A DNA stretch of 64,000 bases. It comes from Malachius bipustulatus (lineage: Eukaryota > Arthropoda > Insecta > Coleoptera > Melyridae). Below the pieces are notes generated by a model. That model ran no database searches. It was given only the letters and a program-made list of their open reading frames with translations, and was not told the DNA's origin. The stretch is from NCBI GenBank assembly GCA_910589415.1, contig OU342630.1:7874001-7938000 (forward strand), written 5' to 3'. Positions 1 to 64,000 of this stretch are shown piece by piece. The translations under genes were made by a program, and so were the position numbers. The first letter of the stretch is position 1; each line of letters begins with the position of its first letter.

Positions 1-190
1 ATATTCACCTCTGATCATGGATTCTCTCACGTGACTCTCACGACAGTCACGCATTTCCCGTGATGACTGAATGATACTAGGTCAGAGGTCTAAGGGTTCT
101 TTGAGCGAACAGGGATGAAAGATAAGATATAACGCTGTAAACGCAAAAGAGAAAACGGTAGACGTCCCAGTAGGTTTTTATATCATATAC

Positions 191-432
191 TACGGAAGCG
201 CTGAGCTGCCATCGTTTTCCGTAAAAACTTTTTTTATATAATTTACAGTTCCAACTGTAAATTTACAGTTCAAAGTGTAAATTTACAGTTCAAACTGTAA
301 ATTTACAGTTCAAACTGTAAATTTACAGTTTGAACTGTAAATTTACACTTTGAACTGTAAATTTACAGTTGGAATTGTAAATTATATAAAAAAAGTTTTT
401 ACGGAAAACGATGGCAGCTCAGCGCTTCCGTA
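191..432. mobile_element. Foldback MITE with 20-bp palindromic tandem repeats
   Basis: The ends are an inverted repeat of about 50 bp, starting TACGGAAGCGCTGAGCTGCC on the left with its complement ending at 432. The element is flanked by a perfect 6-bp direct repeat, ATATAC (185-190 and 433-438), which I read as the target-site duplication. The middle is a tandem array of self-complementary units. There is no coding capacity, so it must be mobilised in trans. The architecture (TACG-type TIR, 20-bp palindromic units, 6-bp duplication) matches the much larger element at 37960-42476. Confidence 0.85.
241..380. repeat. Seven 20-bp palindromic tandem units
   Basis: Seven consecutive 20-bp units of the form ATTTACAGTTCAAACTGTAA fill the centre of the foldback MITE. 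Each unit is nearly its own reverse complement, and the outermost units differ by one or two bases that are mirrored on the other side (CCAACT left, GGAATT right). The whole array can therefore fold as one long hairpin. Confidence 0.93.
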
Positions 433-438
433 ATATAC

Positions 439-2150
439 CGCATAGAATGATTGAGTTTTAAAATCATTCATGGTAATAATATGTACTGCTTTTATTCATT
501 TCGAATATCTCAATGTGTCTATGAGGGATATGTCCTGGTTTATTAAGCCTGGGACTCCTATTTATTAAGTTATAGGCAAGAAGTGTCATTAATATGAGGT
601 TTAATTAATTTTTATTGAACTTAACATTTCAATCTCAGCAGGTTTTCATCATAGAAAAGCATTATCATCAGGGGAACTATAATTACAGGAAAAACAATAA
701 ATTAGAATAATTTATATTTATAGATCTTACAACAAAAAATAAAATACAATTAACATCTTATGAGATGTAATATTCCCAAACCTTCAATTAAATTTGTACA
801 GTTTAGTACAGGAATAAAGAAAAAGAGTTATTGCATTTTGATCCAGTTCTGAGATATTTTTTAAAGTTTTAAACGTCTAGCTGATCGTGAAATTAGCTTA
901 GATTTCATTACAAAATTCGTACCTAACAGACAAACAAACAAACAAGGAAGCGAAATAAGAAAAACGTGTTAAAAATGTTTTTGACCACTACTATGCATAT
1001 TATTTTTCTGCAAGTTTTTTAATTATCACAAAATTTTCTAGTCTTGATCTCAATTTGTATAAGTATACAAGCTTCTGCTACATGTAAGCTGAGCGTTTAG
1101 AATTGTGACCGTCTTTTCCCACATAACATGGCCAAGTGCCCAATTCCAGATGAAAATAGCTACAAGTATGCGTCGCTGTGTCCAGATATGACGCCATGTT
1201 GACTCCGATGTGTAACGATGTGTAATACAGTTACCATTCTCGTTACCCATCATCTACTCCATTAAAAAACTTATTTATACGTATATTTATAATATGATCC
1301 GTAAAAGAAAATTTTTTTTTTTTCATTTTGTTCACGTAAACCAACATTATTATAGCACAAACACCAAATTGATATGGGATCATTCTTTAATTATGAGTAA
1401 TGTTTAAAATGTTAACACTACAATAACAAAATACAAAACTGAAAAAGGTTTACTCGTAAATTCTTATGAATAAAAAGCCTAACATTTTTTTATTTCTTTG
1501 ACACTAGAGTGAAATATATCTAGCGAGCCCTGAACGCAGGCGTAGTTTGATGAAATGGAAATTCTGGTGCAATGTAGAGTCCAAGAATCCAAGAATCCAA
1601 GTACGCATTCGCGGAATTGGCAACCAAAATATGTTGGGATGCATTGTTAAAAATTTAAAGTTTAGCATAGAGACCAACTGAGGGGGGAATCAATTAGCTT
1701 GAACAAAAATATGAGTGCTAGAGTGGTACGTCTCCAGATCAAATCCACTTGAGCAAATCTCTCAAGCATCTATACGATAAGAGAAAATTTTCAACAACTT
1801 TCTAAGTATGACGTCGATAGTGCTGTGATGGAACTAAGGATTGCAGGAGACCATACGACAGATCAATATTCAAGAATTGTCGAACCATCGTGTTAAATAA
1901 AGTGAGCAGATCTTATTTTTTACTGTGGATAAAAAATTCGAGGGATCTAAAGTACAAGAGCTTTAGAAGCCACATGCTTAACATAATATGTTCTAGAGGA
2001 TAATATATATGACAGAGGTACCTCATTTGTTTGAGGAAGTAGGGATGCATTTAACTGATAAGGATACTGATAAGGATAATGCTGTAGTTACATTTGGAAA
2101 CAACCTCCCAAATTCTCATTCAACTGAATAACATCGATAATAAAGCGAAT
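439..2150. other. Non-coding stretch, no gene recognised
   Basis: AT-rich sequence with only short, unconvincing open frames. The minus strand around 600-665 reads CTGATGATAATGC followed by a GAAATGTT and AATAAAAATT stretch. This vaguely resembles the 3' end of Penelope-like elements and could be a decayed copy, but that is weak. A triple CCAAGAAT repeat lies near 1585-1600 and a TA run near 2160-2175. Confidence 0.5.
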
Positions 2151-2154
2151 CTGT

Positions 2155-2520
2155 AAAAAATATATATATATATATTTGTCGTCAGCGTATAAAAGGTACT
2201 TGACAATAAAATCTCAGTGACATCGTCGATAAAAATCGAGAATATTAAAAGATAGAGCTCTGCGGGACACCGGAAGGAGAGCTCAATTTATGACCAGTGC
2301 ATTGAGGACGCATTCCGAGATAAATTTTTATCAGTGTCATCGGATGTGGATGTAATCCAAATCGCCTCAATTTTTTTACAATGAGTTGGTGATTAAAGCG
2401 ATCGAATGTCTTGTTGAAATCGGTATAGATGACATCGACTTGAATTCCCTCATCGATAGACTTTGAGAGGAGTTGCATATTGCTTCTTAGAGTATAATAG
2501 ATGTCGTTGATCTACCCATT
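2155..2520 (-). pseudogene. Non-LTR reverse transcriptase fragment (motifs A-C)
   Basis: The minus-strand reading contains a reverse transcriptase motif A (VDVIYTDFNKTFDRFNH), a damaged motif B (SGVPQSSIF) and, after a frameshift and a stop, a motif C remnant (LLYADDKY). These are the fingers and palm of a jockey/CR1-type non-LTR retrotransposon polymerase that copies element RNA at the insertion site. The glycine of GVPQG is replaced by serine and the frame is broken, so it is dead. It abuts a different reverse transcriptase fragment on the same strand. No endonuclease or 3' tail belonging to this piece is visible. Confidence 0.75.
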
Positions 2521-2529
2521 AAGAAAACA

Positions 2530-3553
2530 TTTTTTTTATTGAAAATGCACATGCACTGCAGGGAAATCCCTATGACGCTCTGGGAGCGGTGCATGAGCAG
2601 AGATATCGATTCACGTTGGCCTTGAATCTCTGTAGGTTGTATACTTCGGGAAACACGCCCTTTGGAATGCTATTCCAAAGTGATGCGGTTCTATACATAA
2701 AAAAAGTCTGAAATAGGGTGGTACGAGGTGTAACGAACTGAACCTGATACGAATGAGCGTCTGCGGCTCGACGTGTATTTCTGCCCGGTCTTGTTCTTGG
2801 TGGGATCAAGCGGGCCACGTCTTTTGAACACCTTCCATTAAAATATCTGTAAAACAGACTCAGGTCAGCTACTCTTCTTCGATGTTCGAGAGTGTCTAAA
2901 TTTTTTGTCAAATCTGGGTCCCCAAGATTTGATGTGGTGTATAAAATTTCTTCGTGCGGAAGAGTGTTCCAAGTTTTTGAGAAGCACTCTTCGCCAGACC
3001 TGCAACATGATCATGCCAAGACATGTTCGCTCCAAGGCTCACTCCAAGTAAACGAAGAGATGACACTGGGGTAAGAGAGTGTCCCGCCATCATCATACCT
3101 GGCTCCAAAACGTTGGTCTTTTTGGAGAAGATGGCTGCTTGGGTTTTTCCAGCATTAAATTGGACTTGGTTTCTATCGCCCCAAGTTAGAATGTCTTGCA
3201 AGTCATTGTTAAGTATGGCAACTTCTTGCTCCCTGCGAGTCTGTGCGTCGATGGCAGATGTTCGCGCATCTAACGTATAAGAAGATATGAGGGTACTGTC
3301 GTCGGCAAAACTGTATATTGGATTTTTTGTTGTTTCAAGCAAGTCGTTTATAAATATTAGAAAGAGAGTCGGAGATAAAATGGATCCCTGAGGCACACCG
3401 GCATTGATGGAAAGTGAGGAGATCACCAGTTGACCTCTGTTTGCGGAATCCGTATTGGCGGTCGCTGATTACATTAGCTCCTTCCAAGTATTTTAAAAGA
3501 TGTTGGTTAATAGCTTTCTCCATAATCTTGGATATTACTGAAAGCAGTGCCAC
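2530..3553 (-). pseudogene. Internally deleted jockey/CR1-type non-LTR retrotransposon, 3' part
   Basis: Read on the minus strand from 3553, the order is an RT fingers block (SKIMEKAINQHLLKYLE, then GFRKQRSTGDL), motif B (GVPQGSILSPTLFLIFINDL), motif C (YSFADDSTL), the thumb (LRLLGVSLGANMSWHDHV) and a C-terminal block (WNSIPKGVFPEVYNLQRFK). Two internal deletions are visible. Motif A is missing between STGDLL and SLSINAGVPQG. Sequence is also missing between YTPHQIL and LDTLEHRRR. An A-rich tail (T-run on plus) near 2530-2541 marks the 3' end. It is a dead copy, 5' truncated near 3560. Confidence 0.85.
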
Positions 3554-3716
3554 TGGTCGACATGATGATTATGGGAAATAATAATTATGTATATGAAAAA
3601 TATGCTATTATTAAATTAAAGAACTCGAAAATGGCACTAAGAGAGACAATCGATCGGCAATCAGCAATATCCTCTTTTTTTAATAATCGAAATTATAAAA
3701 CAATTGTTGTAGGTTT

Positions 3717-4997
3717 ATACCGTGTGATAAGGTTCAAAGCAGAACATAGGCGAATAGTATGGGAAATCACATATTTGCGGTTTATTTCTCATCACTTTTA
3801 TCTACAAGAACGGTAAGGGTGTCTTTCGAGAGAGAATTGTTTTCTGAGCATGCTGATACCAAACGCTTAATAATTGATAGTTTTTTATTATGATAGAATA
3901 ACTTAAACATTTTCAAAATTAAAGGTGTGAGCGGCCATGACAAGCCTAATTCGAATAATTTTGTTACCGTCAAAACGAACATTTCTAATTACTCATACAC
4001 GTTTCCCTGAAAAGATTATCATATGAATAATAATAATTACAGCTATTTTAATGCGGGACGAGTGTTTATCGCCGTGGTACTATTAACTGGCCGGCCAGAT
4101 CTCCCGATATAGCACCTTATCCTTGTTGTGACTTTTCTTGGGATCTTGGGGTTACCTTAAAAACAAAATTTACAGAGCTCGTCCTTGCCGAATGAGCATT
4201 CGTTAATAACCAACAACTCGGACAAGTTCGAAGCTCAATTTATAAAAGGGTGGGAATATTAATTTCAAAATGAAGGACTCTTTTTGAATATTTGTTGTTT
4301 TTGTTCAATTATTTTACATGTTTATTTTTCATAGTCAATTTTTGGTAAAACAAAATGATGGTAAATGAGGATTTCCGTCATTTTATAATGATGTTCAATC
4401 AGAATTAAAATAAATTAAATAATAGAAATAATTTGCTTTGACAGTGAAAAAGTTATCCGAATTTAGCATGTCATGGCTGCTAATCTTTTAATTTTGAAAA
4501 TGTTTCAAATATTCTGTCATGATATAAAACTGTTAATTAGTCGGTATAGTACGATTAAGTTTAAAAAGTCATATGTATCGATTAAGAATACACATCCTTC
4601 CGATAGTTCGATTTATTTTGTTTCATTTACGTGGTTCTCATAGAAACCGTCAAGTTTGTCTAAACACTCCATCCCGCATAAATAAATATACGTCAACATT
4701 GGTTTTGAATGAGAATTATATGGACAGCACAAAGGATAAAATGTCATTACGTGAATAAATTTTATGTAGTTGTCAGTGACCTCAAACTGACTTAAACGTT
4801 CAATTCATTGTTTGAATGATTCCTTCAATAATTCACACTTTGACATTTAACTGTTTGACATTTTCTGGTCAGATGAAAAATCTTAATTCGGACGGTTAAT
4901 ATGACGTCACATATGACTTTTTAAACTTAATCGTACCATATTTTGATATCATATGCTTTTCGCCTATGTTCTGCTTTGAAACTTGTCACTCGGTATA
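3717..4997. mobile_element. Inverted-repeat element, about 1.3 kb
   Basis: A 39-bp imperfect inverted repeat (3717-3755 and 4959-4997) containing TTCAAAGCAGAACATAGGCG brackets this block. The interior has no convincing coding sequence. Another inverted-repeat element (4549-4936) is nested near the right end. Flanking duplications are not clear, so the exact ends are approximate. Confidence 0.55.
4549..4936. mobile_element. MITE with 28-bp TIRs
   Basis: GTACGATTAAGTTTAAAAAG followed by TCATATGT at 4549-4576 is answered by an exact reverse complement at 4909-4936. The 388-bp length and lack of coding capacity fit a MITE. The target duplication is ambiguous (TA or longer). Confidence 0.7.
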
Positions 4998-6260
4998 AGT
5001 CGTAAAAAGACATCCCTTCGATACAAAAAATTTCTAAGCCCACTAGATAGAATTTTCATAGTCAACTTATGTTCTTCTTATGGCCGCCAAATTGTTTTTT
5101 ATGTCGTTCGCGGTATGAATGAAATCACGGTAACAACAAAAAAAAAATTTCAAATAGTTTATTATTTTTTATTTTTTTTTTTAACTTTTTTCTGCGACGG
5201 GCTATAAGTTTGACCTTTTTCCCCGTTGACAGGTAGAAAAATGCCTCATTATATGAGCTGCATCTTATCGGGGAAATAAATGAATTAGCAGGGAAATACG
5301 AAAGTTACCTTATTATCCAAATGGCAATTATTAAGGGAATTTTCATAATAATCACTATCCATATTATTAAATTCACTCATCCAAAACTAACAAGAATCTT
5401 TGCCAAATTGTCTTCAATTTTAATTACATTAATATGACGTTTATGTAATAATTAAATCGTTTCGTTACCCAGGTAACGTCAATTACGATAAAAGACAGTT
5501 TCAAAATCCAAGTTTAACATAAATCATTTTTCCGACATAATTTTGAGTTATCTAACTACGTTTTTCGACATTCTAACACTGATATTTCTTCTCGCAGAAA
5601 AAAATTGTATATTATACACACGAGAAAAAACTGCGATTTTAGCTCTCGAAGTGTTTGTCCCCTCCGCTAAACGCGTCGGGGACGAAATCACATCTCGAGC
5701 TAAAATCTATCACTTTTTTCTCTTGTATAATAAATAACTATTTTTAAGCGAATTACAGCAATATTAAGTAGTCATATTACTTGCCCTATGATTTTTTAAT
5801 TTGTCAATGATATTCGGTATAAAAAGATGACTTAAAAAAAAACCATGCAGGAATAAAATTTCTGAAAATTTCTTTCACGAATGCTAGTAATGCTTCGTTA
5901 GGTGGATTTATTTTATACCATTCAACATAGAAAAAAACAATATGGCTGCCACAAGAAAAAGAGAAGTTGACTATAAAAACTATGGCATCTAGTCTGCTTA
6001 GAAAATTTTTGTTAAATTAGAAAATGACTTATGTAAACCTACAAAAAATAGTTTATTAATTTCTAATAAGTGATAAAAAGATATGGACAAAATAAGAAAT
6101 CTCGATTTTTTTAGTTTTCAGGATAATTCAGCAACAACTGAAGTTGTCCTAAATTTTGTTTCAGACTTTTATTAAGCATAAAATTGCGCAAATTTTCACC
6201 AATTTAATCGACTCTGTATCTCCTATAGTTTAGAAGATCCTAAAGGTGAGCCATTGGTAT
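4985..6260. mobile_element. Copy of the palindromic G-family repeat, interrupted
   Basis: Sequence at 4990-5150 (CTTATGGCCGCC, then ATGTCGTTCG) and at 5920-6250 (aagatatggacaaaataag, then the AACAACTGAAG block) matches the two arms of the palindromic element at 15844-17754, and also copies at 37253-42717 and 60660-61080. An unrelated repeat (about 5160-5750) sits between the arms. It is non-coding. Confidence 0.6.
5160..5750. repeat. Dispersed repeat, inverted copy at 56941-57555
   Basis: The block containing AGGTAGAAAAATGCCTCATT and the GCTCTCGAAGTGTTTGTCCC segment recurs, reverse-complemented, at about 56941-57555. Its right end (5590-5735) is itself a hairpin: GATTTTAGCTCTCGA pairs with TCGAGCTAAAATC. 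There is no open frame of note. Confidence 0.7.
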
Positions 6261-6639
6261 CTCGTACTAGGAATACCCTTGGATTTTTTTCTAAATAATC
6301 TGCCAAGGTCATATTAGCTTATGCTGAAGTACCTTGATATAAAATTATGATAAAGAGTACGGAAGCTAATCTTCCCTCTCTGTCCAATTGCTAGCAATCT
6401 GAGAGAAAATATCTCTGTTCAATATTTACGTGCCTTTTTAGTTACTTCTCATTGTTGATTTCTGTGCTGGAGTGAACATTGAATGGATACACAAGCGTAA
6501 CAAGTGACTGACGGACAGAAAATTAATTATTATTCAAATTTTTATTTCAAAATTATTTAATTAATTTGCGTTTTAAAAATATTCTTCTTAAAATGTCACA
6601 CCTTGACATTGAGTTCGAACGGCACTATTTGAGAGGTTT

Positions 6640-6800
6640 TAATAGGCTATAAGGTGGTTTGCCGTTGCCTTCCGCAAGGTGGATCCCGATCTTGATTCGA
6701 GAAGCACAACAAATAGATGTCGGCTGCTGGTGAGTCTCGAACCAAGGTGTATCGGCACGGCGGACCAAAGCGGTTTTCGTCACCTGCATCAGAACACCAG
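6640..6800 (-). mobile_element. Possible tRNA-derived SINE
   Basis: On the minus strand a Pol III B-box-like GGTTCGAGACT (6733-6743) is followed downstream by GGCAACGGCAAACCACC, a motif I recall from the central domain of invertebrate SINEs. The block is GC-richer than its surroundings. An A box is not clearly identifiable and no target duplication was found, so this stays tentative. Confidence 0.35.
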
Positions 6801-7830
6801 AATTGTCATTATAGTGCTTCGTGATGTTTTCTATTCGAAAGTTTGAAATGCGGTATCTTAATAAGAAGAATAGAATACTCCTACTTTTACTTTAGTTTAG
6901 ATTTCTGACACGTCTGACAACAAAGCTGGTGTTATATTGTCAACAGTAATAAAATATAATTTATTATTTTCATTATTTTGTCACATTTGAGTCATAATAT
7001 TATCTATCTAAGAACAATCATTCGAATTCGGTCAAATATATTCTCAAATCGTCTATCTACTTCAGTGTTTCAGTATAATCTAATGATTTTTTGTAGATAG
7101 GTATTAGATATTACCATTACTTTATTTTGGCGAGTCCCAATCTGGGAAAGCTATGAATAGATCGTGTTCCGAATCTTACAACGACATCGCAACATAATGC
7201 CAAACCTCTATAAAATATTGTTTACCTATGCAGGATGCTAACATCAACCAGTCGATGACAATTTAATTGTGAAATCCACTGTGTTTGGGTAAACATATTT
7301 ATAAAGTTTTATTTTTGGAAAAATAGATTTTTCGTTATTATTTGAGTCAAACAACTTCTCTGTAACATAAAAAGTTTCAAGTTAAAATTCGGAAAGTTTT
7401 CAGTCTCTATTTTAAGTTTTCCTTATTTTCATATTTCGGAATGTTATCTCTGATATGGTACATTTAAGCCAAAGTGGCCATGACGTCATTGATAGCAAAA
7501 ATGTAAGTTTGCCAGCTTTCAAGATCAGATGACATTACTAAATATTCAATTCTACTATATTGCTATTGGGGGTCTGGAGATGGAGGAAAATACGACGGTG
7601 CAGACATATCTTTCTATCTGTATCTCGTCGAATGTACTTTGAGTCGTAGGCGCATGTCCGAGAGCTGAACACGCCTACAAGCCATCAGATTCGACTCATT
7701 CGACAACCTGACTCGTGACGCTTGCACACAACGGGTCGAGTACTCTAAAAAACAGATAGAAATAGTCGTTTTCTGTCCCAATGTGTCCTTGACACTTCCA
7801 CTTACGGACGATTGCAATATAAAAGTATTA
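6801..7830. other. Non-coding stretch, no gene recognised
   Basis: A 67-codon minus-strand frame (7614-7817) lies in a somewhat GC-richer patch but shows no recognisable domain, start context or splice signals. The rest is AT-rich and unremarkable. Confidence 0.5.
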
Positions 7831-7834
7831 GATA

Positions 7835-9025
7835 TACACCGTGTTTTATATTAAGTCGGCACTATTGCTAACTTCGTTATTATTTAACCTAGAAAGTCGG
7901 TTAAATTAGCAAACTAGTAGTATTTTTGCCGCTGAATAAAATGGCGAAAGCAAAAAAACAATTGAACCTCGCGTTTTTGAGATATTTAAAAAAATTTAAT
8001 TTTTTTAATGGAACACCCTGTATATTTTTAGATGGATCGGTTGCAAATTTTTTTTAAAGGAAAAAGTCTTTATGCACTATGATCCTAAAATAATAAATTC
8101 ATTAATTATTCATTATTTTATTACTCCCAAAGTAGGCTGCGACAATTATTGTAATTTAGTGTACCTACGTAATGTAAGGTAAAAAAATTATGTCGTCCTC
8201 AATAGTGTATTTTTCAATAAAAAAATACACTAAAAATAAGAGTTGTTACCTTGAAAAGGATTTAATTTTACATAAACAAATAACAGAACTTGTTTGTGTG
8301 TACAATTTTATTATTTTAGGATCATAGTGCATAGAGACTTTTTCCTTTAAAAAAAATTTTGCAACCGATCCATCTAAAAATATACAGGGCGTTCCATTAA
8401 AAAATATCCATTTTTTTTAAATATATCGAAAACGCGATGTTCAATTGTTTTCCTGTTTTCATCGTTTTATTCAAGAGAAAAAATACTACTAGTTTGCTAA
8501 TTTAACCGACTTTCTAGCTCAAATAACGAAGTTAGCAATAGTGCCGACTTAATTTAAAACACAGACAAGTTCTGTTATTTGTTTATTTAAAATTAAATCC
8601 TTTTCAATATAACAACTCCTTTTTTTGTGTATTGTTTTATTGAAAAATACACTATTGAGGACGATATATTTTTTTACCTTACATTACGTAGGTAGGTACA
8701 CTAAATTACATTAATTGTCGCAGCCTACTTTGGGAGTAATAAAATAATGAATAATTAATGAATTTATTATTTTAGGATCATAGTGCATAGAGACTTTTTC
8801 CTTTAAAAAAAATTTGCAACCGATCCATCCAAAAATATATAGGGTGTTCTATTAAAAAAGTTACATTTTTAAAAATATCTCGAAAACGCGATGTTCAATT
8901 GTTTTTCTGCTTTCGCCATTTTATTCAAGAGAAAAAATACTACTAGTTTGCTAATTTAACCGACTTTCTAGGTTAAATAATAACGAAGTTAGCAATAGTG
9001 CCGACTTAATATAAAACACGGTGTA
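7835..9025. mobile_element. Palindromic TIR element with an extra internal arm
   Basis: The arms start TACACCGTGTTTTATATTAA on the left and end in the complement at 9025, with a probable TA target duplication. Arm 7835-8290 pairs with about 8556-9025 over roughly 470 bp. Between them lies a third, partial copy (about 8300-8560) of the outer half of the arm, in the same orientation as the right arm and with its own end at AAAACACAGACAAG. It is non-coding and Tc1/mariner-like only by its TA target. Confidence 0.8.
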
Positions 9026-9057
9026 TAGACTATATGTAGATATGTAGACTATAGATA

Positions 9058-10550
9058 TAATAGTTTAGTTTAGTTTACTTTATTGTGCTAATAAAACAAA
9101 GTTTTTACACTCGTAGGTAGGTACAATCACAAAAAAATATCACAGATATAATCAATAAACATAAACACTACAAATCATCAATCTCCAACATTGTGCCGTT
9201 AGAAGCAAAGCTGTCTCGATCAATGTTACTTTCCAAAAACTCCTGAATAGAGTAAAAAGCCCTATGCACAAGAAAATCCTTAATAGAAGTATTAAAAGCA
9301 TCAAGACTATAGTTTTGAATAAAATCTGGTAACTTATTAAAAACTTTTAAGCAGCGTAGCGTAGACTCCTGTGAGATGCAGAGAGACGATAGAAATCATG
9401 CCGGAACATAAATCTACCCCTAGTCTGATAATTATTTTGAACATCCAAGTTTCCAACAAGATTTGACTTATTTTTATAAGCAAAGACTAATGCACGAAAG
9501 ATATACAGAGACGGAAATGTTAGAATGCAAGAATGCGAAGATCCACGAAAACCGATCTGGATTCCTCTCTAGGTTTTAAACAAGCGATAAGCCTGATTAC
9601 CTTCCTCTGCAGCCCGAAAATTGTGCAGCTCGGACTCGAAAAGAGAAAAGTACCTACGCATACTTCAAGACCGCCACACTGAGACACACCGACAAGCTCC
9701 GAAACAGGTAAAGTGTTTTTGAAAGTCTGGATGACAAGCTATTTACATAAAGATACCATCTCAGACTGGCATCTATATGGATACCAAGAAATTTAGCACT
9801 AGTCTTATACGCTCAAGCTGATTGCGAAGGGTAAAAAGAACTTTAACAGTCTTATCACTGCTACTGTTCATTACCAATCCATTCCTACCAAACCACTCAC
9901 TAGCCCTTGCACCGGCCCTATCGCAGAGATCAAAAGAACCAGAGAAAGTATCCTTGGCAACAGAGACATTGACATACAAAGTTAAAAAAAACAATGTCAA
10001 AACAGCTTCGCTCTCTTGTTGAATGTTTGTTCACCATGACAAGATCAAAAGTAGCTAGAAAATTACACAATACATTCGAGTTAGAGTCATCTGCAACAAA
10101 ATTCACATTAAAATCCCCTGCGAGAATAAAACTAGTTACAGAGCCCAGTGTGGTCAACACTTTCTCCAGGACTTATATAAAATTATACATATAAGTCACT
10201 AGAAGGCGATCTATAGCAAGACAAAATGTAATGAGGCACAAAATCCGAGTCACGTACAAACAAGGCCACCGCTCCATGAATGTGGTCTCTTCTACTAAAA
10301 TGTGAGGCCAACCTCCAACCATCCCAACAGTATACATCAGCCTCACCACTACATAACCAAGTCTCACTTACACTCAAAATATTGGCCTCATTATGACTGC
10401 TTAGAAATGCTTCAAGGTCCAACACTTTATTTATTATGCTCTGAGTATTCAGATGAATCAAACTAAAACTTAACTGGGTGGTGAAGTTCCCCATTTCCAG
10501 CAAAAAAATCGGTTCACGTGAGAGCCTTGGGGCCACACGGATGAGTCCAG
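9058..10550 (-). pseudogene. Jockey/CR1-type non-LTR retrotransposon with central deletion
   Basis: The minus strand begins with an apurinic-like endonuclease domain: SLIHLNTQSIINK, SVSETWL, HGAVALFVR, then ILAGDFNVNF in a shifted frame. It jumps near 9960-9990 directly into the reverse transcriptase thumb (EWFGRNGLVMNSSSDKTVKV, FLVSI-IDASLRW) and the C-terminal region. The whole catalytic palm (motifs A-C) is deleted. A polyadenylation-like AATAAA and a (TAAAC)n tail mark the 3' end near 9058-9085. Several frameshifts and stops make it non-functional. Confidence 0.85.
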
Positions 10551-12718
10551 TTACCGTATTTTTAATTGCACTTTTATTGCAGAATTTACAAATAACTTAA
10601 CAACCATTAGCACCAGCATCGTCATCGCACGTCATATTGTCGAGTTTGAATTTATTACGCAACTTAAAGGTTGGATGAACTTTACCTTCTTCTTTTTTAG
10701 TCTGTGCAATTTTATAATCTATGTACAGCCAGTATTTTAAAGGCTCTTTAAGTTAACGGGCAGATTTCTGGAGCAGTTTCGACAAAAGGTATCGACCGTA
10801 GGTGAAATATAATAGCAATTTAGTGATTCTTGGCATGGAGGAGATTACAAAAATGTTAATAAAAGTTATTTAACGTCGATGTTAGCTTTAAACATGGTAA
10901 CTGAATTCTTCCCATTAACCTTATGGGCGTTTACTGGCTGTTAGTCAACCTTACTTTCTCAGTTTATGGATCAGGTATTTTAGAAGTTTGGAACTTTAGG
11001 ATATAACTTAATTTACCCTGATTTAAAGAAAATAAGTAATAAAATAATTCAACAAATCATTACATTAATGCAGGATTTATTAGTTATACTAATATACCTC
11101 TGCATGAACAAATATAAATTTACGTTATGACAATATTTTAAGAAGGACCACTTATTTTGTTAATTATTCTCATATAATAATACTATGAATTTCCCTTTTA
11201 GTGCTTTTGGCCACTAGCTGACAGGTTTCCTGCTGGCAACTTTTCTTTTTGGTCTGGAATTTGTTGCTCCAGGATTTTCCTAAGAACTAATTAACACGGG
11301 CGACACTTTTTAAACTTATTTTTAGAACCGATGCAAGCTCGCTGATGAAATTTAGCATAATTATTGATAACTGATCTATCTAAATATTCATTTAAAATAA
11401 CTATGAACAATAACACACTGATTTTACGTAGCACAAATCGAAATTTCCTCCGAGAAATTATCGGATAACCAGTTTAGCTTACATGACCCATATCATGTAG
11501 GTAAATCACCTGTCTACATTGTAATAATGTTGATCTATTCTGTTGTATATTTCTTATCTAATGCTTATTGATGCTATACAAACTTAATAGAGTGACAGAT
11601 GTAGTAAGCCCTGCTGTACTTATAATTAACAAAATTCATTTTTTTGCATTAAAAAATCTGAAATGAGGATTTTAGTACATTTAAAATTTGAAAGAAATTT
11701 TTCGAAACTCACCTTTACTTTAAGGATCTTAAAATGCTCTATTTTTGAATTATGATCATTTCTACAATACAGTGTTTATTAAATAATTTTATTTAGGATA
11801 AAATGATGCGTCTGTGCTGATTTATTAATAGGTCTTGACACAAATAGAAATTCCTTGAAAATCATGTTTATTATTTCTAAATGGTCACCCAAAAACCTGA
11901 TGATTTTGACATAATTTATCACGCAGAGAATGATGATTATAATTATTGTTTTATTTTGTAAATTTTATGTTTTCAACCCTTACTTTATAGAATATCTGCA
12001 TACCTATAATACCACTACTGATGGACATATTGTACGGATACTACTATTATTGGCGTAGAATAATTCTTAGTCAGTAAATATGAAATCAGATTGCAATTTT
12101 GGGACATTGTGCAATCAAAAGGATGTAAGTACCTACATAGTTTAAAGTTGGCAAGTTTTAGATAATCGTGATTCAACGGTTTTATTCGGGAACACGATGC
12201 ACTGTTGACGAATTTATATGTTTGAAAAATGCGATCGGGTTACTTTCTTATTAAAGAATAATATAATATAAATATAAATATATTAATAAAACAACAATCA
12301 ATACAACCTATACATATATGTATACATTATATTGGCTTGATCCGTTGGAATTTTCACAAAAAAGATGTTTCTAATAATTATTGTCAGTTTGTCTAAATTT
12401 ATAGCCAAAATTGATGTAAAAAACTATTAACCGTTCGCACTAGTATTTAAGCACTTTATTGAAATTAAATTCAACAAAACTCAGGTTAGATAGATAAGTG
12501 ACTGATAACTATTGTAGAATATTAGAAGAAATATAATTTACAGGGTTTCCTACGATTAACGTGCGTTAGTCGTATATCGGAAACTATACATGACAGAACT
12601 ATGAAAATTTATGTATATATACTCAACATTCCTTCTTAATCTCAACTGTAGAGATTCTATACATATTAAAAGCCAAAAATTACCAAAAAATAAAGAATAA
12701 ACTACAAGATGAATAAAC
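10551..12718. other. Non-coding stretch, no gene recognised
   Basis: About 2.2 kb of AT-rich sequence with no long open frame, no obvious inverted repeat and no recognisable repeat family. Short AT microsatellite-like patches occur near 12260-12290. Confidence 0.5.
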
Positions 12719-14528
12719 TACAATGAATAAAATGAATGAATGAATAAATAGAATGAATGAATAGCACAGCTGACATGCATCTCCAAAATGCTAATAGAAA
12801 AAAAAACTTAATTTAACAAGTTTGCAAAAAAAATCAAAAAATCAAAAAGTCAAAAAGTCTGAACAGCCGTCCTCATCACATCAGCAAGGCTATCCCCAAA
12901 CAAATCACAAAGCCCGGACAACTGGTTGAAGCAGACCGACACCACGTACACAGGTGACTTCAACAGCGCATTGGACTTTGCAGCTCTTAAGCAAGGGTGG
13001 AAACGTTCACATACAAAAATTCACAGCAAGAAGTTTTCGACGCTTTTCAAGCGAAATGAAGTCAAACTGATCCAATAACATACCATGATCGAAACCTCTG
13101 GCAGGATAACATATATTTGCCCTAAAATACAGCAACTTCAGAAACCTTCTCTGAATGCGTTCCAACTGATCGACATGACAACGATAATGGGGTGACCACA
13201 CAACACTACAATACTCCAGTTTAGATCTTACGTACGAGTAAAAAAGGACCTTTAGAGAAAAAGTATTATTGAAATCACTGCAACTCCTGTTCATGAAACC
13301 CAGCATTTTATTAGATGATTTGGTTATCTGAGAAATATGCTCAGCGAAAGAAAGAGTACTATCGAAAGTAACACCAATATCCCTTATGGAATTAGTACGA
13401 ATAAAAGTCAGAGAGTGAAAGGAATAATCAAATACATTGGGGTCATTTTCTTAGTATATGTAACTACTATAAATTTACTCATGTTCATTTGGAGACTATT
13501 GCTCACGCACCAATCCTTCAGCCTGTCAACAGAATCCTGCAAGCGCCGGGCATCGTCGTGACTGCCAATTACAGAAAATATCTTTAAATCATCTGCGTAA
13601 AGCAGCTTGTGAGAATTTATCACATTAGAAATATCATTGATGAACAACAAGAATAACAGCGGTCCCAGGTTAGAACCCTGGGGTACGCCAGATGTGGGAG
13701 AGAACGGCCGCGAACTATGACCACCGTACAACACATATTGTTGCCTGTCCAAAAGATAGGATTGGATGAAAGACAGTAAACGAGTGCAGAAGCCAAATTG
13801 CTCCAGTTTTACCAAAAGTATAGAGTGGTTTATGCGATCAAAGGCCTTCGAGAAGTCGGTGTACACCACGTCCACCTGCCCCTGATCATCCAGAGCATTC
13901 GCAACAAACTGCGTAAAACACATTAAATTTGTGACTGTCGAGCGTCTTTCAACAAATCCGTGCTGACATGGAGCTAAAGACTGCTTAATTGCAGGATAAA
14001 TACACGCGTACACCGACATCTCAAATATCTTTGCAAAATTATTTAAAATTGATATCGGCCTGTAATTAGATACAAGAGCAGGGTCGCCACTCTTTAGAAC
14101 TGGACATATTTTAGCTACCTTCCAATTACTCGGAAAAGACGAAGTACTCAGAGACAAATTGAACAATGTCAGCAAAGGTTCACGAAAAGCGGATCTGCAA
14201 TCCTTTACCAAAAACCCGGGAATCTGGTCAGCGCCAGCCGTTTTAACATCCCTCAATCCTCGCATGGCTCTATGGACTTGCTCAAACGACAACATAGGAA
14301 CCTGCACATGCAAAGAAGAACCCACAGAAGTCCGATGATGAACACCGCCGACATCCTCATCAGAAGACGAGTATACACTGTTGAAAGACGCAGAAAAGCT
14401 GTCAACTACATCACGAGGGTTCTCATGAGCCAACCCTTCAGGATCAAATCAGTTGACTATCCTTAGAATCCTAGATTTACTCCTTTTACTCTGAACGAAC
14501 TTCCAAAAACTCTTAGGCTCAGATTAAC
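12719..14528 (-). pseudogene. 5'-truncated jockey/CR1-type non-LTR retrotransposon
   Basis: A 341-codon minus-strand frame (14433 to 13408) holds most of a reverse transcriptase: fingers (KICPVLKSGDPALVSNYRPI), motif A (VDVVYTDFSKAFDRINH), motif B (SGVPQGSNLGPLLFLLFIND) and motif C (LLYADDLKIF). After a frameshift around 13400-13450 the thumb and C-terminus continue (SYVRSKLEYCSVVWSPHY at 13306-13007). The 3' end carries a GAATGAATAAAT-type microsatellite tail at 12719-12765. The 5' end is cut at about 14528, immediately beside a Penelope-like insertion. There is no endonuclease domain, so the copy is dead on arrival. Confidence 0.88.
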
Positions 14529-14544
14529 TCCATAATATATAATA

Positions 14545-15790
14545 TAATAATAGAAAATTGTTAAGGGCTATAGGCAAAAGTCTTTTCTTAAAGTGTGGTC
14601 TTTATTATAATATCAACGTTTCGACCGAACAATTTGGGTCATCTTCGGGATTCTAAAATGACAAAAAGGAAACAGTTAACGATATAGCAGCTACTTACTA
14701 AAGATAACTTACAATAATTTGACCAATTCAATAGGTCTGGAAACATTTGGTAATTAAAAGAATTAAAAAAATTTTTAATTTCTCGTCAACTATTTTCTTT
14801 GACAGATGTTTTGTCATTGAAAATTTATAATAATTATTACATAATAGTAGGTATTAAGACTAGGAACAATTGAAATAATATAAATATAATAATTACAGAA
14901 TTTTTGATTGATATTATTGTTTAAAAAATTGTAAATTGTAAATAAAAATAAGAATTAGCTAGGTAGTTAATTTTTGTTCATTGTTTTTTGAGAATTTTTG
15001 TTATGTATGTCTGTTAATTTTGTTGTCATATAATAATATGGAGTTGTAAATAATGTTAAGGTCGTTTATATCTGATTTGGTGTTAATGGAATTACTATTT
15101 TCATTTATATAACACATCTCAAGAAAAATTCTTTTTTGAAAATGTTTTTCTTCTGTGAGTACAGAAATGTCTTCAAAGTTGGCCTCGTGATTGTTTTCTC
15201 TTTGGTGTTTGGCTAAGCACAACGTTGTGGTCTTAATTTTGTATCACTCTTGTGTAATGATATTCGTTGTTTTAAATAGGTGGAACATTGTCCGATGTAA
15301 GTAAAAAGAAAAACATTTTCAAAAAAGAATTTTTCTTGAGATGTGTTATATAAATGAAGATAGTAATTCCATTAACACCAAATCAGATATAAACGACCTT
15401 AACATTATTTACAACTCCATATTATTATATGACAACAAAATTAACAGACATACATAACAAAAATTCTCAAAAAACAATGAACAAAAATTAACTACCTAGC
15501 TAATTTTTATTTTTATTTACAATTTACAATTTTTTAAACAATAATATCGAGAAATTACAATTTTTTTAATTCTTTTAATTACCAAATGTTTCCAGACCTA
15601 TTGAATTGGTCAAATTATTGTAAGTTATCTTTAGTAAGTAGCTGCTATATCGTTAACTGTTTCCTTTTTGTCATTTTAGAATCCCGAAGATGACCCAAAT
15701 TGTTCGGTCGAAACGTTGATATTATAATAAAGACCACACTTTAAGAAAAGACTTTTGTCTATAATAGCCCTTAACAATTTTCTATTAATA
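14545..15790. mobile_element. Head-to-head pair of Penelope-like element 3' ends
   Basis: The two halves are inverted copies of the same sequence. Each ends in a 3' region with GAAGATGACCCAAATTGTTC, then GGTCGAAACGTTGATATTAT and AATAAAGACC, the style of tail seen in Penelope-like retroelements. The minus copy runs from about 15300 down to 14545 and includes part of a GIY-YIG endonuclease. The plus copy runs from about 15310 to 15790 and is slightly shorter inside. A second, more deleted inverted pair lies at 26265-26725. Confidence 0.8.
15001..15300 (-). pseudogene. GIY-YIG endonuclease remnant of a Penelope-like element
   Basis: The minus strand from 15300 reads YIGQCSTYLKQRISLHKSD, then after a one-base shift TTLCLAKHQRENNHEANFED and KHFQKRIFLEMCYINE. 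This matches the C-terminal GIY-YIG nuclease of Penelope-like elements: the YIG motif, the following Arg in LKQRI, a conserved H in AKHQ, and the E of FLEMCYI. In intact elements this nuclease follows the reverse transcriptase and nicks target DNA. Here the reverse transcriptase and the GIY strand are absent and there is a frameshift. Confidence 0.75.
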
Positions 15791-15843
15791 TATTTATTTG
15801 GCAATTACTTCTATTATAATAATTATAATATAATATATCCATA

Positions 15844-17754
15844 TACATGGTGGGAAACTTTTGTACTACCCATCATTGGGATCTCGTAAGCGGTAAGAGA
15901 TACGCAGGGTCGGTTAAATTAGAGGAAAGTTGCACTATTTTCTGTTGAATATGATTCTGAAAAAAATTTAGGATATTTTCAGTCGTTGCTGAAATATCCT
16001 GAAAAAACTGAACTCTCGAGATTTTTTATTCTACCCATATCTTTTTTAGAATTGAAAATTATTAAATTATTTTTTGTAAGCTCGCATAAATCGCCAAGAG
16101 CTATGCATCTGACGTTTCAAAGATTTTCAAGACCGACTAGATTCCAGACTTTTCCTAGCCAACTTTTGTTTTTCTTATGGCCGCCATATTGTTTTCTTAT
16201 GTCGTTCAGTATAAAAAAAATCAAGGAAACCAATAATTAATAATAATCAAAAAGAAATTTCATAAATTTTATTGTTACTTTTCGAAAGAAAAAGGTAACT
16301 TTTTATACCGAATGTCATATAAAAATAAAAAGACAATAATGCAAGTAATATGACTTTATATTTACTCAATTGGATGAAGAAAATTTTTTAATTTTTTTTA
16401 ATATTGTTAATTTTTGGTTTTCCGGATTTTTTTTTTGGATTTTTTTTATACCGAAGGACATAAAAAATCAATATGGCGGCCGTAAGAAGAACAAATTCTG
16501 GGATCTAGACGGCTTTGGAAATTTTTGAAATGTTAGACGGGTAGCTCTTGATGACTTATGCAAGCCTACTAAAAAAAATTTAATAATTTTCAATAATATA
16601 TACAGGGTGTATTGTAACGTCCGCATAATATTAGCACCACGTGATTCTACATCAAAAACAGAACATAAAGTTTTAATACTGTTTAGCTCTTAGACCTCAA
16701 ATAACGAAGTTATCGACCATTGTAGTTTAAATTTGAAGTTTTTTAATACTCAAAAATATTGCTTAATATTATTTAAAAACTCTTAAGTAAGAAGTAAAAT
16801 AGCCAAATTATCCAAAATTTTAGATTTTTTTTTGTAAAAATGGTTTTAACTGACATTTCAAAACTAGGAATTATTTGATTTCCTGAGTTCCAATACTTCC
16901 AATCAATATTGCAACTGCGCGTTTTAATTGTTGAATAAAAAATTGAAAAAATAAAAAATCTTAAAAAAAATTGCAACATTGACACGTCGCAGCATGACAT
17001 TTGTCTTGTTGCACCTTTTTTCGATTACATAGCAACGGCACACTATACCAGTGAGGTGACTTCACGTCTAATAAGTTATCTTAATTTTATACCAGCGCCA
17101 GTGTTGCAAAATTTAAGAACGTTAAATTGTCCATATCTTAAAATCTGTGTACATCAAGAAAAAACTGTTGAGGACTTTTTTGTTCTGTTTTTGATGTAGA
17201 ATCGCGTGGTGCTAATATTATGCGGACGTTACAATACACCCTGTATATATTCGTTTGAAATTACAAATTGCAGTCTTACGATTAACATGTTGTTTAGTTT
17301 AATTAATTACATATGATTGGTTTCGTCGATCATGGGGAAAAGAACGATCTGTAGGATATTCTGATGTGATGTTGACATCATGGTGAAGCATTTGCTTTGA
17401 GAGATATAGTCTAGGGAAAACCCCATTAAAAAACCTAGACACACCATCCTGTTGAGATTGGTTTGAAGTATTCCAATCACTTTGCAGCATCCGTCTGAGG
17501 TTATCTGGCTGTTAATGTAGATTTTGTTTACAAGAGCTTCAAATAATAATGAAAAAGATGGATAAAATAAAAAATCTCGAGATTTCAGGTTTTTTCTAGG
17601 ATATTTCAGCAACGACTGAAAATATCCTTAATTTTTTTCAGAATCTTATTCAGCATAAAATAGTGTGCAATTATTCTCTAAGTTAACCAACCCTGTATCT
17701 CTTGCCGCTTACGAGATCCCAATGATGGGTGGTACAAAAATTTTCCACCCTGTA
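15844..17754. mobile_element. Palindromic G-family element, interrupted
   Basis: The left arm starts TACATGGTGGGAAACTTTTG and the right arm ends in the matching complement (TTTTCCACCCTGTA). Both arms contain CCATCATTGGGATCTCGTAA and the GATATTTTCAGTCGTTGCTG block. The centre is interrupted by another palindromic element (16601-17245) and by about 285 bp of unassigned sequence (17246-17530). It is non-coding, and partial copies of the family occur elsewhere in the window. Confidence 0.8.
16601..17245. mobile_element. TIR element nested in the G-family element
   Basis: TACAGGGTGTATTGTAACGT and the following ~45 bp at the left end are mirrored at the right end (ACGTTACAATACACCCTGTA). TA dinucleotides flank it, consistent with a TA target. 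At 645 bp with no coding capacity it is a MITE. The inserted position is inside the centre of the older 15844-17754 palindrome, so it is the younger element. Confidence 0.85.
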
Positions 17755-18496
17755 TAGAGTATGAAAAATCTGAGAGTTTCCAATAATGTACCTATTTTGT
17801 TAAATAGTTTTATAGCGTAGTATAATAATAGTAGGTAAGTACCGGGTGGGCATTTAAGAATGGACAGCGGCCATATCTTGGGAAATATTGATCCTACAGT
17901 TTCAAAATTAAAATTTTCAGACATAAGTGACTATGAGAAATGCAATGAAAATATTTTCAAGATGGTCGCACTTCCGAAAATACCGGAAGTTGACACCTGC
18001 TTCGTTATTTTAACGGGGACACCCTTTATATTATTGCATTTTAAAATTGCTTGGAAAAATCGAATACAGGTGGTTTTCATAATTGGAATTTAGGTTGAGT
18101 TATAAACAAGTGAAAATCCCAATTTTCAATTTTCAAAGCATCTCACATTGAAAACGGCTCAAGATATTTAAAAACGGCTTACATGTCCCTATCTTAACTT
18201 TTTACAAGGTATCCTATAATGAAGTTTAGATTTTTCTACAGGGTGATGAAAAATCTCTTAATTTTCATCACCCTGTATAAAAATTTTAACCATAAAAAAA
18301 TAATTTTTTTCCCCAAAAATGTTTTTAACGAGATAATACGCGTGTTCAAGTGTCGATTTAGAATGCAGGTTTTTATTGTATCTTTCTACAGAGTGGATCA
18401 ATAATTATTAATTTTTGTATACAGGTTTTCTATTTAACAACCCGTATTTATAAAAATTCTTGGTATAACCGCAGCACTCAGTGCCGTAGAATCCGG
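17755..18496. repeat. Decayed repeat fragments and a short hairpin
   Basis: This stretch has repeat-like pieces, for example ACCGGGTGGGCATTTAAG near 17845 and GGGGACACCC near 18015. It also has a compact hairpin at 18238-18281 in which CAGGGTGATGAAAA pairs with TTTTCATCACCCTG. A variant of the same hairpin is at 33684-33717. No gene is recognised. Confidence 0.5.
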
Positions 18497-18981
18497 GGTC
18501 ACAGAACACCTTTTTCTCTCGTAAAAAAAATCTGCACTTTTTTTCAATTTTTTATTGGTTCTGATGCCAGATTAAATTGCAATAAAAAAGTCATACTCAT
18601 AGAATTTCGATATGAAATTCAAATGAAGCGTTTTTAACTTTTTATTTTATTTTTATTTTTATGCTAAGATAAGAACCATAAATAAGTTTGCAGACAAAAC
18701 TAGAATATGAAGAAAATTTAGATAATTTTTTTCCGAAAATGTTTTTCAACCGAGATACAGAGTGTTTACGTGTCAAATCAGGTTTTTCAGCTCTCTCAAC
18801 TACAACAGATATCTCGGTTAAAAAACATTTTCGAAAAAAACTTACTTGAATTTTATTCTTCAAATCCTATCATAAGCCCTTTAAATGTATGATACTTATC
18901 TTAGACTATTGAATAAAAATAATATAAATAAAAGTTAAAAACGCTGCATTTGAATTTTTATAGAAAAAAGGTGTCCTATCG
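18497..18981. mobile_element. Imperfect palindromic MITE
   Basis: ATTCAAATGAAGCGTTTTTA near 18617 mirrors TAAAAACGCTGCATTTGAAT near 18935. The outer pair AGAACACCTTTTTCTC / GAAAAAAGGTGTCCT extends the arms. A smaller hairpin (CGAAAATGTTTTTCAACCGAG with its complement) sits in the centre. The ends are approximate and there is no coding capacity. Confidence 0.55.
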
Positions 18982-19261
18982 AGACTTTTAAGTTTCGAAA
19001 TGAAAAAAAAAAACAATCAAGGGGAATGATTCGAATCAAACTAAAAAATTAGGTTGTTCGTTCTTTTTATCTTAAAACCCTTATCTAAAAAAAAACTTAT
19101 CTGAATCGAAATGAACATCTTAAAATTTATCGTTCCCTACTTTAGAGATTTATGGTGGAAAACATACTGAAGTGTCAGTTCTGCTTGAGCCTGAATCATG
19201 AAAAGTGTTCTAATACTTTTTTTTGTATTTTTCAATTACTGTAGAAATTTAAAAAAAGATA

Positions 19262-19506
19262 TCTCGTTTGAAGGAAAAAGAAAGAATTGAAGTTTTGATT
19301 ATGGTTGGATTCGGAGGTCGATTAAGATCTGACGCTGAAGCTTCTGCTTTATTCAATCAAGAACATCCATTAGTAGGTACATCTGCAGTAGGTAGGATAG
19401 TTGTTCCAAAATTAACTGAAACTAGAAGCGTGAAAGACTTACCCCGGCAAGGTCGGCCTAAAATAAATTATAAATTATAAATTATTAAATTAAATTATTA
19501 CAATAA

Positions 19507-19538
<32 letters not shown>

Positions 19539-20043
19539 AATACCTGATGACAAAAAATTGTATTTGAAGTTGAAGATAGTCCATGCACACACTTCTGCAA
19601 GGCAGATAACTCTAAATAACTGTCGTTAAACTACTGAGAAAAGAAATATTCCATCCCTGCAAGCCTCAATTGATCCATGAATTAAATGAAGATGATCCTG
19701 AAGATGATCCCGTCGACTATAACAGTTCTGTGAAGAGTTCCAGTTGAGATGTGACGAAAATCCCAACTTTTTAACTAATATTTTCTCGGAAGAGGTGACT
19801 TTTTGTTTGAATGGGACAGTGAACCGCCATAAGTCCAGATACTGGTCACAGGAAGATCCTCACTGGACCCAAGAACCTCGCATACAGAGACAAGGAAAAA
19901 TAAACATGTGAGCTGCAATAATTGGAGACCGGCTTCTAGGGCCCTATTTTTTTAATGAAAATTTGACTACTGCGAGCGTTATTTACATTTTTTGCGGGAA
20001 GAACTCCTTCCATCCTTGGCACTATGCTTGTCCTAACGGTGAT
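19262..20043 (+). pseudogene. Mariner/IS630-like transposase, N-terminal two thirds
   Basis: The plus strand encodes the start of an arthropod transposase of the type with an N-terminal helix-turn-helix (DUF4817-like) and a DDE nuclease. Visible blocks are KEKERIEVLIMVGFGGRLRS, TRSVKDLPRQGRPK, HTSARQI, PQLIHELNEDDPE, TFCLNGTVNRHKSRYW and NLTTASVIYIF. Intact proteins cut and paste their element at TA sites. Here a TTA microsatellite (about 19480-19540), frameshifts and stops break it. The gene is then cut at about 20043 by the 3' tail of a non-LTR element and resumes at 23985. Confidence 0.82.
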
Positions 20044-20049
20044 AATAGC

Positions 20050-20084
<35 letters not shown>

Positions 20085-20187
20085 CATTTATTTCAACAGT
20101 AATTACATAAAAACTAAAGTTGAAAACACGTCCAAAATACAATCAAATAACCACAATAATCAACATTACAAACATTATAAAACAAAA

Positions 20188-23088
20188 TCAAAACTGGTTC
20201 GAACAATATTCATAAAATTCTTGCAATGTGTATGGTTCACATTGTATTAAAAAAGGTTTCAGAGAACTTTTAAAAGGTTTCACATCGGTTATGTCTTTGA
20301 AAACCCTCGGTAAAGAATTATAGATTTTTATACATGAATAAAATGCATTTTTCTCAACTAAAGTGAGTGAATGTATAGGATAGAGATATGCTCTCTCTCT
20401 GGTCCGGTAATTATGTGACTGTAAGTAGCTCTCAAAATATTCAGCATGCTTATAAACAAAAACTGCACATTCCAAGATATACAGCCCCACAAATGTCAGA
20501 ATATTATTATCCCGAAAAATGCCTCTACATGAGGACCGGTACGGCCTATGAAAGATAATCCGAATAACAATCTTTTGTAGTGTAAAAATTTTCTTATATT
20601 CTATGCTCTTTCCCCACAAAATCACTCCGTATCTGAGAAGTGATTCAAAGTTGCTATGATATAGTACCATCATAGTATCCGCTCCCAGAACGCGAGAGAC
20701 AATTCTAAGGCTGTAAATGGTAGAATTTAACCTCCCAGACAGTACTTCAATATGGCGGCACCAATTTAGATTTTTATCAACCTATATACCCAGAAACCTA
20801 CAGTCGTTGCTAATACGAAGAGAGAATTGATTTAAAACATCTATTTCATTTGGTGTCTCTATTGTTGATCGATTAGTTTTAAAGATAATACACTCAGTCT
20901 TCTGCCTATTGATTAGCAATCTGTTTTGACTTAACCAGTTCTCAAGGCTTTCAAAAGTCTGGTTTGCCAATGTTACAAACTCATTGACATTGTCGGCACT
21001 GAACAGGATATTCGTATCATCAGCATAATTAAAGAGTTTAAGTGTATCCCCTTGGAATCCCAATGGCATATCATTCATGTAAACAATAAATAAGAGCGGT
21101 CCCAGTATACTTCCCTGAGGGACTCCCACTTTCTGATCGACGGATCGTGATAGCCCTTCGTGACCATTTATCTCCACCTTTACTATATTTTTTCTTTCAG
21201 TTAGGTAGCTTTTTAACCACCTTAAGGGAGTACCACGCACTCCACAGCTATCCATTTTGTTAAGCAAGATTTCGTGATCAACACAATCAAAAGCTCTGGA
21301 AAGATCAAAGAAAAGAGCGCAGGGCAATTTTCTCCCCTCCAGAACCTCTACAATTTTCTGCACGAACTCAAAGCATAAAGTGGTGGTATTTTTATCCTTT
21401 ATGAAGCCATGTTGACATGCATTGAGAACATTGAATTTCTTTAAAAAATCTGTTAGCCTATCGCAATATGCCCGTTCAAATATTTTGCTAAAAGATGTCA
21501 GCAGGCTCACTGGACGATAGTTTCCCAAGTCAGTGGTATTACCCTTTTTGTGAACTGGTTTGATTATTGCTGTCTTGAGTTGATTTGGAAAGATTCCATA
21601 CTCAAAAGAATTATTTATTACAAAACATAGTGGTCGTGAAATCAGTTGTATTACCTCCTTGACTATAGTTGTTGGTACCTGATCATGACCACTTGATAAG
21701 ACATTCTTGAACCTCCCAACAATGCCTTCGATCTCAGCCTCAGTTACAGGCCTGAGAAATATTGAACGGTCACACTTGATCAAGTCACTCCGGGAGCGAA
21801 CATCATGCTGACAGTCATCGGTGCTCTTGTTTTCTTGGCATTTAGAAAAGTATTCACTAAATTCCTCAGCGAGTTTGCTGGGGTCCTTAGATGATAACAT
21901 ATTCTGTCTATTTTTGCTCATAGAGCTTATACTCTTGACTAAATTCCAAACTGCCTTGCTTTTATTGTCTGAATAGGTAACTTTATTATGATAAATTTCT
22001 CGCCTAATAACCTGAATTTCATTATTGTATCTTATTTTCAGTGCTTCGTAAGCTCTCTTATATGTAGGGTTATATTTGGCAACTAAGAAAGTTTTATCTA
22101 ACAGATCTTTGAGGAATAAAATCCGAGGATTTCTATACACCGAAAGACATGCACCCGTACGTCTACTAACGAATCGTTCCGGGAAACTGTTATTAAAATG
22201 GGATAAGAAAACCTTAGTAAAGCAGTCCCACTGTCTGTCTACGTCAAACTTCGGGATCTCTAGCAAGCAGTCCCAAGTCTCATTGCAAAGACATTCCCAA
22301 AACAACTTTCGATTATTATCGTTAAAGTGCCGCATCTTCCTCTTAGTACAGGTTTGACGTCCCTTCAAGCAAGCAGAAAAGAGAATGGCTCTGTGATCGG
22401 AGATGTGCAGTTCAAGTACTCTGGATGTAAAGTCATCAAAATTTGAGATCACATTGTCCAAGCAAGACTCCCCGCGAGTAGGTTGCCGTACTGAACAAGT
22501 CACCCCAAATCCCTCAATCAGAGAGAGAAAAATATCTCGATCCTTACTCTGTTTTAAAATATCAAAATTAAAATCTCCCGTTACGACATACAAAAAACCC
22601 GACATACAAAGTTTATCGAACAACATATAAAGCTGTTGGAAAAATAATCCTGCTGAGGCATTTGTAAGCGGTGACCTATACACAGACACCACAGTAATTT
22701 TGTAACCAGAGATCGTCACTTCCAATGCTGAGCACTCAAAAACGCCCTCGATGCTCAGTGCAGACAAGTCTACCCTGGACTCGCAAACGACATTCTCAGA
22801 GCAGTATAGTGCAGAGCCCCCATGTTGCAGTGGTTCACGACAGTACGCGGATACAAGACGAAAACCAGGAAGTTTATAAGCTGCAAGCTGATCGCGATCC
22901 TTCCAATGCTCAGTAACAGACACAATCTGACATTCATGTTGCAAGACACCAATCATCAGTCTGTCAAGGCTGTTGCCTATTGATTGTAAATTTTGATAAA
23001 GCAAATTTACCTTTATAGAATCTACTCCACTGCCTTTGCCTTTCCTATGTGGGATAAAAAATTGTTCAGTCGTGTTCCAGTGGGCCAC
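20188..23088 (-). pseudogene. ORF2: endonuclease and reverse transcriptase with one internal stop
   Basis: One continuous frame of 966 codons is interrupted only by a TAG at 20782-20784. The N-terminal third is an apurinic-like endonuclease (LLYQNLQSIGN, VSVTEHW, VVSVYRSP, VTGDFNFD, CLDNVISN, HISDHRAI). Next comes the reverse transcriptase: KPVHKKGNTTDLGNYRPVS, motif A LFFDLSRAFDCVDHE, motif B GVPQGSILGPLLFIVYMND, and motif C FNYADDTN, which carries the catalytic aspartates. The thumb and C-terminus continue past the stop. The enzyme nicks chromosomal DNA and copies element RNA there. ORF2 starts 67 bp inside ORF1 in another frame. All catalytic motifs are present, so the stop may be the only inactivating lesion, or a sequencing difference. 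Confidence 0.9.
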
Positions 23089-23873
23089 AAAGTAGGATTC
23101 TTCAAATTTTCAAGCTGCTCAGCAGGAACAGAAATTTTAAATGATGAATATTCATTCGGATATTTGGAATCCATTCTTGTACATCTGAAATTCTCGAATT
23201 TATTTTCCTGGAGATGCTTGCGCAAATCTTCCTCCTGTAGGCCAGGGTCCAACCTGTAGACATGAACATGGGCATACGGAATAACCCCTTTGATGGCGAG
23301 ATTACTAGCTGCTCCAACTACGGTATTTAGTTTTCTTCCATGCTTCCTAGTAACGACGGTTTTAAAGTTATCATTTTTTGATTTATCTTCTATGGGATTA
23401 GAATCATTGTTGATCCTGCGATTATTTACGTCGGCAATTCTTATTTTCCTTGTGAAATCTTTCGTTGGTGACGAATTAATAAATTGCGGTGAATTTATAT
23501 TTATTGTTTGTTTTTTCTCAGTCCGCCTGGTGCTATCTACAGCTGATATCAATATATTATCGGGTGATTCGCGCAAGGAAACATCGGTACCATTATTTGC
23601 AATAGAATTATTAAAAGGAAAATTATTGCATTTTATTTTAGGCACAGCAACCCTATTCAATAAATTGCCAGGGTTTTTATCCAGCAATCTAATTAGATCT
23701 ATGTTGGTGGTTTTCAAATTCACTACTTCAGTCTTCAATTCATCGATTTGCCGTCTAAGCGACTCGGTCTTGGAATCCAATAAATTATTAACTATTTCAG
23801 CAAATTCACTACTTTTCAAGAAATTTATTACTTGTTCACCAATGACACTAGTTGACCTAGTTTCTAGCCCCAT
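23022..23873 (-). CDS. ORF1 nucleic-acid-binding protein of the non-LTR element
   Basis: An intact 283-codon frame starts at the ATG complement at 23871-23873, just upstream of and overlapping ORF2. Residues about 10-65 are rich in heptad-spaced L/I/V (VNNLLDSKTESLRRQIDELK, then VVNLKTT), consistent with a short coiled coil for multimerisation. A basic, asparagine-rich linker follows. The C-terminal about 85 residues (VHVYRLDPGLQEEDLRKHLQ to LWPTGTRLNNFL) resemble the RNA-binding C-terminal domain common in arthropod ORF1 proteins. No CCHC zinc knuckle is visible. The expected role is to coat element RNA in the ribonucleoprotein. Function is inferred from position and weak similarity. Confidence 0.78.
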   Translation of the reverse strand: MGLETRSTSVIGEQVINFLKSSEFAEIVNNLLDSKTESLRRQIDELKTEVVNLKTTNIDLIRLLDKNPGNLLNRVAVPKIKCNNFPFNNSIANNGTDVSLRESPDNILISAVDSTRRTEKKQTININSPQFINSSPTKDFTRKIRIADVNNRRINNDSNPIEDKSKNDNFKTVVTRKHGRKLNTVVGAASNLAIKGVIPYAHVHVYRLDPGLQEEDLRKHLQENKFENFRCTRMDSKYPNEYSSFKISVPAEQLENLKNPTLWPTGTRLNNFLSHIGKAKAVE

Positions 23874-23984
23874 GGTAACGTAAGGATATGTTATATCGAA
23901 ATATTACTTACTTTGATTTACTTAAAAAGTGATCACACTCACACCAGCTAGGTATCCGCTCAAGCGAGCGGCCGAAGCACGAAT

Positions 23985-24145
23985 CTGTCAATATGCCCCA
24001 CGAAAGAATCTGGTTGGAGCCCTTCCTCATTTTGGTGGTAATGTTTTATGTTAATGTTTTTATGATAATGTTAAAAGATATTTAACAACGTACGAGTATT
24101 TCCTGGCAGGGGGATGGGGCGGCGAGGACCGATAGATAATGGCCT
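23985..24145 (+). pseudogene. Mariner-like transposase, middle segment
   Basis: Between the two insertions the transposase reappears. NMPHERIW is followed in shifted frames by GALPHFGGNV, KRYLTT and GRRGPI, which in related proteins lead into the catalytic-core block with WPxRSPDL. Small insertions break the frame: about 26 bp after GGNV, and a few bases near 24080 and 24136. The segment ends at the CCT that is duplicated on the far side of the 24146-29652 element. Confidence 0.75.
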
Positions 24146-24739
24146 TAGGCCAGTAGAATCGTCCTCAAAAATGTCCTCAGTTTGCGTTACCATGCACAAA
24201 TTCTATACTATACAAAATTCGATAGAGGACCTTAAAGAGATGTTAAATCCAAATTTGCAGCACCCTGTGATTTTTTTTTTACCAAGTTATGCAAAAAAAC
24301 GGTTTTTATTTTTATTTTTACGAATGTCTCGGTTCCTATCTATCGCACATAAGCAAATGACATATCATTCTCTTCGTATGGATTACCTACATTTATTTAT
24401 AGAAATATTATTTTTGTTACACTGATAATAAAAAAACCTTCTTGCGCATCAATCGCAGAAACAGTGTATTTTTATGCGATTCAACTATGAAAATTTTTGC
24501 CGCCTTTTAAATTGGCTTTCTGAATTTTTCAATAGTCAGGTCGAATTTACGTAGTGGTTTACTGTGAAAATTTCATTTCATTTCGTTTGAAAGCGTGCCA
24601 TAAAATAGATTTTTACATATAATAAACCAAAAAAAATTGGCAAAATTTAACAATTTCGTCTCTTGTCCTATATACCCGCCACTGACTAACTTTAAAAAGT
24701 TACAGGCGAGTTCTGGAAACCGAACATTTGAAATTTTAG

Positions 24740-26235
24740 AGAAATAAACATCATGTAAAAAAATTCGAAAAACTCCGCCATTTCTCTTATTTGCTTCTTT
24801 AAATTTTGGAGAGTTACAAGCTATTAGTGTAGTTGTCTACTCCGAAAATTTCAGGTAAATTCCCTCAAAAATGTGCTCATAATCAATTAAAGAAATTTAG
24901 CCATTTTTACCATTTTGTTACCCACGCCACTAGCTTACTAATGAAAATAATAAAAATTTTATTGCATTAATTCAAATTTCAAATCATTTTAATCCAATCT
25001 TGTTAATACAGGTTTGTAGGAGTTTTTATTTTCTGCAATTGGGGTTGGCAGGAGCAGTCATATCTGCATGTGTGGTCCCGCCCGAGCCGAGCGCGATGAA
25101 AACGGCTGGTCTGGTGCTGATGCTGGTTTTAAATCAAGCAGTCCCGGGTCTGAATATTACATTCAATCATTAAACAAGCCTTTAATTGTCATCCTCATTA
25201 TTTTGTTGTGAAAAGTTTTCTTTCTATATTGCTTATACAGGGACTAAAAAATAGCCTTTTTCCCTAAAATTCAAAAAGCCGCCATTTTGAAACGGCTCGA
25301 TCGATTTTGCTCAAAAATGCAATACTAGACCACTACTTGTGGATAATATCTTCCTCCCATAAAAATTTCAGCCTCCTAGATTGAAAACTGCTACCAGAAA
25401 ACCGTGCCTCAGGACCGGATGTTTCGAAATTTTAAAGGACACCCTGTAGAAGTAACGCGACTTTTGAAAAATTTTTCAACGAAAATTTAACGTCATCCCA
25501 AAGTTTCACAAGAGTAAAAAATTTCTTCCACTAATCTTGAAAGATGAAGCTACTAGAGCGTTTTTAAAATTTTAGAGATATTTACATCATGTAAAATAAA
25601 TTTAAATATCTCCGCCATTTTTTTTATTTGATCCTTGAAATTTTTGAAGATTAAAGAGTATTAGTATAGTTGTCTACTGTGAAAATTTTAGTTCAATTCC
25701 TTCAAAAATGTGCTCAAAAACTGTTATAGAAATTAAGCCATTTTCACTCTTTTCCTACCCACGCCACTGGCTTATTAATGGAAAAAATTCAAATTTTTTT
25801 GCATTAACTCAAATTTCAATTAATTTTCTTTCAATCCTGTTAACTTGATGTGAAAGTTTTTTTGCCATCTTGCTCATACAGGGATTCAAAAAATAGTAAA
25901 TCTTCAGCAAATTCAAATAGCCGCCATTTTGAAATGGCTCGGCCGATTTTGCTCAAGTACAATACTAGACCACTCCTTGTGGACATCTTACTCTCACAAA
26001 AATTTCAGCCTCCTAGATTGAAAACTGCGGCCAGAAACCGTGCCTCAAAGTCCGGATTTGGGGAACTTTGAAAGGACACCCTGTAGAAGTAACGTGACTT
26101 TTGGAAATTTTTTCAACGAAAATCAAAAGTCATTCCTCAGCTTTACAAGAATCCAAAATTTCGTTCACTAATCTTGAAAGATAAAGCTACAGGAGCGTTT
26201 TGAAACTCGAAAAATCGTGATTTTGGAGAAATAAA
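24740..26235 (+). repeat. Tandem F-family units, roughly 650 bp
   Basis: Blocks such as CCACGCCACTRGCTTAYTAATG, CATTTTGAAAYGGCTCG and TTTCAGCCTCCTAGATTGAA recur in order. A partial unit is at 24740-25020, a full one from about 25232 to 25886, and another from 25887 to 26235, where a TA run ends it. A GC-richer piece (about 25040-25180, CCCGCCCGAGCCGAGCG) interrupts the first junction. The tandem layout resembles the internal repeats of some non-autonomous transposons. No open frame is shared between units. Confidence 0.65.
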
Positions 26236-26264
26236 TATATATATATATATATATATAAATATAT

Positions 26265-26725
26265 TAATGGAAAATTGTTAAGGGCTATAGGCAAAAGTCT
26301 TTTTTTAAAGTGTGGTCTTTATTATAATATCAACGTTTCGACCGAACAATTTGGGTCATCTTCGGGATTCTAAAATGACAAAAAGGAAACAGTTAACGAT
26401 ATAGCAGCTACTTACTAAAGATTACTTACAATAATTTGACCAATTCAATAGGTCTGGAAACATTTGGTAATTAAAAGAATTAAAAAAATTGTAATTTCTC
26501 GTCAACTATTTTCTTTGACAGATGTTTTGTCATTGAAAATTTATAATAATTATTACATAATAGTAGGTATTAAGACTAGGAACAATTGAAATAACATAAA
26601 TATAATAATTACAGAATTTTTGATTGATATTATTGTTTAAAAAATTGTAATTGTAAATAAAGACCACACTTTAAAAAAAGACTTTTGCCTATAGCCCTTA
26701 ACAATTTTCCATTAATATATTTATT
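26265..26725. mobile_element. Deleted inverted pair of Penelope-like 3' ends
   Basis: This is the same terminal sequence as 14545-15790 (GTTAAGGGCTATAGGCAAAA on the left, its complement on the right). The minus copy here is long and the plus copy retains only about 60 bp. The GIY-YIG coding part is absent. It lies inside the F-family insertion. Confidence 0.75.
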
Positions 26726-26776
26726 TGGCAATTACTTCTATTATAATATATAAATATATATATACCTATATATATA

Positions 26777-27529
26777 TACAGGGTGTCCCAAGATTTCTTT
26801 ATCAAGGGATATCCGCGTTATTTAAAAAAATAAACAAATGAAATTCGGGAAATTTCAACCATACCTCTAAGGCTTTGCAGCTGCACCCTCAATTCCGCTT
26901 TACGCCTTTCCACCCCTAAGTAATCATCCCCTACTTTTTTTTTTCAAATGGCACCCCCATATTTTTTTTGCTCGACAGGGTTGTTGACTTCTTTCTGAAT
27001 ACAATGTCACACGTTTTTTTTTAAATCGAGACATATCTAGCACGCCGAAAACATATAATATCATAACAAACGAGGGTCGCCAAGAAGTAATAATTAACAT
27101 TTAATATGACATTAAAATCACAGAAGCAATTATTATTATTAACGCTTATACCAGTTACACCGGTATTACTAGTTGAGGTGGTTGGAGGAAACATTAACAC
27201 AAAAAACAAGAAATTACAACTCCTTGACAACCCTCGTTTGTTATGATATTATATTGTTTTCGGCGTGCTAGATATGTCTGGATTTAAAAAAATCTTGTGA
27301 CATTGTATTCAGAAAGAAGTCAACAATCCTGTCGAGCAAAAAAATATGGGGGTGTCATTTGAAAAAAAAAAGTAGGGGATGATTACTTAGGGGTGGAAAG
27401 GCGTAAAGGGGCATTGAGGGTGCAGCTGCAAAGCCTTGGGGGTATGGTTGAAATTTCCCGAATTTCATTTGTTTATTTTTTTAAATAACGCGGATATCCT
27501 TTGATAAAGAAATCTTGGGACACCCTCTA
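26777..27529. mobile_element. Palindromic TIR element with arms over 300 bp
   Basis: TACAGGGTGTCCCAAGATTT at the left is mirrored by AAATCTTGGGACACCCTCTA at the right, and the complementarity runs nearly to the centre. The 753-bp element therefore reads almost as one inverted repeat with a spacer near 27120-27190. TA-rich microsatellite flanks both ends and obscures any TA duplication. It is non-coding. Confidence 0.85.
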
Positions 27530-28254
27530 TATATATATATCGTGGGCAGGTGAATTTTGGAAAACCACTTTTTCGTAATCTGGGGGTCATGATCGGTGGA
27601 CATTTGATGAGTTTGGGTGATTTTTGGAAAGTGATGTCGTCCTCAATAGTGTATTTTTTTGTTAAAAAATACACTAATAATATTGAGGTTTAATGTTAAA
27701 AAATTGTCTTTCGAATAAGGTGGTAGCAAATTACTTTTTTTTTTGCATTTTAACGCTGGAAAGCCCTAGTAGTTTTTTGAAGAACAGTCAATTACCGTTA
27801 CGTTCATTGGTCAATCATGAAAATCCGATAAACGAGTCTCTGGTAATCCACCTGCGAAATTGTGCATGTCGAAAATTGGTAGGTATTTTATCCGGTTTTT
27901 TTTCGTTGATTTTTTTATCTTTTGTGAGTGAAATTGTAGTGTGTATCTATTTTATTCATGAATGTGAGTTTTGTGTGAGATATTGGGATCTGTCAGTGTA
28001 TGTTTTCCCGGTGCTATCACGTGCGTTCTTAGCTACGTGAAAACTTCTAGTCACCGTGACTAATTAAACGGTCAATTTATATTAACGCGGAAAACACGTC
28101 ACCAATGTTTTTCTCAAAAAACTTGGAAAAGGGTCAGAAAAAACTGAGTTCTACTCTTCAACCAGAAAAAATCATCTGCAACAAATGTTGTAATATTTTA
28201 AATAAAAAAAGCCGAAACACGAACTGATTGCGTCAACAGGAAAATAAGTCTATC

Positions 28255-28893
28255 GCTCTCTATGGCGGAAACAACGAAAAATCCTACGACGAATTTCGTT
28301 TCAACTTTTTCTCCCGCATGGGACAAAAGACAAAATCGGATCTTACTTCTTTACCACCATCAGAGTGAGCTGCTGAGCAGCATTCATTTCGAACTTGTTA
28401 CCAAATCCAAACATGGCTTGGCAATATCTTGGAATCGGAAACCTGGGGCTGGAAGAGACATAAATGTGGATTAGAACCCGTAATGAGCACTAAAGATCCA
28501 ATTCCATCTTCACATCTCAAGGTTATTTCGTGTGCATGCACAAAAGATTGCGGGGTAGCTTGTGGCTGCAGAAAAGCAGGACTGAAATGGTCTGCAGTTT
28601 GCAAGAACTGCTCAGGTCAAAGTTGTTTAAACGTCGCGGAAATCACTGACAACAGCAGCGATGATGAAAACATAATATATTTGCTAGCCACGGTTCCCCT
28701 GTCTCGCTATTATAGCCGAGCTAAGAATTCAGACAAAATTTATTGTGGAATAGTAAACAAAGAAAATGAGGAAGAACCTGGCCTATCGAAACTACTCGAA
28801 ACTACTCGAAACGTGCTAGAAAAAAAAAATGAAATTATAATCTTGACTCTTGTAAAAGCACAGTATTGCCTTGATTTAACAAAAACATACTAA
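28255..28893 (+). pseudogene. CXC cysteine-rich protein, C-terminal part with one stop
   Basis: A single frame runs 28255-28893 with one TGA at 28366-28368. It reads ALYGGN, SDLTSLPPSE, stop, AAEQHSFRTCYQIQTWLGN and ETWGWK. A cysteine cluster follows (SCACTKDCGVACGCRKAGL, then VCKNCSGQSCLN) that resembles a tesmin/TSO1-like CXC zinc-binding domain. I recall this layout from the C-terminus of uncharacterised multicopy arthropod proteins. The N-terminal part is missing or shifted. One expected cysteine appears replaced by tryptophan (GLKWS where relatives have a Cys). Its place between long TIRs suggests it travelled with a transposon. Molecular function is unknown. Confidence 0.7.
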
Positions 28894-29652
28894 TAATAAT
28901 AATTGTACTTTGTTTAACTGATTATCACTTGATTTTTCTTAAAAAAAATACACTCATATGTTTTTTACTTCAAATTTAGCAACTAAGCATGCAATAAAGA
29001 AAGTATTCAAAATAAAGATTATTAACTTGCGTGTTTTTCAATTTAAAATATTCAATATTTCTGAACAATAAACGTAGAAATGTTGCACATTGAATGTAAA
29101 TTAAAACAAATGCTCAATTTTTCATGCAAGTTTTCAAGTCGTTGACGAATGTATTCGTCAATTCAAAATTGTACATCACCGACATGCACATGTTTGCGCG
29201 TAGATTGCCGGAGACTGGATTATTGGATTTTCAAGATTGACCTACCGCTGCACAGGTAATTGACTGTTCTTCAAAAAACTACTTGGGCTTTCCAGTGGTA
29301 AAATTCAGAAAAAATAAGTAATTTGCAAGAAACCTTATTCAAAAGACAAATTTTTAACTTTAAGCCTCAATATTATTTTTATTATCAGTGTAACAAAAAT
29401 AATACTTGTATAAAAAATGTAGATAATTCCATAGCGAAGAGAATGATATGTCATTTACTAATGTGCGATAGACAGAAGCCGAGATATTCGTGAAAATAAA
29501 ATAAAAAACGCTTTTCTGCATAAATCGGTAAAAAAAATCGCACGGTGCTGCAGATTGGGATTTAACATTTCTTAATGATCCTCTATCGAATTTCGTATAG
29601 TACAAAATTTGTGCATGATAACGCAAACTCAAAATACCATTCTACTGGCCTA

Positions 29653-29890
29653 CCTGCGCGCTGACCCGACTTGACACCTATAGATTTTTTTCTCTGGGGG
29701 TATTTAAAATCAAAGGTTTACATCAATAGGCCCAACAATTTATAGAAGATCTAGAGCATCGAATTCGCATAGAAATGGAAAGCACCGCTCCATTTCGCTT
29801 CGGATACCGCTCCTGCTGTCATTCAGCTTGTAATACAAAGCGTTTGCCGGAGACTGCCGGACAGTGTTAGGAAGTGCCGACAATTAGAAC
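29653..29890 (+). pseudogene. Mariner-like transposase, C-terminal segment
   Basis: Immediately after the CCT duplication the reading continues PAR, stop, PDLTPIDFF, then after a shift GVFKIKGLHQ and IEDLEHRIRIEMESTAPF. This is the conserved DDE-core end and C-terminus of the transposase whose start is at 19262. Stops and small indels are present. It completes one gene whose three pieces are spread over 10.6 kb. Confidence 0.8.
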
Positions 29891-30601
29891 AATTTCGAGA
29901 ATTAATTGGTAATAAGCTCAATTCAGTCACTATTTTAAGCTAAAACCGAGGCTAAAACCTATATGTTCAATATTCACTTTGCATTAAACTGTAATTTTAT
30001 TAGTTTCTAAACTAACTTTTCTTATAAAAATTATTTTTCTTTTTAAACTTATTAAACTTATGTTTTTCTAACAAAACATGTTGATATCTTTGTCGGCGAA
30101 TAGTAATAAACCCCTAGTATGTGATCTCGTTGTATTTAAGAAGAAGAGGAGAATCCATCATTGTTGACAAAAAAAATGGCGGTTGCTATTTAAAAAAAAT
30201 ATGATGACGTCACAGCTCAAAAATGTGATATGTAATTCATAAATTTCAAATGTGATAATTTCATAAAAAATAATTTTAATGTTGATAAATGCCTTTTTTA
30301 CAAACACAATCGACCTGTTTCGGAATTAAAGAAAAATAATAGTAAATAACAAAGTTAATATTTTGCGGAACTTTGCGGAAAATCACCACGCTGTATAATA
30401 CTAAAATGCATACCATCGTTACATCTATTTCTATCTATACGTTTAATATACCATCGTGTGTTGCCAGGATCCATATAGATATACAGTGTGATTACTTGCG
30501 TCGGATAATTTATAACTGATCTTGGAACTGAGGCTTAAAATGAGATAAGGTCCATCTTTTTTAGAGATTTTGATGACAGTCTCATAAAATATGGGGGTTC
30601 G
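29891..30601. other. Non-coding stretch, no gene recognised
   Basis: AT-rich sequence after the end of the transposase remnant. A short ATGGCGG...GATGACGTCA stretch near 30175-30215 is repeat-like, but no family or open frame could be assigned. Confidence 0.5.
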
Positions 30602-30604
30602 TAA

Positions 30605-31325
30605 GCCCTCTTTCACACCTACGGTTTTTAACCGTGGCCGTGTACGGCTACGGAGCCGTGCTTAGCCCTCTTTCACACCTACGGTTTTTAACCGTGGCCG
30701 TGTACGGCTACGGAGCCGTGCTTAATCGAAACACGTTATCATAAATGCAAGCTTTCACACAAGACGGTTTGTTGCCGGAGCCGTACACGGCTGCCGTCGC
30801 AGCACGGCTAGTTGACTGCTACGGCACGGTACCGGAGCCGCTTACGGCAACATAAAAACACACAAGTGCATACAAGCATGCACACGTGCCGTGTGTTGAT
30901 ACTGTTTCGTACGATACGATATCGTACGGACGTTAATAACATTTTCTAAATTTACGGAAATTATAATAACGAAATTATGGTTATTGAATTAGATCATGAA
31001 CTACTAATTACACTAGTTGAAGATCCTTTCGTATCTCGCGAAACAATGTTGCAAATTCCCCGATCGACTGTCTGCTTTCAAGAAGTGGATCAATACAAAA
31101 TCTTCTTGCTTTTCGCGACTGTCTACGACGATGCCAAAGCATTATTAACAATATGCGTCTTTTTCGTTCATCCATCGTAGGTGCAACTGACAAAAATACT
31201 TAAAAAAAACATCCAGTGTCGCGTTGTCTACTAAAAACCGTGTGCTGTGTGAACACAAGTCAAATTAAATCACGGCACGGCTACGGCACGGTTACCGTTA
31301 GAAAACCGTATGTGTGAAAGAGGGC
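30605..31325. mobile_element. PIF/Harbinger-type non-autonomous element
   Basis: The TIRs start GCCCTCTTTCACACCTACGG and end with the complement, flanked by TAA on both sides (30602-30604 and 31326-31328), the usual Harbinger target. A short minus-strand remnant of a Harbinger-type transposase lies inside. The left 60 bp is duplicated in tandem (30605-30664 and 30665-30724), apparently without a mismatch. The subterminal region is full of short ACGGC/GCCGT motifs. Confidence 0.85.
31008..31193 (-). pseudogene. Harbinger transposase N-terminal remnant
   Basis: The minus strand encodes RRRQSRKARRFCIDPLLESR, then SIGEFATLFREIRKD. This resembles the N-terminal block of PIF/Harbinger nucleases, which typically read like RRxWVxPLLxxRxxxGEF. 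The DDE catalytic domain is absent, so the element is a deletion derivative that would need a helper. The overlapping plus-strand frame is taken as a shadow. Confidence 0.65.
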
Positions 31326-31732
31326 TAAGAGTAACTTTTCATATGGTCACAATCGTTTCGGCACCATCATATATAACCACGCGGATGTGCAATCATTCAG
31401 AAATATTAGCAGTACTTTCAGAATATTTTTATCAGAAATTCGAAAGTCCTTTCAAAAGAGTCCTTTTGGAAAGAAAAACATAAAGTTCATGTAAATCACT
31501 TGATAACTTGAAATTGATGACAATTCGTAGTAGTCACTCGAAATGTTTCCGCGCTCATGGTCTATTTTTTGACATAGCTTAGCTTCGCTTACTCGTGTCG
31601 TCGTTATATCCAGATCTATGGGTGGGTACCCAGTAGGCAGAATATTGCATTAACTTTTCATAGTAAAGTTTAATGTTCCAAACAGTGACCCAGTTAAATA
31701 TTGATGAAAGACTCCTAACGGCCGTAAGGATA

Positions 31733-32020
31733 TACAGTGTGTTTCACTTCAAATGGAAGCACCTCAATAACTTATCTATTTTTTGGTGAATTTCAAAAAT
31801 CGTTTCTTCTGTATAAATATAAAGCTTTTGAAGCTTTTTTAAGTGGAAAACTACATTTAAGCAGTTACAAATAACTAGCCTACTGTGATAAAAATTAAAT
31901 GAGAAAATGTAGTTTATCCATTTAAGGAAGTTTCGGAAGATTCATAATTGTAGAGATTTTTTTTAATTCACCAAAAAGTAAAAAAGTTATTGAGGTGGTT
32001 CCATTTGAAGTGAAACACTA
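31733..32020. mobile_element. Palindromic MITE, 288 bp
   Basis: TACAGTGTGTTTCACTTCAA at the left mirrors TTGAAGTGAAACACTA at the right. Internal arms also pair (CCTCAATAACTT with AAGTTATTGAGG; CACCAAAAAGTA near 31970). The TA-type ends resemble the other CAGGGTG elements. It is non-coding. Confidence 0.8.
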
Positions 32021-34150
32021 GATATTAAAAAAATAACTTCTGATAAAATAAACGTAGGCATAACTAAAAAATAAAACAATATATACAGGTTGATCCCAAA
32101 TAGAGGACACGGTTTACAGAATATTTCATAAAATGTTCAAAAATACTGTAAATTTAATTTTTTTTCTGAAAAAAATTAAAAATTCCTCGACTTCGTAACC
32201 CAGACAGATGGCTTTTCCCACTCGAGATGAACTTAAATCTACATCCAAATCTGTATCGTTAAACCCGCAAATCCGTGGGGAATCTACATGCAAGAATAAT
32301 TTTGTAGCGCATTGTTTCTCTGGTTGCCTACTAATTCATCGAAATTACAAGTCACTGCAATCACAATCAAGACGAGTTAGGATAAATATTACTTCCATCT
32401 TTCGTACGATGTGTCCATTGTGTGTCTGACTATATAATATGCTAATTATTCCATAACAACGACAAAACGGTACTGTCCATGTCTTAATCAGTCTTCACCA
32501 TCATCTCACATGCTGTGCGAAAGATTTCTAATTTGTTCCACAAGCAAACCTAAGTGGCAAGTTGAATTAGAACCTACAGTCTATTTTTTATTTAGATGGA
32601 CTTTTCAATTCGGGTATAGGCTATGAGGTCACCTGCAAAACATGTTTCCTTGTTTAAGTTGCACTGTTATAAAAACGCAAATTAAAAAATTCAAATTACT
32701 TTATTTTCTTTGAAAATAGTCCTTTTTTAAAAGTTATTCAATTTTTGAGGATAAATCTGTTGCTTGGATTGACTATATTATGTCTAATGACGTTTTGCGA
32801 AAACTAGGTCTAGGTCTCCAGTCGGTACTCTAGTCACAGCGAATAAACGCTAAGAAACTTGAAAAGTTTAAGTTGTTAAATAATTGACAAACCAAATTAT
32901 CAAATTCAAAATTATTAAAATGCTGAGGCAGGTAAATTTATTTCAAAATAAAGAAAAGAATGAATAATCATCAAATGCTATAAATACAATAATAATAGCG
33001 ATTGAAAGATGTTTCTCCAGATTAAGCAAAAATACAGTTTAATCGGATTCCTTGAAATATTCCTTGAGAAATTCTTTAAAAAATGATTAAATAATGTAAG
33101 TACCTCTATTTGTCAATAATAGATCTTCTATTTTCAACATTTTTACGGAAAACTAAGAGGGAAACGGTCTAATCCCACATACCTACATTAAATTTATAAG
33201 AGTAAATAGCTTGGTACTTATACTCACAAGTCTCTAAAATTTTCCAATTTACTTCTAAAAATTGCGTTTATAGTTTTTTGAATTTTAAATTTAGAAATAA
33301 AATGACATTTCAACTAATCGACATAACCTAAATTAATTTGTAACTATTCCAGTGACTATTTTAGTAACAACTATCACCATAACCAACCTAATCAGTCTTG
33401 TTGCCAATCGTTCCCCTAGAATTTTGACTTGGTGGAATCCAACTAAATAAAAAATAAGGTATAGGTACGTATATGCCAATAAATTCACAAATTTAATAAA
33501 AACGTATACGTATAAAAAAAGAATAACATTTTTTTTCATATCAGGTTTCATTTATGATGGTTTTCCAGAAACGTAAAACTAAGGCAGCTTTGATTTTTTT
33601 CAGTAAATCGGCGGCCAAAATCAAACGTCAAAAATAAGATCGCATTTTAAGGTTACCTATAACAAACAAAACAACCCTAAACAGGATGATGAAAAATCTT
33701 ATAATTTTCATCACCATGAATTAAAATTTAAACTACATAGCTAGTAGAATATAACATGAAGGGTTAAGATGAGGACATGTAACTTGAGCCTTAATCATAG
33801 CACACGGTTTTGAAATGTGAAAATTGTCATTTTCATCAGGGAATACCCAAGTTTTAGTTAATTTCTATGACCTCCTTACTCCTATAATCGTATATTATAG
33901 GAGAAATAAATACAGATTGAAATTAGCGGTATTTTTTACAGTTCTGTAGTGTTTTGACTAACGCTTAATAATCTTCCTGTTTACGCTCTTAAACTATTTT
34001 ATGTTGACGAGTTGACAATGTAGCATTTTCCTCTAACTAGGTAATGGGATTGTTTTATTTAATTACTTTTTCTTAATCAAAACAATTATACTAAAAATTA
34101 ATCACTAACTATATATATGTCATACATATTACGAAAAATAATATATCTTC
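32021..34150. other. Non-coding stretch with a short hairpin
   Basis: No convincing gene. Near 32084 ATACAGGTTGATCCCAAATA resembles one end of the MITE at 53414-54037, perhaps a solo end. A hairpin at 33684-33717 (ACAGGATGATGAAAA / TTTTCATCACC) is a second copy of the one at 18238. The 73-codon plus frame at 32208 has no recognised similarity. Confidence 0.5.
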
Positions 34151-34175
34151 TAATTTTTGTTTTTTACTGTTAAAG

Positions 34176-34360
34176 GTGTTCCATCTCACATGTATGGTAC
34201 ATACAGGCAATGCACATTGGATAACCAACATATCTATGAGGAAACTAAGGAACAATTTTTATCAAGAAGGCCTGTTGTAACCGAGAACAGATATGAGCGT
34301 TACGTCGGTAAGTTCAACAACTGCTCTTACCGACACGCGTATTGTGATGTAGATCTCTAG
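34176..34360 (+). CDS. Candidate exon of an unidentified gene
   Basis: A T-rich tract and AG acceptor (34174-34175) precede an open stretch reading VPSHMYGTYRQCTLDNQHIY, then EETKEQFLSRRPVVTENRYE and RYV. A consensus donor GTCG|GTAAGT lies at 34307/34308. Spliced there, the exon is 132 bp, phase 1 at both ends. If instead unspliced, the frame continues (GKFNNCSYRHAYCDVDL) to a TAG at 34358-34360, with AATAAA at 34377, so a last exon is also possible. Codon content looks protein-like compared with the surroundings. I do not recognise the protein. The exon lies 9.5 kb upstream of the sls-like exon on the same strand, and whether they are linked is unknown. Confidence 0.45.
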
Positions 34361-35469
34361 AGTATTGAAAGAATTCAATAAAAGCATGATTTGGAAGTTC
34401 AGAGTACATGTTTTGTACAAAACTGCTAACTGTTTAATTAGATTCGTGCGGTAAAGCTTAAATTAATCAAAATCTTATACTTACCAGGATTGACTGAAAT
34501 CTTGCCATTAGCACTTTAACATACCTAATATCTAAGTTTTAACAATAATTATAATATCTAGCTAATAGTAATTAATTACATTATATAATATTTTTACTAA
34601 TAAAGTTGTACTTAATACCAACTTAGTGTTTGCTAGTAGTGGGTAACATTTAAATTTTTCAAATATGTTGTTTTTGTAGACGCAGGAAAAGAGCAGGTCC
34701 TCTTTACCGAACTAAGTTTTATAAATACCAGCGTTTTTGATTCTGTTTAAAATTTAATAAATTTTTAAGAATTTTTAAACTCGTATTGATGGCTTTTTGA
34801 CCATAAACGAAAAACCTAAGCGCCACCAAAAACGCTACTTTGCCCTTCCAAAGCAGGAGATTTTTTTAATAACTGCAAACTTCGAGGGTTCTCTTTAACT
34901 TCTGATTTTTTAAATTATTTCTCGTTGACGAAATATGTGCTGGAGCAATTTTTTCCATGAATTGAACTACATGTACATATTTTGGTTGTAACAGGACGGA
35001 GAACCGGCTCACACTTCAAGGGATCGGTGGCTGTTTGTGGTCACTATAAAAACCTTGTATTTTTAAAGTGCAAAACTTATTATCTTTATTTATAATATTT
35101 CCTAACAAAACAGTACCTACAATAATAAGTAGGTAGGTTTTAACTTAGCCATCTATAAAGACCAACAGTAGTTTTATTATGATAGTTATTGAATAATAAC
35201 ATTGTTTGTTATTATTTTATACTTTTTGTACTCAATTAATTAATTAACCTTTAGATTTTTTCGATACTGCTCAGTTTTTACGGCAAGTTCTAAGGAAGAA
35301 GAAAGTTATCTATCAGTGTTATTTACTACCAAGTGTAAGTATAGATTTTCCCGAAAAAATAACAAAAAATTACATGATAGATATTAAATTTCTAATTATG
35401 TTATGTATAATGTAATTACGAAACACTACTGCCTGTTTTACAAACTAAATTTCATTTTCGTGCTTTCTT
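34361..35469. other. Non-coding stretch, no gene recognised
   Basis: AT-rich sequence that could be intron or 3' flank of the candidate exon. No inverted repeat or known family was found before the F-family copy that starts near 35470. Confidence 0.45.
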
Positions 35470-36240
35470 ATCTGATCCAGCAAATAAAAAAAACTTCTTG
35501 CGCATCAATCGCATAAGTAGTAGTGTATTTTTATGAGATTAATTATGAATATTTTCACGGCTTTTTAAATTGGCTTTCTGAAATTTTCCATAGTCAGGTT
35601 ATAATAGCGTAGTGGTTTACTGAAATTTCATTTCATTTCGTTTAAATGAAACAAAACAAAAAAAATTGTCAAAATTTAACAATTTTGTCCCTTTTTCCAT
35701 GCCCGCCACTGCCTAACATTACTGAAAAAATGCTATTGTTTACACTTACCTACCTTTAATCGTGCTCCGGAAGGTACGTTATAAAGGGGGGGGGGGGGTC
35801 CCGGCTGCTTCACAGCAGTCATCAGGTTACGTCAGAGGCCCTTGAGGCTACTTGAAATCTTTTGACACTTGGGCTTTACCACAGCCATACGATATTTATT
35901 TATTTATTTATTTACCTTTAATAAATTAGAAAAAAGTTACAAGCGAGTTTTGAAAACCGAAAATTTGAAATTTTAGGGAAATACATTTATCTGTAAAAAA
36001 AATTCGAATATATCCGCCATTTTACTTATTTGCTTCTTGAAAGTTTTTGAGAGTTAAAGTCTGAAACTAAAAACTGAAAAATATCAGTTCAATTCCTTCA
36101 AAAATATGCTCATAAACGGTTATAGAAATTGAGCCATTTTTTCCCTTTTCCTACCCACGCCACTGGCTTTATAATAGAAATATTGCATATTTTATTGCAT
36201 TAACTCAAATTTCAAAGTAAAATCCAAGGTAGCTTTTAAT
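35470..36240 (+). mobile_element. F-family repeat copy interrupted by a SINE
   Basis: It begins AACTTCTTGCGCATCAATCG, as at 24437, and continues through the TTTAAATTGGCTTTCTGAA and CCTACCCACGCCACTGGCTT blocks. A SINE with its own target duplication (35761-35912) splits it. It is non-coding. Confidence 0.7.
35761..35912 (+). mobile_element. 5'-truncated SINE with 10-bp target duplication
   Basis: The body (CGTGCTCCGGAAGGTACGTT to CCACAGCCATACGATATTTA) matches the 3' two thirds of the SINE at 46594-46854 and ends in a TATT-type tail. It is flanked by TACCTTTAAT on both sides (35751-35760 and 35913-35922). A 12-bp G run occurs near 35788. The 5S-like head is missing, as expected for 5' truncation during target-primed reverse transcription. 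Confidence 0.85.
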
Positions 36241-36281
36241 AATAATAATTATATTATCTCTTTGATTTTATTTTAATGTAA

Positions 36282-37044
36282 TAGTTAGGGCCGCGTTGAC
36301 AAAAGTGCCTTGCAACTTCCAAACGGATGAGAAGCACGGTTTTGTATAGTTCGAGTGTCGTTCTCGAAATCCGTGTTGTCGAGTAGGGGTCTGGCGTTCG
36401 GCGTTGGGCGGCTATAGTATTTTTTCCAAATTTTGCCCAGCGGTTCCAAAAATTATTTCCCAAACGGATGAAAATTACTGGAGGGCATCTACGCAAACCC
36501 CCCAATTACCGGAAAAATATTTTCATCCGATTTGATATTTGCAAAGAGCTCTTCCAGAAGCTCTAAAAAAATGGAAAAAAGGGGGGGAAAAATTTCCTCA
36601 TTTGAACTTGAAATTTGGCAGGGAGATATAGTTCGTGTCTGAGAATATGTAAAAAAATTTTTTTGCTCTAGGTATCGCGATCGCTTTGTAACAATTTTCC
36701 AAAATTTAAATGGGCCAAATTTGATAAAGTAATTCCAAATTGAGTCTGGGTCAATTTAATTGTAAGTACTGCAGGCTACGGCAAGGATCAAATCGGATGA
36801 AAATATTTTTCCGGTAATTGGGGGTTTGCGTAGATGCCCTCCAGTAATTTTCATCCGTTTGGGAAATAATTTTTGGAACCGCTGGGCAAAATTCGGAAAA
36901 AATACTATAGCCGCCCAACGCCGTACGCCAGACCCCTACTCGACAACACGGATTTCGAGAACGACACTGGAACTATAAATACAAAACCGTGCTTCTCATC
37001 CGTTTGGGAGTTGCAAGGCACTTTTGTCACCGCGGCCCTAACTA
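36282..37044. mobile_element. TIR element with ~265-bp arms and TAA duplication
   Basis: The left end TAGTTAGGGCCGCGTTGACA and the right end CGCGGCCCTAACTA are the tips of a long inverted repeat of about 265 bp per arm with over 90 percent apparent complementarity. TAA flanks both ends (36279-36281 and 37045-37047). The roughly 240-bp spacer is non-coding. The short open frames in the arms are mirror images and not genes. Confidence 0.87.
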
Positions 37045-38000
37045 TAACACGCTAACATATTGACGATGCCTCATAATGTAGTCATAATTAAATTTTTGGC
37101 CGTTTCAACTAAGAATGCATAGACTGTACAATTATTTCCATTTCATAAGTTCTTTTTATTAACCTTAAATTTATTGATTTCTCAGAACTCTACGAGACAG
37201 TCTCATTGCCATTATATCTAAAAAATACAACTTTTAATTTATTACGTATATATACAGCATGTCCGTTTTTAAAGCTCTTAGGTATGGGTATTCCGGTTAT
37301 CTTGAGAGATACGAATTAAAAAAAAATGGGTCAAAGCTGCACAATTTTAACTTTACTTATTAGGAATTTGAAAAAAAAAACTTCGAGCGTTGCTGAAATA
37401 TCTTGAAAAAAACTAAAAAATTGAGATTTCTTATTTTTGGCATATCTTTTTTACTCATTCAAATTAATGAATAATTTATAATTTTTTGCAGGCTCGCATA
37501 AGTTGTATCTATCTCGCATAATAGCTATCTATCCGAAATTTCCAAAATTCCCAAAACCTACTTGATCCAGAGTTTTCAAGTTTGGTTTTTCTTACGGGAG
37601 CGATATTATTTTGAATATTATTCGGTATAATAAAAACATGGAAACCAAAAATTGATGACATTGAATTTTTTAAATTTTATTCTTAAGAAAAAACTTTTTT
37701 CTCAGAATTTGTTGAATATACTGCTCATAACTCCTTGCCTTGTTTATTTTTAATTTTCTATAATATTCGGTGTAAAAAGTTGTCTTATTTTTAAAAACGA
37801 AGAAAAAAAAATCTTCTTTTTCACATCGGACGACATAGAAAAATAATATGATGGCCATAAAAAAAAAACAAAATGACTATGAAAATTCTGGGATCTAGTT
37901 GACTTTGAATATTTTTTGTTAAATGTTAAATGGATAGCTCTCGACGACTTATGCAAACCTACGAAGGCGTAGAAGCGCCACACGAGTTTTATTTTTAAAA

Positions 38001-38160
38001 TTCCGAGTTTAAACTCGGAATTCCGACTTTAAACTCGGAATTCCGAGTTCAAACTAAGAATTCCGACTTTAAACTCGGAATTCCGAGTTCAAACTCGGAA
38101 TTCCGACTTTAAACTAGGAATTCCGACTTTAAACTCGGAATTCCGAGTTTAAACTCGGAA
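38001..38160. repeat. Eight 20-bp palindromic units (left array)
   Basis: Eight units of the form TTCCGAGTTTAAACTCGGAA. Each is self-complementary, several have GACTTT in place of GAGTTT, and the unit junction creates GGAATTCC. The register is exact over all eight. Confidence 0.95.
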
Positions 38161-39587
38161 TTCCGAAGAGGGCGGGGTCTAGCCTATTATTTGCCGTCTG
38201 CGTGGCGATACAAAAATTGCCGCCCCTCACCCCCCTCTTAAGAAGAAATGTCTACCAATGGGAGGGCAAAAACCAATTTTTTGTAGGTAAAAATTAAACA
38301 CCAATAGAAACGTTATTTTAGATTAGATAAGTTCTGCTGCACCGCGGGGCTTATTGGTGCGAAATATATCCCCCGAAAATCAGGGGGGTTCGAGAAATTA
38401 TTTTGAAAAAACAAGTGCGAAAATGTTAATCACACTAAGCAATAACAACATTCATACTGGTAGATTTTAGCGTTACCGGACAATATATGTATAGGGTGTT
38501 CCACCAGCAGACCGACATAGCTTAAGGGTTGGTGTAGGTTTTCAAGATAATGATTCGGGATCTGGTTTTGAAATTTTTCTGAGGCCCTTCGTTTCGATGT
38601 TACAGGGTGATTCATGCATTTTGCCGAAATTTTTGATGAGCAGTATCTTTTGACGGAATTGATAGAATTTATGGAAATTTGGTAGATATGCTCTGCTAAT
38701 GATACTTAATACCTCGCATTTTTCGTCGATTCGAAAACTGCAGGGCCGTAGTTAATTTTTTAGGTCTCTATCGGTTTTGTCAAAAAGTTCACCCTGCATG
38801 TATTTTTTCAAAGTTTAGTTTAAACCATTTTCTAAAACTACATTAAAAATGCTACAATTGCGATAAAAATAATTACTGACACAATTACACTGATCGAGAA
38901 CAAAATAAAAACTTTTAGATTTTTCAGCATTTCAATGCATGTTTGTTAATGCATTTTCGAAAAATCAAATATTATTTCTTAAAACTTGCATAAATATTTT
39001 GTAGTTATTTCAAATAAACTTGCTTGATCTGCAGATTTAGTCAAGATTAGTGAAAGTTATAGATTTTTTTAGAGCTAAAAATAAGTTTTAATTTAACAAG
39101 AAAAAACTCAAGTGTTATTAAGAACACCAACTGAACGAAGATATGGTAATTTTAATGACAAACAAACACATAAGCGTATAAGTAACACAATTTAGCCCAT
39201 TAACACATAAACAAATAAGTATATAAGCGAAACAGAAAGAAAAATATCAACACAAATTTTGGGTAGAAAAACTGCAATTCAGTGCAGATAATGTTCAAAC
39301 AGGCCACCATACTTTTTTGATATTTTTATTTCTGTTTCGCTTATTTGTTTATGTGCTAAAATTGTATTTTTTATAAGCTTATGTGTTATTATGGGTTATC
39401 ATCAAAATTACCATTTCTTCTTTTAGCTGTTTTTCTTATTAAAACTTATTTTTAGCTCGAAAAAATCTAGAGTGGTTCCTAATCTTGGCTAAATCTGTAG
39501 ATCAAGCAAATTTATTCGAAATAGCAACAAAATATATAAGTTTTAAAAAATCACATTTGGGTTTTCGAAAATTAGTAACAACCATAA

Positions 39588-41461
39588 TTTTTTTTTTATT
39601 TTTTATTTAGATAATAATGCTTCGACATCACAGGTCATTAGCATGTCACTACATGTTATTACTTATGTATGAGATTATACAGATGTTAGAAAATACAATA
39701 TACAGATATAATAAAAATACAGAAATAATATGCAGATATACAGATATTTTAAGTATGCCTTGATTATGTGATAGGTAGGAGCAAAGTTAGAGAGACTTGT
39801 AAATCTATATTGTTCGTGTAAGTTCCAAGAAGCGTCGTCACTACAGTAGTTCATACAGTCCAACATTTTTGAAAAAGGTTAGCGTTTTCGTTGCTTCGGA
39901 TGGGGTGTTTCCTAATGCTACTGAAGGGTCGCAGCTAACTTGGCATCTTTTTCTTTCTAAGTTGTACCGTTGACAGTCGCTAAGAATATGAGTTACTGTG
40001 AGTCTGCAATTACAAGTTTCACATGAGGGTGGGTTTTCGTTGCTGAGAAGGAAGCTATGTGTGAGCCGGGTGTGTTGAAGGCGTAGTCGGGATAGCTTTA
40101 TTTGGTCTTTCCTATTGTTTGGGTTGGTCATTCCTTCGAATCGCCTATTTTGGATGGTTCGTAGTTTGGAGGTGTTATTTACCCAGAGCTCCTGTAGAAT
40201 ATCCATGTGCATTCTTCTGATTCGAGATTTGATATCGTCTGGAGTGTGGAAGGTGGTTTCTGGGGTCGTATCCGCTGATGCTTCGCGTGCTGCTTTATCT
40301 GCTTTCTCATTGCCGGGAATTCCTATGTGTGATGGTACAAACACGAAACTGACATGGATTTGTTTTTCCTGTAGCATTTGTAGAATATTTTGAATTTGAT
40401 GTGCAATTGGGTTAGTTGTGTATAGTTTCGCAACGGTATGTAGGGAGCTGATTGAGTCAGTGCATATCACATAGCTTTCCTCTTTTCCGGAAGTAGAAAG
40501 GACGTATACCAATGCTTGGTGTATGGCGTATAATTCGCCTGTGAAAACACTCGTGTCTTTTGGCAGGCGGAATTTCATAACTGAGTTTGGCGTTACTATT
40601 GCGGACCCTACGTGGCCATTTTGGGGGTTCAGTGAGGCATCTGTGTAGATAGGTGTAGCGTAGCGGTACTCACTTTGGATGAGGTTTGTAAAGGTGGTCC
40701 GTATCAATATAGGGTTGGTGTTAAGTTTATCATATTGTAGAAGACATTCATTGCATTTGGCATTGGTCATCCAAGGAGAAGTTTTGTGATCTATTGCCGA
40801 TAAAATCTTCGGAAATCTATACTCTATTCGATTCAGGTATTTGTTGACTCTCTCATATAGTGGCGGTAGAGTTCTGGAGTTGCTTTCATAGATGTTTCTG
40901 AATCTGTTGGATATTGTAATTCCGTAGTTCATGCTAGAAGGTGTTGCCAGTACTTTCACAGCGTAGTGTAGGGTTATCACAGGAAGTCTATCATATATGC
41001 TAGAGATTCCTAATAGAGCATATAAGCTTGCTGTGGGAGTTGTAGGAAAGGCTCCTGTAATTATGCGTAAGGCTTGATTTTCTATGACCTCTAGAGTTTT
41101 GAAATAGGTCGGCCTGGCTGCTGAAAAGGCTATAAGACCATAATCGATTTTTGCTCTTATCATACAGTGGTATACTACCAGTAGGCTTCTAATGTCGGCT
41201 CCCCAGTTATGATGTGACAGTACTTTTAATAGATTAATGACGTTGTTGCACTTATATTTTAGAGCTTGAAAATGTAGTTTCCAGTTGAGTCGTTGGTCGA
41301 AGATGACTCCTAAGTACTTGATGTGGTCGACAAAGGTTAGTGGCGTGCTGAATAGGGTGATGTTGGGTAAAATGTATCTGGGTCTTGATGATTTTTGAAA
41401 CAGTATACATTTGGTTTTTTCACATGAAAATCTGAAACCTGAATTCTGGCTCCAAGTATTC
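39588..41461 (-). mobile_element. Level 4: 5'-truncated RNase H-bearing non-LTR retrotransposon
   Basis: The poly-A tail appears as a T run at 39588. The element is flanked by CAACCATAA on both sides (39579-39587 and 41462-41470), a 9-bp target duplication. It is truncated within the reverse transcriptase. Since it sits inside level 3, it is the youngest insertion of the nest. Confidence 0.88.
39841..41457 (-). CDS. RT thumb, RNase H and zinc-finger end of an I-clade-like retrotransposon (partial)
   Basis: The frame is open from the truncation point to the stop. It starts in the RT connection (GFRFSCEKTKCILFQ, IKYLGVIFDQRLNW), passes WGADIRSLL and DYGLIAF, then enters RNase H. Visible catalytic blocks are PIYTDASLNP with the first Asp, TGELYAIHQAL with Glu, VICTDSISSL with Asp, and VPSHIGIPGNEKADKAARE with the last Asp. 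A C-terminal CCHC-like cluster follows (CETCNCRLTVTHILSDC). RNase H removes element RNA during reverse transcription. The clade (I or a relative) is inferred from having RNase H after RT. The frame is undamaged, which supports a recent insertion, but the protein lacks its endonuclease and RT palm. Confidence 0.9.
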   Translation of the reverse strand, partial: TWSQNSGFRFSCEKTKCILFQKSSRPRYILPNITLFSTPLTFVDHIKYLGVIFDQRLNWKLHFQALKYKCNNVINLLKVLSHHNWGADIRSLLVVYHCMIRAKIDYGLIAFSAARPTYFKTLEVIENQALRIITGAFPTTPTASLYALLGISSIYDRLPVITLHYAVKVLATPSSMNYGITISNRFRNIYESNSRTLPPLYERVNKYLNRIEYRFPKILSAIDHKTSPWMTNAKCNECLLQYDKLNTNPILIRTTFTNLIQSEYRYATPIYTDASLNPQNGHVGSAIVTPNSVMKFRLPKDTSVFTGELYAIHQALVYVLSTSGKEESYVICTDSISSLHTVAKLYTTNPIAHQIQNILQMLQEKQIHVSFVFVPSHIGIPGNEKADKAAREASADTTPETTFHTPDDIKSRIRRMHMDILQELWVNNTSKLRTIQNRRFEGMTNPNNRKDQIKLSRLRLQHTRLTHSFLLSNENPPSCETCNCRLTVTHILSDCQRYNLERKRCQVSCDPSVALGNTPSEATKTLTFFKNVGLYELL

Positions 41462-42235
41462 CAACCATAAATTGAAATTCTGAAAAAACTAAAAATTTTT
41501 CATATTCTTCTCAATTCAGTTTAATAGTGCAAAGTAATTTTTTACCGCAATTGTAGCATTTTTCATGTAGAAAATGGTACTACACTTTGAAGAAAATGCA
41601 TAATACAGGTGAACTTTTTAAGAAAACCGATAGAGACCTGAAAAATTAAGTACGGTCCTGCAGTTTTCGAATCGAAGAAAAATGCGAGGTATTAAGTGTC
41701 ATTAGCAGAGCATATCTACGAAATTTCATTAAATTCCATCCAATGGAAGGGTCTCAGAATAATTTTAATACCAGATCTCGAATCGACTTGAAAAACTTAT
41801 AATACCTACCTAAGCTATGTCGGTCTGCTGGTGAAACACCCTGTAGAGTTGAATGGAGTTACGTTAGAGCCAACATCTGGTCTCAATATGGTCAAAGCCT
41901 TCGTTATAAACTTTTATTATAAAACAAGCTGAATCGGGTTGTTCCGCGGTCAGAGCCATCCTAAGATATTCGGCGTCCGCAAAAGGGCGACTGGTAATTA
42001 TCCGCCCTTTTTCATAAGATAATACATAGGATGGCTATAATGCCGGGAACAAGCCAGTGACTATTGATGGATTTAAAATTTAGTGCAGTATGGATTCAGA
42101 ACTTAATACTATAAAGGTAATATTTTTTGTTATTGTTATGATTTATGATCGGATTTTTACTTCCGCCCGCCGCCCCTATGAACTTGCCGCCTGCGTGCGG
42201 GCCAATCATAGCACACCTGCTAGGCCCGCCCCTAA

Positions 42236-42435
42236 TTCCGAGCTTAATCTCGGAATTCCGACTTTAATCTCGGAATTCCGACTTTAATCTCGGAATTCCG
42301 ACTTTAATCTCGGAATTCCGACTTTAAACTCGGAATTCCGACTTTAAACTCGGAATTCCGAGTTCAAATTAAGAATTCCGACTTTAAACTCTGAATTCCG
42401 AGTTTAAAGTCGGAATTCCAAGTTTAAACTCGGAA
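42236..42435. repeat. Ten 20-bp palindromic units (right array)
   Basis: Ten units of the same 20-bp type as 38001-38160, in exact register. The innermost four carry TTAATCT in place of TTAAACT, a variant absent from the left array. Local unit duplication therefore happened after the two ends diverged. Confidence 0.95.
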
Positions 42436-42717
42436 TTTTAAAAATAAAACTCGTGTGGCGCTTCTACGCCTTCGTACAAACCTACGAAAATTATTAGTTA
42501 TTTTCTACTAATGAAAAGGATATGCTAAAAATAAGAAATCTCTATTTTTTAATTCTTCAGGATATTCCAGCAACGCCTGAAGTTTTCCTAATTTTTTTCC
42601 AGATTTATAATAAGGTTAAAATTGTGCAAATTTGCCCCAATTTAACCGACTTCATATATTATATATTTCAATATAACCGAGATCCTCATGCTTAAGCTCG
42701 AAAAACGGACACCTGTA

Positions 42718-43439
42718 CATAAGCACTACTTAATACCTATATCTTACACAGATTCTAGGTAGCGTTGATAACAAGAAACAAGTTTAAAAAATAAATATAA
42801 ATATTTGATATAAGTAGTTAATATGTATAATCTAAAATTCAATTGAAAGTTCAATAATTATATCAACGAAATCTTTCCCCCGAAACATAACCTGTTAATA
42901 ATGCAGCCTACTGTTTTAATTAGATCGATTCTCCAATTTTTAATAGATGATATAAGTATTCAATAGATCACAAAAAAAATTATAAAAAAATACATCAAAA
43001 GAAAGAAAGCGGATATCTAAATGTGACCGCATTTTTGTTGTCGTGGAAATTTCAGCTGAATTTTATCATAGTAAGTCAGATTCTTATCACTATGCTGAAT
43101 TTTTTTTTCTATCTATTTGCTGCTGTATAATTTGATGATTACCAGGTACCTAACTAAAATAATAAAAAAAAACAATAATATTAAATAAACTATTTAAAGC
43201 TAAAGCAATTTTCTAAATATAATAACATTAATTCCTCACACCCTCGGTTGATGAAACTTATTTTTCCAAGAAAACTGATAGAATGGACAGGGCGATCGAA
43301 TTTCCGCAATATTATTTTCGACTAACATGAAAAATTATTAGCTTATATCATTCTAGTATAATAATATGTAAGTGTAATTCTTGGTAACCCGTAAATCTTA
43401 TATATGCGGCAACATGGTATACAAGAGTGCAAGTCTTAA
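42718..43439. other. Upstream flank of the sls-like exon
   Basis: AT-rich and non-coding. TTATATATG at 43398-43406 is a TATA-like element, but I could not find a convincing initiator about 30 bp downstream, so no promoter is called. Confidence 0.4.
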
Positions 43440-43785
43440 AATAGTCTTCACCGTAGGCTGAACGTCCCCCACTCGCGGGGGGTATCACGATTCACGGTGG
43501 GAGACACCGTCGTCGCGATGCTCATTCTTCGCTCGCAATCCGCAAACGACCGACGTCTACGGGGATGATGACTTGACGTTTGTTCAAATCAAGCCCTGGA
43601 TGGCCGATACGAGACTTCTCTCCTTTAGAATTACAGTTGCATCAATAATAAACTCTTCTTTATTTATTTATTATTTCTTATAACGAACCTAGTTGTAGTT
43701 ACAACGTCGCGTAGTGAGAAGTGTTTTTGTGTTATTTTTTTACGAGTATTTTTCGACCTGTGAGATATTGTGGTGACAACACGAG
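43440..43785 (+). promoter_or_regulatory. GC-richer putative promoter / 5' UTR region
   Basis: This segment is richer in CG dinucleotides than its AT-rich surroundings (CCCCCACTCGCGGGGGGTAT, then CGTCGTCGCGATGC). It lies immediately 5' of the sls-like start codon, and the last about 100 bp would be 5' leader. A short inverted repeat CCCCCACTCGCGGGGG is visible. No repeat copies exist elsewhere in the window. The promoter role is inferred from position and composition only. Confidence 0.4.
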
Positions 43786-43966
43786 ATGAATCGACAACAG
43801 CAGCAACAGCTTTCACAGCAGAGTCAGCAAACTCAGCAGACTCAGCAAACTCAATCTCAGCAATATAGTCAACAATACAGCCAGCAAAGCCATCAGCAGT
43901 ACAGTCAGCAAAGGGTCAGCAGAACTGAACAACATGTCACTAGGCAAATCACCGGTCAAACGACAG
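43786..43966 (+). CDS. sls: First coding exon of sallimus/kettin-like titin homologue (partial gene)
   Basis: The ATG at 43786 opens a 60-codon Q/S/T-rich stretch (MNRQQQQQLSQQSQQ, then repeated QQYSQQ). It ends QRVSRTEQHVTRQITGQT before a donor CAG|GTTAGA at 43966/43967. The glutamine-rich start followed by SRTEQHV is what I recall for the N-terminus of Drosophila sallimus/kettin, a giant sarcomeric protein that spans from the Z-disc into the I-band and links actin to myosin filaments. The immunoglobulin domains that make up the rest are encoded downstream, outside this window. The exon ends in phase 1. If it is not spliced, the frame stops at once after GQTTG, which supports splicing. The identification rests on a short motif. 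Confidence 0.7.
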
Positions 43967-44740
43967 GTTAGATTCTGCTTAATATCATCTCATGCCTTGC
44001 TTGAAAAAAATATAAATTTTCGCATACAAAAAAAAATCCTCGAGTTGAATCACGGCCTTGCTAATTAGGTCGAGGTTACTCCGGTGTCTGCATCATGATT
44101 TCAGTTTGTTGACAATTTTTTGACAAATCACGAGTTATCAAAAGGAGCTCGGAAAAAAATATGCAAATAAGAGTTTTTGCAGGATGAACGACATCAAAAG
44201 AAATGTAAAAACTTTAGTACCTACTATAATATGTATCTTATGTATAAATGTAACAGGATAAGGGATCTTTATATAAAAATATTTTTTTTTAACAATATAA
44301 CGAATTCTGATTAAATCGGACAAATATTTTTCTAAAACTTATTTACTGCATTCTTAAAATCTTAGATCACAATTTCTATCAAACAGTTTTTATGGCGATC
44401 TAGCATATCATCCTACACAAATCTTATCTGTTTTTTTTTATGTTTAAAAATAAAAAAAAATAAAAACTGGAACTTTAGTTAGAAATAAATTCTGCTGTAT
44501 ATTATACTGCGAGGATTTTTTTTGTTCATGCTGAGCACTGTTGAGTGGAAAGCTTTGCCTATCATCCTCGATTTCATTTTCACCGAAACCCCATTTTTGT
44601 CATACTGAGTAATTAAACGGAATAAAAAATCAACTTTTTAAACATCGATTACAACACGAACCGCAACCACTAACGGTTTTGAAAAGAATTTATTTAAGCT
44701 AATCAAAATCGTGTTGTCATATTATAGTGAAGAAGCAATT
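43967..44740 (+). other. Start of the presumed first intron
   Basis: AT-rich, non-coding, and begins with the GTTAGA donor. No repeat family recognised. Confidence 0.5.
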
Positions 44741-44996
44741 GAAGGGCTCGGTGCAAAAACCAGTCAACTCCATTTTTCATAAGTTGTGGGAAATCAAAAA
44801 AAAAAACTTTCTAAAAATGTTATTTGACAAAGTTTTGATTCGAACAAAATTGACCATTAAATATTGGGACTTGGCAGTGATTTAATAATAAACTGAAAGA
44901 TAAATTTTTCTCAGACACATCAAAAAAAATTTTGAAAGTCTTGGATTAAAAAATTAGTAAAAAATGGAGTTGACTGGTTTTTGCACCGAGCCCTTC
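44741..44996. mobile_element. Short TIR MITE
   Basis: GAAGGGCTCGGTGCAAAAAC and the next about 18 bp (to CATTTTT) recur as an exact complement at the right end (GTTTTTGCACCGAGCCCTTC). AATT lies on both sides, so the target duplication may be AATT, although the symmetry makes this ambiguous. The length is 256 bp and it is non-coding. Confidence 0.82.
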
Positions 44997-46593
44997 AATT
45001 TGACTGTTCAATTTTTAAGTACCTATTTGATTTTAAAATTTCGATGTGTATATATAATTTCCCTCCCCCACAATGTATGAAATAAATTGACTTTTCATGA
45101 TTTCATTTTATAAGAAAAAAATAGAGTAATAATGAAAATTGGACTTTTGAAGAGGTGGTTTTTTATGTTCGATTTCCATTTCACTGCAAATTATTACTAT
45201 ACCACTTACGTAGATTTTAGGATCACCAATTTTCTATAATTCGTTGAGTCCAGTATCACGTATGAAGTGCTGTTGATCTTGGCACGAAAAACCCTATCTA
45301 ATTATAATGCGTGAAAAATAGGGTTTCCAGTAAAAGAAAATTGCTTGTCAGTGACGTAGTTATTATTTTCCTCCATACCTATAAATGGTAAAAAATATAA
45401 AAATGATACATAAACCGATCTGTTCCAGAGTAAACTGAAATAAACTGGAAAAAAATCGCACAATAAGTATCATGAATTCTATTCTAAACTTTAGCCACTT
45501 ATTAATCAATACTTTCAAAATTGAGAAGCAATTATTATTATAAAAAAAGTAGTGTGAATGAATTATATTTTAACCTTAAAAGTAGGTGTCCCTGGACGTA
45601 CTTTACAATATGCTATTTTCGTAAGTAGGTAAGTATATAATTATGTATACAATGTTCGCCAAAAAGTCATAATATCATAATACTTTTTGGTCACCTTTAT
45701 AAAAAAATTATTTTTTCACAACTGGTATTACGTTTGGTGCAGAGCTGCTGGAAGTATCTTAAAACAAGATACATACTTTTCAGTATTAAAATTTAGATAT
45801 ATCGAGATACTTTTTTATTTAATGCAAAATATCTAAACTTGAAAAGATACTTTTCAAAAGGTTCTGTATCTTGTAGGTATCTGTTTTTAAGTACCTAAGG
45901 TACCTTGTGCAATAAATACTTTTCATACGTTGCAAAGTTGTCAAAGTTGCCCGTTGTTGATTATGTTGCTTGCAATCAATGGATTTCATAAAATGAAATT
46001 TTATCTTCCAAAAATTTTACAAAAAAATTTATTTTCGATTTTTTACTTTGTGGCCTCTTTATTTCGAGCTGTCGAATAATTTGTTTGAAATAATCGACAG
46101 TGAGTGGGTGCTTTAAGTTTCCTTTTGATTTACAGTGAGGGAGAGTGGTACTGATAAGCAAACGTACAACAAATCATAAAAAAAATTTCTATTAAATGAT
46201 GAGGTCGCAAAAAACGATAGCGCCTGCCTTTTTCATCGCGAAAGAAATACCTGCCTGGCAGATAAGGGCGATGTCTGATGATTAGGCTAGTGGTAGGTAC
46301 TACCGCTACGACCACACGCCTCGAGTTATCGCGTTGACCGACCGCTGTAGGAGCTCAAAGCACGGAACCCAGGAACGGGCGAGGTGCCGGTCGTTCGTCG
46401 CTGCGTTGCGACCAACATACTGACTGTGTATGTTCATTGGTACCTACAGGAATTTTCGAGAAGAATGAAATAAAAATTCGATCATTAAAACTTTATTCAC
46501 CTAGCCTCAGTCGTCATCTTGGAAAGAGAACAATAATACTTACGAACTAGCATTTAACAAGCGCTCATTCATTCGCATTTTATTCAGTCAATC
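44997..46593. other. Presumed intron; a GC-rich patch but no gene recognised
   Basis: Mostly AT-rich unique sequence. A GC-rich patch at 46290-46420 (GGAACGGGCGAGGTGCCGGT, then CGTTCGTCGCTGCG) stands out and could be an enhancer, an alternative 5' exon or a decayed element. No splice-bounded open frame was convincing. Confidence 0.45.
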
Positions 46594-46854
46594 TAAGTTA
46601 TCCGCTAGAGTTTCGGTCAAACGATCTCTAAAGTGCAGCATGACTTTTCTTGGTCAGTACTTAGATGGGTGACCAATTTTTAGTGGTAAATAAAAAAGTT
46701 CCGTGACCGATCGTGCTCCGGGAGGTACGTTAAAAAGGGGGTCCCGGCTGCTTCACAGCAGTCGTTAAGTTATGTCAGAGGCCCTTGGGCTACTTGAAAA
46801 CTTCTGACACTTGGGCTTTACCACAGCCATACGATATTTATTTATTTATTTATC
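46594..46854 (+). mobile_element. 5S rRNA-derived SINE
   Basis: The head contains AAGTGCAGCATGACTTTT and then TTGGTCAGTACTTAGATGGG, then TGACC. This closely follows the 3' half of 5S rRNA, where AAGCAGC precedes GGTTAGTACTTAGATGGG and GACC. The body (CGTGCTCCGGGAGGTACGTT to CAGCCATACGATATTTA) is shared with the truncated copy at 35761-35912 and ends in a TATT repeat. Pol III would transcribe it from the 5S-type internal promoter. The 5' boundary is approximate and the target duplication was not found. Confidence 0.75.
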
Positions 46855-47864
46855 CCCTTAGATTAATAGAGAATAACATTTACAGATTTGCCTTTTTACA
46901 AACAATCACAAATACAGTCATCTAAGTAATCTAAGTCATCCCCTTAGATTACACACTACACAAGTATCATTCATACTTTTATCCTTTGGATAATTCATTC
47001 AACCCAGATGGGACTCCAGTTCGCATAGAAAATAATAGGATTATTGGCTAAGTTAACACCTTAGCCTATGTTGATACGTTTGATCGAGTAAACACCTCGA
47101 TCGCTAGGTTCTAGGAACGGAAGCAAATTTAAAAGTCAGCACCTTGTCAACGGTGATATGCGTTTTAATTTTTGTGTTTTTCGCTCAGCTCACAGAGAGA
47201 CAAACAGGAACGACTAGGAAGAATGAGGTCAACACTCTAGTTAGAGGATAGGTGTGTACCTAGACTAGTTCAACTCACCGGTAAAGGTCCAACAGGCAGT
47301 GGAGACCGACTGTTGATTTTTCGATTTTCCTGCGGCGTATTTATAGCTGCTTCCTTATCTTATTTATTACCTATAAAAAACTTGGTTTATTTGTAAACAT
47401 CTAAAAACTCTTTTTTTCCGCTTGCTTTTCTGAAAATTGATTCTCGGTGAGTTTATATTAATAAATAATAAAATACTTATTATTATGCAACCATAACGGT
47501 GTCGCGACGTTGCGCCTTTCTGGCATAACCTCACAACTTATCTTGATGTTGAAAATTTATTCAAGCTTACAATTCCGAAGAACTCTTTGCATTACAGAAA
47601 ATTAGGTTTCTTGCCCCCAATACCAAAGCAACAATAAAATATGAATTAGTTTTTGATATAAAGGTCACCTATCATCATACATATACCATAATAATATAAT
47701 AATAATAATAAAAATTATAATATAATAATAATAATAATCCCATTTTCCCTGGAACTTAAATTCACACCTAGGATCTTGTGCTCAAATTCATCTTTTAAAA
47801 AACACACACTTATGAACAAAAAATTAAAAAAAAATCTAATGAGTATAATATACTCATTACATAA
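46855..47864. other. Presumed intron with a direct repeat
   Basis: ATCCCCTTAGATTA occurs at the end of the SINE tail (about 46853) and again about 95 bp on (about 46948), bracketing a short segment. The rest is AT-rich with (AAT)n patches near 47690-47740. No gene is recognised. Confidence 0.45.
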
Positions 47865-48287
47865 TACAGGGTGTTTCAAAACGTGTCAGAAAAAATATAT
47901 CTCAGGATTCGTTGAGGTATAAAACTGAAATTTCTACACATCTTGTCACTAACTATTATCAACTTTTTGCGGGCTAATTAAATTTGTTTTTCATGCAGCT
48001 GTGTGAATCATACTATAAAAAAAATTGTCTAAAAAAAGTGATATTTTTGTCCCCAACAAAACATGTTGCTACTTTTATGTTTTTCATCATAAAACGCTCT
48101 TTTCTCGAAAGCAGTTCACATTAAGGCTTTTGACCAACAGCGCCCTTTTTATGTAGAAAACATTGACAGTTGAAAATTGGCTTTCATAAAGCTAATTTTC
48201 CCAGTTCGTAGAAATTAAAAAAATTCCAATTCCGCTGAGGAATCACGCCTCTCATTTTCCGACACAATAAGTTTTGAAACACAATAT
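47865..48287. mobile_element. Decayed CAGGGTG-type inverted-repeat element
   Basis: The left end ACAGGGTGTTTCAAAACGTG and the right AAGTTTTGAAACACAATA are approximately complementary, as are GTCAGAAAA and TTTTCCGACAC just inside. The element looks old, and its ends are approximate. Confidence 0.5.
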
Positions 48288-50389
48288 AATATTAATGTAT
48301 ATTCTCATATGTCAACTTTTTGGTGAATTAAAATATTACTAAAAATCAACGAAGATACATCAGTTATCGAAAGGTGCAGTCTATTAAATTTTTAACACCC
48401 ACACTGGCACTCGATTCTTCTGTTATCGAACTTGCATACCGGTAGCCGGTATAGGTGCAGGATTCACTCCCGTTTTTCAATTAATTTTAAGTGTTCATTT
48501 TAACAAAATAGGTACTAATAAAAAACAATGATTAAGTAATTATTATTATTATTATTAACTAGTATTTAGAAGAATATCACTTACATTAGTTGTACTTTTT
48601 TATTCGTAGTTTTTTTTTCAATTTTCATTACTAACCTTTATGAAAAGAATAATAAGTAAACACCTTCTACGATCATTTACGTGTCCCAGTTACAGATGTG
48701 ACAGAAGGTGGCCATAAATAGCTCCCGACTAGACTTCCTTATATGTCTATATAAAAGAGTAAACACGTGTGGTTCAATACCACTCAAGATCAAACCCACA
48801 TATGGAATTAAACTAAGTAGCATAATAATACGTAACCTAAATTTAAATATCGTTATTTTTATAATATTATAATAATGCGTCGGTCAAGGGGGTTTTTGAC
48901 GTGTTATAACAATACTTAAGTCATTTTCTTTAGAGATCGGTAAGCTTGTAAACTGCCAACTTCAATTATTTATAAATTGAATATTAGTGACTATTTTACT
49001 CTTATCTTATCTTATAATTTTCAAGAAATTTGACCCATCACAAACCAAAAACAGCTCGGCTTATCGGGATAAGCAGATTTTTAGAACGTAGCAACATTGC
49101 CTCGTATGCGAAATTTTGTATTTTTATTTTAAAAAATTAAAGAAGACTAATTTGCTACTAATTTTTTGTTGAAAACGGCGTTCAAAAATGTCAAATAGCA
49201 ATCTATACAAGATGCTTCAAAATTAAGCTACTTTTTGATGAAGAGGAGCAATAAATTCGAAACATGTAAGATCGAAACCCATGTGATACATCAATGCATA
49301 CTGCATCAATGCATCAATGCAATAACATACATCAATGCATTTGCGTTTCTTAGTAGGTAGTTTTAAGAAAAAAAAATTTATGTATATGGACCATTTGCAT
49401 TAAAAGAAGAGTAAAATAGCGTTATAACCCTGTATATAAATCGTCAGTCATTTTAAAATATGCATATTATGTAATAAAAGATCTCATCACCCGGAAAAAC
49501 ACATATGTATTTGAAAAAAAATTTTATACTGCCTTCTTGAGTAACGTACAGGAACCAGTAATATGAGTTACTTGAAACCCCAACCGTGTATAGAACATCT
49601 AAATAGCGTTCTTTGAAGTTTGGCGCACTAATTTTTTGTGATCGGAGTTCTATTTTTTTCTCGTTTAAAATATCTTATGAAGAGAACGTTATTTATTTAT
49701 TTATTTTTATTTAAACTATAATAATAAATAGTTTACAGGGTGTATAAATTCCTACATAGGTAACCAAGTTACCAAGTTAGAGCTACCAAGCTATGGCCAT
49801 TATGTTTTTTCCCCTATATATTTATTTTCTCTAGACTTTAAGAATTCCGGAATATTTAAAAAAAAATCTACATTCCACTTTTCTAGCAAATTTCATTGAT
49901 TAGCAAGTTTTTAATTGTTGTGCTCAATATGCCTTTCTTTCCACACAAAAAAAATGTTTAATTATGTGGAGTTCCGTCAAGAAATGTTTTTTCCGTAAGC
50001 AACAGTGACTTTATTCATTTTTAAAACATTATTTGCGATCATAATTGATTTCGGGCTATTTTGCCGCAACCTTTACTCCGAACGTTTTGTCCACCCACGG
50101 AAAACTGTTGTCAGTCTTCAACCATGAAAGCATATACACACGCAAATTTAAAACATTTATTGCATTTAAGGAAACTAATTGTTTACAAACAAAAAACGAT
50201 TAAGTACCTACATGCTGAGAAATACTTATGTACGTGTCATCTTCCAATTTATCCCCAAAACAAAATAATTAATAAATATTATTATTATTTTATTACGGCA
50301 TTTGATCAACAAAGCAATTTTGTGATCTTCAAATTCTGAAATCAGTTTAAAATAATAATGATTGAAAGTACACCTTTATTGTATGTAGG
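48288..50389. other. Presumed intron, no gene recognised
   Basis: AT-rich. ATCAATGCAT is repeated in tandem near 49292-49341. A possible solo MITE end, TTACAGGGTGTATAAATTCC, is near 49733. Short plus-strand frames such as 50061-50339 lack any recognisable feature. Confidence 0.45.
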
Positions 50390-51310
50390 TATTGTTGTAT
50401 TGTCGACTCCCAGTAGCATGCATTGAACCTTGATCTTTGAGTATGTTAATCAAGCTAGTCAACTGTAGAGCAACCACTCTATTTGACCAGCTTTCTGCAG
50501 ACCGGCGTCCTCTTAACAGCGTCCATGGTCCATATCTATCCTTCTCTTCTGGCTCTGGAATATTGTCGATCACAGAGTACGCACGACCCGAAACTTTCCC
50601 TGCCAGATTATATTTGTATTTGTATTTTTGAGTGTGATCGAGTTACTGCGACCTAAAAAGATCTATTGTATCCCCTCTACTGTGCTTCGCCTGGTGTGGA
50701 ATTCCTTTAGTGAAGCACCCTCTCCAAGTCCGTTTCCTTGAGAAACTTCAGGATTTTGAGAGGATCAAGGTCGGGTAAGTTCACTGCCTCTAGCTGGTGG
50801 TGGCCCAGAACATTACTTCTTTTGAGTTCTATCGCATCGCAGTTGAGCAGCAGGTGACGTGGTGTCTCATCTCCTTTCCCGCAGAATCTGCAGACGCCAT
50901 TGTCTTCTATGCCTAACTTCCTCAGGTGTTCCTTGAGCTTGCAATGTACAGTTAGGAATCCCGTCAGTGTTCTGAGACGTTCCTTGCTGAGGTTGAAGAG
51001 TATCTTCGACCTCTCTTGGTTAAAATTCTCGAGAAGTTCTTTGGTTTTTCTCAACCCCGAGAGGTTCCTCCAATGGGTTTCTCTCAGTTTTCTTCTTCTT
51101 TTTGGAGTTCTGCTTGATGAAAGTATCTTCGAAGCCACAGAATAGTTCTGGTCCTATGAAGGGTGTCGATGCTGCTTTTCTTGCCAATGAGTGGGCATTC
51201 TTCTTGCGTTCGAGGTGGTCTCGAGCACAAGGATTGTTTAGATTGCCAACTGTCTTGACGGGTGACAATCTCCCGCTCGGTCAGCAGTCTGTTTTGCGAT
51301 GATGTCACGC
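50390..51310 (-). pseudogene. C-terminal fragment of an RNase H-bearing non-LTR retrotransposon
   Basis: The minus strand contains the end of an RNase H domain in a shifted frame (AHSLARKAASTPFIGPE). It continues, after a frameshift, into a basic region (RTPKRRRKLRETHWRNLSGL) and a C-terminal zinc-finger-like block (LTGFLTVHCKLKEHLRKLGI, then CRFCGKGDETPRHLLLNCDA). This layout is typical of the 3' end of R1/LOA-type elements, where the CCHC block may bind nucleic acid. The reverse transcriptase and endonuclease are missing. About 300 bp of 3' UTR-like sequence follows down to 50390. Confidence 0.8.
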
Positions 51311-52318
51311 GATTTCTTGGTTTTTTTTTCTTACCATGGTTGATCCCACGAGTACTAGAGAAGGGTGTTCCACCAGCTCTAGAAATATGACTGAGAAGAC
51401 TTCTGCGTCTTCGTAAGTAAAGTAAAAAGTAAACTTCTCAAGAACTTGAAAAAACTTTCTTCCGAAATAAACTGTTATGGTAAACAAATAGTTAAAAGGC
51501 TTCAGCACTTCAGGAAATTATTCACTTTCTCGGTAGTGTGTTTCCTTTTCATTTGGAAATGTTTATCTTACATCTGATCTGGTGAATTAATAATATCATT
51601 CCAATGAAACAGTTTAATTTTCATCCATAGTTTCAAACATTGCATTACCCACTGCTCATGTCTTACCAACCCTTTTTAGTACGAAAACTCTTCTGAAATC
51701 TCCCAGTTTTACGATTAAGAAAAGAACATATTGATAAAAACACTACATCAGTATCTACTGTGCAAATAATTGTTTCGTTTTCTTGTCATTCAAACTCGAC
51801 GGTACTGTTTAGATTTAGGTAACACATTTCGCCATAATAACGGCGGGAGAATATGAATCTTGTTTCAATCATAAGCAGGTTTTTAAAATATCGATTATCA
51901 TTGCAGTCACTTAAACGTGAATATAGAAATGGTGCGCTACCTTAAGTCTAAGTCATAGAAAATATGAGCAAAACTTTTAAGAAAAAGGTTCTGCGCTCAA
52001 AACAAACTTGTAAAAAAGTCAGTTCAAACAGAAGCGTGACGCATGGTTAGGAGCTGCCAGCTTTTTGTTTTACTATTTCCTTTACAATTTTTAACACTAG
52101 CTTAATGAAAAAAGATTGACATCACCGGATTTTCCCGATATTGGAATTTTTAGAAAATAACAAAACGTTTCCCATAATTTCATCACGAGTGACGAAGCTC
52201 ATTTTCACATCTCGAGTTTTGTTAAATAATAAGCAAAAATTCTTATATTAAACAAATTAAAACCCTCAACTTTTTTATCTCAACGCTTTATGCGATGCAA
52301 AAGAGTATGGTTTCTGAT
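51311..52318. other. Presumed intron, no gene recognised
   Basis: AT-rich non-coding sequence. A possible solo MITE end GGGTGTTCCACCAGC near 51362 resembles the ends of the level-3 element at 38490, but no partner was found. Confidence 0.45.
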
Positions 52319-52725
52319 CTTTTCCTGCGTATGCCTCTGGTACGAAGGTGATGTTTTTTAGTTCGAGCATTTAAGTATTTCTATTACTTTTTAAACTCTT
52401 TTAAATTTTGATACAGAGTCTGGTTTAAGATACATTGCAACTTATTTGACTATGAGTTATGATGATCAATTCAATGTTTTAGACTATGCCTAGGTTGGAA
52501 TTATAAAAAAAATCTTGGAAAATTAGAGTCAATTGTTTTTATTTAGAATTTTTTTTTGTTTAAAACATCAATTCGCAAATAAACATAGTCAAATAAGTTG
52601 TAATATCCCTAAACCAAGCCCTATATCAAAATTTTAAAACAGTGGAAAAAACAGAAATGACTGCTTGATCTAAAAAACAATACCTTCGAACCAGAGGTTT
52701 ACGCAGGAACGCAGGCAAAAATAAG
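52319..52725. mobile_element. Inverted-repeat element, 140-bp arms
   Basis: The left arm (52319-52454, with TTTGATACAGAGTCTGG and CAACTTATTTGACTATG) pairs with the right arm (52584-52725, CATAGTCAAATAAGTTG and CCTCTGGTTCGAAGGT on the complement) at moderate divergence. The spacer is about 130 bp. It is non-coding. Confidence 0.7.
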
Positions 52726-53413
52726 GAGGCTCAATTTGTTCTGCAACCGTTTACATTAATAACAAACTCAGTTTCCTCCGCACGCGCTTCGATCCTCTGT
52801 GAACTAAACGCAGCAAAAAGTGTTGAGAAAAAAAAACTTCTGTTAAATTTCAACCGCCATATCTTGAAAAGCCCCGTATCTCGAAAAATGGACGTCTATT
52901 TGAAAAATTGCATGAGGAAAGTTCTATTATCTTTGGCTAGGTAAATAATCTGTGGCCGAGAACTTGACCTACTAATTTCCGTCATACTATATGGTCCCGT
53001 ATTACGTATAACTTAATAGGTATAAAGAAATAACAAGAATCATGCAAGGTAGAATAATCAACATCTGCTATGTGTATGTAAATACCTATGATATGAATTC
53101 AAACTTATCAAGTTTAAATTTAACAAATTGAAAATACTTGGACAATTATTGATTAACAGTTAATAAATGAATAAGCTACTGCTTTAGAATACATTCAAAT
53201 GCATGTTTTAGATCTAGCTATGCATTTTGCATTAAGTCTCTCTCACTTCTTCTCGGTAACCTGCTTCGGTAGTTATTCAACTGTGCCACTAGGCCATCAA
53301 CACCTGTTGGATTTTTAATATAAATATTAATAGGTATTGTAGTGATAGCTAGTTCAAAAAGTGCTTGAATAGGCATGCTTTTTTACAATAGTGATCTTAT
53401 ATTAAGATTATTA
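52726..53413. other. Presumed intron, no gene recognised
   Basis: AT-rich non-coding sequence with no clear repeat structure. Confidence 0.45.
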
Positions 53414-54037
53414 TACAGGGTGATCCCGAAATGGCGGACACGGACAGCACCACAGCATCCATTGTGGATTAAAGATTCTAAGTTCATTTACTTTTTTCTC
53501 CATATGGCTCACTTAAGAAGATATGACCACTTTTGTAGAAAATAAAGTCACAACACTGCACTGGCTACCATTTTTCAGGCAGAAAAATAATGTATAGGTC
53601 TACAATACCCAGATAGATGTTACCATGGAAACATATGAAATAGAAACACAACAAAGCTTAAAACAATAATAATCGTTGCGCGGATACAATATTCGATAAT
53701 ATTATTCAAAATCTCGAATTCGAACAACGTTGCCACATTGAAAAGTTTTGTTGAACTCAAAGAATAGGTAAACTTTGAATGGCTGTAATTCCGTTCCCGA
53801 TAATAAAAAAAAATAAAAAGCAAACACTATCGTTATAGTTATATCAAGTCATGTGCTTTGCCAGTGGAGGTTGTTTAAATTTGACTGCCGTTTTGATTTA
53901 AATTATATAAAAAGCACACCCTATATCTCGGTTATGAATCCGAGGAAACAATTTTTGTTTTAAATGTACCTACAGTCTTTCTGAACATCCTGTACAACCC
54001 CTGTATACCGTATCCGCCATTTCGGGATCATCCTGTA
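53414..54037. mobile_element. CAGGGTG-type MITE, 624 bp
   Basis: TACAGGGTGATCCCGAAATG, then GCGGAC, is mirrored at the right end (CCGCCATTTCGGGATCATCC, then TGTA). TA flanks both ends. A short open frame on the minus strand near 53620-53823 has no recognised similarity and is not called. Confidence 0.85.
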
Positions 54038-54420
54038 TACCTTCATATACGTAATTAGTCAAGTAGAATCTAGAGACAGGGAGAAAGGGTCCCCCAGAAT
54101 TCTTATGGGAATTGTCTCCCGGTTAAATCTGATAGAATTTTGGGATCGGTAGACCAGAAGTCTCCATGGGCATAACCCCATAAAAACTCGTGTTTTCTAA
54201 ATTCCCCCTGATCACCCCTGAAGATGGATTTTTTTTCTCATAGTCAAAGGCTATTAGTATAGTGGTCAACTGTAAAAATATTAGTTCAACTCCTTCGCGG
54301 AAATGTGCCATAAAATGGATATAGAAATTTAGTAATTTTACACTACAGTAAAATACACTATTGAGGACGACTTTACGATCACTTTACGAAAATCACCTAA
54401 GCTCATGAAATATCCACCTG

Positions 54421-56277
54421 TTGATGATAAGTAAAACACTAATGTTTTATACAATAATAAAACTAGGAAAATAGTATATTATGCAACGAGCTTATAATGA
54501 AGGCTATTAATACGCGAGTATGATGGTTAAGATACGAGCCGTAGGCGAGTGTCTTAACCATCATAAGAGCGTATTAATAGCCATTATCTGCGAGTTCCAT
54601 ACACTAGTTTTTCTACGACCCTTTTTTATTTCATAGAAAAGATTAAAAAATTATATATTTTAACAATGACCCGTGTACAATTGCGAATCATTGAGGTTAA
54701 GATAGCTATTTGCTTACGCATATTACCCAATTTTCTGTTCGTCGCTAAGGTTATTCTGCTGAGACATGTTTTAGTATCAAGTTTAAAGGGCACTACTCAC
54801 TACTGCGTAATTTTTATTATGCGAAGTTCGAATTCCGAATTTTACGCTTTGATTTTGAGATTAATAATTAATAATTTTAATAACATCGACAGCCATTAAT
54901 TACGATATATTTTACCTGCGCAACGCGGGTCGCAGCGTTGCCGCTTTGAATACTAACGGAGCGCTACGAATGATATAATACTTTATCTTCCCATCTTTTA
55001 CACGATATACCTACTTATCAAATTAATTAAGGTAACATAAAATCTTGATAAATTTTCTTTTAATGTTACTTATGTTCTAAATTAAATAAACGTTCAGAAT
55101 TTTTTTTTCAGAAATACAGAACTTATATCACAAGGCAATTTATGTCGTGAGTGTGACAACTCTGTGACTTCGGTTGGCTTGCCGACCCGATTGTGAGCGA
55201 AAAGGCACCGATTCGATTGCAAATGCTCCTCTGCCATTGGATAGCTTGACCAGTGCTTTAATAAAAATTTGTATCTTAATGAGACCCATTAAAGCACTGG
55301 TGATTCGTATTTAATATGCATATTAAAGATTGGGAGTAGAAAAAAATATTTTTCTACTCCTAACCTTTAATATGCATATTAAATATGAATCACCAGTGCT
55401 TTAATGGGTCTCATTAAGATAGAAATTTTCATTAACGCACTGGTCAAGCTATCCAATGGCAGAGGAGCATTTGCAATCGAATCGGTTCCTTTCCTTTTCG
55501 CTCACAATCGGGTCGGTCCAAACCAACCGAAGTCATAGAGTTTGCCTTATTATATCACAAAAATTGCCTTGTGATATAATAAGTTCTGTATTTCTGAAAA
55601 AAAATTCTGAACGTTTATTTAATTTAGAACATAAGTAACATTCAAAGTAAATTTATCAAGATTTTATGTTACCTTAATTAATGTATATCGTGTAAAATAT
55701 AGGAAGATAAAGTATTATATTATTCGTAGTGCTCCGTGATAGTATTCAAAGCGGCAACGCTGCGACCGTCGCGTGCGCAGGTGAACAATATCGTAATTAT
55801 TGACTGTCAATGTTATTGAAATTATTATTAATCTCAAAATCAAAGCGTACAATTCGGAATTCGAACTTCGCATAATAAAAATTACGCAGTAGTGAGTAGT
55901 GCCCTTTAAACTTGATACTAAAACATGTCTCAGCAGAATAATCTTAGCGACGAAGAGACAATTTGGTAATATGTATGCTTAAACAAATAGCAACCTATAT
56001 TAACCTCAATGACCCGCAATTGTACACGGGTCATTGTTAAAATACATATTTTTTTAATCTTTTCTATGAAATAAAAAAGGGTCGTAGAAAAAATAGTGTA
56101 TGGAACTCGCAGATAATGGCTATTAATACGCTCTTATGATGGTTAAGACACTCGCCTACGGCTCGTATCTTAACCATCATACTCACGTATTAATAGCCTT
56201 CATTATAAGCTCGTTGCATAATATACTATTTATTTAATATTATCAAATAAAAACATTAGTGTTTTACTTATCATCAA
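54421..56277. mobile_element. 1.86-kb near-perfect palindromic element
   Basis: The arms start TTGATGATAAGTAAAACACT and pair over about 920 bp to a centre near 55345, where GGAGTAGAAAAA meets TTTTTCTACTCC with almost no spacer. Conserved arm landmarks are GATACGAGCCGTAGGCGAGT, AATGCTCCTCTGCCATTGGA and CACCAGTGCTTTAATG. Divergence between the arms is small, with a few indels. A decayed copy of one arm end is at 61085-61240. It is non-coding. Confidence 0.85.
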
Positions 56278-56940
56278 TCAGTATGCAGAGATTCTACAGA
56301 GTAGGGGTTGAAAACATAAAAATATCCACCAATCGTGACCCCCAGATCACGAAAAACGAAAAAAAAATTGGAAAATTTATATTTTAAAAACGCTGCTGTA
56401 GCTTTTTCTTTCAAGATTGGCGAACGAAATTTTGAACTCTTGTGAAACTTTTGAAGCAATTTAGATTTTCGTTGATATTTTTCCCAAAATTTTCCAATTT
56501 TTTTACACGATGTGTGTATTTCCCTATAATTTCAAATTTTCTATTTCAGAGACTCCCCTTTAACTTTAAAAGTAGCGTTAAAAAGTGCATTTCTTAAATA
56601 AAGTTAGCCAGTAGCGTGCATAGAAAAAGGGTCAAAATTGTTAAATTTTGCAAAAATTTTTTGTTATGTTAAATTCAAAAATCCATTTTCTGGCACGTTT
56701 TCAAACGAAATGAAATGAAATTTTCACATGTAATACCACTAGAGGTCAAATTATTTCCGGAAATTTTTTCGAGTTCACGAATATTTTGAAAATTATCGCG
56801 AGCCCAAGGCGAGGGATAATTTTCTTAAAATATTCGTAACCGAGAAAAAAATTTCCTGGTATAATTTGATTTCGAGTGGTATTTGGAAAATTTCACAATA
56901 AAATTAGTTTTGAATAGAAAAATTACAATTTAATTGTTAA

Positions 56941-57555
56941 ATAATAGTTATTTATTATACAAGATAGCGGAGGGGACAAACACATCGAGAGCTAACATCG
57001 CACTTTTTTCTTGTGTGTAATATACAATTTTTTTCTGCGAGAAGAAATATCAGTGTTAGAATGTCGAAAAACAGAAAAATTAGATAACTGAAAATTATGT
57101 CGGAAAAATGATTTATGTTAAACTTGGATTTTCAAACTGCCTTTAATCGTAACTGACGTTGCCTGGGTAACGAAACGATTTAATTACATAAACGTCATAA
57201 TATTAATGTTATTAAAATTGAAGACAGCTGTTTTGCAAAGATTCTTGAAAGATTCTTGTTAGTTTTCGATGAGTGAATTTAATAATATGGATAGTGATTG
57301 ATTACTATGAAAATTCCCTTAATAATTGCCATTTGGATATAAAGGTAACTTTCCTTTACTTACTTGATATAAATTTAATGATATCTGAGTGTTAATAGTA
57401 GCTATACCTAAGCCGCCATTTCGGGGAAAAAAGTACTAATTTTTTTCCCTGCTAATTCATTTTTTTCCCCGATAAGATGCAGCTCATATAATGAGGCATT
57501 TTTCTACCTGTCAATGGGGAAAAAAGGTCAAACTTTTAGCCCGTCGCAGAAATAA
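56941..57555. repeat. Insertion in trimer unit 1, homologous to 5160-5750 (inverted)
   Basis: Contains GGAGGGGACAAACACATCGA, AGCTCATATAATGAGGCATT and related blocks in reverse order relative to 5160-5750. It is absent from units 2 and 3. Confidence 0.75.
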
Positions 57556-57629
57556 AATATTTCATGGCGTATGTAATATGGCGGCGTAACATGATCACGC
57601 GACAACGCCAAACTGACGTTTAATTTGGT

Positions 57630-57897
57630 TTAACGTTAGTGTTTGGTTTTTATTATTGGGTTATCACTTTGTTTTTGGGGAGGGGATGAACTTTGTGAAA
57701 TTTTTGTGGCTCCTTACCTTATAATGTTGTAATGTTGGTTTTTTAAAGTGAAAGTAATCTGTATATCGATACAATATATTATGATAATTCTGTCTTTTGC
57801 TCTTTGTATTCAATTACTTATGATTATTTTGCCTGTAAGTGGAATAATTCTGTTGGGCAAATAAATGGTTATTATTATTATTATTAATAATAATAAC
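57630..57897 (+). mobile_element. Non-LTR retrotransposon 3' end in trimer unit 1
   Basis: A non-coding segment ending CAAATAAATGG followed by an (ATT)n tail, the same tail style as the minus-strand element at 20045. It interrupts unit 1 between sequences that are contiguous in units 2 and 3 (TTTAAT and the GCGCTGCC block). Only 3' UTR is present, so the clade is a guess. Confidence 0.6.
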
Positions 57898-60659
57898 CGC
57901 GCTGCCATTATTAGCGCTGTCAAACACAAATTTTAGTTTCTAACCTCCACCAGCCGAGTGTGGTTTTTGATAATGATAAGTCGACAATTGCGGTATAATA
58001 GTATAGTACGATTAGTATTGATTAGATGCCATTCTTTCCAAAGCGCAAGAATTTGCTCAGCAGATGGATTCTAGCAACAAAAAGTGCCATACAATTAATT
58101 ATAAAGATAAAGTGGTCGAACCCCCAATGAATTCGCCGTGAGTTAATCTGAAAAATTAGGTAAGCACCTACCTATTTCAAATAGAATTACTAAATTGAGT
58201 AAATTAGGTTTCTTCAGATCATTTTTTGGAGAGTGAGCCGTGATTTCATACGTGATAATACGCGAAAACATCACTTTAATATTAAATTTTAATAGAAACT
58301 TTTACAAAACGCATTGGTGGATTAATATTAATAACAGCAACAGTCAACAGTTGACGTTTATAAAGTTCCGGGTTGTCACTTTTAAACATCAAAAAATTTA
58401 CACTATAATACTCTCCAGCTTACCCCAGCAGAAGAAAATTTCCGATATAATACACAAATAACCATGGCAACGGTAAGCAATGCTCGTACTTTATTGGCTG
58501 AAAATTGATGGCGTGAAATTTTCACATGTAATACCACTAGAGGTCAAATTATTTCCGGAAATTTTTTCGAGCTCACGAATATTTTGAAAATTATCGCGAG
58601 CCGAAGGCGAGGGATAATTTTCTTAAAATATTCGTAAGCGAGAACAAAATTTCCTGGTATAATTTGATTTCGAGTGGTATTTGGAAAGAAAATTTCACAA
58701 CAAAATTAGTTTTGAATAGAAAAATTACAATTTTATTGTGAAATAAAAATATGACATGGAGGCGTAACATAATCACTTGACAACGCCAAACTGACGTTTA
58801 ATAACTGCGCCGCCATTATTAGCGCTGTCAAACACAAATGTTAGTTTCTAAACTTCACCAGCCGAGTGTGGTTTTTGATAATGATAAGTCGACAATTGCG
58901 GTACAATAGTAATTATGATTAGTATTGATTAGATGCCATTCTTTCCAAAGCGCAAGGATTTGCCCAGCAGATGGATTCTACCAACAAAAAGTGCCATATA
59001 ATTAATTATAAAGATAAAGTGGTCGAACCCCCATGAATTCGCCGTGTGTTAATCCGAAAAATTATGTAAGTACCTACCTATTTCAAATAGAATTTCTAAA
59101 TTAGGTAAATTAGGTTTCTTCAGATAATTTTTTCGATAGTGAATCCGTGATTTCATACGTGGTAATACGCGAAAACATCACTTTAATATTAAATTATAAT
59201 AGAAACTTTAACAAAACGCATTGGTTGATTAATATTAATAACAGCAACAGTTAACAGTTGACGTTTATAAAGTTCCTAGTTGTCACTTTTAAACGTCAAA
59301 AAATTTCCACTATAATACTCTCCAGCTTACCCTGGAGGAGAAAATTTCCGATATAATACACAAATAACCATGGCAACGGTAAGCAATGCTCGTACTTTAT
59401 TGGCTGAAAATTGATGGCGTGAAATTTTCACATGTAATACCACTAGAGGTCAAATTATTTCCGGAAATTTTTTCGAGCTCACGAATATTTTGAAAATTAT
59501 CGCGAGCCGAAGGCGAGGGATAATTTTCTTAAAATATTCGTAAGCGAGAACAAAATTTCCTGGTATAATTTGATTTCGAGTGGTATTTGGAAAGAAAATT
59601 TCACAACAAAATTAGTTTTGAATAGAAAAATTACAATTTTATTGTGAAATAAAAATATGACATGGAGGCGTAACATAATCACGTGACAACGCCAAACTGA
59701 CGTTTAATAACTGCGCCGCCATTATTAGCGCTGTCAAACACAAATTTTAGTTTCTAAACTTCACCAGCCGAATGTGTTTTTTGATAATGATAAGTCGACA
59801 ATTGCGGTATAATAGTCATTATGATTAGTATTGATTAGATGCCATTCTTTCCAAAGCGCAAGGATTTGCCCAGCAGATGGATTCTACCAACAAAAAGTGC
59901 CATATAATTAATTATAAAGATAAACTGGTCGAACCCCCATGAATTCGCCGTGTGTTAAACCGAATAATTATGTAAGTACCTACCTATTTCAAATAGAATT
60001 ACTAAATTAGGTAAATTAGGTTTCTTCAGATCATTTTTTGGAGAGTGAGCCGTGATTTCATACGTGGTAATACGCGAAAACATCACTTTAATATTAAATT
60101 ATAATAGAAACTTTAACAAAACGCATTGGTTGATTAATATTAACAACAGCAACAGTCAACAGTTGACGTTTATAAAGTTCCTAGTTGTCACTTTTAAACG
60201 TCAAAAAATTTCCACTATAATACTCTCCAGCTTACCCCTGGAGGAGAAAATTTCCGATATAATTCACAAATAACCACGGCAACGGTAAGCAATGCTCGTA
60301 CTTTATTGGCTGAAAATTGATGGCGTGAAATTTTCACAGTAAATCACTACCATTCTATGCTAATATGACCTGTCTATGAAAATTTCAGAAGGTCAATTTA
60401 AAAGTCTGTGAAAATATTCAAAATTGAATCTCATAAAAATACACTATTTATGCGATTGATGCGCAAGAAGTTTTTTTTACATTCTGTTACTTTGTTTTAT
60501 TAGTTAGTACATTATGTTATATCTAGGAGTAGAAGCCAATCATTCTGTGTTCGATGCCATACAATTGAGCGAAACACAAAAGGAGCACTCTACTGCGAGT
60601 GACAAAATACAATCATATCACAAATACGATTTTTTCCGCTATCTGTTGCTAAAAATGTT

Positions 60660-61080
60660 TTGTTAAAAAAAAAAAATTTAAATTATTTTTAAATGTTATT
60701 AATTTTTGGTTTTCGTGATTTGTTTTATACCGAACGACATGAAAAAATATTTTGGCGGTCATAAGAAAAACAAAAGTTGGCTATGAACACTCTTGGATCT
60801 AGTCGGCTTTGAAAATGTTTGTATAATGTCGAATGAATAGGTTTTGACGACTGATGTAAACCTATAAAGATAATTTCCAATAATAAAAAAGATATGGGTA
60901 AAATAAGAAATTTTGTTTGGTCAGGTTTTTCAGGATATTTCAGCAAAGACCGAAAATATCTTAATTTTTTTACAGATTCTTATTAAGCATTCAATAGCGC
61001 AACTTTGCCCCAATTTAACTGAGTCCGTGTCTCTTCTAGTTTCCGAATTTGCACTCACCCTATACACACGTACTAGGGTT
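60660..61080 (-). repeat. Half of a G-family palindromic element
   Basis: Carries the TACCGAACGACATGAAAAAA, GATCTAGTCGGCTTTGAAAA and AGGATATTTCAGCAAAGACC blocks of one arm of the G family. The partner arm is missing. Confidence 0.65.
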
Positions 61081-61084
61081 TTAA

Positions 61085-61240
61085 TTAAATTTAAGGTAAA
61101 AAAACAACGTATGCAACTCGCAGATAATAGGCTATTAATACACCTGTATGATTATTAAGGCAGTCGCCTACGAGTCGTATCTTAGTCATCATACTCGTGT
61201 ACTATAATATCTTTCATTATAAGCTTGTTGTACAATAATA
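61085..61240. repeat. Decayed arm end related to the 54421-56277 palindrome
   Basis: Matches the terminal part of that palindrome (AACTCGCAGATAATAGGCTA; TCGCCTACGAGTCGTATCTT; TTCATTATAAGCTTGTTG) with several differences. Confidence 0.7.
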
Positions 61241-62884
61241 TACTAATTAAATCATATTATTCAATTTTATTCATAACTTTTGTTTGTTTATATTAAATTT
61301 GTCTAATATTATTATTATGTACCTACACAAGTTCTGGTAATATTGAAGTCAGCACCTTAAAGAAGCAAATGTACCTACTAGTATATTAAATGAAGGATAT
61401 TAATAGGTACCAATTTTTAATGGAATTACAATTCAGTACATAATTAAACTGATAAACATCTAATTTAAAGAAGTCAATGGCTGAATGAAAGTGTATTTAA
61501 ATTCACGTTGAAAGTCTGCGAATTTCAAGTCTTTCACCTCTATTCAATTTATATTTAACATGGGAAATTTTCTTGGCAGTGATAGGTACACATGTATAAT
61601 AGTATTAAATTTTCTTTGGATAATTTTTGTTGAACTTTGTTTTCTAATTTATTGGGGTTTAGGTTATTGGTTAAAAATATTATTTATAAATTTAGTAAAT
61701 TTCTTAAATCCGTCTTATTATATAGGTAGGTAGATGGATAGAAAAGTTACAATAATTAAATAACAACTAGATCGCACAGACTAAAATTATCCTATTTTTA
61801 TTTATTTATTTTTATTTATGTTAAATATTATAAAAAAATTGGGGTATTTTCAAGTATTTTCGAATTTATTATTATCGTAAGTATACTTACAGAAGATTAC
61901 TGCGGTATTCTCTGATTTTGAATTTATATGTATAATTTCAACCTCAGACTATTCAATAATGAATACTAAGATTTCAACATAATATGCAAAATTTCACCAA
62001 TGCTCTGAAATATTCCTGCTGTTAAAATTAGAACTTGACTTAAATAAGATATGTTTGATTCAGGAGATATTTTATACAACGTTGCCATATTATCATCATT
62101 GTATTTATTAAACTAACAATCTCTAAATAGGGCAAAGAAATTTCATCCATGTTATCTTTCGTTTTTTATACCTAACGGAAAGTAGATTATCTATAGGTAC
62201 GTAAAACGGCGACATTCGTCCTTACCGTGTAATTTTTAATGATAGGTAATATTAAAGGTCATGTCGTAATAAAGTTAGTAGGTACTTCGTTAGGTACTAG
62301 GAACAAAAACAACAACGTCATTATTTGGAATTGATAAAGTGTTGATCCACAACACAAATCATATCATTTGGTGATATTGATTTGTGTTGTTAATCAAGAT
62401 ATTTAAGAAGTTATTGTGAACTTATTTATGTTCAATAACTTAACAACATCGCACACTCTTTTTTAAATGAACCAACAAGTTCTACAGCGCTCCCATGCGA
62501 CAAAGGTCGATAAACATATTTAAAACTTTGTTATTTGTTGTTGTGCTAATTCTTAATTCTATAATGTCATCCGTGTAATTAATAATTATTGTAGGAGCTT
62601 GTATGTTCAATGTTTGATATTTACTTTCGCCGCATGTTTCACACCCTTCTATGCTTGGCGGCGCTGCTGCAGTTGTCCGCAATCATCACAATGCATTGGG
62701 TATGGAAGTGTTCAGTATTGTTAGTGGAACGTATTTTGATAACACCCTGTTTCTGACGAACCTGAAATCAGCTACCTTACATTTGGCAACGCAGTGCTGA
62801 ATACTTGTCTATTTTGGCCGACGCTGGATCGCATTTCAGGCCTGAATGTCGGGACGGGCAGGCGCGGCCCATTTTTGGAGCACT
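61241..62884. other. Presumed intron, no gene recognised
   Basis: AT-rich until about 62600, then GC-richer toward 62880. A minus-strand frame at 62482-62682 (CETCGESKYQTLN) has no recognised domain. An inverted ATCAATATCACC / GGTGATATTGAT lies near 62365-62385. Confidence 0.4.
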
Positions 62885-62922
62885 TATAAATAACTGGGAC
62901 TATTATAGCGGATAGCCAGTCA
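62885..62922 (+). promoter_or_regulatory. Candidate core promoter (TATA plus initiator)
   Basis: TATAAATA at 62885-62892 is followed about 32 bp later by CCAGTCATT, with a candidate start at the A at 62918, the canonical arthropod spacing. The 150 bp upstream is locally GC-rich (GGGACGGGCAGGCGCGGCCC). If the sls assignment holds, this could be an internal start for shorter isoforms. There is no transcript evidence here. Confidence 0.35.
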
Positions 62923-63812
62923 TTCTGAATACAAAATAATGAGATTATTGCGCTGCTAATGATCTAATATCTAATACCATGTAATACCCACAGTAAACGG
63001 TTATTTTTCTAAGAAAACTCACTAATCTATAGCCCTAAAAACTAAAGATAGGTACTTAAGGGATCATGTATGTTCATTGGGGAAAACAGAGTTTATGCAT
63101 CAAGGGTATTATGTGGATATTAATGACTGAGGTAGGTAGTTTTAATTCAGCAATATGGTGTGAACGCACAAAATTCACTTAAAATAGAGGCTATAGAGTA
63201 ATAATATTAGGTACGGCCAAGCAGCAATGACGTTTTTTTTTGGAACCCGAAAAAAAATACAAAAACAAACGAATCCCTAAGAGGGATGGATATGAAATAC
63301 TATTTTCTGGGTGAAGGTGATATGTACAGTACACCACCGAGACATTGTGGATTGTGTGGGAAATATGAATTGCGTTCTACCTAAATAAAGAAGAAATACA
63401 CGCGTTTTTGAAAATAGCTAACAGAAAAAAAAATGGTACGTATTTGAAGGGTTGATTTGAATTTTGAAGAATCCTTGAAATGAATCTGTATGCCAAAATT
63501 CAACTTTTTGTGTCAAGTGGTTTGAACAATGACGTGGTTGAGTTAGAGCTTGATACGTGATTCAGACGCCTAAAGATTTTATAGGATAACCGAGATATGA
63601 GTAGGTACAGATTGATATTGCATATTTCTTAAAAATTAGCCCAGCATATGTAAATAATAATATTAAACACCATTTTGGAGAAGAATCTTAGTCAATCATT
63701 ATACGTACCTACGTCGGTTTTTGAAAATTTTCATGACTTGGGGAAATAAACATTCCTAAGAGGTACCTATGTGAATTTTTATCACAATAATATCCTATTT
63801 TCACATTTCTAT
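62923..63812. other. No gene recognised
   Basis: AT-rich, possibly a 5' leader or intron downstream of the candidate promoter. No open frame or repeat family could be assigned. Confidence 0.4.
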
Positions 63813-64000
63813 ACAGGGTGTAACTAAATAAGTGTAAAACATTTAAGGGGTGATTCCTCATCGAAAAAAAGATAGGATCTTTCATATAAAGAAACTTCAT
63901 TGGAGCATCCCTTGTTAAGATACAGCCCCTTAAAGGGGGTACATAAAATTTGTTTAACAATTTTTTTTCACAAGCACTGAAAAAGTTACAATATTGAAAC
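63813..64000. mobile_element. Left end of a CAGGGTG-type element, cut by the window edge
   Basis: TACAGGGTGTAACTAAATAA begins a repeat-like block (TTAAGGGGTGATTCCTCATC, CAGCCCCTTAAAGGGGGTAC) that continues beyond the window. The opposite end is not visible. Confidence 0.6.

What the first reader, a model, noticed from the sequence alone, without database searches (positions are those of the whole stretch)
37960..42476. A foldback family with 20-bp palindromic unit arrays, TACG ends and 6-bp duplications
Two elements (191-432 and 37960-42476) differ 19-fold in size and in unit sequence but share a design: TIRs starting TACGGAAGCG or TACGAAGGCG, then tandem 20-bp self-complementary units in exact register, bounded by 6-bp direct repeats (ATATAC; CAAACC). 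A 6-bp duplication and arrayed palindromes do not match the common insect DNA transposon groups that I can name with confidence. The units could form cruciforms or long dsRNA, or act as multimeric transposase binding sites.
Basis: partly seen in the sequence, partly recalled or inferred. Interest (0 to 1): 0.75.

Follow-up and report, generated by a model that had tools for sequence, protein, structure and literature searches.

The report
Foldback transposons with phased repeat arrays
Two palindrome-filled DNA pieces in this insect-like genome are short members of a large jumping-gene family whose ends carry rows of 20-base repeats, and whose long members encode an integrase-type transposase and a ubiquitin-ligase-like protein.

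Summary
In detail: both elements have TACG...CGTA ends, 6-bp duplications and 20-bp, imperfectly palindromic units in register. In the rest of the genome (544 Mb) two end patterns have 255 and 239 matches, their reversed controls 0. Perfect 6-bp duplications flank 42 of 48 elements measured.

Long copies carry a spliced DDE transposase gene (PF24764, DD58D40E) and, converging on it, a HECT-like gene. Ends, duplication and transposase type fit the IS3EU/GingerRoot superfamily, so 'no known group' is wrong.

Five transposase lineages (51-63% identical) have arrays at their ends, all with a 20-bp period; unit sequences differ (B and C are close), and E units are not palindromic. Five of 13 transposase copies scanned, some of them fragments, showed no array. 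I read the arrays as phased, multimeric transposase-binding sites, as reported for Galileo; this is inference. The 84-bp array-less copy L015 is unique in the genome, but array-less L036 also has a perfect duplication.

A LINE trapped once in subfamily A was carried to 14 of the 26 A copies fetched.

The parts
185..190 (.). target duplication ATATAC, left copy of the small element
191..432 (.). small element, subfamily A, non-autonomous, 242 bp
242..381 (.). seven 20-bp units, TTTACAGTTCAAACTGTAAA type (two inverted 10-bp half-units)
433..438 (.). target duplication ATATAC, right copy
37954..37959 (.). target duplication CAAACC, left copy of the large element
37960..42476 (.). large element, subfamily C, non-autonomous, 4517 bp
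38001..38160 (.). left array, 8 units, TTCCGASTTTAAACTCGGAA type
42236..42435 (.). right array, 10 units
42477..42482 (.). target duplication CAAACC, right copy
38490..41845 (.). second, nested long-inverted-repeat unit inside the large element (arms 38490-38945 and 41462-41845, 79-83% alike)
39841..41499 (-). LINE-derived open frame, 552 aa, RNase H domain PF00075 (E 4.7e-14), passenger
37819..37959 (.). host repeat into which the large element inserted (left part; right part 42477-42651); uninterrupted matches across the junction at 5925-6213, 60723-61022, 15909-16218 and 16493-16591

Best explanation
Both elements are non-autonomous derivatives of IS3EU-type (IS3/IS481-like DDE) cut-and-paste transposons. 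An integrase-like transposase encoded by long relatives recognises the roughly 24-bp TACG tip together with the array behind it. The array is a row of units spaced 20 bp apart, two turns of DNA, so that several transposase molecules would sit in line on one face of the helix at each end, pair the two ends and integrate with a 6-bp stagger at a weakly symmetric, A/T-centred target. The unit sequence goes with the transposase lineage (B and C units are close, A, D and E differ) while the 20-bp spacing is kept. Shown: ends, duplications, empty sites, target symmetry, transposase genes next to matching ends and arrays, period. Inferred: that the transposase binds the units, that the phase matters, that A and C are moved by their own lineage's enzyme, and any role of the HECT-like protein.
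For: 42 of 48 elements have perfect 6-bp duplications: 37 of 43 (36 of the 37 sequences distinct), 2 of 2 for the third B copy and D (flanks), 3 of 3 for the E copies with both ends. Symmetric target profile around the duplication in the 37: none of 2000 samples of random window positions reaches it. One B copy (10,197 bp, C1:10006713-10016909, duplication AGGTAT) has an intact four-exon transposase frame of 392 aa, DD(58)D(40)E, PF24764 E 4e-33, with relatives in beetles, fish, molluscs, echinoderms and frogs; relatives score against IS481 (best 5.8e-11) and IS3 (9.3e-7) models. Transposases stand beside A-, B-, C-, D- and E-type ends and arrays: 8 of the 13 copies scanned. Period of 20 bp in all five of these lineages; 510 of 511 unit-to-unit steps in A, B and the window C copy are 20 bp. 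37 of 43 elements keep at least two units at both ends. The 84-bp array-less A copy has no second full-length match in the genome. Precedent for binding sites in terminal tandem repeats: Galileo, PMC3688188 (passages).
Against: No binding or transposition data. Two A copies without recognisable units have perfect duplications (L015, 84 bp; L036, 611 bp), so arrays may be dispensable, or were lost or decayed after insertion. Five of the 13 transposase copies scanned show no 20-bp array within 1.5 kb: lineage F (none in 3.8 kb upstream either), the two G copies (one flank reads N), a copy with several stops (L070) and a fragment (L071). The E units are not palindromic and the D units only in their core. 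Covariation inside units shows no excess of compensated pairs. Regular 20-bp spacing may partly reflect inheritance and homogenisation of tandem repeats. A and B/C targets differ in detail next to the duplication edge. For the A and C copies with transposase only one end was located.
Confidence: 0.67

Rival explanations
1. Arrays are functionless minisatellites: an internal repeat in the ancestral ends that expands and contracts by unequal exchange or slippage; only the TACG tip matters.
For: Unit number varies widely (0 to 21 per end); two array-less copies have perfect duplications (L015, L036); a period can simply be inherited with the array; some transposase copies show no array.
Against: Five lineages with 51-63% identical transposases keep a 20-bp period although the unit sequences of A, B/C, D and E differ; arrays start 42-54 bp from the tip at nearly all ends (exceptions 69, 71 and 412); of the six A copies under 250 bp, five keep at least one unit at both ends; the 84-bp copy has not multiplied.
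Confidence: 0.23
2. Arrays act through structure: cruciforms or hairpins (or long dsRNA from transcripts) promote excision, or silence or protect the element.
For: Units and whole elements are largely self-complementary; a 1.3-kb inverted duplication (97.4%) centred on an A copy (L050) suggests that such ends can seed palindromic rearrangement.
Against: The E array is not palindromic although it has the same period and place; palindromy in A, B and C breaks at pairs 7/14 and, in A and B, 10/11.
Confidence: 0.07
3. The elements are foldback elements of the Mutator (FB) or P (Galileo) superfamilies.
For: Long inverted repeats with internal tandem units and a variable middle, the classical foldback anatomy.
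Against: 6-bp duplications rather than 7-8 bp (Galileo, PMC4168063) or 8-10 bp (Tetris, PMC4079207); the transposase is an integrase-core PF24764 protein.
Confidence: 0.01
4. A LINE with inverted ends: the reverse transcriptase seen inside many A copies mobilises the element.
For: 14 of the 26 A copies examined contain the same LINE.
Against: The same LINE exists free with different 3' junctions (window 2531-3560 and L010); all 14 share one internal 3' junction and have perfect 6-bp duplications; the LINE frames are split in the seven copies whose frames I listed.
Confidence: 0.02

Closest known systems
IS3EU/GingerRoot superfamily (Repbase; PMC10045372 and PMC12730594, passages read)
   Same: TA..TA ends (TACGG..CCGTA in A and B fits TAYGG..CCRTA reported for fungal IS3EU), 6-bp duplications, IS3/IS481-like DDE transposase; TET-bearing fungal IS3EU also have a second gene in opposite orientation to the transposase (alpha-kinase there, HECT-like here).
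   Different: 20-bp phased arrays in the ends and the HECT-like gene; neither is mentioned in the IS3EU passages that I read. Open-library searches: 0 papers with IS3EU and HECT; 1 with IS3EU and foldback, where foldback stands in a cited title; 3 with IS3EU and palindrom-, of which PMC9587614 was seen only in the listing.
Galileo (P superfamily foldback; PMC3688188, PMC4168063, passages read)
   Same: Long ends with tandem repeats that contain extra transposase-binding sites, so it is the works-like analogue; symmetric target motif.
   Different: 7-8-bp duplications, THAP/P-type transposase; the one tandem-repeat unit length that I saw is about 140 bp (PMC4168063).
Foldback (FB) and Tetris of Drosophila (PMC4079207, passages read; FB details recalled)
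   Same: Inverted repeats with tandem units, variable middle.
   Different: Longer duplications and units (8-10 bp and about 220 bp for Tetris); no transposase known for Tetris; FB is Mutator-linked (recalled).
IS3EU-1_TC of Tribolium castaneum (named in PMC5844308, passages read)
   Same: IS3EU in a beetle; similar to part of a dispersed repeat.

Membership tests
IS3EU/GingerRoot | 6-bp target duplication | tested here: met
   42 of 48 perfect; misses L009, L023, L026, L037 (2 mismatches), L046 (6-bp repeat with 2 extra bases on one side), L047 (1 mismatch)
IS3EU/GingerRoot | TA..TA termini | tested here: met
   TACG..CGTA at both ends in A, B, D and E copies and in the window C copy; A/B copies were picked by these ends, D and E were found by their transposase
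IS3EU/GingerRoot | DDE transposase of the IS3/IS481 type without HHCC | tested here: met
   PF24764 E 4e-33, rve 1.4e-4 (below its cut-off) and no other Pfam domain; IS481 model E 3.1e-4 for an exon of this genome's B copy, 5.8e-11 for relative P0010, all far below the models' curated cut-offs
IS3EU/GingerRoot | transposase groups with known IS3EU proteins in a tree | not testable with these tools
   Repbase sequences not held
Polinton/Maverick | 6-bp duplication with protein-primed DNA polymerase and capsid-type genes, 15-20 kb (recalled) | tested here: not met
   The 10.2-kb B copy has six open frames of 110 aa or more; five were scanned, only integrase core and HECT pass cut-offs; the sixth is array translation
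Ginger1/Ginger2 | 4- or 4-5-bp duplication (PMC10045372) | tested here: not met
   6 bp
Foldback/Mutator | Mutator transposase (recalled) and 8-10-bp duplication | tested here: not met
Galileo/P | 7-8-bp duplication, THAP transposase | tested here: not met

The most novel reading that the evidence does not exclude
In this animal clade of IS3EU transposons the transposase lineages have evolved their own units while the two-turn spacing is fixed, so the ends are a phased scaffold for a transposase filament; and a HECT-type ubiquitin ligase with the catalytic TC motif is a standing second gene of the clade that serves transposition or evasion of host control.
Probability: 0.4. Interest if true: 0.7.

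Novelty: new variant of a known kind. Interest (0 to 1): 0.52.

Why it matters
Foldback ends have been linked mostly to Mutator elements, with P-type exceptions (PMC4079207, passages); here the same anatomy arises in an integrase-type superfamily, with several lineages side by side in one genome that keep a 20-bp period while unit sequences change. That makes the old question of what foldback arrays do testable by swapping arrays between lineages. The paired HECT-like gene, which has relatives with consecutive locus tags beside a PF24764 transposase in Photinus pyralis, would be an unusual accessory gene for a cut-and-paste transposon.

Tried and rejected
The bare 10-mer TACGGAAGCG is no better than its reversed control by count (231+218 against 221+257); only head-to-head pairing and longer patterns are informative. 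Covariation inside units: observed complementarity did not exceed that expected from column composition at most pairs, and fell below it at the central pair in A, so no compensatory change is shown. The near-absence of odd spacings in arrays (1 of 511 steps) against 1.26 gap openings per kb in the LINE passenger was considered as evidence of constraint but is confounded by homogenisation and by how arrays were delimited, so it carries little weight. The best-rotation palindrome score is a weak measure: it gives 0.90 for A, 0.70 for B, 1.00 for C, 0.60 (20-bp unit) or 0.80 (40-bp unit) for D, 0.30-0.40 for E, and up to 0.88 for unrelated short repeats, so palindromy of B rests and that of D on the CCAATATATTGG core seen by eye. 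Lineage F: no TACG end by the motifs tried and no 20-bp period in 3.8 kb upstream. Lineage G: the two copies are 99.6% alike from L079:882, but one flank reads N there, so its end is unknown. The right end of the C copy with transposase (C16, left end 2856660) was not met up to 2870000, and the left end of the A copy (C4, right end 18879428) not down to 18866500, with an unread gap at 18875525-18876521. The fourth E copy (C16) has one end match only. These three copies are not in the count of 48. Structure prediction was not used. No PDB sequence relative of the transposase at E <= 1. The DNA searches of the genome score only the best 40 candidates. tRNA scan of the window: none.

Full report
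Observation. The two elements are as described. The small one (191-432) and the large one (37960-42476) begin and end with TACG...CGTA, are flanked by ATATAC and CAAACC, and hold 20-bp units in register. The units are best read as two inverted 10-bp halves, roughly TT[CT][AC][CG]A[GC]TTN, so that a half-unit comes every 10 bp in alternating orientation; they are imperfect palindromes with regular mismatches at pair 7/14 and, in A and B, at 10/11 (187 units of subfamily A, 166 of B, 18 of the window C copy). The large element sits in a dispersed repeat; its joined flanks align across the junction to four uninterrupted places in the window, so CAAACC is a true insertion duplication and the TACGAA that follows it belongs to the target.

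Genome family. The window lies in a held assembly of 544 Mb in 52 contigs. The pattern TACGRARGCGYWGARSKKCC has 123+132 matches and TACGAAGGCGTAGAAGYGCC 114+125, against 0+0 for both reversed controls; at least two ends match both patterns. Only the first 100 places of each are listed (contigs C1-C3). I fetched 41 head-to-head pairs of ends less than 15 kb apart, picked by eye from those lists: 24, 15 more and 2. No pair from the C list was fetched. With the two window elements that makes 43 (26 A, 16 B, 1 C). Of these, 37 have a perfect 6-bp duplication, 36 of the sequences being distinct (per batch 17 of 20, 4 of 4, 14 of 17, 2 of 2 in the window). Repeats of up to 12 bp were looked for in the 41, and none was longer than 6. 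The six misses: L009 (centre of an inverted duplication), L023, L026, L037 (two mismatches), L047 (one mismatch), L046 (ACATAG on both sides with two extra bases on one). Later additions: third B copy AACAAG and D copy GAATAC, three E copies CAAAAA, CATAAC, CATGCG: 42 of 48 in all. The 37 sites share a symmetric profile, with C almost absent two bases outside the first base of the duplication (1 of 74 after counting both strands) and A/T at its centre; none of 2000 samples of random window positions reached the summed information. A (21 sites) and B/C (16) share these two features but differ in the favoured bases at the duplication edge.

Transposase. Two B copies of 10,197 and 12,774 bp carry on the minus strand a four-exon gene with GT-AG introns. 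In the shorter copy the spliced frame is intact, 392 aa, D138, D197, E238 (DD58D40E); the longer copy has an early stop. Pfam gives integrase core PF24764 (E 4e-33) and rve (1.4e-4, below its cut-off). 868 relatives at E <= 0.001, of which 120 are listed, include beetles (Phaedon, Brassicogethes, Photinus), fish, molluscs, echinoderms and frogs. Relatives match IS481 (best 5.8e-11) and IS3 (9.3e-7) transposase models, far below the curated cut-offs but above chance. Published passages describe IS3EU as TA..TA-ended with usually 6-bp duplications, and TET-bearing fungal IS3EU ends as TAYGG..CCRTA (PMC10045372, PMC12730594). I therefore file the family as IS3EU/GingerRoot; the tree that would settle it could not be made.

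Several lineages, one period. The transposase search of the genome gave 34 matches. Besides three full B copies there are lineages A, C, D, E and F, all 51-63% identical to one another and to B, and a distant G, about 32% from B. I scanned 17 of the loci, which stand for 13 copies, for arrays within 1.5 kb. Eight have one: the exact C end and C units (L053), a B copy (L054), the A end and a 21-unit A array (L062), a D end TACGAAAGCGCCTAGGTGTCACAC with an array of 40-bp repeats (2 x 20) around CCAATATATTGG (L061), and four E copies with an AAATCTGGCAGTGCGACTTT array of about 6 to 31 units (L058, L059, L060, L063), whose end TACGATGGCTCAGAAGGGACATG was read. Five show none: F (L057), L070 (several stops), L071 (a fragment), and the two G copies L079 and L081. 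Self-match at a 20-base lag is 0.95, 0.97, 0.95, 0.78 and 0.86 for A, B, C, D and E, against 0.54 or less at all other lags tested except 40. A, B and C units are imperfect palindromes, D units have a palindromic core, E units are not palindromic (best-rotation score 0.30-0.40). The D copy (9558 bp) and E copies have arrays at both ends. E has 8 matches to its exact 23-base end in the genome, all at copies with transposase, so no short E derivative was found with that pattern.

A second gene. A HECT-like gene (PF00632, E 2.3e-8) lies on the other strand, converging on the transposase, at loci of all six lineages A-F (tblastn against 21 loci). The TC motif is visible in A, B, C, E and F; the A match is only 29 aa (E 8e-5), and in D only the N-terminal part was found. 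I found no paper with IS3EU and HECT and none with HECT, DNA transposon, ubiquitin ligase, transposase and terminal inverted repeats together, in the open library only.

What the arrays do. 37 of 43 elements keep at least two units at both ends, starting 42-54 bp from the tip with three exceptions (69, 71, 412). Of the six A copies under 250 bp, five keep at least one unit at both ends; the sixth (L015, 84 bp) has none, has a perfect duplication, and has no other full-length match in the genome (40 of 133 candidates scored, best first), as expected if it lost its array after landing and cannot move. L036 (611 bp) also lacks recognisable units and has a perfect duplication, which counts against an absolute requirement. 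Galileo provides the precedent: a footprint placed the first transposase-binding site near the end, and further sites were identified from its sequence in the terminal tandem repeats (PMC3688188, passages). Unit sequences that go with the transposase lineage, at a fixed two-turn spacing, are what phased binding by a lineage's own protein would give; functionless repeats could inherit the period but would have less reason to keep it in five lineages.

Passengers. 14 of 26 A copies hold the same LINE with one shared 3' junction, and all 14 have perfect, mutually distinct duplications. Free copies of the LINE end differently (window 2531-3560 minus strand; L010). So one LINE landed once in an A element and was then multiplied as cargo. 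The large window element likewise carries an inverted-repeat unit with a LINE fragment.

Verdict. A real, large and well-formed transposon family; its superfamily is known, while its end design and second gene were not met in the searches named above.

Noticed in passing
L011, L012, L014, L018, L019, L020, L028, L038, L042, L043, L044, L045, L051, L052: A LINE trapped in subfamily A was spread to 14 sites as cargo of a DNA transposon, with a single shared internal 3' junction.
   Followed up: yes
L050:776-2095 (C1:2191874-2193193): 1.3-kb inverted duplication (97.4%) centred on a subfamily A element, including its flanks, with no 6-bp duplication.
   Followed up: partly
L059 (right end at C1:5826237-5826592): The right end of an E element carries its terminal 355 bp twice in tandem, 100% identical; the 6-bp duplication lies outside the outer copy.
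   Followed up: partly
L048: A B element inserted within the end of a C-type element, duplication TAGAAG.
   Followed up: no
L036: A-ended, array-less 611-bp copy that contains a tRNA-like stretch (judged by eye).
   Followed up: no
window 2531-3560 (-): Free 5'-truncated copy of the LINE that is cargo in subfamily A.
   Followed up: yes
window 20188-23903 (-): Long LINE with a 293-aa first frame and a 775-aa frame with reverse transcriptase.
   Followed up: no
window 7833-9027: Self-complementary element 96.7% identical to part of the interior of the B element L022.
   Followed up: no
window 30604-30724: Perfect two-copy tandem repeat of 60 bp.
   Followed up: no
window 28369-28893 (+): Open frame with a cysteine-rich stretch (CACTKDCGVACGCRKAGLKWSAVCKNC), no Pfam match at E <= 0.001.
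   Followed up: no
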